From Cellulomonas bogoriensis 69B4 = DSM 16987 (GTDB taxonomy: Bacteria > Actinomycetota > Actinomycetes > Actinomycetales > Cellulomonadaceae), in the NCBI RefSeq assembly GCF_000767165.1, contig NZ_AXCZ01000009.1, forward strand, positions 1 to 36,656: a stretch of DNA of 36,656 bases, in the 5' to 3' direction. Under the pieces are notes generated by a model. The model saw only the letters and a list, made by a program, of their open reading frames with translations, was not told where the DNA came from and searched no databases. The translations under genes were made by a program, and so were the position numbers. This document shows, piece after piece, positions 1 through 36,656 of this stretch. Numbering within the stretch: the stretch's first letter is position 1; each line of letters begins with the position of its first letter.

Positions 1-155
1 CAGTCGTGCTCGACCCGGTGCCCGCGCCCGAACCGCAGCAGCTCGCCGCGACCGGTGCGTCGGCGCTCCCCTTCGCCGCGTTCGTCGCGGCCTCGCTGCT
101 GGTCGGAGGGTTCCTCCTGGCCCACCGTGCACGGCCCCGGGGGGCCCGCGCCTGA
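1..155 (+). CDS. C-terminal end of a sortase-anchored surface protein (partial)
   Basis: Only the last 50 or so codons are in the window; frame 3 is open from the left edge to the TGA at 153-155. The tail reads PQQLAATG, then a hydrophobic stretch (FAAFVAASLLVGGFLLA), then a short Arg-rich end (HRARPRGARA). LAATG is an LAXTG sorting motif of the kind used by class E sortases in high-GC actinobacteria; the sortase would cleave between T and G and join the protein to the cell wall. The ligand or enzymatic domain lies outside the window, so the job of the protein cannot be told. It converges with the sugar dehydrogenase gene and shares the terminator that follows. Confidence 0.8.
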   Translation, partial: VVLDPVPAPEPQQLAATGASALPFAAFVAASLLVGGFLLAHRARPRGARA

Positions 156-182
156 CCCCGGCGAAATCGTCGCCCCTACGAC

Positions 183-227
183 CGAGGGCGCCCGGGCCGA
201 CCGTCTGGTCGGGCCCGGGCGCCCTCG
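183..227. terminator. Bidirectional intrinsic terminator hairpin
   Basis: A GC-rich stem of about 20 bp (left arm starting CGAGGGCGCCCGGGCC, right arm ending GGGCCCGGGCGCCCTCG) has one bulged base and a four-base loop (GTCT). It sits between two convergent genes, 28 bases after the first stop and 13 bases before the second. There is no U-tract, as is usual in actinobacteria. Confidence 0.75.
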
Positions 228-239
228 GCGCTGCTGCGG

Positions 240-1802
240 CTACTGCCCGAGCGTGACGTGCAGGATCAGCTCGTCGCCGGTGTTGGGCACCGGGTTGCGG
301 TCGTCGGTGCTGGTGGTGATCCACAGGCCGCCGTCGTTGGAGGGCTCCACGGTCCGCATACGCCCGTAGGTGCCCACCAGGTGCTGGGTGACGTTGGTGA
401 GGGTGTCACCGTCGATCTCGGCCCGGTAGAGGCGCGCGCCACGCAGGCACGCGACGTACAGGGCGTCGTCGACCACTGCTATGCCGCTGCACGACGCCGC
501 GGCGGGGCTGTACGTCAGGGCAGGTGCGATGAAGTCCGGGTCGTCGCAGTCGCCGACGGTCCCCTCGCAGGCCGGCCACCCGTAGTTGCCGCCACGGACG
601 ATCAGGTTGGTCTCGTCCTGGGCGGCCGCCCCGAACTCCTGCTGCCACAACCGGCCCTCGGAGTCGAACGCGAGGCCCTGGGGGTTGCGGTGCCCGTAGC
701 TCCAGATCGCGTCACCGAAGGGGTTGTCCTCGGGGACGGACCCGTCGGGCCCGACCCGCAGCACCTTGCCGGCGAGGCTGGACAGATCCTGGGCGACCGG
801 TGGGTCGTCCACGTCGCCGGTGGCGATGTAGAGCATCCCGTCAGGCCCGAACCGGATGCGGCCCCCGTTGTGGATGCGCGCCCGCGGGATCTCGTCGATG
901 ACGACCTCGGCGGTGTCGGTGCGCAGCTGACCGTCGTACCGGAACCGCACGACCCGGTTGTCGGTGGCGGTCGAGTGGTACACGTACAGCCACTGGTCGT
1001 CGGCGAAGTCGGGGGAGATCTCGAGCCCGAGGACGCCGCCCTCCAGGCCGGTGCTGGCCGCACCGGGGACGGTCCCGACCTGGCGCTGGTCGCTGCCGTC
1101 GGCGTTCATCGCGATGATCCCGAACGCGTCGCGCTGCCCGTACAGGACGGTGTCGTCGGGCAGCTGCACCAGGCCCCACGGCACGTCGGTGTCGTTGGCC
1201 ACCTCGGTGATCTCGCACAGGGGCGTGTCGCAGGGAGCGGGGCCGGGTTCGCCGGGGTCGGGCTCGCCCGGGTCGGGGTCGGTGGGCTCGCCGGGTCCGT
1301 CGACGGGGGAGCCCTGCACCTGCCACACCTGACGGTCACCGACCGCGCAGGTCGCCAGGGTCACGGGTCGGGTGTTCAGGCCCCGCCCGCCCTCGGCGCA
1401 CCGGCCGGAGCGGGCCGAGACGAGCAGGCCGTCGTCGGTGAGCTGCCAGCGCTGGCGTTCGGTGCCGGTGCACCGATCGATCTGCAGGCGGGGGGTGCGG
1501 GTGCTCCACACCGGCTGGGTGAGGCACCGGGTGCCGTCGTAGGTGCGGAGCTCGCCGTTGGCGGTGTGCTCCCACTGCTGGTTGGCCCCGCCGTGGCAGT
1601 CGTACAGCAGGACGGCGGTCCCCGGGGCGGTGCGTGCTCCGTTGACGTCCAGGCACCGGCCGGACGCCACGTGCACCACGGGCCCCGGCTCGGTGACGGT
1701 CACGGCCGCGGCCGGCGCGGTGACGGCGGTGGTCGCCAGCGCGGTGCCGACCATCACCCCCAACGCGGCGATCGCCCCCACCACTGGTCTGCGTGCTCCC
1801 AT
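240..1802 (-). CDS. Secreted PQQ-dependent sugar dehydrogenase-like protein with ricin-type lectin domain
   Basis: About 520 residues. A Sec signal peptide (MGARRPVV, then a hydrophobic run ending near APAAA) is followed by a ricin-type lectin (CBM13-like) domain at residues 40-165, with three repeats ending in QQW, QRW and QVW. A Pro/Asp/Glu/Gly linker then leads to a soluble glucose/sorbosone dehydrogenase beta-propeller. Typical propeller motifs seen are EGGVLGLEISPDF, IHNGGRIRFGPDGMLYIATG and YGHRNPQGLAF. Members oxidise aldoses or related sugars with PQQ; the substrate here is not predictable. The lectin domain suggests binding to polysaccharide outside the cell. I chose the ATG at 1802 because the signal peptide starts there; an in-frame ATG at 1862 would add 20 residues that do not look like part of the protein. 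It is divergent from the flavoprotein gene at 1997. Confidence 0.85.
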   Translation of the reverse strand: MGARRPVVGAIAALGVMVGTALATTAVTAPAAAVTVTEPGPVVHVASGRCLDVNGARTAPGTAVLLYDCHGGANQQWEHTANGELRTYDGTRCLTQPVWSTRTPRLQIDRCTGTERQRWQLTDDGLLVSARSGRCAEGGRGLNTRPVTLATCAVGDRQVWQVQGSPVDGPGEPTDPDPGEPDPGEPGPAPCDTPLCEITEVANDTDVPWGLVQLPDDTVLYGQRDAFGIIAMNADGSDQRQVGTVPGAASTGLEGGVLGLEISPDFADDQWLYVYHSTATDNRVVRFRYDGQLRTDTAEVVIDEIPRARIHNGGRIRFGPDGMLYIATGDVDDPPVAQDLSSLAGKVLRVGPDGSVPEDNPFGDAIWSYGHRNPQGLAFDSEGRLWQQEFGAAAQDETNLIVRGGNYGWPACEGTVGDCDDPDFIAPALTYSPAAASCSGIAVVDDALYVACLRGARLYRAEIDGDTLTNVTQHLVGTYGRMRTVEPSNDGGLWITTSTDDRNPVPNTGDELILHVTLGQ

Positions 1803-1996
1803 GTCCTGACCCCATCCCCCTGAGTGCGTCGTCGCAGCTGTCAACGCACCATGGTCCCCCACACGCCGTGCCCGTCCACCCGAAACGCTTCACCCGCGCC
1901 CGCTCCGGCCTTCTTCTCGGGGCAGCGGCGCGCGAGGCCGCGGGCACCTGAGGCGTTCGCGCTGCGGGACGGCCCGACGGGCCGCACAGTAGGGGC

Positions 1997-3412
1997 ATGA
2001 TCGACACCTTTGACGTGCTGGTGGTCGGTGCCGGGCCGGCGGGGACGTCCGCCGCGCTGACGGCCGCGGGTCTGGGTGCCCGGGTGGGCGTGGTCGAGGC
2101 CGGCCGCACGGGCGGGACGTGCGTGAACACGGGGTGCGTGCCGACCCGTGTGCTGGCGAAGACCGCCCGTCTCATGCGGGAGGTGCGGTCTGCGCAGGAC
2201 TTCGGCATCTCGGTGACGGGTCAGCGGTTGGACTGGGACGCGGCCGTCGCCCGGGTCCGGTCCACGGTGGAGCGGGTGCGTGAGGCGAAGGGTGACGTCG
2301 ACCGGTTCGCGGACGCGGGGGTGCAGGTGCTGACCGGCCGGGCCCGGTTCACCTCCCCTCACGAGCTGGACGTGACCTCCGGCGACGGCTCGGTGCGGCG
2401 GGTGCGCGCGGAGTCGGTGGTCCTGTGCGTCGGGGGTCACTCCCGTCGCCTGCCCGTGCCCGGCGCGGAGCTCGCGACCATGCCCGAGGAGGTCCTGGAC
2501 CTGCCAGCGTTGCCGCGACGGGTCGCGGTGATCGGTGCGGGCAACACCGGCGCCCAGCTGGTCACGGTGTTCAACGCGTTCGGCAGCGAGGTGACGTTGC
2601 TGGAGGTCGCGCCGCGCATCCTCGCCCAGACCGACGCGGACGTCTCTGCGCACGTGGAGCGCGCGTTCGGGGAGCAGGGCGTGCGGGTGGTGACGTCGGT
2701 GGAGTCGGTGACGTCGTTGGAGCGCACCGACGGCGGGATCCGCCTGTCGTGGACGGTCGCGGGCGTCAACCACGACCAGGTGGTCGACGCGGTGGTGATG
2801 TGCACGGGGTGGCCGGCGGCCATCGAGGACCTGGGCCTGGACGCCGCCGGGGTGCGCAGCGACCGGGGTCGGGTGCCGGTGGACGAGTACCTGGCGTCGA
2901 ACGTGGGTCACGTGTACGTGGCGGGGGACGCGAACGGTGTCGCGATGCTCGTGCAGGCCGCCAGGGCCGAGGCCGAGGCGGCGGCCCGGAACGCGGTGCT
3001 CGGCACGACGGTGCGCGCGCCGCACCGGTTGCTGCCCGCGGGCGGGTTCACCGACCCCGACTACGCGGACGTCGGCCTGACGGAGGAGCAGGCCCGTGAG
3101 CGGGACGAGCGGTGCGTGAGCGTCCTGGTCCCCTACGACTCCTTGGAACGTCCGGTCATCGACGACCGCACGAGGGGGTTCCTCAAGCTGGTCGCGGACC
3201 GCCGCCGTGAGCACCTGCTGGGCGCGCACGCCGTGGGGGAGAACGCGGTCGAGGTGATCCAGGCGGTGACCACGGCGATGGCGGCGGGCGTCGACGTCGC
3301 GACCCTGGCAAAGGTCGAGTTCGCCTACCCGACGTACAGTGCGGCGATCGGCGCCGCGGCGAGGGCCATGACGACGAGAGCGGCCCGACACGCCTCGAAT
3401 CTCAACCTGTAG
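1997..3412 (+). CDS. FAD-dependent pyridine nucleotide-disulfide oxidoreductase
   Basis: 471 residues with the class I disulfide reductase layout. The N-terminal FAD-binding fold is DVLVVGAGPAGTSAA, the redox-active pair is in GGTCVNTGCVPTRVL (C-X4-C), the NAD(P)-binding fold is VAVIGAGNTGAQLV, and the second FAD motif is HVYVAGDANG. A C-terminal dimerisation domain follows. Dihydrolipoamide dehydrogenase and mercuric reductase are the nearest relatives. The C-terminus reads FAYPTYSAAIGAAAR where dihydrolipoamide dehydrogenases carry the catalytic His-X4-Glu (HPHPTLSE-like), so the usual general base is missing. No C-terminal Cys pair of a true MerA is present. The substrate is therefore unknown. 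The ATG follows GTAGGGGC, a short ribosome site. It is the last gene before the sulfur-uptake operon. Confidence 0.8.
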   Translation: MIDTFDVLVVGAGPAGTSAALTAAGLGARVGVVEAGRTGGTCVNTGCVPTRVLAKTARLMREVRSAQDFGISVTGQRLDWDAAVARVRSTVERVREAKGDVDRFADAGVQVLTGRARFTSPHELDVTSGDGSVRRVRAESVVLCVGGHSRRLPVPGAELATMPEEVLDLPALPRRVAVIGAGNTGAQLVTVFNAFGSEVTLLEVAPRILAQTDADVSAHVERAFGEQGVRVVTSVESVTSLERTDGGIRLSWTVAGVNHDQVVDAVVMCTGWPAAIEDLGLDAAGVRSDRGRVPVDEYLASNVGHVYVAGDANGVAMLVQAARAEAEAAARNAVLGTTVRAPHRLLPAGGFTDPDYADVGLTEEQARERDERCVSVLVPYDSLERPVIDDRTRGFLKLVADRRREHLLGAHAVGENAVEVIQAVTTAMAAGVDVATLAKVEFAYPTYSAAIGAAARAMTTRAARHASNLNL

Positions 3413-3432
3413 GACGAGACCGTCCACATCGT
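3413..3432 (+). promoter_or_regulatory. Motif shared with the metQ upstream region
   Basis: GACGAGACCGTCCACATCGT directly follows the stop codon of the flavoprotein and abuts the -35 box. The same motif with two changes lies at 31732-31751, directly after the stop of the mannonate dehydratase gene and at the head of the metQ leader region. An activator or repressor site at two sulfur-uptake operons is my inference; no known binding consensus is matched. Confidence 0.45.
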
Positions 3433-3461
3433 TGACACAACCTGGGCCGGGTCAATACGTT
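3432..3461 (+). promoter_or_regulatory. Sigma-70-type promoter of the leader peptide/thiosulfate operon
   Basis: TTGACA (3432-3437), an 18-base spacer and TACGTT (3456-3461), which fits the actinobacterial TANNNT -10. Transcription would begin near 3468, giving a 5' leader of about 55 bases before the small ORF at 3524. A perfect 10-bp palindrome GTCGTACGAC lies at 3487-3496, partly repeated at 3500-3507, in the transcribed leader; it could be an operator. Confidence 0.6.
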
Positions 3462-3523
3462 CCGTGCAACCGCCTCACCGCGGGAAGTCGTACGACTCGC
3501 GTACGACGGACGGGGGACCACCG

Positions 3524-3613
3524 ATGACCGCAGCCCAGCGCACCGCGCTGATGTGCCGCATGTCCATGTGTCCGGCTCGCGCCGGCCATCGGGCATCGTC
3601 CTCGCGTCCCTAG
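3524..3613 (+). CDS. Cys/Met-rich regulatory leader peptide (29 aa)
   Basis: A short ORF from ATG 3524 to TAG 3611-3613, with a good ribosome site (GGGGGA, spacing about 7). The core is RTALMCRMSMCPA: two Cys and three internal Met codons within nine residues. Short actinobacterial leader peptides with Arg-X-Ser-X-X-Cys-Pro-type cores occur upstream of sulfur assimilation genes, and Cys-codon-rich upstream ORFs are known to act as cysteine-responsive attenuators in mycobacteria. Here it precedes a sulfurtransferase and a thiosulfate transporter gene by 113 bases and is followed at once by alternative RNA hairpins. I infer that ribosome stalling at the Cys/Met codons senses sulfur amino acid supply. 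The peptide itself probably has no separate job. Confidence 0.7.
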   Translation: MTAAQRTALMCRMSMCPARAGHRASSSRP

Positions 3614-3626
3614 CACCTGACGCTCC

Positions 3627-3650
3627 GAGCCCTGGCCGACGCCGGGGCTC
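3627..3650 (+). terminator. Attenuator hairpin after the leader peptide, with competing hairpin 3642-3675
   Basis: GAGCCCTGGC, loop CGAC, GCCGGGGCTC form a continuous 10-bp stem (one T-G pair), 14 bases after the leader stop codon. A second structure uses CCGGGGC at 3642-3648 with GCCCCGG at 3669-3675 and contains the inner stem CGTGGC/GCCACG (3654-3667). The two structures share bases 3642-3650, so they exclude each other, as expected for attenuation. No U-run follows, so the mechanism may be Rho-assisted. Confidence 0.55.
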
Positions 3651-3726
3651 CGTCGTGGCACGCCACGCGCCCCGGAACCAGCCGGACTCAGCCGCGTCGC
3701 CCGCCCGACAACGAACGGAAGCCGTC

Positions 3727-4740
3727 ATGACACCCACCCGCACGAGGTACCGCCTCGCCCCTGCAGCCCTCGCCGCCGTCCTGCTGACGGGCGCGTGCAC
3801 CGTCGCCGAGCAGGACCCCCAGGGCGCCGAGACCCCCGACGCCACCGCCACCACCGACACCACCGACGGCGCGACCCCGGCCACCGGGTTCGACGACGTC
3901 GTCGTCGACGCCGACTGGCTCGAGGCGCACCTGGACGACCCCAGCGTCAAGATCATCGAGGTGAGCACCGAGCCCGGCCTCTACGAGCGTGGGCACATCC
4001 CGGGTGCGACGAACTTCGTGTGGCACACCGACTTCGTCGACACCGTGAACCGCGACATCGTCGACGGCGAGCGCTTCACCGAGCTGGTGCAGGCCGCGGG
4101 CGTCGACGAGGACACGACCATCGTCCTGTACGGCGACAAGGACAACTGGTTCGCCGCCTGGGGCGCCTGGGTGTTCGACATCTACGGCGCCCAGGACGTG
4201 CGCCTGCTCGACGGTGGCCGCACCTTCTGGGAGAACGACGGCCGCGAGCTCGCCGTCACCCCGCCGCGCCACGAGGCCGGCACCTGGGTCGCGGCCGAGG
4301 CCGACGACACGCTGCGCTCGCGCCTGCCCGACGTCCTCGCGGTCGCCAACGGCGAGAAGGAGGAGGTCCTGGTCGACATCCGTTCCGTCGCCGAGTTCAC
4401 CGGTGAGGTCTTCGCCCCCGAGGGCGTCCAGGAGCTCGCGGTGCGCGCCGGCCACATCCCCGGCGCCGTGAACGTCCCGTGGGTCGAGGCCGTCGCCGAG
4501 GACGGGCGCTTCCGCTCGGTCGAGGAGCTGCGTGAGATCTACGCCGACGCCGGCGTCGACGGGTCCACCCCGATCACCGTGTACTGCCGCATCGGTGAGC
4601 GCGCCAGCCACACCTGGTTCGTCCTGAACAAGATCCTCGGCTACGAGGCCGCCGTGTACGACGGCTCCTGGACCGAGTACGGCAACACCGTGGGCGTCCC
4701 GATCGAGAACCCGGCCGGCACCGTGTGGGGCGGGGTCTGA
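3727..4740 (+). CDS. Lipoprotein thiosulfate sulfurtransferase (tandem rhodanese)
   Basis: 337 residues. A lipoprotein signal ends in LLTGAC with the lipid-bearing Cys at residue 24, so the enzyme should be anchored on the outer face of the membrane. Two rhodanese domains follow. The first (about residues 60-180; GHIPGATNFVW, VVLYGDKDNWFAAW) has Asp where the catalytic Cys would be and is the usual structural domain. The second (about 200-330; GHIPGAVNVPW) has the active loop CRIGER with Cys287. This loop is typical of actinobacterial thiosulfate sulfurtransferases. The enzyme would move sulfane sulfur from thiosulfate to an acceptor. The ATG at 3727 follows GGAAG by 5 bases and gives the signal peptide at once. 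It is cotranscribed with the downstream YeeE-type transporter two bases later, which suggests handling of thiosulfate at the membrane during uptake. Confidence 0.88.
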   Translation: MTPTRTRYRLAPAALAAVLLTGACTVAEQDPQGAETPDATATTDTTDGATPATGFDDVVVDADWLEAHLDDPSVKIIEVSTEPGLYERGHIPGATNFVWHTDFVDTVNRDIVDGERFTELVQAAGVDEDTTIVLYGDKDNWFAAWGAWVFDIYGAQDVRLLDGGRTFWENDGRELAVTPPRHEAGTWVAAEADDTLRSRLPDVLAVANGEKEEVLVDIRSVAEFTGEVFAPEGVQELAVRAGHIPGAVNVPWVEAVAEDGRFRSVEELREIYADAGVDGSTPITVYCRIGERASHTWFVLNKILGYEAAVYDGSWTEYGNTVGVPIENPAGTVWGGV

Positions 4741-4742
4741 CG

Positions 4743-6008
4743 GTGAGCACCACCACCGCCGCGGGTGGCCCCCTCGACACCGAGGGGGCCACCCCGGCCG
4801 TCCCACCCCAGGCCCCCCGGCCGCGCTGGACCCGCGGCGACACCCTCCGCACCGCGCTCTCCGGCATGGTCCTGGTCGCGCTGCTGGTCGGGGCGTGGGT
4901 GCTCAACGGCATCCCGGGGACGGCCGCCGACGCGGGCTTCTCCCTGCTGATCGGCGCAGCCCTCGGTATCGCGTTCGAGCGGGGCCGGTTCTGCTTCTTC
5001 TGCATCTTCCGCGACGCGATCGAGGACAAGGACACCACCGGTGTGTTCTCCGTCCTGGTGGCCCTCGCCGTCGGGGGCCTGGGCTACGCCGTCGTGTTCG
5101 GCATGTTCCTGCCCGACCCGACCACCGGGCGTCTGCCCCCCGAGGCGCACATCGGCCCGGTCAGCTGGGTGCTGGTCGCTGGCGGCCTGGCGTTCGGCGT
5201 CGGCATGACCCTGTCCGGTGCGTGCATCAGCGGGCACCTGTACCGCCTCGGCCAGGGGTACACCCGGGCCGTCCCCGCACTGCTCGGTGCCCTGGTCGGC
5301 TTCGGGCTGGGGTTCTTCACCTGGAACACCCTGTACTTCGCCGGGGTCAGCGGGGCACCCACCCCGTGGTTGCCCACCTGGTTCGGGTACTCCGGTGCCG
5401 TCCTCGTCCAGCTCGCCGTCCTGCTGGTCATCGGCGCCCTCCTGCTGCGGTGGGCCCGCCCCCACCGCACCGCCCCCCTGGGCGGCGGGACCATCACCTG
5501 GGCCCACGTCCGGCGCGTCGTCCTGCTGGACCGGTGGGGCCCCCTGACCACCGGCGCCGTCGTCGGGGTCATCGGGGTGATCGCCTACCTGCGGGTCGAG
5601 CCACTGGGTGTCACCGCCCAGCTCGGGACGTGGACCCGCACCGCGCTCGCGGACACCGACCTGCTGCCCGACCGCCTCCACGGGCTGGATACGTTGTCGG
5701 GGTGCGCGACGGTCGTGACCCGCGTGGTGCTGGACAACGGCTGGTTGATCCTGGGGCTGGTGCTGGCGTCGTTCGCCGCGGCACTGGCCGGCAACCGGTT
5801 CCGGCCCTCACCGATCACCGTCCGCAACGGCAGCACCGCGCTCCTCGGCGGTGTGCTCATGGGCTGGGGTGCGATGGTGGCGCTCGGGTGCACGGTCGGT
5901 GTGCTGCTGTCCGGCATCCAGGCGTTCGCCGTGTCCGGCTGGGTGTTCGCGGCGACGGTGCTGGCCGGCACGTGGGTGTCGATCCGGTTCGGTCTGCACC
6001 GTTCCTGA
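4743..6008 (+). CDS. YeeE/YedE (TsuA)-type thiosulfate transporter
   Basis: 421 residues of a polytopic membrane protein with about nine or ten hydrophobic segments. The two-fold repeat of the YeeE family is seen in the conserved Cys motifs: GRFCFFCIFRDAI in the first half, MTLSGACISGHLYRLGQG, then LSGCATVV and ALGCTVGVLLSGI in the second half. In the family these Cys residues line a path along which thiosulfate is passed. The GTG start at 4743 comes two bases after the sulfurtransferase stop; GGGGCGGGG just upstream may serve as ribosome site. An in-frame GTG at 4725 would overlap the upstream gene. Together with the sulfurtransferase it forms a thiosulfate uptake and use operon under the leader-peptide attenuator. 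Confidence 0.85.
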   Translation: MSTTTAAGGPLDTEGATPAVPPQAPRPRWTRGDTLRTALSGMVLVALLVGAWVLNGIPGTAADAGFSLLIGAALGIAFERGRFCFFCIFRDAIEDKDTTGVFSVLVALAVGGLGYAVVFGMFLPDPTTGRLPPEAHIGPVSWVLVAGGLAFGVGMTLSGACISGHLYRLGQGYTRAVPALLGALVGFGLGFFTWNTLYFAGVSGAPTPWLPTWFGYSGAVLVQLAVLLVIGALLLRWARPHRTAPLGGGTITWAHVRRVVLLDRWGPLTTGAVVGVIGVIAYLRVEPLGVTAQLGTWTRTALADTDLLPDRLHGLDTLSGCATVVTRVVLDNGWLILGLVLASFAAALAGNRFRPSPITVRNGSTALLGGVLMGWGAMVALGCTVGVLLSGIQAFAVSGWVFAATVLAGTWVSIRFGLHRS

Positions 6009-6018
6009 CCGGGTGCGC

Positions 6019-6042
6019 CACATGTGCACGAGTGCTAATGTG
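6019..6042 (+). promoter_or_regulatory. Dyad operator overlapping the -10 box of the ArsR-type regulator gene
   Basis: A 24-bp imperfect palindrome, CACATGTGCAC / GA / GTGCTAATGTG, with 9 of 11 positions matched. It lies 5 bases upstream of the GTG start of the ArsR gene and contains TAATGT (6036-6041), a good TANNNT -10 element. Binding would block the promoter, so autorepression by the next gene product is the natural reading. Transcription would start at about 6048, making the mRNA leaderless. Confidence 0.65.
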
Positions 6043-6047
6043 TTGAT

Positions 6048-6422
6048 GTGTCAGACGGTGATGCGGTGCGTGCGGCGGCAGAGCTCTTCAAGGCCCTGTC
6101 GTCACCTGCCCGCCTGAGGCTCTTGATCGAGCTGCAACGGGGGCCCGCCTGCGTCCACGAGCTGGTGCAGGCACTGGGGGTCTCCCAGTCGCTCGTCTCG
6201 CAGCACCTGCGGGTGCTGCGAGGGGCGAAGCTGGTGAGCGGGGACCGTCGGGGCAAGGAGATCGTCTACACGCTCAAGGACACCCACGTCAGCCACCTCA
6301 TCACCGACGCGCTGGCCCACGCCCACGAGCCCGCGGCGCCCGCGGGTCCCGAGCCGGCAGGGCCGGACCAGCGACTGCACAGCACGGCAGCACACACCAC
6401 GACCACAGGAGCGCACCCATGA
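6048..6422 (+). CDS. ArsR/SmtB-family zinc-type metalloregulator
   Basis: 124 residues. The winged HTH is clear (LFKALSSPARLRLLIEL, VHELVQALGVSQSLVSQHLRVLRGAKLV, GKEIVYTL). The last helix carries the full alpha-5 metal site D-X-H-X10-H-X2-E (DTHVSHLITDALAHAHE), the site that binds Zn in SmtB and CzrA. The tail after it is poorly conserved and Pro/Ala-rich. The start is GTG 6048; no ribosome site exists and the -10 box ends 6 bases before it, which fits a leaderless message. The stop overlaps the ATG of the His-rich gene (ATGA), so the two are cotranscribed. The likely role is to repress its own operon and release DNA when zinc binds. Distant targets, for example zinc transporters, are not in this window. 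Confidence 0.85.
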   Translation: MSDGDAVRAAAELFKALSSPARLRLLIELQRGPACVHELVQALGVSQSLVSQHLRVLRGAKLVSGDRRGKEIVYTLKDTHVSHLITDALAHAHEPAAPAGPEPAGPDQRLHSTAAHTTTTGAHP

Positions 6423-6718
6423 GCACGGCGACCCACAAGGTGCACGACGGCCACGTCCACGTCCACGGCGAGGGCTGCGGTCACGCCACGGCCATGCACG
6501 ACGGGCACGTGGACTTCCTCCACGACGGGCACCTGCACCACGTGCACGAGGACCACGTCGACGAGCACGACGCCGACGTCCACGTCGTGGCCGAGGCCCA
6601 CGACCACGCCCACGGCCCGGACTGCGGGCACGAGCCGGTCGAGCACGACGGCCACGTCGACTACCTGCACGACGGGCACCGGCACGCGCCCCACGAGGAC
6701 CACGTCGACGAGCACTGA
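6419..6718 (+). CDS. Histidine-rich metal-binding protein
   Basis: 99 residues, of which more than a quarter are His, with many Asp/Glu and two Cys (GEGCGH, GPDCGH). It is an internal duplication: both halves run HG-X2-CGH, then HDGHVD-[FY]-LHDGH, then HEDHVDEH. There is no signal peptide or membrane segment, so it should act in the cytoplasm as a zinc (or nickel/cobalt) buffer or metallochaperone. Proteins of this type occur next to ArsR/SmtB regulators in actinobacteria and have sometimes been annotated as zinc transporter permease, which this soluble sequence cannot be. It overlaps the regulator by 4 bases and has AGGAG upstream. A strong terminator follows. Confidence 0.75.
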   Translation: MSTATHKVHDGHVHVHGEGCGHATAMHDGHVDFLHDGHLHHVHEDHVDEHDADVHVVAEAHDHAHGPDCGHEPVEHDGHVDYLHDGHRHAPHEDHVDEH

Positions 6719-6725
6719 TCCACCG

Positions 6726-6768
6726 GACGGAGCCCGGCGGTCGACACCTGTCACCGCCGGGCTCCGTC
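6726..6768. terminator. Intrinsic terminator between convergent genes
   Basis: A 16-bp perfect stem (GACGGAGCCCGGCGGT with ACCGCCGGGCTCCGTC) with an inner GACA/TGTC pairing in the loop. It lies 8 bases after the His-rich gene stop and faces the convergent SRPBCC gene, so it can serve both. Confidence 0.8.
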
Positions 6769-6799
6769 GTGCAGTCCCGGCCCAGATGCGCCCGAGAAG

Positions 6800-7507
6800 C
6801 TACCGGGGACGACCCGCCCAGCCACCCTCGGCCCGGTCACGGATCCCCCGGAGCATGCGGCGACTCATCACGAAGCTGACCACGCTCACCGGCTCGACCA
6901 GCAGCCGCGCCCACCGGGCGGTGTACGCGTAGCGCTCGCGGACCACCAGCCGGGTTCCGCCGCCCCGCCCGGGGCGCAGGACGAACGCCCAGGTGAAGTC
7001 GTACGGCGGTGGTGAGGTGGTGAGGCCGGTGGCTCCGTGCAGGACGAGTGCCCGGCCCGGCTCGGCGACGGCCACCTGCAGGGCCACCTGCGGGGCAAGG
7101 TGCACGGCGTCACCGGGGGCGATGTCCTGCAGCTCGGGGACGACCCGGTCGGCCGAGTGGATGTCGCACCCTGCGAGGTTCTCGAGGGCGTCGAAGGAGT
7201 AGAACCCGCCGCGCCCCTGCCCGATCTGCGCCAGCCACGGCCACACCGCTGAGGGTGGTGCGGCGATGGTGATGGAGCGGGTGGCGACGAGGTCGGCCTT
7301 CGGCAGGAGCTCGTCCCCGGGGAGAGTGGCGTCGAGCTCGGCCTCGGTGGAGCCGAAGGTGAGCAGCCAGGTGCGCAGCACGGGCAGGCTGAGCCCGATC
7401 GCGAACGCGACGGCCGCGACGACGGTGCGTCGTGGCGGTGGTGGCGGGGGCGGGGGGAGGAGCTCGTTCGGCCGGGGGAGGAGGTCCGACGCTCGGAGGC
7501 GGGCCAT
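6800..7507 (-). CDS. SRPBCC-superfamily protein with one N-terminal membrane segment
   Basis: About 235 residues. An N-terminal part with a run of eight Pro ([12 protein letters not shown]) is followed by one hydrophobic segment ([16 protein letters not shown]). A START-like/SRPBCC fold then follows: [39 protein letters not shown], then [24 protein letters not shown] and the closing strands FTWAFVLRP and TRLVVRERY. The [16 protein letters not shown] motif is common in actinobacterial SRPBCC proteins of unknown function. Such folds bind hydrophobic ligands; no ligand can be named. I chose ATG 7507; a TTG at 7564 would add 19 residues and no start has a well-spaced ribosome site. Confidence 0.65.
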
Positions 7508-7715
7508 GCCCTCAGTCGACCACCCCGGCCACCGCCGGGCGTCAGACGAACGTCCCGAGGTCAACGGGATCGGTGCCAGGCTCGACTCCTGGACGGCGTC
7601 CTACTGGACGTGATGCAAGCCACGACGGACGTAGTTCCCTGATGTGTCGTCTCACCGGCCACTATCGTCCGGCCCGGACCGCTCGGCCTGAGCATCTTGT
7701 GAACGGAAGCCACCT

Positions 7716-8942
7716 GTGACTGTTGGCGAGGCGCACCCATCACCTTCCGTGGGTTGGGATGTCGGATCGCGTAGTTGGAGCACGATCGTCGTGGCCTTCT
7801 TCTCGCGCCTGATCGACGCGTCGAAGGTGACGGCGTTCATGGTGCTCACTGCGACCGCGACGGGCAGCCCTGCTGCGGTCGGCATCCTCGCGCTGTGCGC
7901 TACGGCGCCGGTGATCCTGCTCGGGCCGTCGATCGGTGTCCAGATCGATCGACGATCGCCCTCCAAGATGCTTGTTGTCGGGCTGGCTTCGCAGGTAGTC
8001 GTCGCGGCAGGCCTGGCGCTCCTTGCCGGTGCGGGCCTTGCAGGTGTGCCCGTTCTGGTGGGGGCTGCTCTCATTCTTGGGACGTGCCAGGCGGTATCAG
8101 ACAACTGCTTGAACGTCATTCTCCCCCACGTCACCGACAGTGATCGCCTCCTCCGTGCGAACGGCATCATGTCGACCGGGCAGAGCATGGCTCGGATCAT
8201 CGGGCCCATGGCGGGCAGCGCACTGGCCGTCCTGGCTCCCGGCTCCCTGTTCGTCGCATGGGCGGTACTGAGCGCAGCCCTGTGCTGCGTGGTCGTAGCC
8301 CGGGTGGGCGGCACGAGCGCGCAGGTCGGGCACGGCGACTCACGACCGTCATGGCGGGACGGCTTCGTCTGGATCGCGGGCTCTGGGCCGACGAGGCGGT
8401 TGCTGATCGCTGTCACTCTGAACAACATGGCGTACGGGAGCATGGCCGCCGTTCTCCCGATCCTTGCGATGCAGAGCCTCGGGCTTCCGCCTGCAACCTA
8501 CGGAGTCGTCGCCTCGACGACGTCGCTGGCTGCTCTCTTCGGTTCGATGCTGGCCACGGTTGCGGGACCGCGCGCCACTCTCATGCGTGTATCGATGGCA
8601 TCGCTCGTCGTTCAGCTCGGAGGCTTCTCGGCGCTCGCTTTCGCGTGGTCGGCACCGTCCTTGTTCGTCGCCGTCGGGATCCTTGGATTGTCGACGGGAG
8701 CATGGAATGTCGCGAGCTCCACGAGGTTGATGGCGATCGTGCCCGCCGAGGTGCGGGGGCGCGTCATGGCGGCCTATCGCTCCGTGGCCTTCGCGGGTTC
8801 CCCCGCCGGGAACGTCGTAGGTGGCGCCACCGGCGAAGGTTGGCTCCGTGTCCCGCTGTACGCCGCAGCGTGTGCCGCCGCCGTGGCGCTCGTGGTTTTT
8901 GCTCGTGAACCTCGCGGGCGTTCCGCTGATGAAGAGAGATGA
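7716..8942 (+). CDS. MFS transporter, multidrug/EntS-like
   Basis: 408 residues with about 12 hydrophobic segments. Family hints are the N-terminal FFSRLIDASKVTAFMVL, the loop GVQIDRRSPSKMLVVG after helix 2, RLLRANGIMSTGQSMARIIGPMAG in helix 5, and VRGRVMAAYRSVAFAGSPAGN in the second half. This is the pattern of the enterobactin-exporter/macrolide-efflux branch of the major facilitator family. The substrate is unknown. Start GTG 7716 follows GGAAG by 6 bases. Codon use is less GC-biased than its neighbours (for example TCA, CCT, GGT, GAT, AGT near the start), which hints at horizontal transfer. It stands alone and converges with the DUF302 gene. Confidence 0.8.
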   Translation: MTVGEAHPSPSVGWDVGSRSWSTIVVAFFSRLIDASKVTAFMVLTATATGSPAAVGILALCATAPVILLGPSIGVQIDRRSPSKMLVVGLASQVVVAAGLALLAGAGLAGVPVLVGAALILGTCQAVSDNCLNVILPHVTDSDRLLRANGIMSTGQSMARIIGPMAGSALAVLAPGSLFVAWAVLSAALCCVVVARVGGTSAQVGHGDSRPSWRDGFVWIAGSGPTRRLLIAVTLNNMAYGSMAAVLPILAMQSLGLPPATYGVVASTTSLAALFGSMLATVAGPRATLMRVSMASLVVQLGGFSALAFAWSAPSLFVAVGILGLSTGAWNVASSTRLMAIVPAEVRGRVMAAYRSVAFAGSPAGNVVGGATGEGWLRVPLYAAACAAAVALVVFAREPRGRSADEER

Positions 8943-8978
8943 GCGCGAACCCGGCGCGTGGACCCGCGACCGGAGTGG

Positions 8979-9374
8979 CTACCGCCCGGCGAGGGTGTCG
9001 AGCGCCGCGTGCAGCCGGGTCCTGGCGTCGGTCGCGACGTCACCGAGCTCGCTGTTCCCGGTGACCTCGACCATGACGTCGGGGTCGAGGGCCTCGACGG
9101 TGGTCCGCTCCGGGCCTGCGGAGCGGACGACGACGTTGCACGGCAGGAGGAGCCCGATGGCGGTCTCGGCCTGGAGTGCGCGGTGTGCGAGCGGGGGGTT
9201 GCACGCGCCGAGGATGACCTGCGGGTCGAGGTCGACGTCGAGCTTGGCCTTGAGCGTGGCGGCCATGTCGATCTCGGTGAGGATCCCGAAGCCCTGCGTC
9301 GCGAGGGCCTCGCGGGTGGCGGCCAGCGCCCGGTCGAAGGGCAGGTCGACGGTGGTGGTGATGCTGTACCTCAT
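8979..9374 (-). CDS. DUF302 family protein
   Basis: 131 residues. The sequence has the DUF302 pattern: FDRALAATREALATQGFGILTEIDM, then LGACNPPLAHRALQAE and the IGLLLPCNVVV motif. The biochemical role of the family is not established; it is often found in sulfide-, persulfide- or copper-responsive gene groups together with thioredoxins and rhodaneses. Here it lies 33 bases downstream of the thioredoxin gene with its own ribosome site (GAGGAA, 5 bases before ATG), and would be cotranscribed under the ATACCC-type operator at 9796. The two conserved Cys (in GACNPP and LPCN) could be redox or metal ligands. Confidence 0.85.
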   Translation of the reverse strand: MRYSITTTVDLPFDRALAATREALATQGFGILTEIDMAATLKAKLDVDLDPQVILGACNPPLAHRALQAETAIGLLLPCNVVVRSAGPERTTVEALDPDVMVEVTGNSELGDVATDARTRLHAALDTLAGR

Positions 9375-9407
9375 CGTGCTTCCTCTCGGTCGGTGGGGTT
9401 GGCGGTG

Positions 9408-9782
9408 TCAGCCGCCGGCGTTCGCTGCGTCCAGCTGTTGCCGGACGACGTCCATGTCCAGGCCTTTGACCGCGGTGATGATCTGCTCCAGGGCCGGGGC
9501 GGGCAGTGCGCCGGGCTCGTTGTAGACCAGGACTCCCTCCCGGAACACCATGAGGGTCGGGATGGACGTGATACCGGCCTGGGCCGCGAGCCGGCCCTCG
9601 GCCTCGGTGTCGACCTTGCCGAACACGACATCGGGGTGCTTCTCGGCGGCCTTCTCGAAGACCGGTGCGAACATCCGGCAGGGGCCGCACCATCCGGCCC
9701 AGAAGTCGACCAGGACGATGTCGTTGTCGCTGATGGTGCTGGTGAAGGTGTCTGCGGTCAGTGTGGTGGTGCTCAAGGCCAT
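9408..9782 (-). CDS. Thioredoxin
   Basis: 124 residues. A single thioredoxin domain with the active site FWAGWCGPCRMFAP, the cis-Pro loop ITSIPTLMVFREG, and a usual C-terminal helix. It should reduce protein disulfides or persulfides in the cytoplasm. I chose ATG 9782 (MALSTTTL). An in-frame ATG at 9803 lies inside the operator palindrome and would require transcription to start upstream of it. AAGGAG directly precedes ATG 9782, so the message is probably short-leadered. It heads a two-gene unit with the DUF302 gene and lies beside a rhodanese gene with its own copy of the operator, which points to a sulfane-sulfur or metal-stress set. Confidence 0.88.
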   Translation of the reverse strand: MALSTTTLTADTFTSTISDNDIVLVDFWAGWCGPCRMFAPVFEKAAEKHPDVVFGKVDTEAEGRLAAQAGITSIPTLMVFREGVLVYNEPGALPAPALEQIITAVKGLDMDVVRQQLDAANAGG

Positions 9783-9795
9783 CTCCTTCGTCGTG

Positions 9796-9811
9796 ATACC
9801 CATGGGGGTAT
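9796..9811 (-). promoter_or_regulatory. CsoR/CstR-like operator, thioredoxin-DUF302 unit
   Basis: ATACCC-ATGG-GGGTAT read on the plus strand, 14 bases upstream of the thioredoxin start. The arms are identical to those of the site at 10297. ATACCC(N4)GGGTAT half-sites are typical of CsoR-family repressors (copper-sensing CsoR or persulfide-sensing CstR). TATCAC at its downstream edge on the minus strand may be the -10 box. Confidence 0.65.
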
Positions 9812-9847
9812 AACACGGATGGGTGTCGGGTGATTCCCTCGGGCCGG

Positions 9848-10225
9848 TCAGCGGCGGACCGCCCCCCCGGCGGCCTGCCACGCGCCGATCCCGCCGGACA
9901 GGCTGGTGGCGGTCAGTCCGGCATCGCGCAGGTGCTTGGCGGCGGTGCGCGACCGCATCCCGGACGCGCACATCACGACGACGGGCCTGTCCTTGCCGAG
10001 GCGACCGGGTGCCTTGGCGATGTCGCCGAGCGGCACGTGCACGGCGTGGGGCGCGTGACCGGTCTTCCACTCGGCGCGTTCGCGCACGTCGAGCACGACG
10101 GCGCCGTCGCGCACCATCTCCAGCGCCCGGGGTGCGGAGACGGTCCTGCCGACTGCGCCGTCGTCGGTGGCGCGCCCGAGGAGCCGGCGCAGGCGCCCTC
10201 GCAGGGTCGTCGGTGCTGTCGTCAT
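9848..10225 (-). CDS. Single-domain rhodanese
   Basis: 125 residues. One rhodanese domain after a basic N-terminus (LRGRLRRLLGRA): VVLDVRERAEWKTGHAPHAVHVPLGD, then the active loop CASGMRSR with the catalytic Cys, and ATSLSGGIGAWQAAGGAV at the end. It would carry sulfane sulfur in the cytoplasm; there is no signal peptide. ATG 10225 follows AGGAGCACCCC, a good site. It has its own promoter with a perfect ATACCCCTAGGGGTAT operator in the spacer, the same arms as upstream of thioredoxin, so the rhodanese and the thioredoxin-DUF302 unit are likely controlled together. Confidence 0.87.
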   Translation of the reverse strand: MTTAPTTLRGRLRRLLGRATDDGAVGRTVSAPRALEMVRDGAVVLDVRERAEWKTGHAPHAVHVPLGDIAKAPGRLGKDRPVVVMCASGMRSRTAAKHLRDAGLTATSLSGGIGAWQAAGGAVRR

Positions 10226-10293
10226 GGGGTGCTCCTGACTGCTGGGGCGATCGGGTGGGGCGTCGGGGTGCGTAGGCGCTCCCGCGCACCGCC

Positions 10294-10321
10294 AGGATAC
10301 CCCTAGGGGTATCAATGGCAA
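10294..10321 (-). promoter_or_regulatory. Rhodanese promoter with perfect CsoR/CstR-like operator
   Basis: On the minus strand TTGCCA (10316-10321), a 16-base spacer, and TATCCT (10294-10299). The perfect 16-bp palindrome ATACCCCTAGGGGTAT (10297-10312) fills the spacer and overlaps the -10 box, so a bound repressor would exclude RNA polymerase. No csoR or cstR gene is in the window. Confidence 0.75.
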
Positions 10322-10360
10322 GTGGCGGTGTGCTGCTGACGGCAGCCCTTTCCGGGCGTG

Positions 10361-11557
10361 TCAGCCCTGGCGTCCTCGCCGATCAGGTCCGGGCTCCCCG
10401 GGCGTTGGGCGCAGCGCCGGCAGAGCGAGCGTGCTCGCGCCGAGGGTCACGACAGCGGCGACGGCCACCAGCATCGTGGGCAGGCCGAGGGTCGGGATGA
10501 GGGTGCCCATCGCCGCGGGTGTGGCGATCGAGACGACGGCGCCGACCACGAGGGCGATCGTGAACCCGTCGCCGGGCCGGTCGGGGACCGCCTGGGCCGT
10601 CCAGATGGCCAGCAGGGACGAGCCCACCATGTAGCCCGCACCGAACAGGAGCGCGGATGCCAGGACCAGCGGCAGCGACGCGCGCCCCGCGCTCAGCAGC
10701 ACGAGCGCGCCACCGACCACCAGGACCCCACCGGCGCCGACCGCCCTCGGGCCCACCGCGCGCGTCATCCGACCCGTGCGCAGCCCGATGAGCCCGCCGA
10801 TGCCGATGACGGCGAAGAGCCCCGGCGAGGCCGAGGCGGGGAGCCCGCCGCTGCGCACGGCCTCACTGGCATAGGTGAAGTAGGCCGTGATGGCCACGAA
10901 GTAGACCACGGCGTAGATCAGGGGTGGGGCCATCTCCCGGCGCCAGGGGGACCGGCGCGGGGTTCCCGAGGTCCGGCGCCCGGCGTCCAGCCGGGGGACT
11001 GCTCGCAGGTTCACCAGCGCAGCCACGGCGGCGGCCACGGCGATCCCCGCCCAGGTCAGGCGCCACGAGGTGAGCGAGCCGAGCACGCCCGTCGCGGCGA
11101 GTGCGACGAGCCCGAGGCTGGTTCCCGTCGTGATCACCGCGAGCAGGGTCGGTTGGTGGCGGCGGGCCGCGATCCTGGTCACGATGTCGGAGTAGGGGGC
11201 CCACACCCACCCGGCGGCGCTGCCGCTGACCACAGCCCCCGCTGCGAGGATCCAGGGTGAGGGTGCGAGCGCGACGGTCGTGGCGCCGACCACGCCGCAG
11301 ATCCCGCCCACCGTGGTCGGGGCCCGTGGGCCTCGGCGGGCCGTCAGGCTCGGCACGGCGAGCAGGGCGGCGAGGTAGCCGACGAACGTCCCGCTCGCGA
11401 TCAGGCCCAGGAGGAGCTCCGAGAGCCCGAACTCGGTGCGCACGTCGGGCAGCGTGAGCCCGTAGGCGTACCGGGCCATGCCGAAGGCGACGCCGACGAC
11501 CGCGGCGCCCCCGACACCGACCTTGAGCGCGTGCCTGTCCACACCGCACCTTGGCAT
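10361..11557 (-). CDS. MFS transporter, YbfB/YjiJ-like
   Basis: About 398 residues with 12 predicted membrane segments. The start of the fold, GVAFGMARYAYGLTLPDVRTEFGLSELLLGLIAS, matches the YbfB/YjiJ branch of the major facilitator family, which has FGxxRFAYGLxLP in helix 1. WVWAPYSDIVTRI and FGAGYMVGSSLLAIW are further internal helices. The substrate is unknown. The ATG at 11557 is preceded by GGGAG; an internal GTG at 11542 after AAGGTG is also possible. Residues encoded upstream of 11557 are Pro/Gly/Ala-rich and not credible. It is downstream of the RNA repair operon on the same strand but is separated from it by 330 bases and a strong hairpin. Confidence 0.8.
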   Translation of the reverse strand: MPRCGVDRHALKVGVGGAAVVGVAFGMARYAYGLTLPDVRTEFGLSELLLGLIASGTFVGYLAALLAVPSLTARRGPRAPTTVGGICGVVGATTVALAPSPWILAAGAVVSGSAAGWVWAPYSDIVTRIAARRHQPTLLAVITTGTSLGLVALAATGVLGSLTSWRLTWAGIAVAAAVAALVNLRAVPRLDAGRRTSGTPRRSPWRREMAPPLIYAVVYFVAITAYFTYASEAVRSGGLPASASPGLFAVIGIGGLIGLRTGRMTRAVGPRAVGAGGVLVVGGALVLLSAGRASLPLVLASALLFGAGYMVGSSLLAIWTAQAVPDRPGDGFTIALVVGAVVSIATPAAMGTLIPTLGLPTMLVAVAAVVTLGASTLALPALRPTPGEPGPDRRGRQG

Positions 11558-11715
11558 CTCTCCCGCCGGTCGGCACGGGCTACCGCTCGCCCCGGCCGGC
11601 GCATGAGCACCTGCCCCACGGGACGCAGCCCCGCCGACGCCACCTGTCCCCACGGGCGCCACCGGCCCTCGCCGGCGCCACCGGCCCCCGCTGGCGCCAC
11701 CCTCCCCTCCCCACC

Positions 11716-11762
11716 GAGTGGGACCGTTCTGTTACGGAAACCGCAACAGAACGGTCCCACTC
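11716..11762. repeat. Palindromic repeat, copy 1 (terminator-like)
   Basis: An 18-bp perfect stem (GAGTGGGACCGTTCTGTT with its complement) capped by A-CGG-AAA-CCG-C, in the 330-base space between Pnkp and the MFS gene. It can serve as terminator of the Hen1-Pnkp operon. A 47-nt element 74 percent identical (35/47) lies at 19558-19604, with at least two compensatory pair changes in the stem. The rest of the space (11558-11715, 11763-11887) shows no convincing gene. Confidence 0.65.
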
Positions 11763-11887
11763 CCGTGTCGGACGACGCGACAGGCCGCGTGGAGGCCGCG
11801 TCGAGGCCGCGTGGGTGGACGTCGCTGGTGACGACGAGGGGCATGGCCCCCCGACGTCGGGGATGGTGCTCGATGCAGCCGGACCGC

Positions 11888-14476
11888 TCACAGGCGCGGG
11901 TCGACGGCCTCCGACTCGAGGGCGAGCACCGCGAAGACGGCCTCGTGGACGCGCCACAACGGTTCGCCGGCGGTGAGTCGCGTGAGTGCCTCGAGACCCA
12001 GGGCGTACTCGCGGAGCGCGAGGCTCCGTTTGCGGCCGAGGTGGCGTGAGCGCAGGCGGGTGAGGTGCTGCGGCTCGGTGTAGTCGGGGCCGTAGATGAT
12101 GCGCAGGTACTCCCTGCCGCGGACCTTGATGCCGGGCTGGACCAGCCCGCGTCGTCCGCGCACCAGGTTGGCGAGCGGTTTGACGACCATGCCCTCCCCG
12201 CCGGCGGTGGTGAGCTCGTGCCACCAGGTGACGGCGGCGGCCCGGGAGTCGGGTTGCTGGAGGTCGACGACGAGCCGTCGGGTGCCGGTGAGCACACCGG
12301 TGGGGTCGGCCTCGACCAGGGTGTCGGCCACGTCGAGGTGCCACAGGTGGTCGCGGGTCTCGAACGTGCCGGTGTCGGTGGCGAGCACCTGGAACGGGGC
12401 GAGGTGGACGCCGTCGAGCCCGTCGGTGGGCCACACGTACCGGCGGTAGGCGTCGCTGAACGCGTGGGCGTTGGTGTGCCGGGACCGGGTTCGGCCGAGC
12501 AGCTCCTCGACGGGCAGTCCGGCGGTGGCGGCTGCCTCGAGCGCCGCGGTGGCGACGGGGAGCGCGGACCGTGCCGCCGCACCGACGGCCGCGTACTGGG
12601 TGCGCAGCAGCTCACCGGCCTTGACCGACCAGGGCATGAGCTCGCAGTCGAGTACGAGCCAGTCCGCCGGTGCTCTGCCACCCCCGAGCCGGTCCCACAG
12701 CCCGGCTGTGGTCGCGGCGGTGCGGACCACGGCGAGGAGCTGCTCGGTGCGGGCGTCGTCGAAGAACGGCCGTCCGGTGCGTGTGTGCACCACGCCTGTG
12801 GTTCCGGCGGGCATGCCGAACCGGCCTGCGGCCACGTCGGCGTCCCGGCACAGGAGCACCACGGCGCGGGACCCCATGTGCTTCTCCTCGCACACGACCT
12901 GGTCGACCCCGTCGCCGGCGTACGCGTCGAACGCCTGGTCGGGGTGCTCGAGCAGGTCGCCGTCCGGTGCGGTGGCGCACGGGCTCATCGTCGGCGGCAG
13001 GTAGACCAGCCACCGCGGGTCGACGGCGAACCGGCTCATGACCTCCAGGGCGCCGGCGGCGTTCTCCTCGGCGACCGTCACCCGGCCGTGCAGGCCGGTC
13101 TCGACGACCCGCTTGCCCAGGACGTCCGTGACATCCAGCACGTCGGGGTCCCGACGCCCCACCTGCCCGTCGGGGCCGTCGGCTGCGCCCTGGGCGGTGG
13201 GGAACGGGCGGGCCGGCTCGTACCAGACCTGCTCTGCGGGGACCTGGACGAGCTCCTTCTCCGGGTACCGCAGGGCGGTGAGGTGGCCACCGAAGACGCA
13301 CCCGGTGTCCAGGCACATCGTGTTGTTGACCCAGGTCGGGGCGGGTGTGGGGGTGTGCCCGTACAGGACCATCGCTCGGCCGCGGTACTCCTCGGCCCAG
13401 GGGAGCCGCACCGGGAGGCCGAACTCGTCGGTCTCGCCCGTGGTGTCCCCGTACAGGGCGAAGGCCCTGACCCGGCCGGACGCACGGTTGTGGAACGACT
13501 CCTTCAAGCCCGCGTGCGCGACGACGAGGTTGCCGTCGTCGAGCACCAGGTGCGCGACGAGCCCGTCGCAGAAGTCCCGCACCGCGGTGCGGAACTCGTC
13601 GGTCTCGTCCTCGAGCTGGGCCAGGGTCGTCTCGAGGCCGTGGGAGACCTGCACGCGCCGACCGTCGAGTGCGCGCACGAGCTTGTTCTCGTGGTTGCCG
13701 GGGACGGCGAGCGCGTTGCCCGCTGCGACCATGCCCATGGCCAGGCGCAGCACGCCTGCGCTGTCCGGGCCGCGGTCGACGAGGTCGCCGACGAACAGGG
13801 CGCGCCGGCCCTCGGGGTGGACGGCGTCGACGGCCCGCCCCTGGGTGTCGTGGACGACGGCGTAGCCGAGGCGCCCCAGGAGGGTCTCGAGCTCGGACCG
13901 GCACCCGTGGACGTCGCCGATCACGTCGAAGGGCCCGTGGTCCTCGCGTCGATCGCTGCGCAGCGGCTGCCGTTCGATGACTGCGGCGTCGATCGCCTCG
14001 GTGCCCTTGAGCACGTGGATGGTGCGAAACCCTTCGCGGCCCAGGCCCCGCAGCGAGCGTCGCAGCTGGTCACGGTGGCGTCGGACGACGTGCGCGGGCA
14101 GGTCCCGGTCGGCGCGTGCGGCGTTGCGGTCGAGGCAGACCTGCTCGGGCACGTCCAGGACGATGGCGACGGGCAGCACGTCGTGGGCGCGCGCGAGGTC
14201 GACCAGCGACCGGCGCGCCGACTGCTGGACGTTGGTGGCGTCGACGACGGTGAGCAGGCCCGCGTCGAGCCGCTTGCCCGCGATGTGGTGCAGGACGTCG
14301 AACGCCGAGGCAGTGGCGTCCTGGGCGTTGACGTCGTTGGAGACGAGCCCGCGGCAGAAGTCGGACGACAGGGTCTCGAACGGCCCGAAGTGCCGTGCCG
14401 CGAAGGTCGACTTGCCCGAGCCGGACGCCCCGACGAGGACGACGAGCGAGAGCGCGGGGATCGTGAGCGTGGTCAT
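11888..14476 (-). CDS. pnkp: Polynucleotide kinase-phosphatase Pnkp of the bacterial RNA repair system
   Basis: 862 residues with all three Pnkp modules. The 5'-kinase (1-170) has the P-loop GASGSGKST and VVDATNVQ. The 2',3'-phosphatase (about 185-480) is a calcineurin-type metallophosphatase: DVIGDVHGC, FVGDLVDRGPDS, AVPGNHENK, VAHAGLKESF, YGHTPTPAP. The C-terminal ligase-like adenylyltransferase (about 520-862) has EEKHMGSRAV with the KxxG lysine, and EGMVVKPLANLV. Pnkp heals broken RNA ends (phosphate to the 5'-OH, removal of 2',3'-cyclic phosphate), and with Hen1 seals the break and methylates it. The start overlaps the hen1 stop by ATGA, so translation is coupled. Length and domain order match known Pnkp proteins; no key motif seems lost. 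Confidence 0.95.
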   Translation of the reverse strand: MTTLTIPALSLVVLVGASGSGKSTFAARHFGPFETLSSDFCRGLVSNDVNAQDATASAFDVLHHIAGKRLDAGLLTVVDATNVQQSARRSLVDLARAHDVLPVAIVLDVPEQVCLDRNAARADRDLPAHVVRRHRDQLRRSLRGLGREGFRTIHVLKGTEAIDAAVIERQPLRSDRREDHGPFDVIGDVHGCRSELETLLGRLGYAVVHDTQGRAVDAVHPEGRRALFVGDLVDRGPDSAGVLRLAMGMVAAGNALAVPGNHENKLVRALDGRRVQVSHGLETTLAQLEDETDEFRTAVRDFCDGLVAHLVLDDGNLVVAHAGLKESFHNRASGRVRAFALYGDTTGETDEFGLPVRLPWAEEYRGRAMVLYGHTPTPAPTWVNNTMCLDTGCVFGGHLTALRYPEKELVQVPAEQVWYEPARPFPTAQGAADGPDGQVGRRDPDVLDVTDVLGKRVVETGLHGRVTVAEENAAGALEVMSRFAVDPRWLVYLPPTMSPCATAPDGDLLEHPDQAFDAYAGDGVDQVVCEEKHMGSRAVVLLCRDADVAAGRFGMPAGTTGVVHTRTGRPFFDDARTEQLLAVVRTAATTAGLWDRLGGGRAPADWLVLDCELMPWSVKAGELLRTQYAAVGAAARSALPVATAALEAAATAGLPVEELLGRTRSRHTNAHAFSDAYRRYVWPTDGLDGVHLAPFQVLATDTGTFETRDHLWHLDVADTLVEADPTGVLTGTRRLVVDLQQPDSRAAAVTWWHELTTAGGEGMVVKPLANLVRGRRGLVQPGIKVRGREYLRIIYGPDYTEPQHLTRLRSRHLGRKRSLALREYALGLEALTRLTAGEPLWRVHEAVFAVLALESEAVDPRL

Positions 14477-15969
14477 CGTGCACCTCCGCCGGTGCTCGTG
14501 GTGCTCGTTGCCTGCGGGTCGCCGCGCCGCAGGACGGCCATCTGCGTGGGCGGCCCCACCTGCGGGTCGTCGGGGCCGACGGGCAGCACCTGGACGTCGT
14601 ACCCGTGGCGTTCGGCGGCGGCGTGCGCCCACTGCTGGAACTGGGCGCGCGTCCACTCGAAACGGTGGTCGTGGTGCCGCATGGTCCCGGCGGTGAGCGC
14701 CGGGTACCGGACGTTGTGCTCGGCGTTCGGTGTGGTGACGATGACGGTGCCGGGGGCAGCCGCACCGAGGACGGCACGCTCCAGGGCGGGCAGACGGGGC
14801 GGGTCGACGTGCTCGATGACCTCCATGAGGACGGCGGCGTCGAAGCCCGCGACCCGCGCGTCCGCGTACACGACCGAGGACTGCGTGAGCTCGATGCGTT
14901 GACGCCGACGGTCGGGCAGGGTGTCGAGGTGGAGGCGCCGCGCGGCCTTGGACAGGGCGCGTGGTGACACGTCGATGCCGAGGATCTTCTCGAACGTCGG
15001 GTCGTCCAGGAGCTCCTCCAGCAGCGCTCCCTCGCCGCAGCCGAGGTCGACGACGGTGCGGGCACCCGCACCACGCAGCTGGGCGAGTACCGCGTCCAGG
15101 CGTTGGCGTGCGAGCGGCACGACGTCGGCCTCCGGTGCGCCGGGCAGCGCCGCCCCTGCTGGTGCTGCTGCGGGGTCTGGTGCCGGGTCGCTCACGGCGT
15201 CGTCCAGGGTCTCGGGCTCGGTGTCGTCGACCTCCGCGAGCCGCGCGACGGCCGAGGCGGCGAGGGTGTGCCGGTGGGCGAGGTAGCGGCGGGCGATCTC
15301 GTCCCGTGCCGGGTGCCCGGCGAGCCAGCCCTCACCGGCCCGGACCAGCTTCTCCACCTCGTCCGAGCCGACCCAGTAGTGCTTGGCCGCGTCGAGGGTC
15401 GGCAGGAGGACGTACAGGTGGCTGAGGGCGTCGGCGAGGTGGTGGGTGCCGGACAACCGCAGGTCGACGTACCGGGAGTCGCCCCACTCGGGGATGGTCG
15501 GGTCGAGGGGAACGGGTCGGGCGTCGACCTCCCACCCGAGGGGCCCGAAGAGCCGGACGGCGGCCTCGGTGCCACCGCGGCACGGCACGGCCGGGACGTG
15601 CACCGTGAGGTCCCACCGGCGCCCCGGCAGTTCCGGGCGTGCCTCGCACCGCCCGGCCATGGCCGTCCGGAACACCTTGCCCAGGGCTACTGCCAGCATC
15701 GACGACGCGGCGTACGGACGGTCGTTGACGTACTGCGCCAGGCTGAAGGCGACGTCCCGCGGGGCACTGCGACCCTTCTGTCGCACCAGGCCCACGGGGT
15801 CGACCTCCAGGAGGAGCGCGACGGTGCACCGCTCGTCCGTCGCCTCGGGGTAGAACACGTGAGCCACGCCGAAGGACTGCTCGAACGCCTGGACCCGACC
15901 GGGGTGCTTGTGCAGCAGGTAGCCCAGGTCGGTGGCGTCCGGTCCGGTGCCGGTCACGGTGAGGAACAC
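14473..15969 (-). CDS. hen1: RNA 3'-terminal ribose 2'-O-methyltransferase Hen1
   Basis: About 498 residues. The N-terminal domain (1-230; FLTVTGTGPDATDLGYLLHKHP, QSFGVAHVFYPEATDERCTVALLLEVDP) is the bacterial Hen1 ligase-activating region. The C-terminal methyltransferase has VVDLGCGEGALLEELL for AdoMet and the Mn-binding EVIEH plus the later His in RHHDHRFEWTRAQF, the Hen1 signature. It 2'-O-methylates the RNA 3' end before ligation so that the repaired site cannot be cut again. It forms a complex with Pnkp, encoded by the overlapping downstream gene. The start is uncertain: GTG 15969 gives the family-like N-terminus, while GTG 15996 adds nine residues and has GAGAG at good spacing. Confidence 0.93.
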   Translation of the reverse strand: MFLTVTGTGPDATDLGYLLHKHPGRVQAFEQSFGVAHVFYPEATDERCTVALLLEVDPVGLVRQKGRSAPRDVAFSLAQYVNDRPYAASSMLAVALGKVFRTAMAGRCEARPELPGRRWDLTVHVPAVPCRGGTEAAVRLFGPLGWEVDARPVPLDPTIPEWGDSRYVDLRLSGTHHLADALSHLYVLLPTLDAAKHYWVGSDEVEKLVRAGEGWLAGHPARDEIARRYLAHRHTLAASAVARLAEVDDTEPETLDDAVSDPAPDPAAAPAGAALPGAPEADVVPLARQRLDAVLAQLRGAGARTVVDLGCGEGALLEELLDDPTFEKILGIDVSPRALSKAARRLHLDTLPDRRRQRIELTQSSVVYADARVAGFDAAVLMEVIEHVDPPRLPALERAVLGAAAPGTVIVTTPNAEHNVRYPALTAGTMRHHDHRFEWTRAQFQQWAHAAAERHGYDVQVLPVGPDDPQVGPPTQMAVLRRGDPQATSTTSTGGGAR

Positions 15970-16116
15970 CTGCGGATCGTCCCACAGCGTCCCCACGACG
16001 AACTCTCAATTGGCCTCGTCAGGGGCTTGCGCGCCCCACCCGTCGAACGTCACCGCGATGACCTTCCCTCACGCCCCCGGCTGCGCTTACACTTTTTTCG
16101 ATTAGGAGGTGGGGAC
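15970..16116. promoter_or_regulatory. Divergent promoter region between hen1 and the HTH/PIN pair
   Basis: About 120-147 bases shared by two divergent operons. For the plus strand TACACT (16088-16093) is a likely -10 box, followed by a T6 run and AGGAGGT (16104-16110), an ideal ribosome site 6 bases before GTG 16117. No clear -10 box is visible for hen1. CAATTG is at 16009-16014. Autoregulation by the HTH protein could reach the RNA repair operon; this is inference. Confidence 0.45.
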
Positions 16117-16611
16117 GTGGTGTCTCAGTCAGCCGGAGCCAGCGCCAGCACGTACCTCGCGGAGTCGGGCGACCTCGCTGAGATCGTGGATCTGGTCGCC
16201 GCTCTCAGCGACCGGGGACTCACGGTGCCGGAGGTGGGGCCCGCCCTGGTGCATCCTGACGGACGGCGCGTCGAGCTACCGCGGCCGGTGTTCGAGGCGT
16301 TGCGGCAGGTGGTCATGGCCATGGCGAACGGGCAAGGGGTGACGGTGGCTCCGCACAACGCCATGCTCACCACCCAGGAGGCGGCCGACTTCCTCGGCAT
16401 CTCGCGGCCGACGCTCGTGCGGTTGCTCGAGGACGGGTCGATCCCCTACGAGATGCGTGGCCGGCACCGACGGGTCATGCTCGCTCACCTCCTGGACCAC
16501 CTGGACCGCGCGAAGGCGTCGCGACGCCGTTCTCTGCAGGAGATGGTCCAGGAAGGCGAAGAAGCAGGCCTCTACGACCTCGACCCCACGCCACCCTCGC
16601 GCACGGCCTGA
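16117..16611 (+). CDS. Excisionase-family HTH protein, probable antitoxin
   Basis: 164 residues. The central part is a MerR-like/excisionase HTH: LTTQEAADFLGISRPTLVRLLEDG, then IPYEMRGRHRRVMLAHLLDHL. The N-terminal 80 residues hold a helical region and a short beta-like stretch (VHPDGRRVELPRPVFEALRQVV). The acidic C-terminal tail (QEMVQEGEEAGLYDLDP) could wrap the toxin. It is followed three bases later by a PIN-domain gene, the arrangement seen in HTH/PIN toxin-antitoxin pairs of actinobacteria. It probably neutralises the PIN protein and represses the operon. Start GTG 16117 has AGGAGGT at 6 bases; a second GTG lies directly after. Confidence 0.75.
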   Translation: MVSQSAGASASTYLAESGDLAEIVDLVAALSDRGLTVPEVGPALVHPDGRRVELPRPVFEALRQVVMAMANGQGVTVAPHNAMLTTQEAADFLGISRPTLVRLLEDGSIPYEMRGRHRRVMLAHLLDHLDRAKASRRRSLQEMVQEGEEAGLYDLDPTPPSRTA

Positions 16612-16614
16612 AGG

Positions 16615-17163
16615 ATGGCGTTCCCGGTCCTGCTCGACACGAATGTGCTCTTCGGCGCGTACCTGTGTGACACGGTCCTGCGGCTTGCCGAGGCCGGCAC
16701 GTTCCGACCCTTGTGGTCCGCCGACATCCTCACCGAGCTGGAGCGGAACCTCCTCCTGCGCGGGATCGGCGATGAGCGCGCCGCACGGCGCGTGGCCCAC
16801 ATGGCCGACGCCTTCCCTGACGCGCTGGTGGAGGGTTACGAGCCGCTGATCGGGTCGATGACCTGCGATCCCAAGGACAGGCACGTGCTGGCAGCGGCCG
16901 TCCGTGCCAACGCCGAGCTGCTGGTCACCTTCAACCTCGCCGACTTTCCGCGGGAGGCGACCGGGCCGTACGACCTCTCGGTCAGTCACCCCGACGACTT
17001 CTTGCTCGACCAGCTCGATCTCTACCCGGGGGCGACAGTCCGTGCACTGCGTGACCAGGCCGAGGCATACTCGCAGCCGCACATGACCGTGACAGACATC
17101 CTCATCCGGCTATCGCGCTCGGGAGTACCTCAGTTCGCAAGTGAGGTGAGACGGCACCTGTAG
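16615..17163 (+). CDS. PIN-domain ribonuclease, probable toxin
   Basis: 182 residues. The PIN-domain acidic residues are in place: Asp8 (VLLDTNVLF), Glu41 (LTELERNLL), Asp88 (CDPKDRHVLAAA) and Asp110 (TFNLADFP). VRANAELLVTFN is the characteristic beta-strand before the last Asp. Such proteins are Mg-dependent RNases; VapC members cut tRNA or rRNA. The last third (after residue 130) is longer than in small VapC toxins and all-helical. It is cotranscribed with the HTH gene (3-base gap, AAGG before ATG). That its activity is restrained by the HTH partner is inferred from the pairing. The neighbouring divergent operon encodes RNA repair. Confidence 0.8.
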   Translation: MAFPVLLDTNVLFGAYLCDTVLRLAEAGTFRPLWSADILTELERNLLLRGIGDERAARRVAHMADAFPDALVEGYEPLIGSMTCDPKDRHVLAAAVRANAELLVTFNLADFPREATGPYDLSVSHPDDFLLDQLDLYPGATVRALRDQAEAYSQPHMTVTDILIRLSRSGVPQFASEVRRHL

Positions 17164-17165
17164 GG

Positions 17166-17200
17166 CCAGACGCCGCCGATGAGATCACGTCACCGTCTGG
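17166..17200 (+). terminator. Possible terminator after the PIN gene
   Basis: CCAGACG (17166-17172) and CGTCTGG (17194-17200) form a 7-bp stem with a 21-base loop, 3 bases after the stop. Weak but well placed. Confidence 0.35.
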
Positions 17201-17498
17201 ACATGCACCCGCAGCCGTTGGCTCTGCGACAGCATCCACGCCCGCTTGGCAGTTCGCTTCGGCGCGGTCCCACACTCTCCGGCACGGGGCGGCGTCCGAG
17301 GTGTACTGCCCGTGCTCGACCTCGGAGGCGCACTCCGCAGACACCACCCTCGTCGTTGCCCGATCCAGCGTGCTCGTCCCAGCGGTGACCGCAGCCAGGG
17401 CACTCACCCGGTCCGGGATGGGGCCCGGGCCGAAGGCGCCTGAAGAACAGCCCTGCCCGAACCGTGCCCTCAGGGTAGGGATCGCCGACTCGCCTCAC
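17200..17498 (-). pseudogene. Frameshifted small zinc-ribbon-like protein gene
   Basis: On the minus strand one frame (GTG at 17498) encodes GECPGCGHRWDEHAGSGNDE and GGVC. The next Cys pair continues in a different frame as ECASEVEHGQYTSDAAPCR. Joined near 17330-17339 these would give a CPGCGH...CxxC...EHGQ...PCR protein resembling short zinc-ribbon hypothetical proteins of actinobacteria. The join needs loss of one base or gain of two. The gene therefore looks broken, or the assembly has an indel here. The left end is approximate because I cannot see where the intact product would stop. This recollection of the family is from general knowledge, not a search. Confidence 0.4.
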
Positions 17499-17523
17499 GG
17501 ACGACGCTCCGCGGGCGGGCCGG

Positions 17524-19272
17524 TCAGGTCCGACGGACCTCGCGGATGTTGAGCACCAGCAGGAGCAGCCCGGCTGCCACGAGGAGTCCGGCGAGGATCA
17601 TGCGCCAGGAGTAGATGAGGCCGGTCCACACTGCGACGAGGACGGCGATCACCGCCGCGAGGACGATGAGGCTCAGCAGCAGGGCGCCGAGCCGCTTCTG
17701 CGCCGCCGCCTCGAGGACGAGGATGACGAGCAGCGCGATCGGGGCGACCACGAGGTCGATTCCTGGGGTCGGCCAGATGAGGACGGCGAGGATCAGCAGG
17801 ATCAGTGGGGTGCTGATCCTCGACCAGATGTTCAGCAGCCACTGGCGGCCCCTGCTGTCGTCCGGCAGGGGCTCCTGGCGGTGCCGCAGGTGGGCGTGCG
17901 GGGAGGGGCTCGGTGGCGGTGCGTCGCGCATCTCGAGCAGGCGTTGCCGTTCGTCCCGCCGTGCCGTCAGCTGGGCGGCCAGGCGGGTCAGGTCGCGCTC
18001 GGCGGGTGCCGTGTCGCTCGCCCCGCCGATGACGGCTGCGCGCAGCTTCTCGCGTCGCCGTCGGCGGTCGGCCTGCAACCGCTCGAGCTCGTCGTCGAGC
18101 TCCTCGACCCGCGCGGTGATGAGGTCTTGACGTTCGCCCTCGTGCGGTACGACGGCGTCCAGCGCGGTCCAGCCGATGGGGTCGCTCCAGGACTGCCGGA
18201 CGGACCCGTCGCGGTTGTAGCGGGGCCCGGCCGGGCCCCGCTCCCCGCCGAAGGGGTCGTCGGTGTCGTCCCCCCACAGGCCGGAGAAGCGCCGGACCCA
18301 CGGGGTGTCGTCGTCGATGAGCACCGGACGCCACGGGCGGTCCTGGCCGTGCCCGATGCCGACGCCGTCCCCGCGCTGGTACTCGACGTAGGGGATGCCG
18401 ACGCCGTCCTCCTTCGAGCGTCGCGACCAGAGGAGGGCGGCCGTCGCGATCCGGCGGACGCCCTGCACGACGGATGCGAACCGGCTGTCCCGGACGTGGA
18501 TGAGGTACTCACCGGGCAGGTACGCCCCGGCGTGGGACCCCAGGCCCGCGAACACCACCGGGTGGCCGTCGACGACGGTGAGGTCGGGGTCGTCCCAGCG
18601 CCGGCGCAGGTCGGCGCCGACCTCGTCGTGGGCGGAGTACGCGACCCACGCGGGGGTCGGCGGCTCGTCGCCGGGACCGGGGGCCAGCATGATCGTGACC
18701 TGCTCCCAGTCGCCCTCGTGGTCGTTGACGCCGTGCGCGCGGGAGCGCCAGTCGTTGAAGTAGTAGAAGTACCAGTACTGGAGCACCACGTACCCGGCAC
18801 TGTGCAGGACGCGCCCGTAGTAGGGGTGGTCGCCGTGGTCGGGTCGTTCCCGGTCCAGCAGGGCGGCGGCCGACTGCGCCCCGGTGGGCACCCGGCCGCG
18901 CAGCAGCAGCGAGATACGGCCGGCGACGTCGATGAAGCGACCCAGCACCCCGACGTGCCCCAGCCTGCTGTGGGACCGGAACCGGGGCCGGTCCCGGTCC
19001 AGCCGCCAGGCAACCAGGTCGGCGTTGCTCAGCGGCTCGGAGACCAGGCGGAGGTAGCGCCGCGCGTCGGAACCGCGGCTGACCGCCACGAGGCCGTCGA
19101 GGTCGAGGGTGCCGGCCGGGGCGACCAGGCGACGCTCCGACGGCCCGGTCCGCTCCCACAGCTCGGATCGCTCCACGAAGGACTCCACCGATGCCGGGAG
19201 GAAGTACTCCCCCTCGTTGAACCGCACGATCGGCGCATGCCGTTCGAGCAGCTCCAGGTCGGCGGGGTCCAC
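17524..19272 (-). CDS. Vps62-like domain membrane protein
   Basis: About 582 residues. The first 340 residues resemble the Vps62-related family: HAPIVRFNEGEYFLPASVE, LQYWYFYYFNDWRS, NDHEGDWEQVTIML, VAYSAHDEVGADLRRRW, GHPVVFAGLGSHAGAYLPGEYL. A charged helical, probably coiled-coil region follows (about 380-450; DELERLQADRRRRREKL). The end has four to five membrane segments, the last being MILAGLLVAAGLLLLVL. The family has no firmly known reaction in bacteria. No signal peptide is seen, so the N-terminal domain is probably cytoplasmic and tethered by the C-terminal helices. GTG 19272 is preceded by AGGGTGG at 5 bases and is my choice; GTG 19290 is the longest possible start. Confidence 0.7.
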   Translation of the reverse strand: MDPADLELLERHAPIVRFNEGEYFLPASVESFVERSELWERTGPSERRLVAPAGTLDLDGLVAVSRGSDARRYLRLVSEPLSNADLVAWRLDRDRPRFRSHSRLGHVGVLGRFIDVAGRISLLLRGRVPTGAQSAAALLDRERPDHGDHPYYGRVLHSAGYVVLQYWYFYYFNDWRSRAHGVNDHEGDWEQVTIMLAPGPGDEPPTPAWVAYSAHDEVGADLRRRWDDPDLTVVDGHPVVFAGLGSHAGAYLPGEYLIHVRDSRFASVVQGVRRIATAALLWSRRSKEDGVGIPYVEYQRGDGVGIGHGQDRPWRPVLIDDDTPWVRRFSGLWGDDTDDPFGGERGPAGPRYNRDGSVRQSWSDPIGWTALDAVVPHEGERQDLITARVEELDDELERLQADRRRRREKLRAAVIGGASDTAPAERDLTRLAAQLTARRDERQRLLEMRDAPPPSPSPHAHLRHRQEPLPDDSRGRQWLLNIWSRISTPLILLILAVLIWPTPGIDLVVAPIALLVILVLEAAAQKRLGALLLSLIVLAAVIAVLVAVWTGLIYSWRMILAGLLVAAGLLLLVLNIREVRRT

Positions 19273-19805
19273 GGCTACCACCCTAAGCACGGCCGCCCGG
19301 ATCGATCAGAGGAAGCGGCGCCGCAGAGGGGCGGCGACGGCTGGGCCCGGCCTCTCGCTGGCGATCCTCCAGACGACCTAGGTCAGTCGCCGCGGGCCAG
19401 CCCGGACCCTCTGAACCCCAGAACGCCTCACTCATGGCACTCGAGCTCGTCGAGGGTGCGCTGGACGGGGTGCGGGGCGAGTTCCACGAGGACCCGGTGT
19501 TCCACACCCTCGACGACGCTGATGTCGCAGCATTCGGGCGACAGCGCTGGCCCGCCCGTGCGGGACCGATTGGTTACGGATTCCGTAACGGATCGGTCCC
19601 GTTCCGAGGTGGACGGCAGCCACGCGGACGCTCGGTGGCTGGGGCTGCCCGCGCCTGCACCATCGACCCCACCCGCATCGACCGGCGCAACAACGAGCGA
19701 GGGCCTGGCCGATGGCCGGGCCCTGCTCAGCCCTGCGCTGCGGCGGAGCGATACCGTTACCGGTGGTGCCGGCCGTCCCCGGCGGTGGATCACTGGAGGC
19801 AGATG
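19273..19805. other. Intergenic region with palindromic repeat and a possible gene remnant
   Basis: 533 bases between divergent genes. An open stretch from ATG 19434 reads like coding DNA for about 39 codons (ALELVEGALDGVRGEF, DPVFHTLDDADVAAFG), then runs into the palindrome at 19558 and becomes compositionally unlike protein; it may be a remnant. GATACCGTTACC at 19750-19761 contains a possible -10 box (TACCGT) for the gene at 19806. No RNA gene is visible. Confidence 0.4.
19558..19604. repeat. Palindromic repeat, copy 2
   Basis: A dyad around TTACGGA/TCCGTAA: left arm from CGGGACCGAT, right arm ending ATCGGTCCCG, about 20 paired positions with one mismatch and one wobble pair. It is 35/47 identical to 11716-11762. 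Here it is not just downstream of any recognisable intact gene, so a simple terminator role is less obvious. Confidence 0.65.
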
Positions 19806-20330
19806 ATGGCCGGGCGGCGGACGTACCTCTGGGCGGCAACAGCGGGGATCGCGCTGGTGGGGGCCTGGCTCGTCGTGGGTCTCAACCCTCAGCTGGAGCA
19901 GGGTCCCGTCACCTGGGCGTCCGAGGTGTTCGACCAGGGCGACCGCCTGGAGTGGGCGGCTGTCGACCCGGCACCAGGCGAGGCGCAGATCATGGTGTCC
20001 TACCGCAGCACCGGGCCGGTTCCCGTCCGGGTGGCGGCCGTGACTGACGACCTCATGGTGGCGCACTCGGGGCTCAGCGTCATCGGCGAGGCGGAGATCC
20101 TCCTCCAGGAGGACGCGAAGCCCGTGGTCAACGTCCCGCGTGGCGGCGAGTTCGCCGTGTGGCAGACCCTGGACCTCCTGTGCGTCGACCTGGCCGCCGG
20201 AACCGGCGCGGTTGCTAGGCACGTCCGGGTCGACGTCACGACGCTAGGGATCACCCGTCGACTCGAGCTGCCGCTCGCGCCGAGGAGCGTCACGCTGTGG
20301 ACGACGACCGACCACAGCTGCCCCGGCTGA
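19806..20330 (+). CDS. Membrane-anchored protein of unknown function
   Basis: About 174 residues. I do not recognise a family. A short basic start (MAGRRTYL) and one hydrophobic segment (WAATAGIALVGAWLVVGL) suggest a signal anchor, with the rest outside the cell. The exported part contains beta-rich patterns (AQIMVSYRSTGPVPVRVAAVTDD, HVRVDVTTLGITRRLELPL) that could be an immunoglobulin-like sandwich, and two Cys (LLCVDL and DHSC) that could pair. GGAGG lies 6 bases before ATG 19806 (3 bases before the alternative ATG 19803). It is followed after 72 bases by the DUF1963 gene on the same strand. Confidence 0.6.
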   Translation: MAGRRTYLWAATAGIALVGAWLVVGLNPQLEQGPVTWASEVFDQGDRLEWAAVDPAPGEAQIMVSYRSTGPVPVRVAAVTDDLMVAHSGLSVIGEAEILLQEDAKPVVNVPRGGEFAVWQTLDLLCVDLAAGTGAVARHVRVDVTTLGITRRLELPLAPRSVTLWTTTDHSCPG

Positions 20331-20402
20331 CCGACCGCCGCAACGCCTCGCCGCTGACCGCAGGCGAGGTCGACGACCTGTTCGGCCTGCCACAATGCGG
20401 CC

Positions 20403-21299
20403 ATGCGCTGGTTCCGCCGCCGGTCAGCCCAGGACGTCGTCGCGCCCAAGCCTCCGGTCGAACCGGTCGGAGGAGGACCGCTCACGCCCGAGCTGCTCGC
20501 GGAGGCGGCTGCGCGTTACCTCTCGCCGGAGGCTCAGGCGACCTTCCGATCGCTCGCGCAACCCTCTTTGAGACTGTCGTCGGCCCTCGACCCCGGCGCC
20601 GTGGTCGGCCGGCTCGGAGGGGCGGCGATGCTGGCCCCTCAAGCGGAGTGGCCCACGTGGCAAGGCCGCGGCCTCGAAGTGGTGGCCGTGCTGGACCTCG
20701 CGCGACTGCCCCGCCTGGACAGCCTCCTGCTCCCGGCCACCGGGTGGCTGACGTTCTTCTATGACGCAACGGAGCAGTCTGCGTGGGGTTTTGACCCTGC
20801 GCAGCGGGATGCCTGGCGAGTCGTCTACTGCGTGGACGCGGAGGCGAGGTCGGCGCCGGACGGGACAGAGACCTTCCCCGAGGTCGCTCTCTCCGCGGTC
20901 GAGGAGTTGACCGCACCCGATCCCTTCGAGGACGCGCTCAAGGGCCTGCACAACGCCGAGCGGGACGGGCTCTTCGCCCTAGGTGATGTGCTGCCTCCCG
21001 TCTCCGAGCCGGCCCATCGGATCGGCGGTTGGCCGGACCTGGTTCAGAACAGCATGTGGCTGGGAGCGCAGCTGGCGTCGAACGGCATCTTTGTCGGCGG
21101 CCCCGAGGGCTACCAAAACCCGCGCGTCCCAGGCCTGGAGGCGGGAGCGCGCGACTGGCGCCTCCTCCTGCAGATCGACAGCGACGACGACGCCGCGATG
21201 ATGTGGGGCGACGTCGGTCGGCTCTACTTCCTGATCCGGGAGGAGGATCTTTCCTCGCGTGCCTTCGACCGCTGTTGGTTCGAGTTCCAGTGTGGTTGA
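20403..21299 (+). CDS. DUF1963 (YwqG-like) protein
   Basis: 298 residues. The C-terminal half has the DUF1963 pattern: HRIGGWPDLVQNSMW, DWRLLLQIDSDDDAAMMWGDVGRLYFLIREEDL, and FDRCWFEFQCG at the end. LEVVAVLDLARLP and WLTFFYDATEQSAWGFDP in the middle also fit. The family is widespread and its function is unknown; YwqG of Bacillus lies in a gene group with cell-wall and secretion genes. It has no signal peptide, so it is cytoplasmic. Codon choice is less GC-biased than in most of the window (for example TTT, TCG, GAG/GAC mixed with TAT and GTT). Start ATG 20403 has no strong ribosome site. Confidence 0.75.
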   Translation: MRWFRRRSAQDVVAPKPPVEPVGGGPLTPELLAEAAARYLSPEAQATFRSLAQPSLRLSSALDPGAVVGRLGGAAMLAPQAEWPTWQGRGLEVVAVLDLARLPRLDSLLLPATGWLTFFYDATEQSAWGFDPAQRDAWRVVYCVDAEARSAPDGTETFPEVALSAVEELTAPDPFEDALKGLHNAERDGLFALGDVLPPVSEPAHRIGGWPDLVQNSMWLGAQLASNGIFVGGPEGYQNPRVPGLEAGARDWRLLLQIDSDDDAAMMWGDVGRLYFLIREEDLSSRAFDRCWFEFQCG

Positions 21300-21463
21300 G
21301 CCCGTCTGACCGATGGTGGTGCACCCCAGCTACCCCTCCCAGCGGCACACACTTGGCGAACGCCGAAGCGGCCAGGTCGGGCAGTGGTCCGGCGCTACCT
21401 CCGCACCTGACCTCCCCCGATCTTGGGGACGTGCAACACGACAGGCGTTTCCCTGCGGGAAAC

Positions 21464-21491
21464 CGTGCACAGGTACGAGGAGCTGTGTACG
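21464..21491. repeat. Operator-like inverted repeat, copy A
   Basis: CGTGCACA, 12-base spacer, TGTGTACG; arms match at 7 of 8 positions. The sequence from here through GCAAACCGG (to 21499) recurs at 21597 with few changes. Confidence 0.55.
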
Positions 21492-21596
21492 CAAACCGGG
21501 TTCAATGTGATCCTGACCTGGGCTGACGTTCCTGCGGGACCTAGTTGCGGCGATCTTCTGCGGCATGCCCACCCGGATGACCCTGGCCCCGGAGTC

Positions 21597-21624
21597 CGTA
21601 CACAGATACGGCTACGTGTGTACG
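21597..21624. repeat. Operator-like inverted repeat, copy B
   Basis: CGTACACA, 12-base spacer, TGTGTACG; arms are perfect. It lies 30 bases upstream of the truncated AbiEi-like gene. Two spaced inverted repeats upstream of an abiE-type gene recall the known AbiEi autorepression sites; the match to those sequences cannot be judged here. Confidence 0.55.
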
Positions 21625-21653
21625 CAAATCGGAAGGCGTAGGAGGTGAGGCAC

Positions 21654-21824
21654 GTGGGCGTCGTCGAGCGCCTGCCGCCGCACCCGTTCACTGCACGGGA
21701 GGCGAAGGACGCCGGGGTGCCCGAGCACCGGTTGTACGGCCTGCTGGACGAAGGGCGCCCTGGGAGGAGCGAGCGGGACTACCGCTGGTGCGTGGTCGGG
21801 CACACTGCCGGTCATGACTGCTGA
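21654..21824 (+). pseudogene. Truncated AbiEi-like antitoxin N-terminus
   Basis: GTG 21654, with GGAGG 7-12 bases upstream, encodes 56 residues. PPHPFTAREAKDAGVPEHRL and LYGLLDEGR match the winged-HTH N-terminus of AbiEi-family antitoxins, which usually run to about 180-300 residues. After DEGRPGRSERDYRW the frame closes at TGA 21822-21824 and overlaps the start of the methyltransferase gene. It may be a decayed antitoxin or a stand-alone DNA-binding peptide. No AbiEii nucleotidyltransferase follows. Confidence 0.5.
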
Positions 21825-22644
21825 GGACAGGGAAGCGACGCGCGCCTACTACGACGAGTTCGGCGACGCCGAGTGGAACCGTCTTGTCGGCGACGTGGCA
21901 GGGCGCGTGTCCCTGGAGGTACACCGGCGCTTCCTCGCCCGGTTCGTGCGACCGGGCGCGCGCGTGCTGGAGGTCGGAGCCGGGCCCGGTCGGTTCACCA
22001 CCGAGCTTGCCGCGCTGGGTGCGACGGTCGTGGTGACGGACATCTCCCCGGTCCAGCTCGACCTGAACAAGCGGTACCTCGGCTCCACCGAAGCCGAGGT
22101 CGCGGTCGAGCGGCGGGAGCTGCTGGACGTGTGCGACGTCAGCCGCTTCGCCGATGGCGAGTTCGACGCAGTCCTGGCCTACGGCGGTCCCCTCTCGTAC
22201 GCGTTCGAGGAGACCGAGGCGGCGCTTCGCGGGCTCCTGCGCATCACCGCCCGCGGCGGGGTCGTGGTCGGCTCGGTGATGTCGATGCTCGGCACGTGGC
22301 GCTACCAGCTGCCCGGGGTGGTGAAGGTCGCGGCCGCGTTCGGCGAGGAGGCGAACGACCGGGTGCTCGCGACCGGCGACCTGCGCCACCTGGCGGGGGC
22401 GGCGCACGTGTGCCAGATGTTCCGCGCCGGCGGCTTCGCTGACCTGGTCGCCGCGGCGGGCGGGCGCACGCTCGCGATGAGCGCCAGCAACTGGGCATCG
22501 CTCGGCGACCCTGACGTGCTGGCAGACCTCGAGGCGGACCCCGACCGTTGGACCCGGTTCCTGGACCACGAGGTCGCTGCCTGCGCTGAGCCCGGCGCAG
22601 CCGACGGCGGCACGCACATCCTGTTCGCCGCCGAGCACGCCTGA
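21814..22644 (+). CDS. Class I SAM-dependent methyltransferase
   Basis: 276 residues. The N-terminus (TRAYYDEFGDAEWNRLVGDVAGRVSLEVHRRF) is typical of small-molecule methyltransferases. Motif I is VLEVGAGPGRFTTELA, the acidic end of strand beta-2 is VVVTDISPVQL, and FDAVLAYGGPLSY is the motif IV region. The C-terminal third (HVCQMFRAGGFADLVAAAGG) is a substrate-facing helical part. The substrate is unknown. ATG 21814 overlaps the AbiEi-like remnant by 11 bases, so translation may depend on the upstream reading frame. Confidence 0.8.
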   Translation: MTAEDREATRAYYDEFGDAEWNRLVGDVAGRVSLEVHRRFLARFVRPGARVLEVGAGPGRFTTELAALGATVVVTDISPVQLDLNKRYLGSTEAEVAVERRELLDVCDVSRFADGEFDAVLAYGGPLSYAFEETEAALRGLLRITARGGVVVGSVMSMLGTWRYQLPGVVKVAAAFGEEANDRVLATGDLRHLAGAAHVCQMFRAGGFADLVAAAGGRTLAMSASNWASLGDPDVLADLEADPDRWTRFLDHEVAACAEPGAADGGTHILFAAEHA

Positions 22645-22646
22645 CC

Positions 22647-22973
22647 TCAGCGTCCGCTGGCCGCCCGGGTTGCCGCGCGCGGACGAGCCGCTCGAGAAGC
22701 CGCGAGTGGCGTGGCCTTCGCCCCGCCAGCGTTGGCCTCGGCGTGCTCGCGCATGACTCGGTGGTAGGTCTCGACGTCGTCCGCGTTGTTCAGGTGGAGG
22801 CGCGCCAACCGATCGCTGGCCCCCAGCGGCTGGCGAGCGCGCCGGAATCGTTGGTGGTGGCGCTCCGCGAACTCGGCGACGAAGACACCGCCGCGCGGCT
22901 GACGCGCACCTATTCCACGCCCGAGCGCGACCAGCGGGGCCGGCACCTCCGCTGAGGGTGACCGTGAGGTCAC
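22647..22973 (-). CDS. Hypothetical protein (doubtful)
   Basis: Up to 108 residues on the minus strand. The middle looks like real protein (FVAEFAERHHQRFRRARQP, NADDVETYHRVMREHAEAN) with GC-rich third positions, but the ends are Arg/Ala-rich. No family is recognised. The opposite strand has a competing ORF (22743-22955; VVALRELGDEDTAARLTR), so only one is likely real. The farthest start, GTG 22973, falls inside a hairpin (22956-22975), which suggests a start further in. It converges with the methyltransferase with a two-base gap. Confidence 0.3.
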   Translation of the reverse strand: MTSRSPSAEVPAPLVALGRGIGARQPRGGVFVAEFAERHHQRFRRARQPLGASDRLARLHLNNADDVETYHRVMREHAEANAGGAKATPLAASRAARPRAATRAASGR

Positions 22974-22975
22974 CC
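22956..22975. repeat. Perfect inverted repeat
   Basis: GGGTGACC-GTGA-GGTCACCC, an 8-bp perfect stem with a four-base loop. It could be an operator or a small terminator next to the doubtful gene at 22647. Confidence 0.5.
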
Positions 22976-23087
22976 GTGGATGGGCGAGCCGCGCCGCACC
23001 CTGGTTCGACGTGCCCTCTGACCGCAGTCGGCTGCCGGGAGATCGGGGACAGGGGCGGGCGGCGCGTCAGTCCCCCGGCTGACGACA

Positions 23088-23127
23088 AAGGGCCCGTCAC
23101 CCACATCGCTGCAGGTCACGGGCCCTT
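23088..23127 (-). terminator. Terminator of the tRNA-Ser gene
   Basis: AAGGGCCCGT with ACGGGCCCTT (10 bp, extended past one mismatch by ACC/GGT), followed on the minus strand by TTTG. It begins seven bases after the tRNA 3' end. Confidence 0.75.
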
Positions 23128-23133
23128 CGGCTG

Positions 23134-23218
23134 CGGAGGATGGGGGATTCGAACCCCCGAGGGCTTGCACCCAACACGCTTTCCAAGCGTGCGCCATAGG
23201 CCACTAGGCGAATCCTCC
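23134..23218 (-). tRNA. tRNA-Ser (anticodon GGA)
   Basis: 85 nt with a full cloverleaf and the long variable arm of class II tRNAs. The acceptor GGAGGAT pairs with ATCCTCC, and the discriminator is G as usual for Ser. The anticodon stem CACGC/GCGTG encloses TTGGAAA with anticodon GGA, reading UCC and UCU. The T arm is GGGGGTTCGAATCCCCC. CCA is not encoded. Confidence 0.95.
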
Positions 23219-23285
23219 TGGCCGGTCAAGGGTACCCGACGTGCCCCAGGACCCCGAAACCGAGGAGTCTGGGAGGATCGTGACC

Positions 23286-23624
23286 ATGTCCGTGGACCCG
23301 TCGCCGTTGCGTGGTGCGTGGGCGATGGCCCTGGTGGGGGCCCTGGTGCTGGGGGTCTGGCTGATCGCGACGTGGTGGGCGGCGGACCTGCAGGCCGCCT
23401 GCCCGGCGGGGACGGTGGGTGCGTGCGACCAGGCCACACGGGTGGCAGTAGCCCGGGTGGCGACCGTCGTGTCGGTCTTGACCTACGTGCTGGTGCTGGT
23501 GGTGGCGTTGCTGGTGCGGCGCCGGCGTGGGGTGCTCGGCGTCCTGGCGCTCGTCCTCCTGGCGGTGAGCGGGTTCGTGGGGTTCGCCCTGACGCTCACG
23601 TCCACCGGCTTCGTCCTCGAGTGA
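23286..23624 (+). CDS. Small multi-pass membrane protein
   Basis: 112 residues with three or four hydrophobic segments (WAMALVGALVLGVWLIATWW, VVSVLTYVLVLVVALLV, GVLGVLALVLLAVSGFVGFA). Two Cys (QAACPAG and GACDQ) lie in the loop after the first segment and could form a disulfide outside the cell. No family is recognised. GGGAGG precedes both GTG 23280 (3 bases) and ATG 23286 (9 bases); either may be the start. Its stop and that of the small gene at 23636 converge. Confidence 0.65.
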   Translation: MSVDPSPLRGAWAMALVGALVLGVWLIATWWAADLQAACPAGTVGACDQATRVAVARVATVVSVLTYVLVLVVALLVRRRRGVLGVLALVLLAVSGFVGFALTLTSTGFVLE

Positions 23625-23635
23625 GGGACCGGTGT

Positions 23636-23794
23636 TCAGGCGGTGGCGGCGAGCTCGGGCTCCTCGACCAGGACGATGAGGATGCCGTCGGCCTCGTCCT
23701 CGATCAGGTGGACGGTCCGCCGGCCGCACACGCAGACCAGCTCGGGGAACTCACCGTCGTCGAAGTACACGCAGGTGTGCGGGTGGCTGCTCAT
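23636..23794 (-). CDS. Small Cys-containing hypothetical protein (52 aa)
   Basis: ATG 23794 to TGA 23636-23638. The sequence starts MSSHPHTCVYFDDGEFPEL and continues VCVCGRRTVHLIEDEADGIL, with a strongly acidic C-terminal half. The C-X-C pair plus an upstream His-X-Cys suggests a small metal-binding knuckle. GC-rich third positions and balanced composition support real coding. No family is recognised. It precedes the GAF histidine kinase stop by 36 bases on the same strand and could be the last gene of that transcript. Confidence 0.6.
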   Translation of the reverse strand: MSSHPHTCVYFDDGEFPELVCVCGRRTVHLIEDEADGILIVLVEEPELAATA

Positions 23795-23830
23795 GTGCCG
23801 ACGGTAACCACGACCACCGACACGACCCGG

Positions 23831-25057
23831 TCAGGACATGCCGCAGGGCAGCTCGTCGGGCAGCTCGAACCAGAACCGGGTGGTCCCGTCCGGCCCGTCG
23901 GTCACGCCGATGCGCCCCCCGTGGGCCTCGATCACCCGCCGGGCCACCGCGAGGCCGATGCCGCTGCCGGGTGCCACGCCGGAGTGGTCACCGCGGTTGT
24001 ACATCGCGAAGATCTCCTCCCGGCGCCCGGGGTCGACGCCGGCGCCGTGGTCGTCCACGCGCACCGTCCACCCGTCGCCCGTCCGGTCTGAGGTGATGGT
24101 GACCCGGGGCGGGTCGCCCGGTGTGGCGTACTTCAGGGCGTTGGTCAGCAGGTTCAGCAGCACTGCGTACAGCTGCTGCCCGTCACCCCTGACGGTGGGC
24201 AGGGTGCCGACGTCCACCTGGGCGCGGGTGCTGCGGATCAGGGGGGCGGCGTCCTCCAGGCAGCTGCGCACCAGGCCGGCCAGGTCCACGTCCTCGACCG
24301 CGAGCGCCCCACCCACCCGTGCGTAGGCGAGAAGCCGGGACATCATGCGGGCCATGCGTCCACCGGCCCGCAGCGCCGCGTCGGCGAACCGGGTGGCGTG
24401 CTCGTCGTCGGCGATGGCGGGTTCGGAGGCCAGGACCTCCAGGTTCGCGAGCATGGCGGTGAGGGGGTTGGTGAGGTCGTGGCTGACCTGGGCGGCGAAC
24501 ATGCCGAGCTGGTCGTTGGAGCGGGCGAGCTCGTTGCGGGCGTGGGTGAGCTCGGCGACGGTGCTCTCGAGCTCGTCGGTGCGCAGCCGCAGCTCCAGGA
24601 CGTCCATGACGCGTTCGGCGAGGGCGCACAGGGCGTCGACCTGCTCGGTGGAGGCCTGCCGGGACCGGGGGTCGAAGGTGCAGAGGCGGCCGATGACCAC
24701 ACCGGCGGGGGTGGTGAGGGCCGCGGAGGCGTAGAACCGGACGGACGCCAGCTCGCCGGTGACGAAGGGGGAGTGGCGCAGGCGTTCGTGGGCGGGGGCG
24801 TCGGGCACGACGACGGGCCCGGGTTCGTCCAGGACGGCCGCGCACATGGACGCGTCGTGGGTGCACACGGACGGTTCGACTCCGACGGTGGCGACCTGGT
24901 GCTGGTGCCGGTCGGTGACGATGTTGATCGCGGCGCCGTCGACGTCCATGACCTGTGCGGCGAGCTCGGCCAGGGCCTGCAGGTCCCGTGACGGTGCGCG
25001 TTCGAGGACGCCGTACCTGTCGATCGCCTCGAGGCGTGCGGTGGGTCCAGCGTTCAT
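23831..25057 (-). CDS. GAF-domain sensor histidine kinase
   Basis: 408 residues, no membrane segment, so cytoplasmic. A GAF domain (about 20-160; VDGAAINIVTDRHQHQVATVG, CAAVLDEPGPVVVPDA, ASAALTTPAGVVIGRLCTFD) is followed by a coiled helix (LRTDELESTVAELTHARNEL). The HisKA H-box is AAQVSHDLTNPLTAML. The ATPase domain is complete: LLNLLTNALKYA (N box), VDDHGAGVD (G1), GSGIGLAVARRV (G2). The signal could be a small ligand or redox change sensed by the GAF fold. No response regulator gene lies next to it; the regulator at 26347 belongs with the other kinase. ATG 25057 is clear from the family-like N-terminus (ARLEAIDRYGVLE). Confidence 0.88.
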   Translation of the reverse strand: MNAGPTARLEAIDRYGVLERAPSRDLQALAELAAQVMDVDGAAINIVTDRHQHQVATVGVEPSVCTHDASMCAAVLDEPGPVVVPDAPAHERLRHSPFVTGELASVRFYASAALTTPAGVVIGRLCTFDPRSRQASTEQVDALCALAERVMDVLELRLRTDELESTVAELTHARNELARSNDQLGMFAAQVSHDLTNPLTAMLANLEVLASEPAIADDEHATRFADAALRAGGRMARMMSRLLAYARVGGALAVEDVDLAGLVRSCLEDAAPLIRSTRAQVDVGTLPTVRGDGQQLYAVLLNLLTNALKYATPGDPPRVTITSDRTGDGWTVRVDDHGAGVDPGRREEIFAMYNRGDHSGVAPGSGIGLAVARRVIEAHGGRIGVTDGPDGTTRFWFELPDELPCGMS

Positions 25058-25120
25058 GCCCCGACCATGCCACGGACGACGTCCCTGGTCACGGGCTCGT
25101 TGGTGCGTCGGTGTCAGCCT

Positions 25121-25138
25121 GTCCGGATGTATCCGGAC
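25121..25138. promoter_or_regulatory. Dyad in the promoter region of the GAF kinase
   Basis: GTCCGGAT-GT-ATCCGGAC, 8-bp perfect arms with a two-base centre. It lies 63 bases upstream of the GAF kinase start and just after the stop of the next kinase, so it is either an operator or the terminator of the regulator-kinase operon. Confidence 0.45.
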
Positions 25139-25145
25139 GTGCCGG

Positions 25146-26354
25146 TCATGTCGGCCCGGGGGTGGGTCGTCCGGTCGCGCAGGGCAGGGACAGGACGAAC
25201 GTGGCGGTGCGGCTGGGGGCGACGGTCAGGCGCCCGCCGGTGGACTCGGCGAGGGTCCGCACCTCGGGCAGGACGTCGGTGGCGGCGGGGCCGGCGTGCT
25301 GCACCTGGACCTCGACGCGGCCGTCACGCTCCTGGACGGCGATGGTGACCGGTTCGTCGCCGTGGGTGGTGGCGTGGCGGATGAGGCGTTCCAGCACCTG
25401 GGTGGCGACGGCGGGGACGACGCGCGCGTGGACGCGTCGCCCGGTGAGGGTGGTGAGGGGGCGGGCGCCGGGGTCGGGGTCGGCGTTGACCGCCCGGGCG
25501 ACCTCGTCGACGAGGGCGGTGAGGTCGACGTCGGCGAGACCTTCGGTGCGCTGGTCACGGGCGCGCTCCAGCACCCCGGTGACGGCGGCGGAGAGCCGGT
25601 CGAGCTCACCCAGCGCCCGGCGCAGGTCTTCCACGACGTCGGGTGGGGTGCCGGGGCGCAGGGTGACGTCCTCGATCTCCAGGCGCAGCGCGGTGATGGG
25701 GGTGCGCAGCTCGTGGGAGGCGGTGACGGCGAACTCTCGTTCCCGTTCCAGCTGGTCCTTCAGGCGGGTGGCGCTGGCGGTGAGGGCGGTGCCGATCGCG
25801 TCGACCTCGGGCAGCCCGGTGGGGCGGACGGTGAGGTCGAAGTCGCCGTGGCCGAGCCGGTCGGCGTCCTCGGCGAGGTCCTGGAAGGGCTGGGCGACCC
25901 GCTTGGCGAGCAGGCCGCCGGCGAGCGCGGCCACGACCACGAGGCCGAGCGCGGTGAGGACCAGGGGTTGGACGAGGTCCAGGACGGCGCGGTCGACGTC
26001 CACGCCGGAGCGCACGATGGTGACCACGCCCCCGCCGCGCACGGTGCGGGTGAGCACGACCTCGGCCTGGTGGCCGATGGCGTCGTGCCCCACCTGGGTG
26101 ATGGCCCCGGTGGGGGCGATGTAGGTGGCGCCCTCGCCGGGTCGCAGGAGCGTGGCCAGGTACTGGGTGGTGACGTCGCCGGGGCCGGATTCGCGCTCGG
26201 CGAGGGCCGCGGCCACCAGGGAGGCGGTCCTCTCGGTCTGCGTGACGGCTTCGTGGGTGGCCGCGACGGACAGCACGTAGGCCAGGGGAACCGCGAACAG
26301 CAGGACGAGGCCGACCGCCATGGCGACGAACACGGTGACCAGACGACTACGCAC
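25146..26354 (-). CDS. Two-component membrane sensor with degenerate ATPase domain
   Basis: About 402 residues. Two membrane segments (about 5-30 and 130-150) flank an extracytoplasmic sensor domain. HAMP-like sequence follows (KRVAQPFQDLAEDADRLGHGDFDLTV), then HisKA with an intact H-box (AVTASHELRTPI, His214). The ATPase domain is abnormal. The N-box position reads LERLIRHATTHG with no Asn pair, the G1 position reads VQHAGPAATD, and no GxGLG (G2) motif is present before GGRLTV. ATP binding therefore looks doubtful. It may act as a phosphatase or need a partner kinase. GTG 26354 overlaps the regulator stop by 8 bases, so the pair is cotranscribed. Confidence 0.8.
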   Translation of the reverse strand: MRSRLVTVFVAMAVGLVLLFAVPLAYVLSVAATHEAVTQTERTASLVAAALAERESGPGDVTTQYLATLLRPGEGATYIAPTGAITQVGHDAIGHQAEVVLTRTVRGGGVVTIVRSGVDVDRAVLDLVQPLVLTALGLVVVAALAGGLLAKRVAQPFQDLAEDADRLGHGDFDLTVRPTGLPEVDAIGTALTASATRLKDQLEREREFAVTASHELRTPITALRLEIEDVTLRPGTPPDVVEDLRRALGELDRLSAAVTGVLERARDQRTEGLADVDLTALVDEVARAVNADPDPGARPLTTLTGRRVHARVVPAVATQVLERLIRHATTHGDEPVTIAVQERDGRVEVQVQHAGPAATDVLPEVRTLAESTGGRLTVAPSRTATFVLSLPCATGRPTPGPT

Positions 26355-27078
26355 CGGGGTCCACCGGCTCCAGGCGGAACCCGACGCCCCGTACCGCCAC
26401 GATGCGGGCCGGTGCGGTGCGCTCCTCGAGCTTGTGCCGCAGGCGCCCGATGGTGACGTCCAGGGTCTTGGTGGAGCCGAACCAGTTCTCGTCCCACACC
26501 TGGTCCATGAGCCGTTCGCGGGTGACCACGCCCCCGTCCTCGGCGTGCAGGATGCGCAGCACGTCGAACTCCTTGGGGGTGAGGGGCACCTCGACGGTGC
26601 CTGCCCACACGCGCCGGGACGAGGTGTCGACCCGGAGGCCGGTGGTGGACGGCGCCGGTGGTGCGGGACGCCCGGTGCCCGCCTCCCCGGCGTCGTTCGC
26701 CGCGGCGCGGGGGGTGGCGCGGCGCAGCAGGGCGCGGACGCGGGCCTGCAGCTCGGCGACGGCGAACGGTTTGGGCAGGTAGTCGTCGGCGCCCATGTCC
26801 AGCCCGAGGACCCTGTCGATCTCGGACCCACGGGCGGTGAGGATGAGGATCCCGCCGTCGTAACCGCCGGCCCGGATGTCGCGGCACAGGTCCAGGCCGT
26901 CGACGTCGGGGAGCCCCAGGTCCAGGATCACGAGGTCGACCGGGGCGTCCTGAAGCGCCTGGGTGGCGGTGGCGCCGTCGGGGGCGCGGGTGACGGTGTG
27001 GCCCTCCCGCTGGAACGTCCGGGACAGCGGGAGGGCGATCCCGTCGTCGTCCTCGACGATGAGCAGGTGGAACCCCAT
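26347..27078 (-). CDS. OmpR/PhoB-family response regulator
   Basis: 243 residues. The receiver domain has the acidic pocket VEDDDG, phospho-acceptor Asp53 (VILDLGLPDVDG), Thr81 (ILTARG) and Lys103 (LPKPF). A linker rich in Ala/Pro/Gly is followed by a winged-helix DNA-binding domain (LTPKEFDVLRIL, TRERLMDQVWDENWFGSTKTLDVTIGRLRHKL, IVAVRGVGFRLEPV). All phosphorylation residues are present, although its cotranscribed kinase has a degenerate ATPase domain. ATG 27078 starts directly at the first strand (GFHLLIVED). Confidence 0.9.
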   Translation of the reverse strand: MGFHLLIVEDDDGIALPLSRTFQREGHTVTRAPDGATATQALQDAPVDLVILDLGLPDVDGLDLCRDIRAGGYDGGILILTARGSEIDRVLGLDMGADDYLPKPFAVAELQARVRALLRRATPRAAANDAGEAGTGRPAPPAPSTTGLRVDTSSRRVWAGTVEVPLTPKEFDVLRILHAEDGGVVTRERLMDQVWDENWFGSTKTLDVTIGRLRHKLEERTAPARIVAVRGVGFRLEPVDPGA

Positions 27079-27119
27079 GCCTCGAGCATAGGAGGGGCCT
27101 GGGCGGCCCACCTGTCGGG

Positions 27120-27140
27120 AGGTCCGCAGGTCACGGACCT
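27120..27140 (-). terminator. Hairpin downstream of the Ig-repeat gene
   Basis: AGGTCCG-CAGGTCA-CGGACCT, a 7-bp stem 8 bases after the stop of the Ig-repeat gene and upstream of the regulator operon. Likely terminator of the TasA-SipW-Ig operon. Confidence 0.5.
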
Positions 27141-27148
27141 GATCATGG

Positions 27149-28669
27149 TCAGAAGTCCGTGTCGACGGGACCCAGCTCGGTCGCTGGGGTCGGCGAGACG
27201 GGCAGCCCGAACACGTCGGTGACGGAGGCGCTGGGCGTCCACACCATGGTCGCGGCCGGGTTGACGACGCGTCCGGCCGGCCCGCTGGTGCGCGCGCCGA
27301 GCACGACCGTGATGACGGTGCGGTCACCTTCGGGGCCGGGTGCCGTGGCAGCGGTCATGGTGGCGGCGAACGTCGCGGTGCTGTGGGGGTTGATGTAGTT
27401 CTGGTTGAGGTCGACCGACCCGAGGTGGACGACGCTCCCGGCCCGCTGGACGTCGAGGACGTCGTTGGAGTTGCCGTTGCCGACGAGTCCTCCGGAGCGG
27501 AGTCGGGTGGTGACGGCAAGGGGCTGTCCGTTCCACCCGGGGGTGACGGTGGCGAGGTCGACAACGCCGCTGTACGTGAAGGTGATCACGTCCCCGGCGT
27601 CGACCTGGCCGGCGACGCCGGGGCCGTTGACCGCTTGGATGTCGTGTGCCTGCAGCGGGGTGTTGACCACCCGTACCCCGGATCGGGTCGGCGACGTGGT
27701 CCGGGTCCCGGTCGCGTCGAGCAGGACGGCCCGCAGGTCGTACGTCCCGTCGGGCACGACTCGGGTGTCCAGGTCGCACTGGTAGGGCGCCCGGGGGAGG
27801 GTGCACACGTCGGTCCATGTGCTGCTCCCGGTGGGTGCGACCTGGAGGGTGACCGACGTGACGCCCGCGGTGGAGCTGGCGTCGGCGACCAGGTTGACCG
27901 TTCCGCGCAGGGTGGGGCCGGGGTCCTGGAGGGTGATGGTCGAGACGTTGGCGACGACCTGCCGGTCGAGAACCACGGCGGACGTGTTCGTGTTGCCGGC
28001 GGCGTCGACCGCGACGGCGCGCAGGTCGTACGAGCCGGCGGGCAGGGTTGTGGCGTCCGCCGCGCAGGTGAGTGGAGAGGTCGTGCCGCCGCACATGTCG
28101 GTCCAGGTCGCGGTGCCCGAGGGTGCCGCCTGCACGCGAATCCCGGCGAGCCCCGAGCCTGTGTCGTGCGCCGTGGCCGTCACGGTGAACGTCCCGGTCA
28201 ACGGGCTGCCCGGGTCCGTGAGCGCCACCTCAGGCGCTTCGTTGTCCACGACGGTGCGCACGGGCTCGGTGGTGGTGGCCAGGCCCGCGCCGTCGACGGC
28301 GCGGGCGCGCAGGTCGTGGGAGCCGTCGGCGTGGGTGGTGGTGTCCCAGGAGCAGGTGTACGGCGCGGCGGTGCGCGTGCACACGGTGGTCCAGGCGGTG
28401 GTGCCGACGGCGCGACGCTCGAGGGTGACGTGCGCGATGCCGGACTCGGCGTCGGCGGCGGTGGCGGTGAGGGCGACGGTGCCCGTGACGGTGGCGCCCG
28501 GGTGGGTGAGGGCGACGGTGGGGGGTGTCCAGTCCGCTGCTGCGGCGACGCTCGCGGTGGTGGTCGTGGTGGCGGTGAACGCCGCCGAGGACTCCTGCGG
28601 CGCGTGGGTGGTGACGGCCACGACGAGGACCCCCAGCACGGCCAGGGCGGCGAGCGGTCGCTGCAGCAT
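27149..28669 (-). CDS. Secreted Ig-like repeat protein, probable SipW substrate
   Basis: 506 residues. The N-terminus (MLQRPLAALAVLGVLVVAV, then APQESSAAFTATTTTTAS) resembles the signal region of SipW-processed proteins such as TasA, where a hydrophobic core is followed by an A-x-FT pattern. Three Ig-like repeats of about 95 residues follow, each with a VALTHPG/VALTDPG/ITLQDPG start, an S/T-rich strand, a Cys pair (VCTRTAAPYTC, MCGGTTSPLTC, VCTLPRAPYQC) and YDLRA-type end. The last 170 residues are a different beta-rich domain (DVITFTYSGVVDLATV, NGNSNDVLDV) without a wall-sorting signal. It is probably a structural partner of the TasA-like protein outside the cell. Start ATG 28669 is one base from the signal peptidase stop; AGGAG is 6 bases upstream. 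Confidence 0.75.
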   Translation of the reverse strand: MLQRPLAALAVLGVLVVAVTTHAPQESSAAFTATTTTTASVAAAADWTPPTVALTHPGATVTGTVALTATAADAESGIAHVTLERRAVGTTAWTTVCTRTAAPYTCSWDTTTHADGSHDLRARAVDGAGLATTTEPVRTVVDNEAPEVALTDPGSPLTGTFTVTATAHDTGSGLAGIRVQAAPSGTATWTDMCGGTTSPLTCAADATTLPAGSYDLRAVAVDAAGNTNTSAVVLDRQVVANVSTITLQDPGPTLRGTVNLVADASSTAGVTSVTLQVAPTGSSTWTDVCTLPRAPYQCDLDTRVVPDGTYDLRAVLLDATGTRTTSPTRSGVRVVNTPLQAHDIQAVNGPGVAGQVDAGDVITFTYSGVVDLATVTPGWNGQPLAVTTRLRSGGLVGNGNSNDVLDVQRAGSVVHLGSVDLNQNYINPHSTATFAATMTAATAPGPEGDRTVITVVLGARTSGPAGRVVNPAATMVWTPSASVTDVFGLPVSPTPATELGPVDTDF

Positions 28670-28670
28670 G

Positions 28671-29270
28671 TCAGGCTCCTGCGGGGGCGAGGGCGTCGTC
28701 GGTGGTGGGGGTGGTGTCGGCCTCGTCGTCGCGGCCGGGGAACAGCGCCCGGATGACCTGCACGAGGCTCACGACCGTGATGATCGCGGCCGGAACACCG
28801 ATGACCAGGACGCGCAGCCCGCGGTCACCGAGCACGAGGAACAGGTAGCCGATCCAGGGGATGGAGAACGCGGCCACCGGCTGGGTCTGGCGGTCGAGGG
28901 TGAACTCCCACGGGTCGGGCTTGGCGTTCGCGTCACCCTGGGTGGTGAACAGGGCCGCGCCCTCGTCGGTGGCGTCGATGGTGGTGATGCGGTGGGTGAC
29001 CAGGTTGGTGACGCCGGTGTCTGCCGGTGGCAGGTACGTGATGACGTCACCGACGGCCAGCTCCTGGACGGGCACGGCGCGGGAGAACAGGACCGAGCCC
29101 TTCTCGATGGATCCCGACATGGACCCGCCGGTGATGACGTACCGCTCGAAGCCCATGTGACCGACCGCCACGTACGCGGCGCCGGCGAGCAGGACGGCGA
29201 CCACGAGGGTGTTGCCCAGCACCTGCGCGGTGCGGCGGGTGACGCGGCGGATGCGGCTGGGCTGGGTCAT
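28671..29270 (-). CDS. SipW-type (ER-type) signal peptidase I
   Basis: 199 residues. An N-terminal membrane segment (TLVVAVLLAGAAYVAV) is followed by the catalytic Ser50 in VITGGSMSGSIEKGS and His93 in NLVTHRIT. The use of His in place of the bacterial Lys marks the archaeal/ER-type S26B branch, as in SipW. The C-terminal segment (LRVLVIGVPAAIITVVSLVQVI) is a second anchor and the tail is acidic. It lies between two exported proteins with SipW-like signals, so it is most likely their dedicated peptidase. Confidence 0.87.
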   Translation of the reverse strand: MTQPSRIRRVTRRTAQVLGNTLVVAVLLAGAAYVAVGHMGFERYVITGGSMSGSIEKGSVLFSRAVPVQELAVGDVITYLPPADTGVTNLVTHRITTIDATDEGAALFTTQGDANAKPDPWEFTLDRQTQPVAAFSIPWIGYLFLVLGDRGLRVLVIGVPAAIITVVSLVQVIRALFPGRDDEADTTPTTDDALAPAGA

Positions 29271-29347
29271 CTCAGTTCTCCGGCGTGGTCGTGGCTGGTG
29301 CGGTGCGGGACGTCGTGGCCCTCATGGGTGCAGCGGGGCCACCGCAC

Positions 29348-29379
29348 GGGGAGGGGCGGGCGCGGGCCCGACCCTCCCC
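29348..29379 (-). terminator. Hairpin between the TasA-like gene and sipW
   Basis: GGGGAGGG with CCCTCCCC, an 8-bp stem, in the 116-base gap between the first two genes of the operon. It may cut readthrough so that the TasA-like protein is made in excess over the peptidase, or it may protect the upstream message. Confidence 0.45.
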
Positions 29380-29386
29380 CGGGGGA

Positions 29387-29920
29387 TCACTGGTCGACGC
29401 TGGTGCCGTCGAGCTGGACGGAGTCCCACCGGTAGCTGGCCTGGGCGACCTTGCCCTGCTGGCTGTTGCCGGCGTCGGGGGACATCTGCACGGTGAAGCG
29501 GTAGGTGGTGGCGTCCGAGGGCTGGAACACGCCGAGCTCGTTGCGGGCGCCGTCGGTGAGGCCGCCGAACGTCCCGGAGTACACCTCGGTGCCGTTGGTG
29601 GTGTCGGTGATGGTGAGGCTGAGGGCCTCGGCGGCGAACGTGGAGGTGGAGGTCACCTCGGTGAGCCCGAACGAGGCGGGCAGGCTGCCGGTGTTGGTGA
29701 GGGTGAGGGTCCCGTTGAGGGTGTCACCGGGCTTGAGGTCGGTCAGGTTGAAGATGGCCTGCCCGTCCTTGCTGTTGCTCTGCGTCAGGGTGCCGGAGGT
29801 GACGGCGTTGATGCTGTTGTCGCTCTGCGAGGTGAACGTGGCACCTGACTGCAGGGTGATGCCTCCGGCGACGACGAGGACGGCGAGCGGGGCGAGGACC
29901 TTGGTGCGCTTGGCGGCCAT
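29387..29920 (-). CDS. TasA/CalY-like secreted protein
   Basis: 177 residues. The signal region is basic plus hydrophobic (MAAKRTKVLAPLAVLVVAGG) followed by SGATFTSQSDNSINAVTSGTL, the pattern of TasA/camelysin-family proteins. The mature part has the family jelly-roll strands: LTDLKPGDTLNGTLTLTNTG, LPASFGLTEV, and YRFTVQMSPDAGNSQQG. TasA forms amyloid-like or ordered fibres in Bacillus biofilm; the same in this organism is inference. It is first in the operon with SipW and the Ig-repeat protein. ATG 29920 has AAGGAG 6 bases upstream. Confidence 0.8.
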   Translation of the reverse strand: MAAKRTKVLAPLAVLVVAGGITLQSGATFTSQSDNSINAVTSGTLTQSNSKDGQAIFNLTDLKPGDTLNGTLTLTNTGSLPASFGLTEVTSTSTFAAEALSLTITDTTNGTEVYSGTFGGLTDGARNELGVFQPSDATTYRFTVQMSPDAGNSQQGKVAQASYRWDSVQLDGTSVDQ

Positions 29921-30044
29921 TGTGCTTCTCCTTGGTGCGGTGGGGAACCTTGTGACATGAACGCTACGGAGCGTCGTTCCACGGCACGGTTACAGGAGAT
30001 ACCCGCCTGATCCACAGGTCGGTAACAGTCGCAGGAGCGGCCTT

Positions 30045-30080
30045 CCTGACCTGCGTCGAACGGTATCGACGCAGGTCAGG
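30045..30080 (-). terminator. Terminator of the VOC-family gene
   Basis: CCTGACCTGCGTCGA and TCGACGCAGGTCAGG form a perfect 15-bp stem with a six-base loop, 8 bases after the VOC gene stop on the minus strand. Confidence 0.75.
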
Positions 30081-30088
30081 GGCCTGCG

Positions 30089-30481
30089 TCAGGTCGCGGC
30101 AGAGACGATCTGGATGAGGTTCCCGCACGTGTCGTCCAGCACGGCCGTTGTCACAGGGCCCATCGACAAGGGTTCCTGGGCGAACTCCACGCCCAGGGCG
30201 GTCAGGCGCTCGTGCTCGGCGGCCACGTCGTCCACCGCGAACGACGTCACCGGGATCCGGTCCGCGTGCAGGGCCTGCATGTAGGGGCCGACGGCGGGGT
30301 GGGCTGCGGGTTCGAGGACGAGCTCGGGGCCGTCGGGTTCCTCGGCCGAGACCACGGTGAGCCACCGGGCGGCGCCCACGGGGATGTCGTTCTTGACGAC
30401 GAACCCGAGGGCGTCGGTGTAGAAGCGCAGCGCCTTCTCCTGGTCGTCGACGTGCACGCTGGTCAGCTGGATGCGGGGCAA
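30089..30481 (-). CDS. VOC-family (glyoxalase/bleomycin resistance-like) protein
   Basis: 130 residues with the two beta-alpha-beta-beta-beta modules of the vicinal oxygen chelate fold: [41 protein letters not shown], then [22 protein letters not shown] and [12 protein letters not shown]. Metal-binding positions would be His in VHV, Glu in ELVLE, and the residue before the final strand. The substrate is unknown; related proteins include small-molecule dioxygenases and stress proteins. ATG 30481 is supported by the family-typical start. It is monocistronic and divergent from uxuA. Confidence 0.82.
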
Positions 30482-30546
30482 GGTCGTCCTCGGTCCGTCG
30501 TTCGGTCAGGCCTCGGTCGATGCTCCCACGCCGGTACGGTTCCGTC

Positions 30547-31731
30547 ATGGAGCACACGTGGCGCTGGTTCGGACCGCAGGACCCGATCACTCTCGCCCAG
30601 GTGCGGCAGACGGGTGCCACAGGGGTGGTGACGGCCCTGCACGAGGTGCCCAACGGTCAGGTGTGGCCGGTGGAGGCGATCGCGGCGCGCAAGCAGCTGG
30701 TCGAGGACGCGGGCCTGACCTGGTCGGTGGTCGAGAGCATCCCGATCCACGAGGACGTCAAGCGTGGCTCCGGTGAGCGGGACAGGTACGTGGAGGCGTG
30801 GGCGCAGTCGGTGCGCAACCTGGCGGCCTGCGGCCTGGACGTCGTCTGCTACAACTTCATGCCCGTCCTGGACTGGACGCGCACGGACCTGGCGTTCGCC
30901 CTGCCGGACGGGACGTGGGCGCTGCGGTTCGACGCCGACGCGTTCGCCGCGTTCGACGTGTTCGTGCTCGGCCGCCCGGGCGCGCAGGAGGAGTACGACG
31001 ACGACGAGCTGGCCAGGGCGCGGGCCCACTACGAGGGGTTGGACGAGGCCGGGCGCGAGGCGTTGACCCGCACGGTCATCGCGGGGTTGCCGGGTGCGGA
31101 GGAGCACTACGGCTTGGACGAGCTGCGGGCCGTGCTCGCCACGTACGAGGGCATGGGTGCACCTGATCTGCGGGCCACGCTCGCCTCGTTCCTGCGGGAC
31201 GTCGTGCCCGTGGCCGAGGAGGTGGGTGTGCGGTTGGCGATCCACCCGGACGACCCGCCGCGCCCGCTGCTGGGCCTGCCGAGGGTGGTGAGCACGGCCG
31301 CCGACGCCCAGGGGGTCCTGGACGCCGCGCCCAGCCCGGCGAACGGGTTGACGTTCTGCACGGGCTCCTACGGGGTGCGGCCGGACAACGACGTGGTGGC
31401 GATGGCCGAGCGGTTCGCCGAGCACATCTTCTTCGCGCACCTGAGGTCCACGCGCCGTGAGGCGAACCCGGCGAGCTTCCACGAGGCGGTGCACATCGAC
31501 GGGGACGTCGACATGGTGGGTGTGGTCGCGGCCCTGGTGCGTGAGGAACGACGCCGGGAGCGCGAGGGCGGTCCGCGGCTGCCGATGCGCCCGGACCACG
31601 GGCACCAGATGCTCGACGACCAGGCCCGCCGCACGAACCCCGGCTACTCGCTGCTGGGTCGGATGAAGGGCCTGGCCGAGCTGCGCGGGGTCGAGCTGGC
31701 GGTGCGCCGGCTCCTGCGCGACGACATCTGA
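30547..31731 (+). CDS. uxuA: Mannonate dehydratase
   Basis: 394 residues, the usual length of UxuA. It dehydrates D-mannonate to 2-keto-3-deoxygluconate in glucuronate breakdown. Family motifs seen are [23 protein letters not shown] at the start, [64 protein letters not shown], and MRPDHGHQM with the metal- and substrate-binding Asp/His. ATG 30547 gives the family N-terminus. No other hexuronate gene is in the window, so it stands apart from its pathway. Confidence 0.93.
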
Positions 31732-31751
31732 GACGAGAACGCCCACATCGT
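31732..31751 (+). promoter_or_regulatory. Motif shared with the thiosulfate operon, metQ upstream region
   Basis: GACGAGAACGCCCACATCGT, 18 of 20 identical to 3413-3432 and in the same place (at the head of the leader, right after the stop of an unrelated gene). TGTCC and GGACA (31751-31768) form a short dyad next to it. No good -35/-10 pair is visible here, so the motif may bind an activator. Confidence 0.45.
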
Positions 31752-31818
31752 GTCCGGATGATGGGACAACTGGGGGGTCGGTTTGGTGGGCCTCGGTACC
31801 CGATGCAGCATGGGCGCC

Positions 31819-31917
31819 ATGACCCGCCACAGCATGCTCGTCCAGGACGTCGCCGCGGCCGCCGCCCGCGCGATGTGCTGCTGTCGAATGCTGGAGCGGG
31901 ACGCCGCGACCGCCTGA
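31819..31917 (+). CDS. Cys-rich regulatory leader peptide (32 aa)
   Basis: From ATG 31819 (or in-frame ATG 31810) to TGA 31915-31917. The core is ARAMCCCRMLERD with three consecutive Cys codons at 31876-31884, followed by a short acidic/basic end. Consecutive Cys codons in a short upstream ORF before a sulfur-compound transporter gene are the hallmark of cysteine-responsive attenuation described in mycobacteria and other actinobacteria. No clear ribosome site is seen. The reading frame ends 173 bases before metQ. A long-range helix begins three bases after its stop codon. Confidence 0.7.
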   Translation: MTRHSMLVQDVAAAAARAMCCCRMLERDAATA

Positions 31918-31919
31918 GC

Positions 31920-32034
31920 CACGGACCGCCCTGACGGGCACCTGATCCGACCGCTCCGACCGTCGGCCCCCGGTACTCAGCTGCCGGCCCCCGCTGCCCC
32001 CGCACAGCCCCTGCTCACCTCAGGCAGGTCCGTG
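31920..32034 (+). promoter_or_regulatory. Long-range RNA pairing after the leader peptide
   Basis: CACGGACC (31920-31927) is complementary to GGTCCGTG (32027-32034), and CCTGA (31941-31945) to TCAGG (32020-32024). GCCC-TGAC-GGGC (31928-31939) forms a small hairpin inside. The left strand lies in the footprint of a ribosome at the leader stop codon, so pairing would depend on whether the ribosome stalls at the Cys codons or reaches the stop. The remaining bases up to 32090 are C-rich and hold no gene; GAAGGA at 32078-32083 is the metQ ribosome site. Confidence 0.4.
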
Positions 32035-32090
32035 CCCCCCCGCGTGCTGAGCCGCGACGCCCGCACCCCCGCTCGACCGAAGGATCCACC

Positions 32091-33038
32091 GTGCCTGCTC
32101 CCGCCCTGACCACCCTCGCACCTCACTCCCGGCGCACCGCCCGTCCGGCCTGGCGCCGTGCCGCTGCCGCGATCGGCGCCGCGGCCCTCGTCGTCGGCCT
32201 GGCCTCCTGCGGCACCGACGACGACGGCGCCGCCGTCCCGGAGGAGGGCGGGACCACCGAGACCGTCACCATCGGCGTGGTCGGTGCCGCCCAGGACTAC
32301 TGGCGCATCTTCGAGGAGCGCGCCGCCGACGAGGGCATCGACGTCGACCTGGTCGACTTCACCGAGTACAGCCAGCCGAACCCGGCGCTGAGCCAGGGCC
32401 AGCTGGACGTCAACCAGTTCCAGCACATCCTGTACCTGGCCCAGTACAACGTGGAGGCCGGTGAGGACCTGGTGCCGATCGGCGCCACGGCCGTCTACCC
32501 GCTGGGCCTGTACTCCGAGCGCCACACCTCCGTCGACGACATCCCCGAGGGCGGGGAGATCGCCGTCCCCAACGACCCCACCAACCTGGCGCGGGCCCTG
32601 CTGGTCCTGCAGGACGCGGGCCTGGTGGCGCTGCGTGACGGCGGTTCGGCGTTCGTGACCGAGGCCGACGTCCTCGCCGAGGAGTCCCGGGTGAGTGTCA
32701 CCCCCGTCGACGCCCAGCAGACGGCCCTGGCCCTGGGGTCGGTGGACGCGTCGATCATCAACAACGACTTCCTGCTGGACGCCGGGATCGACGCCGACAG
32801 CGCCCTGTACCAGGACGACGCCGGTTCGGACGCCGCCCGCCCCTACATCAACATCTGGGCCACGCGTGCCGAGGACGCCGACAACCCCACGTACCTGCGC
32901 CTGGTCGAGATCTTCAAGGACGAGGAGATCCAGCAGGCCCTGGTCGAGAACTCCGGGGGCACCGCGGTGCTGGCCGACCAGTCCGCCGAGGAGCTCCGGG
33001 GCTACTTGGCCGACGTCGAGGCCGACGCCCAGGGCTGA
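32091..33038 (+). CDS. metQ: MetQ/NlpA-family substrate-binding lipoprotein
   Basis: 315 residues. The signal ends in VVGLASC with the lipid Cys at residue 40. The mature protein is of the NlpA/MetQ family: TIGVVGAAQDYWRIFEE, VDLVDFTEYSQPNPAL, QLDVNQFQHILYLAQYN, EIAVPNDPTNLARALLVLQDAGL, and ASIINNDFLLDAG. It captures methionine (or a related amino acid) at the cell surface for the MetN-MetI importer. The Cys-codon leader suggests that cystine or another sulfur source may be the real ligand. GTG 32091 follows GAAGGATCCACC. Confidence 0.9.
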   Translation: MPAPALTTLAPHSRRTARPAWRRAAAAIGAAALVVGLASCGTDDDGAAVPEEGGTTETVTIGVVGAAQDYWRIFEERAADEGIDVDLVDFTEYSQPNPALSQGQLDVNQFQHILYLAQYNVEAGEDLVPIGATAVYPLGLYSERHTSVDDIPEGGEIAVPNDPTNLARALLVLQDAGLVALRDGGSAFVTEADVLAEESRVSVTPVDAQQTALALGSVDASIINNDFLLDAGIDADSALYQDDAGSDAARPYINIWATRAEDADNPTYLRLVEIFKDEEIQQALVENSGGTAVLADQSAEELRGYLADVEADAQG

Positions 33039-33061
33039 CACGCAGACCGAGACGAGGCCCC

Positions 33062-34138
33062 ATGAGCCCTGCCCCTGTGATGGTGCGCTTCCGCGACACC
33101 GTCAAGACGTTCCCCGGCACGCACGGCGAGATCCGTGCGGTCGACGGCGTGAGCCTCGACGTCCACGAGGGGGAGGTGTTCGGTGTCATCGGGTACTCCG
33201 GCGCCGGCAAGTCGACCCTGGTGCGGTTGATCAACGCCCTGGAGCCGGTGACGTCGGGCCAGGTCGTGGTCGACGGCGTCGAGGTCGCCGGACGTCCCGA
33301 GTCCGAGCTGCGACGGGTCCGTGCCGGCATCGGGATGATCTTCCAGCAGTTCAACCTCCTGTCCTCGCGCACCGTCGCGGGGAACGTGGGGTACCCGCTC
33401 GCCGTCGCGCGCTGGTCCAGGGCGCGACGGCGGGCGCGGGTCGCCGAGCTGCTGGAGTTCGTCGGGCTGTCCGACAAGGCCCGGCAGTTCCCCTCCCAGC
33501 TGTCCGGCGGGCAGAAGCAGCGGGTGGGGATCGCCCGGGCGCTCGCGACCAACCCCCGGCTCCTGCTGGCCGACGAGGCGACCTCGGCCCTGGACCCCGA
33601 GACCACCCAGGACGTCCTGGACCTGCTGCGCCGCGTCAACGGCGAGCTGGGGGTCACGGTCGTGGTCATCACCCACGAGATGGACGTCGTGAAGCACCTG
33701 TGCGACCGGGTCGCGGTCATGGAGGACGGGAAGGTCGTCGAGCTCGGTGAGGTGTACGACGTGTTCTCCCGGCCCCGGCACCGCGCGACCCGCCGGTTCG
33801 TGGGCTCGGCGCTGCGCGACCGTCCGAGCCCTGGGGCGTTGGAACGGCTGCGCCACCGGCACCCGGGGCGCGTCGTGACGGTGGCGGTGCAGGAGGACGG
33901 GGCCTCGTCGACCGACCTCACCCGTGCGCTGCGTGAGCACGCCGTCGACGGGACCATCATCTACGGGGGCATCACCGAGATCGCCGAACGCCCCTTCGGG
34001 TCGCTGACCCTCGAGCTCGAGGGCGACCACGGGGACGTCCAGGCGTTCATCGCGGACCTGTCCCGCACCACCTCGGTGCTGGACCTCGGCACCGCGGCCG
34101 CCCCGATCGCCGACCCCGACGCGACGGACCTTCGATGA
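33062..34138 (+). CDS. metN: Methionine-type ABC transporter ATPase MetN
   Basis: 358 residues. The ABC ATPase domain has GYSGAGKST (Walker A), the Q-loop MIFQQFNLLSS, the signature LSGGQKQRV, LLLADEATSALDPE (Walker B) and the switch His in VITHEMDVV. A C-terminal NIL domain (about 270-350) has HPGRVVTVAVQED and GTIIYGGITEIAERPFGSLTLELEG; in MetN this domain binds methionine and inhibits transport when the pool is full. It lies 23 bases after metQ and overlaps metI by ATGA. Confidence 0.95.
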   Translation: MSPAPVMVRFRDTVKTFPGTHGEIRAVDGVSLDVHEGEVFGVIGYSGAGKSTLVRLINALEPVTSGQVVVDGVEVAGRPESELRRVRAGIGMIFQQFNLLSSRTVAGNVGYPLAVARWSRARRRARVAELLEFVGLSDKARQFPSQLSGGQKQRVGIARALATNPRLLLADEATSALDPETTQDVLDLLRRVNGELGVTVVVITHEMDVVKHLCDRVAVMEDGKVVELGEVYDVFSRPRHRATRRFVGSALRDRPSPGALERLRHRHPGRVVTVAVQEDGASSTDLTRALREHAVDGTIIYGGITEIAERPFGSLTLELEGDHGDVQAFIADLSRTTSVLDLGTAAAPIADPDATDLR

Positions 34139-34803
34139 ACCGCGAGACGAACTGGGACTACCTCCTCCCGCAGCTGTGGGAGGCGTTCGGCGACACCGTC
34201 TACATGGTGTCGGTCACGCTGCTGATCTCGGGTGTCGTGGGGCTGGCCATGGGCCTGGCGATCTACGTGACCCGCCGGGGGAACTTCCTGCAGAACCGCA
34301 CCGTGTTCGCCGTCCTCAACGTGGTCATCAACACGATCCGGCCGATTCCGTTCGTGATCTTCGTGTTCGCGGTCGGGCCGGTCGTCCTGTGGCTGGTGGG
34401 CCGGACGATCGGCACCGAGGCCGCGATCCCGCCGATGGCCGTGATGGCGTCGGTGGCGTTCGCGCGGCTCGTCGAGCAGAACCTCGTCGCACTGGACCCC
34501 GGGGTCATCGAGGCGGCACGGGCCATGGGCGCCTCCCGGTGGCGGGTCATCTGGTCGGTCCTGATCCCCGAGGCGCTGGGGCCGCTCATCCTGGCGTTCA
34601 CGTTCCTGACGATCGCGGTGATCGACATGTCCGCGATCGTCGGGATGATCGGGGCCGGTGGCCTGGGGGACTTCGCGATCCGCCACGGCTACCAGCGCTT
34701 CAACTGGGACGTGGTGCTCGTCACGGTCGCCGTGATCGTGGTGATGGTCCAGGCCGTCCAGCTGCTCGGCAACGCCCTGGCCCGACGGTTCCTGCGCCGC
34801 TGA
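34135..34803 (+). CDS. metI: Methionine-type ABC transporter permease MetI
   Basis: 222 residues with five membrane segments. The permease motif is in EAARAMGASRWRVIWSVLIPEALGPLI (the EAA loop that contacts MetN). VINTIRPIPFVIFVFAV and VIDMSAIVGMIGAGGLGDFAIRHGYQRF are typical MetI sequences. It pairs with MetN and MetQ for import. ATG 34135 overlaps the metN stop by four bases, so it is translationally coupled. The SRP RNA gene follows 40-odd bases later. Confidence 0.95.
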   Translation: MNRETNWDYLLPQLWEAFGDTVYMVSVTLLISGVVGLAMGLAIYVTRRGNFLQNRTVFAVLNVVINTIRPIPFVIFVFAVGPVVLWLVGRTIGTEAAIPPMAVMASVAFARLVEQNLVALDPGVIEAARAMGASRWRVIWSVLIPEALGPLILAFTFLTIAVIDMSAIVGMIGAGGLGDFAIRHGYQRFNWDVVLVTVAVIVVMVQAVQLLGNALARRFLRR

Positions 34804-34845
34804 GGTGCCGGTTCGAAGGGGCGCCCGTCCCTGCGTTACCCTGGT

Positions 34846-34941
34846 GCCGACCCCTCGTACGGCGTCATCTCGCTGAACTCCCCCAGGGCCGGAAGGCAGC
34901 AAGGGCAGGCGGGCTCTGACGGGTGTGCGGGGGGTCCTTGC
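34846..34941 (+). ncRNA. ffs: Signal recognition particle RNA, small bacterial type (4.5S)
   Basis: The hallmark apical loop CAGGGCCGGAAGGCAGCA AGGG (34884-34904) with its GGAA tetraloop and the asymmetric internal loop are present. GACCCC at the 5' end pairs with GGGGGTC at the 3' end (34927-34936). Ends are approximate. TACCCT (34837-34842) is a likely -10 box. Its position between metI and dnaX agrees with ffs lying near dnaX in many actinobacteria. Confidence 0.9.
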
Positions 34942-34959
34942 ATGTCTGTCGACCAGCCC

Positions 34960-35433
34960 TCACCCTGCCGGGGCCACGGGCACGCACACCTCGGTGACCC
35001 AGGCGCTCGGGTCGGGGTCCTCGCTGGGGCTGACCACGTAGATGGTGAACATGGGCCCGGCGAAGGTCAGGCCCTGCTCGGGGATCCACCGGCCCAGGGC
35101 CTCCATCACCTCACCGATGCCGTCGTAGGGGCCGCGCAGCACGGCGCACGCGACCTGCTGCTCACCGACCTCGACGCAGGCCAGCTCGGTGGAGCCGGTG
35201 AAGGGGGCGGCCACGTCCAGCTGCACCTCGACGTCGGGACCGGTCTCGACGGGTTCGGGGTCGTGGAAGGTCGCCGAGGCGGTGCCGCCCTCGGCGGGCC
35301 GGGCACCTGCGGCGGGCAGCGCGGACATCAGGCGCTGCCACAGCAGGCCCTCGTCGCGGTAGGTGGGGATGGTGTCCCGCACGCTCGCGACGACGCGTGG
35401 CGCCAGGGTGCGGTGGGTGATCTCGACGGACAT
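34960..35433 (-). CDS. GyrI-like small-molecule-binding protein
   Basis: 157 residues forming a single GyrI-like (AraC effector-binding-like, SHS2) domain: EITHRTLAPRVVASVRDTIP, LLWQRLMSALPAAG, ATFHDPEPVETGPDVEVQLDVAAP, then EQQVACAVLRGPYDGIGEVMEALGRWI and FAGPMFTIYVVSPSEDPDPSAWVTEVCVPV. Such stand-alone domains bind hydrophobic or aromatic ligands; some hydrolyse them through a Glu in the pocket. No ligand can be named. ATG 35433 has GGAGG 9 bases upstream. It is convergent with the SRP RNA gene and divergent from dnaX. Confidence 0.78.
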   Translation of the reverse strand: MSVEITHRTLAPRVVASVRDTIPTYRDEGLLWQRLMSALPAAGARPAEGGTASATFHDPEPVETGPDVEVQLDVAAPFTGSTELACVEVGEQQVACAVLRGPYDGIGEVMEALGRWIPEQGLTFAGPMFTIYVVSPSEDPDPSAWVTEVCVPVAPAG

Positions 35434-35559
35434 GGGTGGTGCCTCCAACCGCGTGGGGTCGTGTCCATGACCCCCCGACCCTGCCACCGTGGCGGGGCCT
35501 TGGGTAGGGGTTCGGGGGTGCGGTCGGTGGGCGGTGCCCCCGGCGTCGCCGCACGCCTC

Positions 35560-35571
35560 TACAGTCGTCAC
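35560..35571 (+). promoter_or_regulatory. -10 box for leaderless dnaX transcript
   Basis: TACAGT at 35560-35565 ends six bases before GTG 35572, so transcription would begin at or next to the start codon and no ribosome site exists. The 138 bases between the GyrI-like gene start and dnaX hold no other feature. Confidence 0.6.
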
Positions 35572-36656
35572 GTGAGCACCGCCCTGTACCGCCGCTACCG
35601 GCCCGAGACCTTCACCGAGGTGATCGGCCAGGAGCACGTCACCGACCCTCTGATGCAGGCGCTGCGCAGCGACCGCGTCACCCACGCCTACCTGTTCTCG
35701 GGCCCGCGTGGGTGCGGCAAGACGACGTCGGCGCGCATCCTGGCGCGATGCCTGAACTGCGCGGAGGGCCCCACCGACACCCCGTGCGGGCGGTGCCCGT
35801 CGTGCCGTGACCTGGCCCGTGGCGGTGGGGGGAGCCTGGACGTCGTCGAGATCGACGCCGCCAGCCACGGTGGTGTGGACGACGCCCGTGACCTGCGCGA
35901 GCGGGCCACGTTCGCCCCCGCGCGGGACAGGTTCAAGATCTTCATCCTGGACGAGGCCCACATGGTCACCTCGCAGGGATTCAACGCGCTGCTGAAGATC
36001 GTGGAGGAGCCCCCGCCCCACATCAAGTTCGTGTTCGCGACCACCGAGCCGGACAAGGTCATCGGGACCATCCGGTCCCGCACCCACCACTACCCGTTCC
36101 GGCTGGTCTCCCCGGACACCCTGCTGGGGTACCTGGACCAGCTGTGCACGGCCGAGGGGGTGCCCGTGGGGTCCGGTGTGCTGCCGCTGGTGGTCCGGGC
36201 GGGGGGCGGCTCGGTCCGTGACTCGCTGTCTGTGCTGGACCAGCTGGTCGCGGGCGCGGACGACTCGGGCCTGGACTACGAGCGTGCCGTGGCGCTGCTC
36301 GGCTACACCCACGCGGCGCTGCTCGACGACGTGGTCGAGGCGATCGCCGCGCGTGACGGGGCCAGCGCGTTCCGGGTGGTCGAGCGGGTCGTGGTGACCG
36401 GCCACGAGCCGCGCCGGTTCGTGGAGGACCTCCTGGAGCGGCTGCGGGACCTGATCGTGATCGCGGCGTCCGGGCCAGCGGCGCAGGCCGTGCTGCGTGA
36501 CCTGCCCGCCGACCAGCTCGAGCGCATGCGGGCCCAGGCCGCGACCCTCGGCCCGGCCGAGCTGTCGCGGTCGGCGGACCTCACCAACGACGCCCTGACG
36601 GAGATGACCGGGGCGACGTCACCGCGCCTGCACCTGGAGCTGCTGGTCGCCCGGCT
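35572..36656 (+). CDS. dnaX: DNA polymerase III subunits gamma and tau (partial)
   Basis: The first 361 codons of dnaX; the gene runs off the right edge. It starts STALYRRYRPETFTEVIGQEHV and has the clamp-loader ATPase motifs GPRGCGKT (Walker A), the zinc knuckle CLNCAEGPTDTPCGRCPSC, FILDEAHM (Walker B), and ATTEPDKVIGTIRSR (sensor 1 and SRC-like region). The domain III helices begin after about residue 250. The product loads the beta clamp on DNA during replication. Start GTG 35572 matches the family N-terminus and a leaderless promoter. Whether a frameshift produces gamma cannot be seen because the later region is missing. Confidence 0.96.
   Translation, partial: MSTALYRRYRPETFTEVIGQEHVTDPLMQALRSDRVTHAYLFSGPRGCGKTTSARILARCLNCAEGPTDTPCGRCPSCRDLARGGGGSLDVVEIDAASHGGVDDARDLRERATFAPARDRFKIFILDEAHMVTSQGFNALLKIVEEPPPHIKFVFATTEPDKVIGTIRSRTHHYPFRLVSPDTLLGYLDQLCTAEGVPVGSGVLPLVVRAGGGSVRDSLSVLDQLVAGADDSGLDYERAVALLGYTHAALLDDVVEAIAARDGASAFRVVERVVVTGHEPRRFVEDLLERLRDLIVIAASGPAAQAVLRDLPADQLERMRAQAATLGPAELSRSADLTNDALTEMTGATSPRLHLELLVAR

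Follow-up and report, generated by a model that had tools for sequence, protein, structure and literature searches.

A leader ORF with mixed methionine and cysteine codons upstream of metQNI in Cellulomonas bogoriensis, a probable ribosome-sensing attenuator

What would a run of cysteine codons sense when it stands before an importer of the methionine type? The question is raised by the window, the 36,656-nt stretch of Cellulomonas bogoriensis DNA analysed here, in which uxuA (mannonate dehydratase) ends at 31731, the transporter genes metQNI begin at 32091, and a short ORF lies between them on the plus strand. A first-pass annotation had drawn attention to three consecutive Cys codons in this ORF and had read them as cysteine sensing through an RNA helix masked by a terminating ribosome, proposing that the transporter may carry cystine or that methionine uptake is coupled to the supply of cysteine; this interpretation is partly supported by the analysis below. 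The ORF itself is confirmed. It spans 31819-31917 (32 codons and a TGA, with the ATG at 31819 and the stop at 31915-31917), encodes the peptide MTRHSMLVQDVAAAAARAMCCCRMLERDAATA, and contains at 31873-31890 the regulatory core M19-C20-C21-C22-R23-M24, written ATG TGC TGC TGT CGA ATG with the CGA at 31885-31887. This core exceeds chance expectation: MCCCRM is the sole six-residue stop-free stretch with at least five Met/Cys residues, 1 of 68,166 over the six frames of the whole window. Compared with NCBIfam and Pfam, the peptide matched no protein family.

Two earlier in-frame starts are present, an ATG at 31810 that overlaps a -10 like box and a TTG at 31783 that overlaps a -35 like box, and because both fall on promoter-like boxes, ATG 31819 is the likely start of the leader; matches to leader profiles in the window also begin at 31819. 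The -35 like box (TTGGTG, 31783-31788, plus strand) is called from sequence alone, and the -10 like box (CAGCAT, 31806-31811, plus strand) lies 17 nt past it, with 7 nt between its end and the leader ATG. In a 36-row promoter alignment (L003, L036, L051, L054, L056 and L059 omitted), T at -36 occurs in 28/36 loci and G at -34 in 30/36, and in most loci a CAnnAT-like box precedes the ATG by 6-7 nt, with A at -11 in 23/36 and T at -7 in 27/36. The spacing of these boxes would suit a leaderless mRNA. Farther upstream, an imperfect palindrome, TGTCCGGATGATGGGAC (31751-31767, plus strand), centred near -60 of the leader start, forms a putative operator-like site, and a matrix search places the corresponding palindrome, GTCYCGCATCGTGRGAY, at -70 to -66 of the leader start in 31/35 loci. 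The matrix was grown over these 35 loci from a seed picked by eye (L003, L025, L036, L051 and L059 omitted); with the window site excluded from it, that site is still the second best on both strands of the whole window. A position near -60 is that of an activator site. The top operator-like match of the window lies at 3399-3415, about 110 nt before the ORF at 3524-3613 (MTAAQRTALMCRMSMCPARAGHRASSSRP), a second Met/Cys ORF that is followed by genes for a rhodanese-type sulfurtransferase and a YeeE/YedE-like membrane protein. A counterpart of this ORF is absent at 14 of 15 related loci, and L134 has a different Cys-containing ORF; for want of counterparts in relatives, no support is drawn from it.

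An ORF of this kind recurs upstream of metQ in relatives. The window MetQ was searched in 99 genomes, and a close ortholog was found in 39 genomes of the same family, where reading the oriented upstream regions by hand revealed a leader before metQ in 37/39 (weak in L014 and a few others). The two genomes without a clear leader are represented by L051, where it is weak, and L054, where there is none. Start and stop of the family leaders lie 22-39 codons apart in this reading. At the named-genome loci L031-L034 and L038-L049, hand reading recognised no Met/Cys leader, and the sequence of L063 is too short for a test. A blind rule, which calls for an ORF of 20-45 codons in which three or more of six residues are Met/Cys, with one Cys or more, is passed by 33/39 family loci, as against 5/39 when the same regions are read on the reverse strand (Fisher P = 1.5e-10) and 2/22 regions upstream of distant MetQ genes (Fisher P = 6e-9). 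The ORF found by the rule is the hand-read one in 32 of the 33 family passes and another ORF in L061. Close MetQ genes of other families pass in 1/7 cases, and under a stricter rule (at least four Met/Cys) 20/39 family loci pass, with zero on the reverse strand, before close MetQ genes of other families and before distant ones. Among 12 further loci of the class, those of f38 pass the blind rule in 6/6 cases and those of f19 and f45 in 0/6 (L142-L147). Both distant passes (L085 and L087) belong to two MetQ genes of a single genome, G095, and their leaders, MNTNIIEAASMQCSVCAYARRMLGMA and MNTIIIEAGVMNCAVCAYARCMIGMA, are akin to each other; upstream of L064, a third and closer metQ of that genome, an ORF ends in LCASCSMCSAR.

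Profile searches give the same association with metQ. Profile A2, built from 30 leaders, was run on 150 family genomes, 60 of which had a match at E ≤0.1; among the best 30 of these 60 genome matches metQ adjoins in 30/30, and nine of these matches are in genomes that had supplied no leader to the model. The smaller profile A1, built from nine leaders, was searched in 39 genomes, the genome of its ninth row being outside those 39, and in nine genomes gave a single match each, with E no higher than 1.7e-14, the next best match being at 0.028. Eight of the nine matched genomes had supplied rows, and the ninth shares its peptide with a row.

Read over orthologs, the cysteine run of the window takes on a different aspect. 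The cores of the closest group are MMCMRM (L002, L003), MMCGRM (L004), MMCCRM (L005, L006, L007 and L009, the last from a neighbouring genus), MMCARM (L008) and MCCCRM (the window). The series is thus Met-led, with MCCCRM its most Cys-rich member. The closest orthologous leaders, L002, L003, L004 and L008, contain one Cys and three to five Met; Met codons are kept at least as well as Cys codons, and ATG, TGC and TGT swap at the same core places, by a change of three bases at once or a paired gain and loss of codons. Met and Cys are both present in 37/37 family leaders, 9/9 held-out leaders and 6/6 leaders of f38, another family of the same class (one of which ends in GMRMRPCPMRMRRCH). Among the 37 family leaders, Cys outnumbers Met in 16, Met outnumbers Cys in 11 and the two are equal in 10. 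Met makes up 8.7% and Cys 10.0% of leader residues (n=1178), and 7.3% and 11.1% of held-out residues (n=287). The corresponding background shares are 1.5% (Met) and 0.4% (Cys) in uxuA-metQNI; for 80 short ORFs of the window they are 1.2% and 3.3%. These residue counts, and the CGA counts below, leave out L003 (a repeat of the L002 peptide), L036, L051 (weak) and L054 (none), treat L056 as the same place as L037, and include the named-genome loci L035 and L037. Because all these leaders carry Met and Cys and both are enriched, it is most likely that the supply of Met and that of Cys are both sensed, in place of the cysteine-only sensing first proposed.

The transporter, judged by its predicted products, is of the MetNIQ type, comprising an NlpA lipoprotein, a NIL ATPase and a permease, all encoded on the plus strand. 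The gene metQ (32091-33038, GTG start) encodes an NlpA/MetQ-type substrate-binding lipoprotein (PF03180, 216 bits, over cut-off), metN (33062-34138) an ATPase with a C-terminal NIL domain (PF00005 and PF09383, over cut-off), and metI (34135-34803) a permease (PF00528, over cut-off). NCBIfam scores lie well under their cut-offs for MetQ (TIGR00363, 149/228.85 bits), MetN (TIGR02314, 311/499.7 bits) and MetI (NF008049, 142.8/212 bits), and the three therefore represent a divergent subfamily. NIL domains bind methionine, and the solved relatives of MetQ are 1p99, which is reported to bind Gly-Met, other lipoproteins, and MetQ 4yah. The NlpA lipoprotein, the NIL domains and the MetQ/NlpA-type solved relatives speak against a cystine carrier as the first-pass annotation had entertained it, and a cystine importer was rejected as the leading reading because the orthologous leaders keep Met and lose Cys codons. 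The Cys run was a misleading clue in this respect, and we take from it a testable rule: regulatory codons should be judged across orthologs rather than from a single genome. The companion idea of a link between methionine uptake and cysteine supply fares better. The genome encodes a predicted cystathionine beta-synthase and a cystathionine gamma-synthase-type enzyme, both over cut-off, along with sulfhydrylases, PAPS-reductase-family genes and a MetE-type domain. A path from Met to Cys in the host is plausible on this gene content and would account for the Cys codons before a Met importer with no need for cystine transport. Directly after metI the window holds a small SRP RNA gene (34846-34942); in L015, L019, L024 and L029 the SRP RNA gene lies upstream of the metQ leader, the neighbourhood being kept and the order changed.

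We consider that the metQNI leader is probably a ribosome-sensing, attenuator-type uORF, with a probability of about 0.78. The mRNA would begin without a 5′ leader at ATG 31819, and the 32-codon peptide would serve only to time translation. A shortage of charged tRNA-Met or tRNA-Cys would stall the ribosome in AUG-UGC-UGC-UGU-CGA-AUG, and metQNI expression would go up; when both charged tRNAs are plentiful, the ribosome would reach the stop and expression would go down. Because Met and Cys codons are interchangeable in the core, either shortage would be read as a shortage of sulfur amino acids. The leaderless start, the stalling and the sign of the response are all three what we infer from this arrangement. 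Beside the conserved Met codon, the fixed and slow CGA probably paces the ribosome at this spot. Across 37 leaders and the nine held-out ones, an Arg directly before Met is encoded by CGA in 41/46 cases and other Arg codons are CGA in 4/208 (Fisher P = 5e-37, a value overstated because the leaders are related); CGA accounts for 5/110 Arg codons in uxuA-metQNI, and CGA ATG is found in 4/6 of the f38 leaders (L138-L141). In the E. coli his leader, according to the available part of one report, CGA slows the ribosome and de-attenuates the operon, with CGU and CGC being read faster (PMC4046918). Attenuators with leader peptides are generally taken to count a single amino acid; the exchange of Met and Cys around a fixed rare CGA suggests dual sensing with a built-in pace-setter.

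The same core occurs elsewhere in the genome. The 9-mer TGYCGAATG has five occurrences in the window's genome and the reversed pattern none; one is the copy in the metQ leader, another precedes metY, a third lies in a Cys-rich ORF ahead of a reductase-like gene, and two are at sites that are not leader-like. The gene metY encodes an O-acetylhomoserine sulfhydrylase (above the NCBIfam cut-off), and its mini-leader in this genome reads ATG TCC TGC CGA ATG TGC CGC TGA (L151 421-444, on G000:C126). In the third case the ORF MTGRPSAASAPAASTVVCPVECRMPGRLRAAGGACCPCGHQSSCCR, with CGA-ATG (L177, G000:C25, around 7960, minus strand), precedes a nitrite/sulfite-reductase-like gene that is a cut fragment and scores under the cut-offs; two PAPS-reductase-family genes are on the same contig. 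Among 20 metY loci, 17 have an ORF of 7-8 codons (counted from the nearest ATG) that ends in RMCR and a stop around a CGA-ATG core (L151, L157-L164, L166-L173), the residue before the CGA being Cys in 11/17, Arg in 5/17 and His in 1/17. The exceptions are L165, which has no CGAATG, and L174 and L175, which have something else. At L175, from a relative of another family, the RMCR ORF is absent and Rfam identifies a SAM-IV riboswitch upstream of metY; on the seven metY loci searched with Rfam nothing else matched. The flanks of CGAATG before metY are near-invariant, and the region after the mini-leader stop is conserved. The metY core could pair with a stretch just past the stop in 16/18 loci, L175 included; the partner is less exact, by eye, in other genera, and a two-sided change in this helix is absent in 17 loci. 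A stretch resembling the operator-like palindrome, GGATCGTGAGAC, precedes the metY leader.

How else might the leader be read? An attenuator that senses cysteine alone, like the polycysteine type of mycobacteria, coupled to an importer of cystine or cysteine, would account for the three consecutive Cys codons of the window, for the fact that none of the 37 family leaders lacks Cys and for the 16 leaders in which Cys prevails, and Actinobacterial cys operons are known to have Cys-run leaders (PMC1262725, in its available part). Set against this are the one Cys and three to five Met of the closest orthologs (L002/L003, L004, L008), the NIL domain that MetN retains and the grouping of MetQ among MetQ/NlpA lipoproteins. 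In the same genome, moreover, an ORF about 187 nt upstream of a cysK match (L149, G000:C503) ends in MRTSTVPMPAVACRRCRCPRSAGTA with a Cys-only core, CRRCRC, which contrasts with the Met/Cys core before metQ, and on balance the cysteine-only account is highly unlikely. Somewhat better placed, and still unlikely, is an element conserved as nucleotides, in RNA or DNA, with CGAATG inside it and a protein or RNA polymerase pausing as its reader, the frame being incidental. Variable columns in eight close leaders (one L009 codon removed, frame kept) number 18, 18 and 20 by codon position, a flat distribution, and there is therefore no amino-acid-level signature outside the core; CGA is fixed at the nucleotide level, and CGAATG recurs before metY with its near-invariant flanks and the possible partner past the stop. 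Yet start and stop of the metQ leaders are kept within the span given above, ATG, TGC and TGT interchange at the same core places, the metY hairpin is without two-sided change, and among metQ leaders with CGAATG a nearby pairing partner is found in just 1/27. The lack of general protein-level constraint would also be expected of a chance ORF without function, an account contradicted by the conservation, the held-out linkage to metQ and the codon enrichment, and one to which we give hardly any weight.

The step after stalling, on our preferred reading of a ribosome-sensing leader, would take place in the C-rich, G-poor spacer (31918-32078, plus strand; 87 C and 46 G in 31918-32090), the candidate switch site, which is followed by the metQ Shine-Dalgarno sequence GAAGG (32079-32083, plus strand); most relatives have a comparable one. 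The region 31700-32200 contains no terminator-like site, and the intrinsic terminator that a classical trp-type attenuator has between leader and gene finds no support here. One possibility is translation attenuation, in which base-pairing hides the metQ Shine-Dalgarno sequence and a ribosome stalled in the leader releases it; a general model of this kind, with cysteine genes of M. smegmatis called translation-attenuated, is given in the available text of PMC13236596. The helix proposed in the first-pass annotation (31920-31927 with 32027-32034) does consist of exactly complementary 8-mers, but 6% of 500 dinucleotide shuffles produce an arm of at least 8 from the first 20 nt past the stop; seven close relatives (six of the same genus, one of a neighbouring genus) have arms of only 5-6 nt, and the helix, not being conserved, was rejected as the switch. 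Ribosome placement and folding with shuffled spacers were modelled thermodynamically at 33 of the loci where the metQ start was found. In the window alone, access to the Shine-Dalgarno sequence is highest with a stalled ribosome, as this model would have it (0.67 stalled, 0.39 at the stop, 0.60 with no ribosome), but over the 33 loci such a pattern is absent: mean access is 0.45 with the ribosome stalled in the core and 0.45 with it at the stop (P = 0.51). With the ribosome stalled, access also lies a little below the ribosome-free value (0.45 vs 0.47, P = 0.012). The spacer is more stable than its shuffles (z < -1) in 19/33 loci, the window excepted (z 0.5), but the native Shine-Dalgarno sequence is more open than with shuffled spacers (lower in 8/33, P = 0.0007). 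Occlusion relieved by stalling was thus set aside, two folding tests over the 33 loci giving it no support and one pointing in the opposite direction; we regard masking of the ribosome-binding site as a minority possibility. A consensus hairpin inside the leader of nine relatives, with 6/29 pairs changing on both sides and a covariation term of -1.14 in what is coding sequence, was left unused. Slightly ahead of masking we place Rho-dependent transcription attenuation, whose chances we put at a little under even. The C-richness of the window spacer is reached by just 3.4% of 500 coding stretches, and a C-rich bubble of at least 0.2 occurs in 31/33 family spacers; it occurs as well in 16/22 regions upstream of distant MetQ genes, so that the C-rich spacer is a weak argument for Rho, and a Rho site read from it was dropped as too common in upstream regions.

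In the mycobacterial polycysteine attenuator model, a structure occludes the Shine-Dalgarno sequence of the next gene and stalling relieves it, and such polycysteine leaderless sORFs were reportedly treated by Canestrari in 2020. At metQ the consecutive Cys run fails as a conserved sensor, L002, L003, L004 and L008 having a single Cys, and a structure occluding the Shine-Dalgarno sequence and relieved by stalling did not emerge from the thermodynamic model over 33 loci. As far as the available texts go, leaderless polycysteine sORFs of mycobacteria are described in PMC9031893, PMC13236596 and PMC9094748 and precede cysA2, nirA and Rv0485 (PMC4633059); they resemble the present leader as short ORFs with consecutive Cys codons before a sulfur operon, theirs being leaderless and ribosome-mediated, and differ from it in answering to cysteine, whereas the metQ leader keeps Met codons and stands before a methionine-type importer. 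The leaders with Cys runs that precede cys operons and cbs (Seliverstov 2005, PMC1262725) likewise have sulfur codons near the stop and lack a conserved terminator, with Rho weakly proposed, but in the available part of that paper they belong to other genes and contain Cys only. SAM riboswitches of methionine genes presumably do the same physiological job; the metQ leader region, by contrast, is without an Rfam match at E up to 1. Closest is metL of Streptomyces lividans TK24, MSTTSDRTPATEATTTPGARCMCRRMCAF, a methionine-dependent leader upstream of metNIQ that is leaderless by RNA-seq (PMC8079986). Like the window ORF, it is a short ORF before metNIQ genes; it ends in mixed Cys/Met codons (...RCMCRRMCAF), and a typical Rho-independent terminator was likewise not found there, according to the available text (PMC8079986). 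It is described in that text as having several methionines and threonines, and it precedes metN, whereas the Cellulomonas leader precedes metQ (PMC8079986). A metNIQ leader is thus already in print, and the window leader is a variant of that kind; within the open-licence literature we recognised nothing as a closer precedent for Cys/Met leaders, metNIQ leader peptides, leader CGA codons or a metY leader.

The CGA-AUG core is common to the leaders of metQ (32 codons), metY (MxCRMCR or MxRRMCR) and the sulfite/nitrite-reductase-like gene, and those of metQ and metY also share, by sequence comparison, a leaderless-type promoter and a similar operator-like stretch. We tentatively suggest, as something that may well prove otherwise, a sulfur-amino-acid regulon, in the Actinobacteria compared here, built on mini-leaders around CGA-AUG with Cys/Met codons beside it, the slow Arg being wedged between regulatory codons and the ribosome integrating Met and Cys supply at one spot rather than tallying repeats of a single codon; a metY leader of 7 codons is very short for such a device. 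A search of 101 family genomes for TGYCGAATGTGYCGCTGA, by exact match and hence confined to the exact core, found 17 places in 16 genomes, with metY next in 15/17. At L194 (G047:C2:220748-220765), an ORF ending in CLCRMCR lies before a gene with no NCBIfam or Pfam match. The ORF at L193 (G121:C12:520855-520872), MFCRMCR, is divergent from metY and stands before a frame that by reading is NlpC/P60 hydrolase-like.
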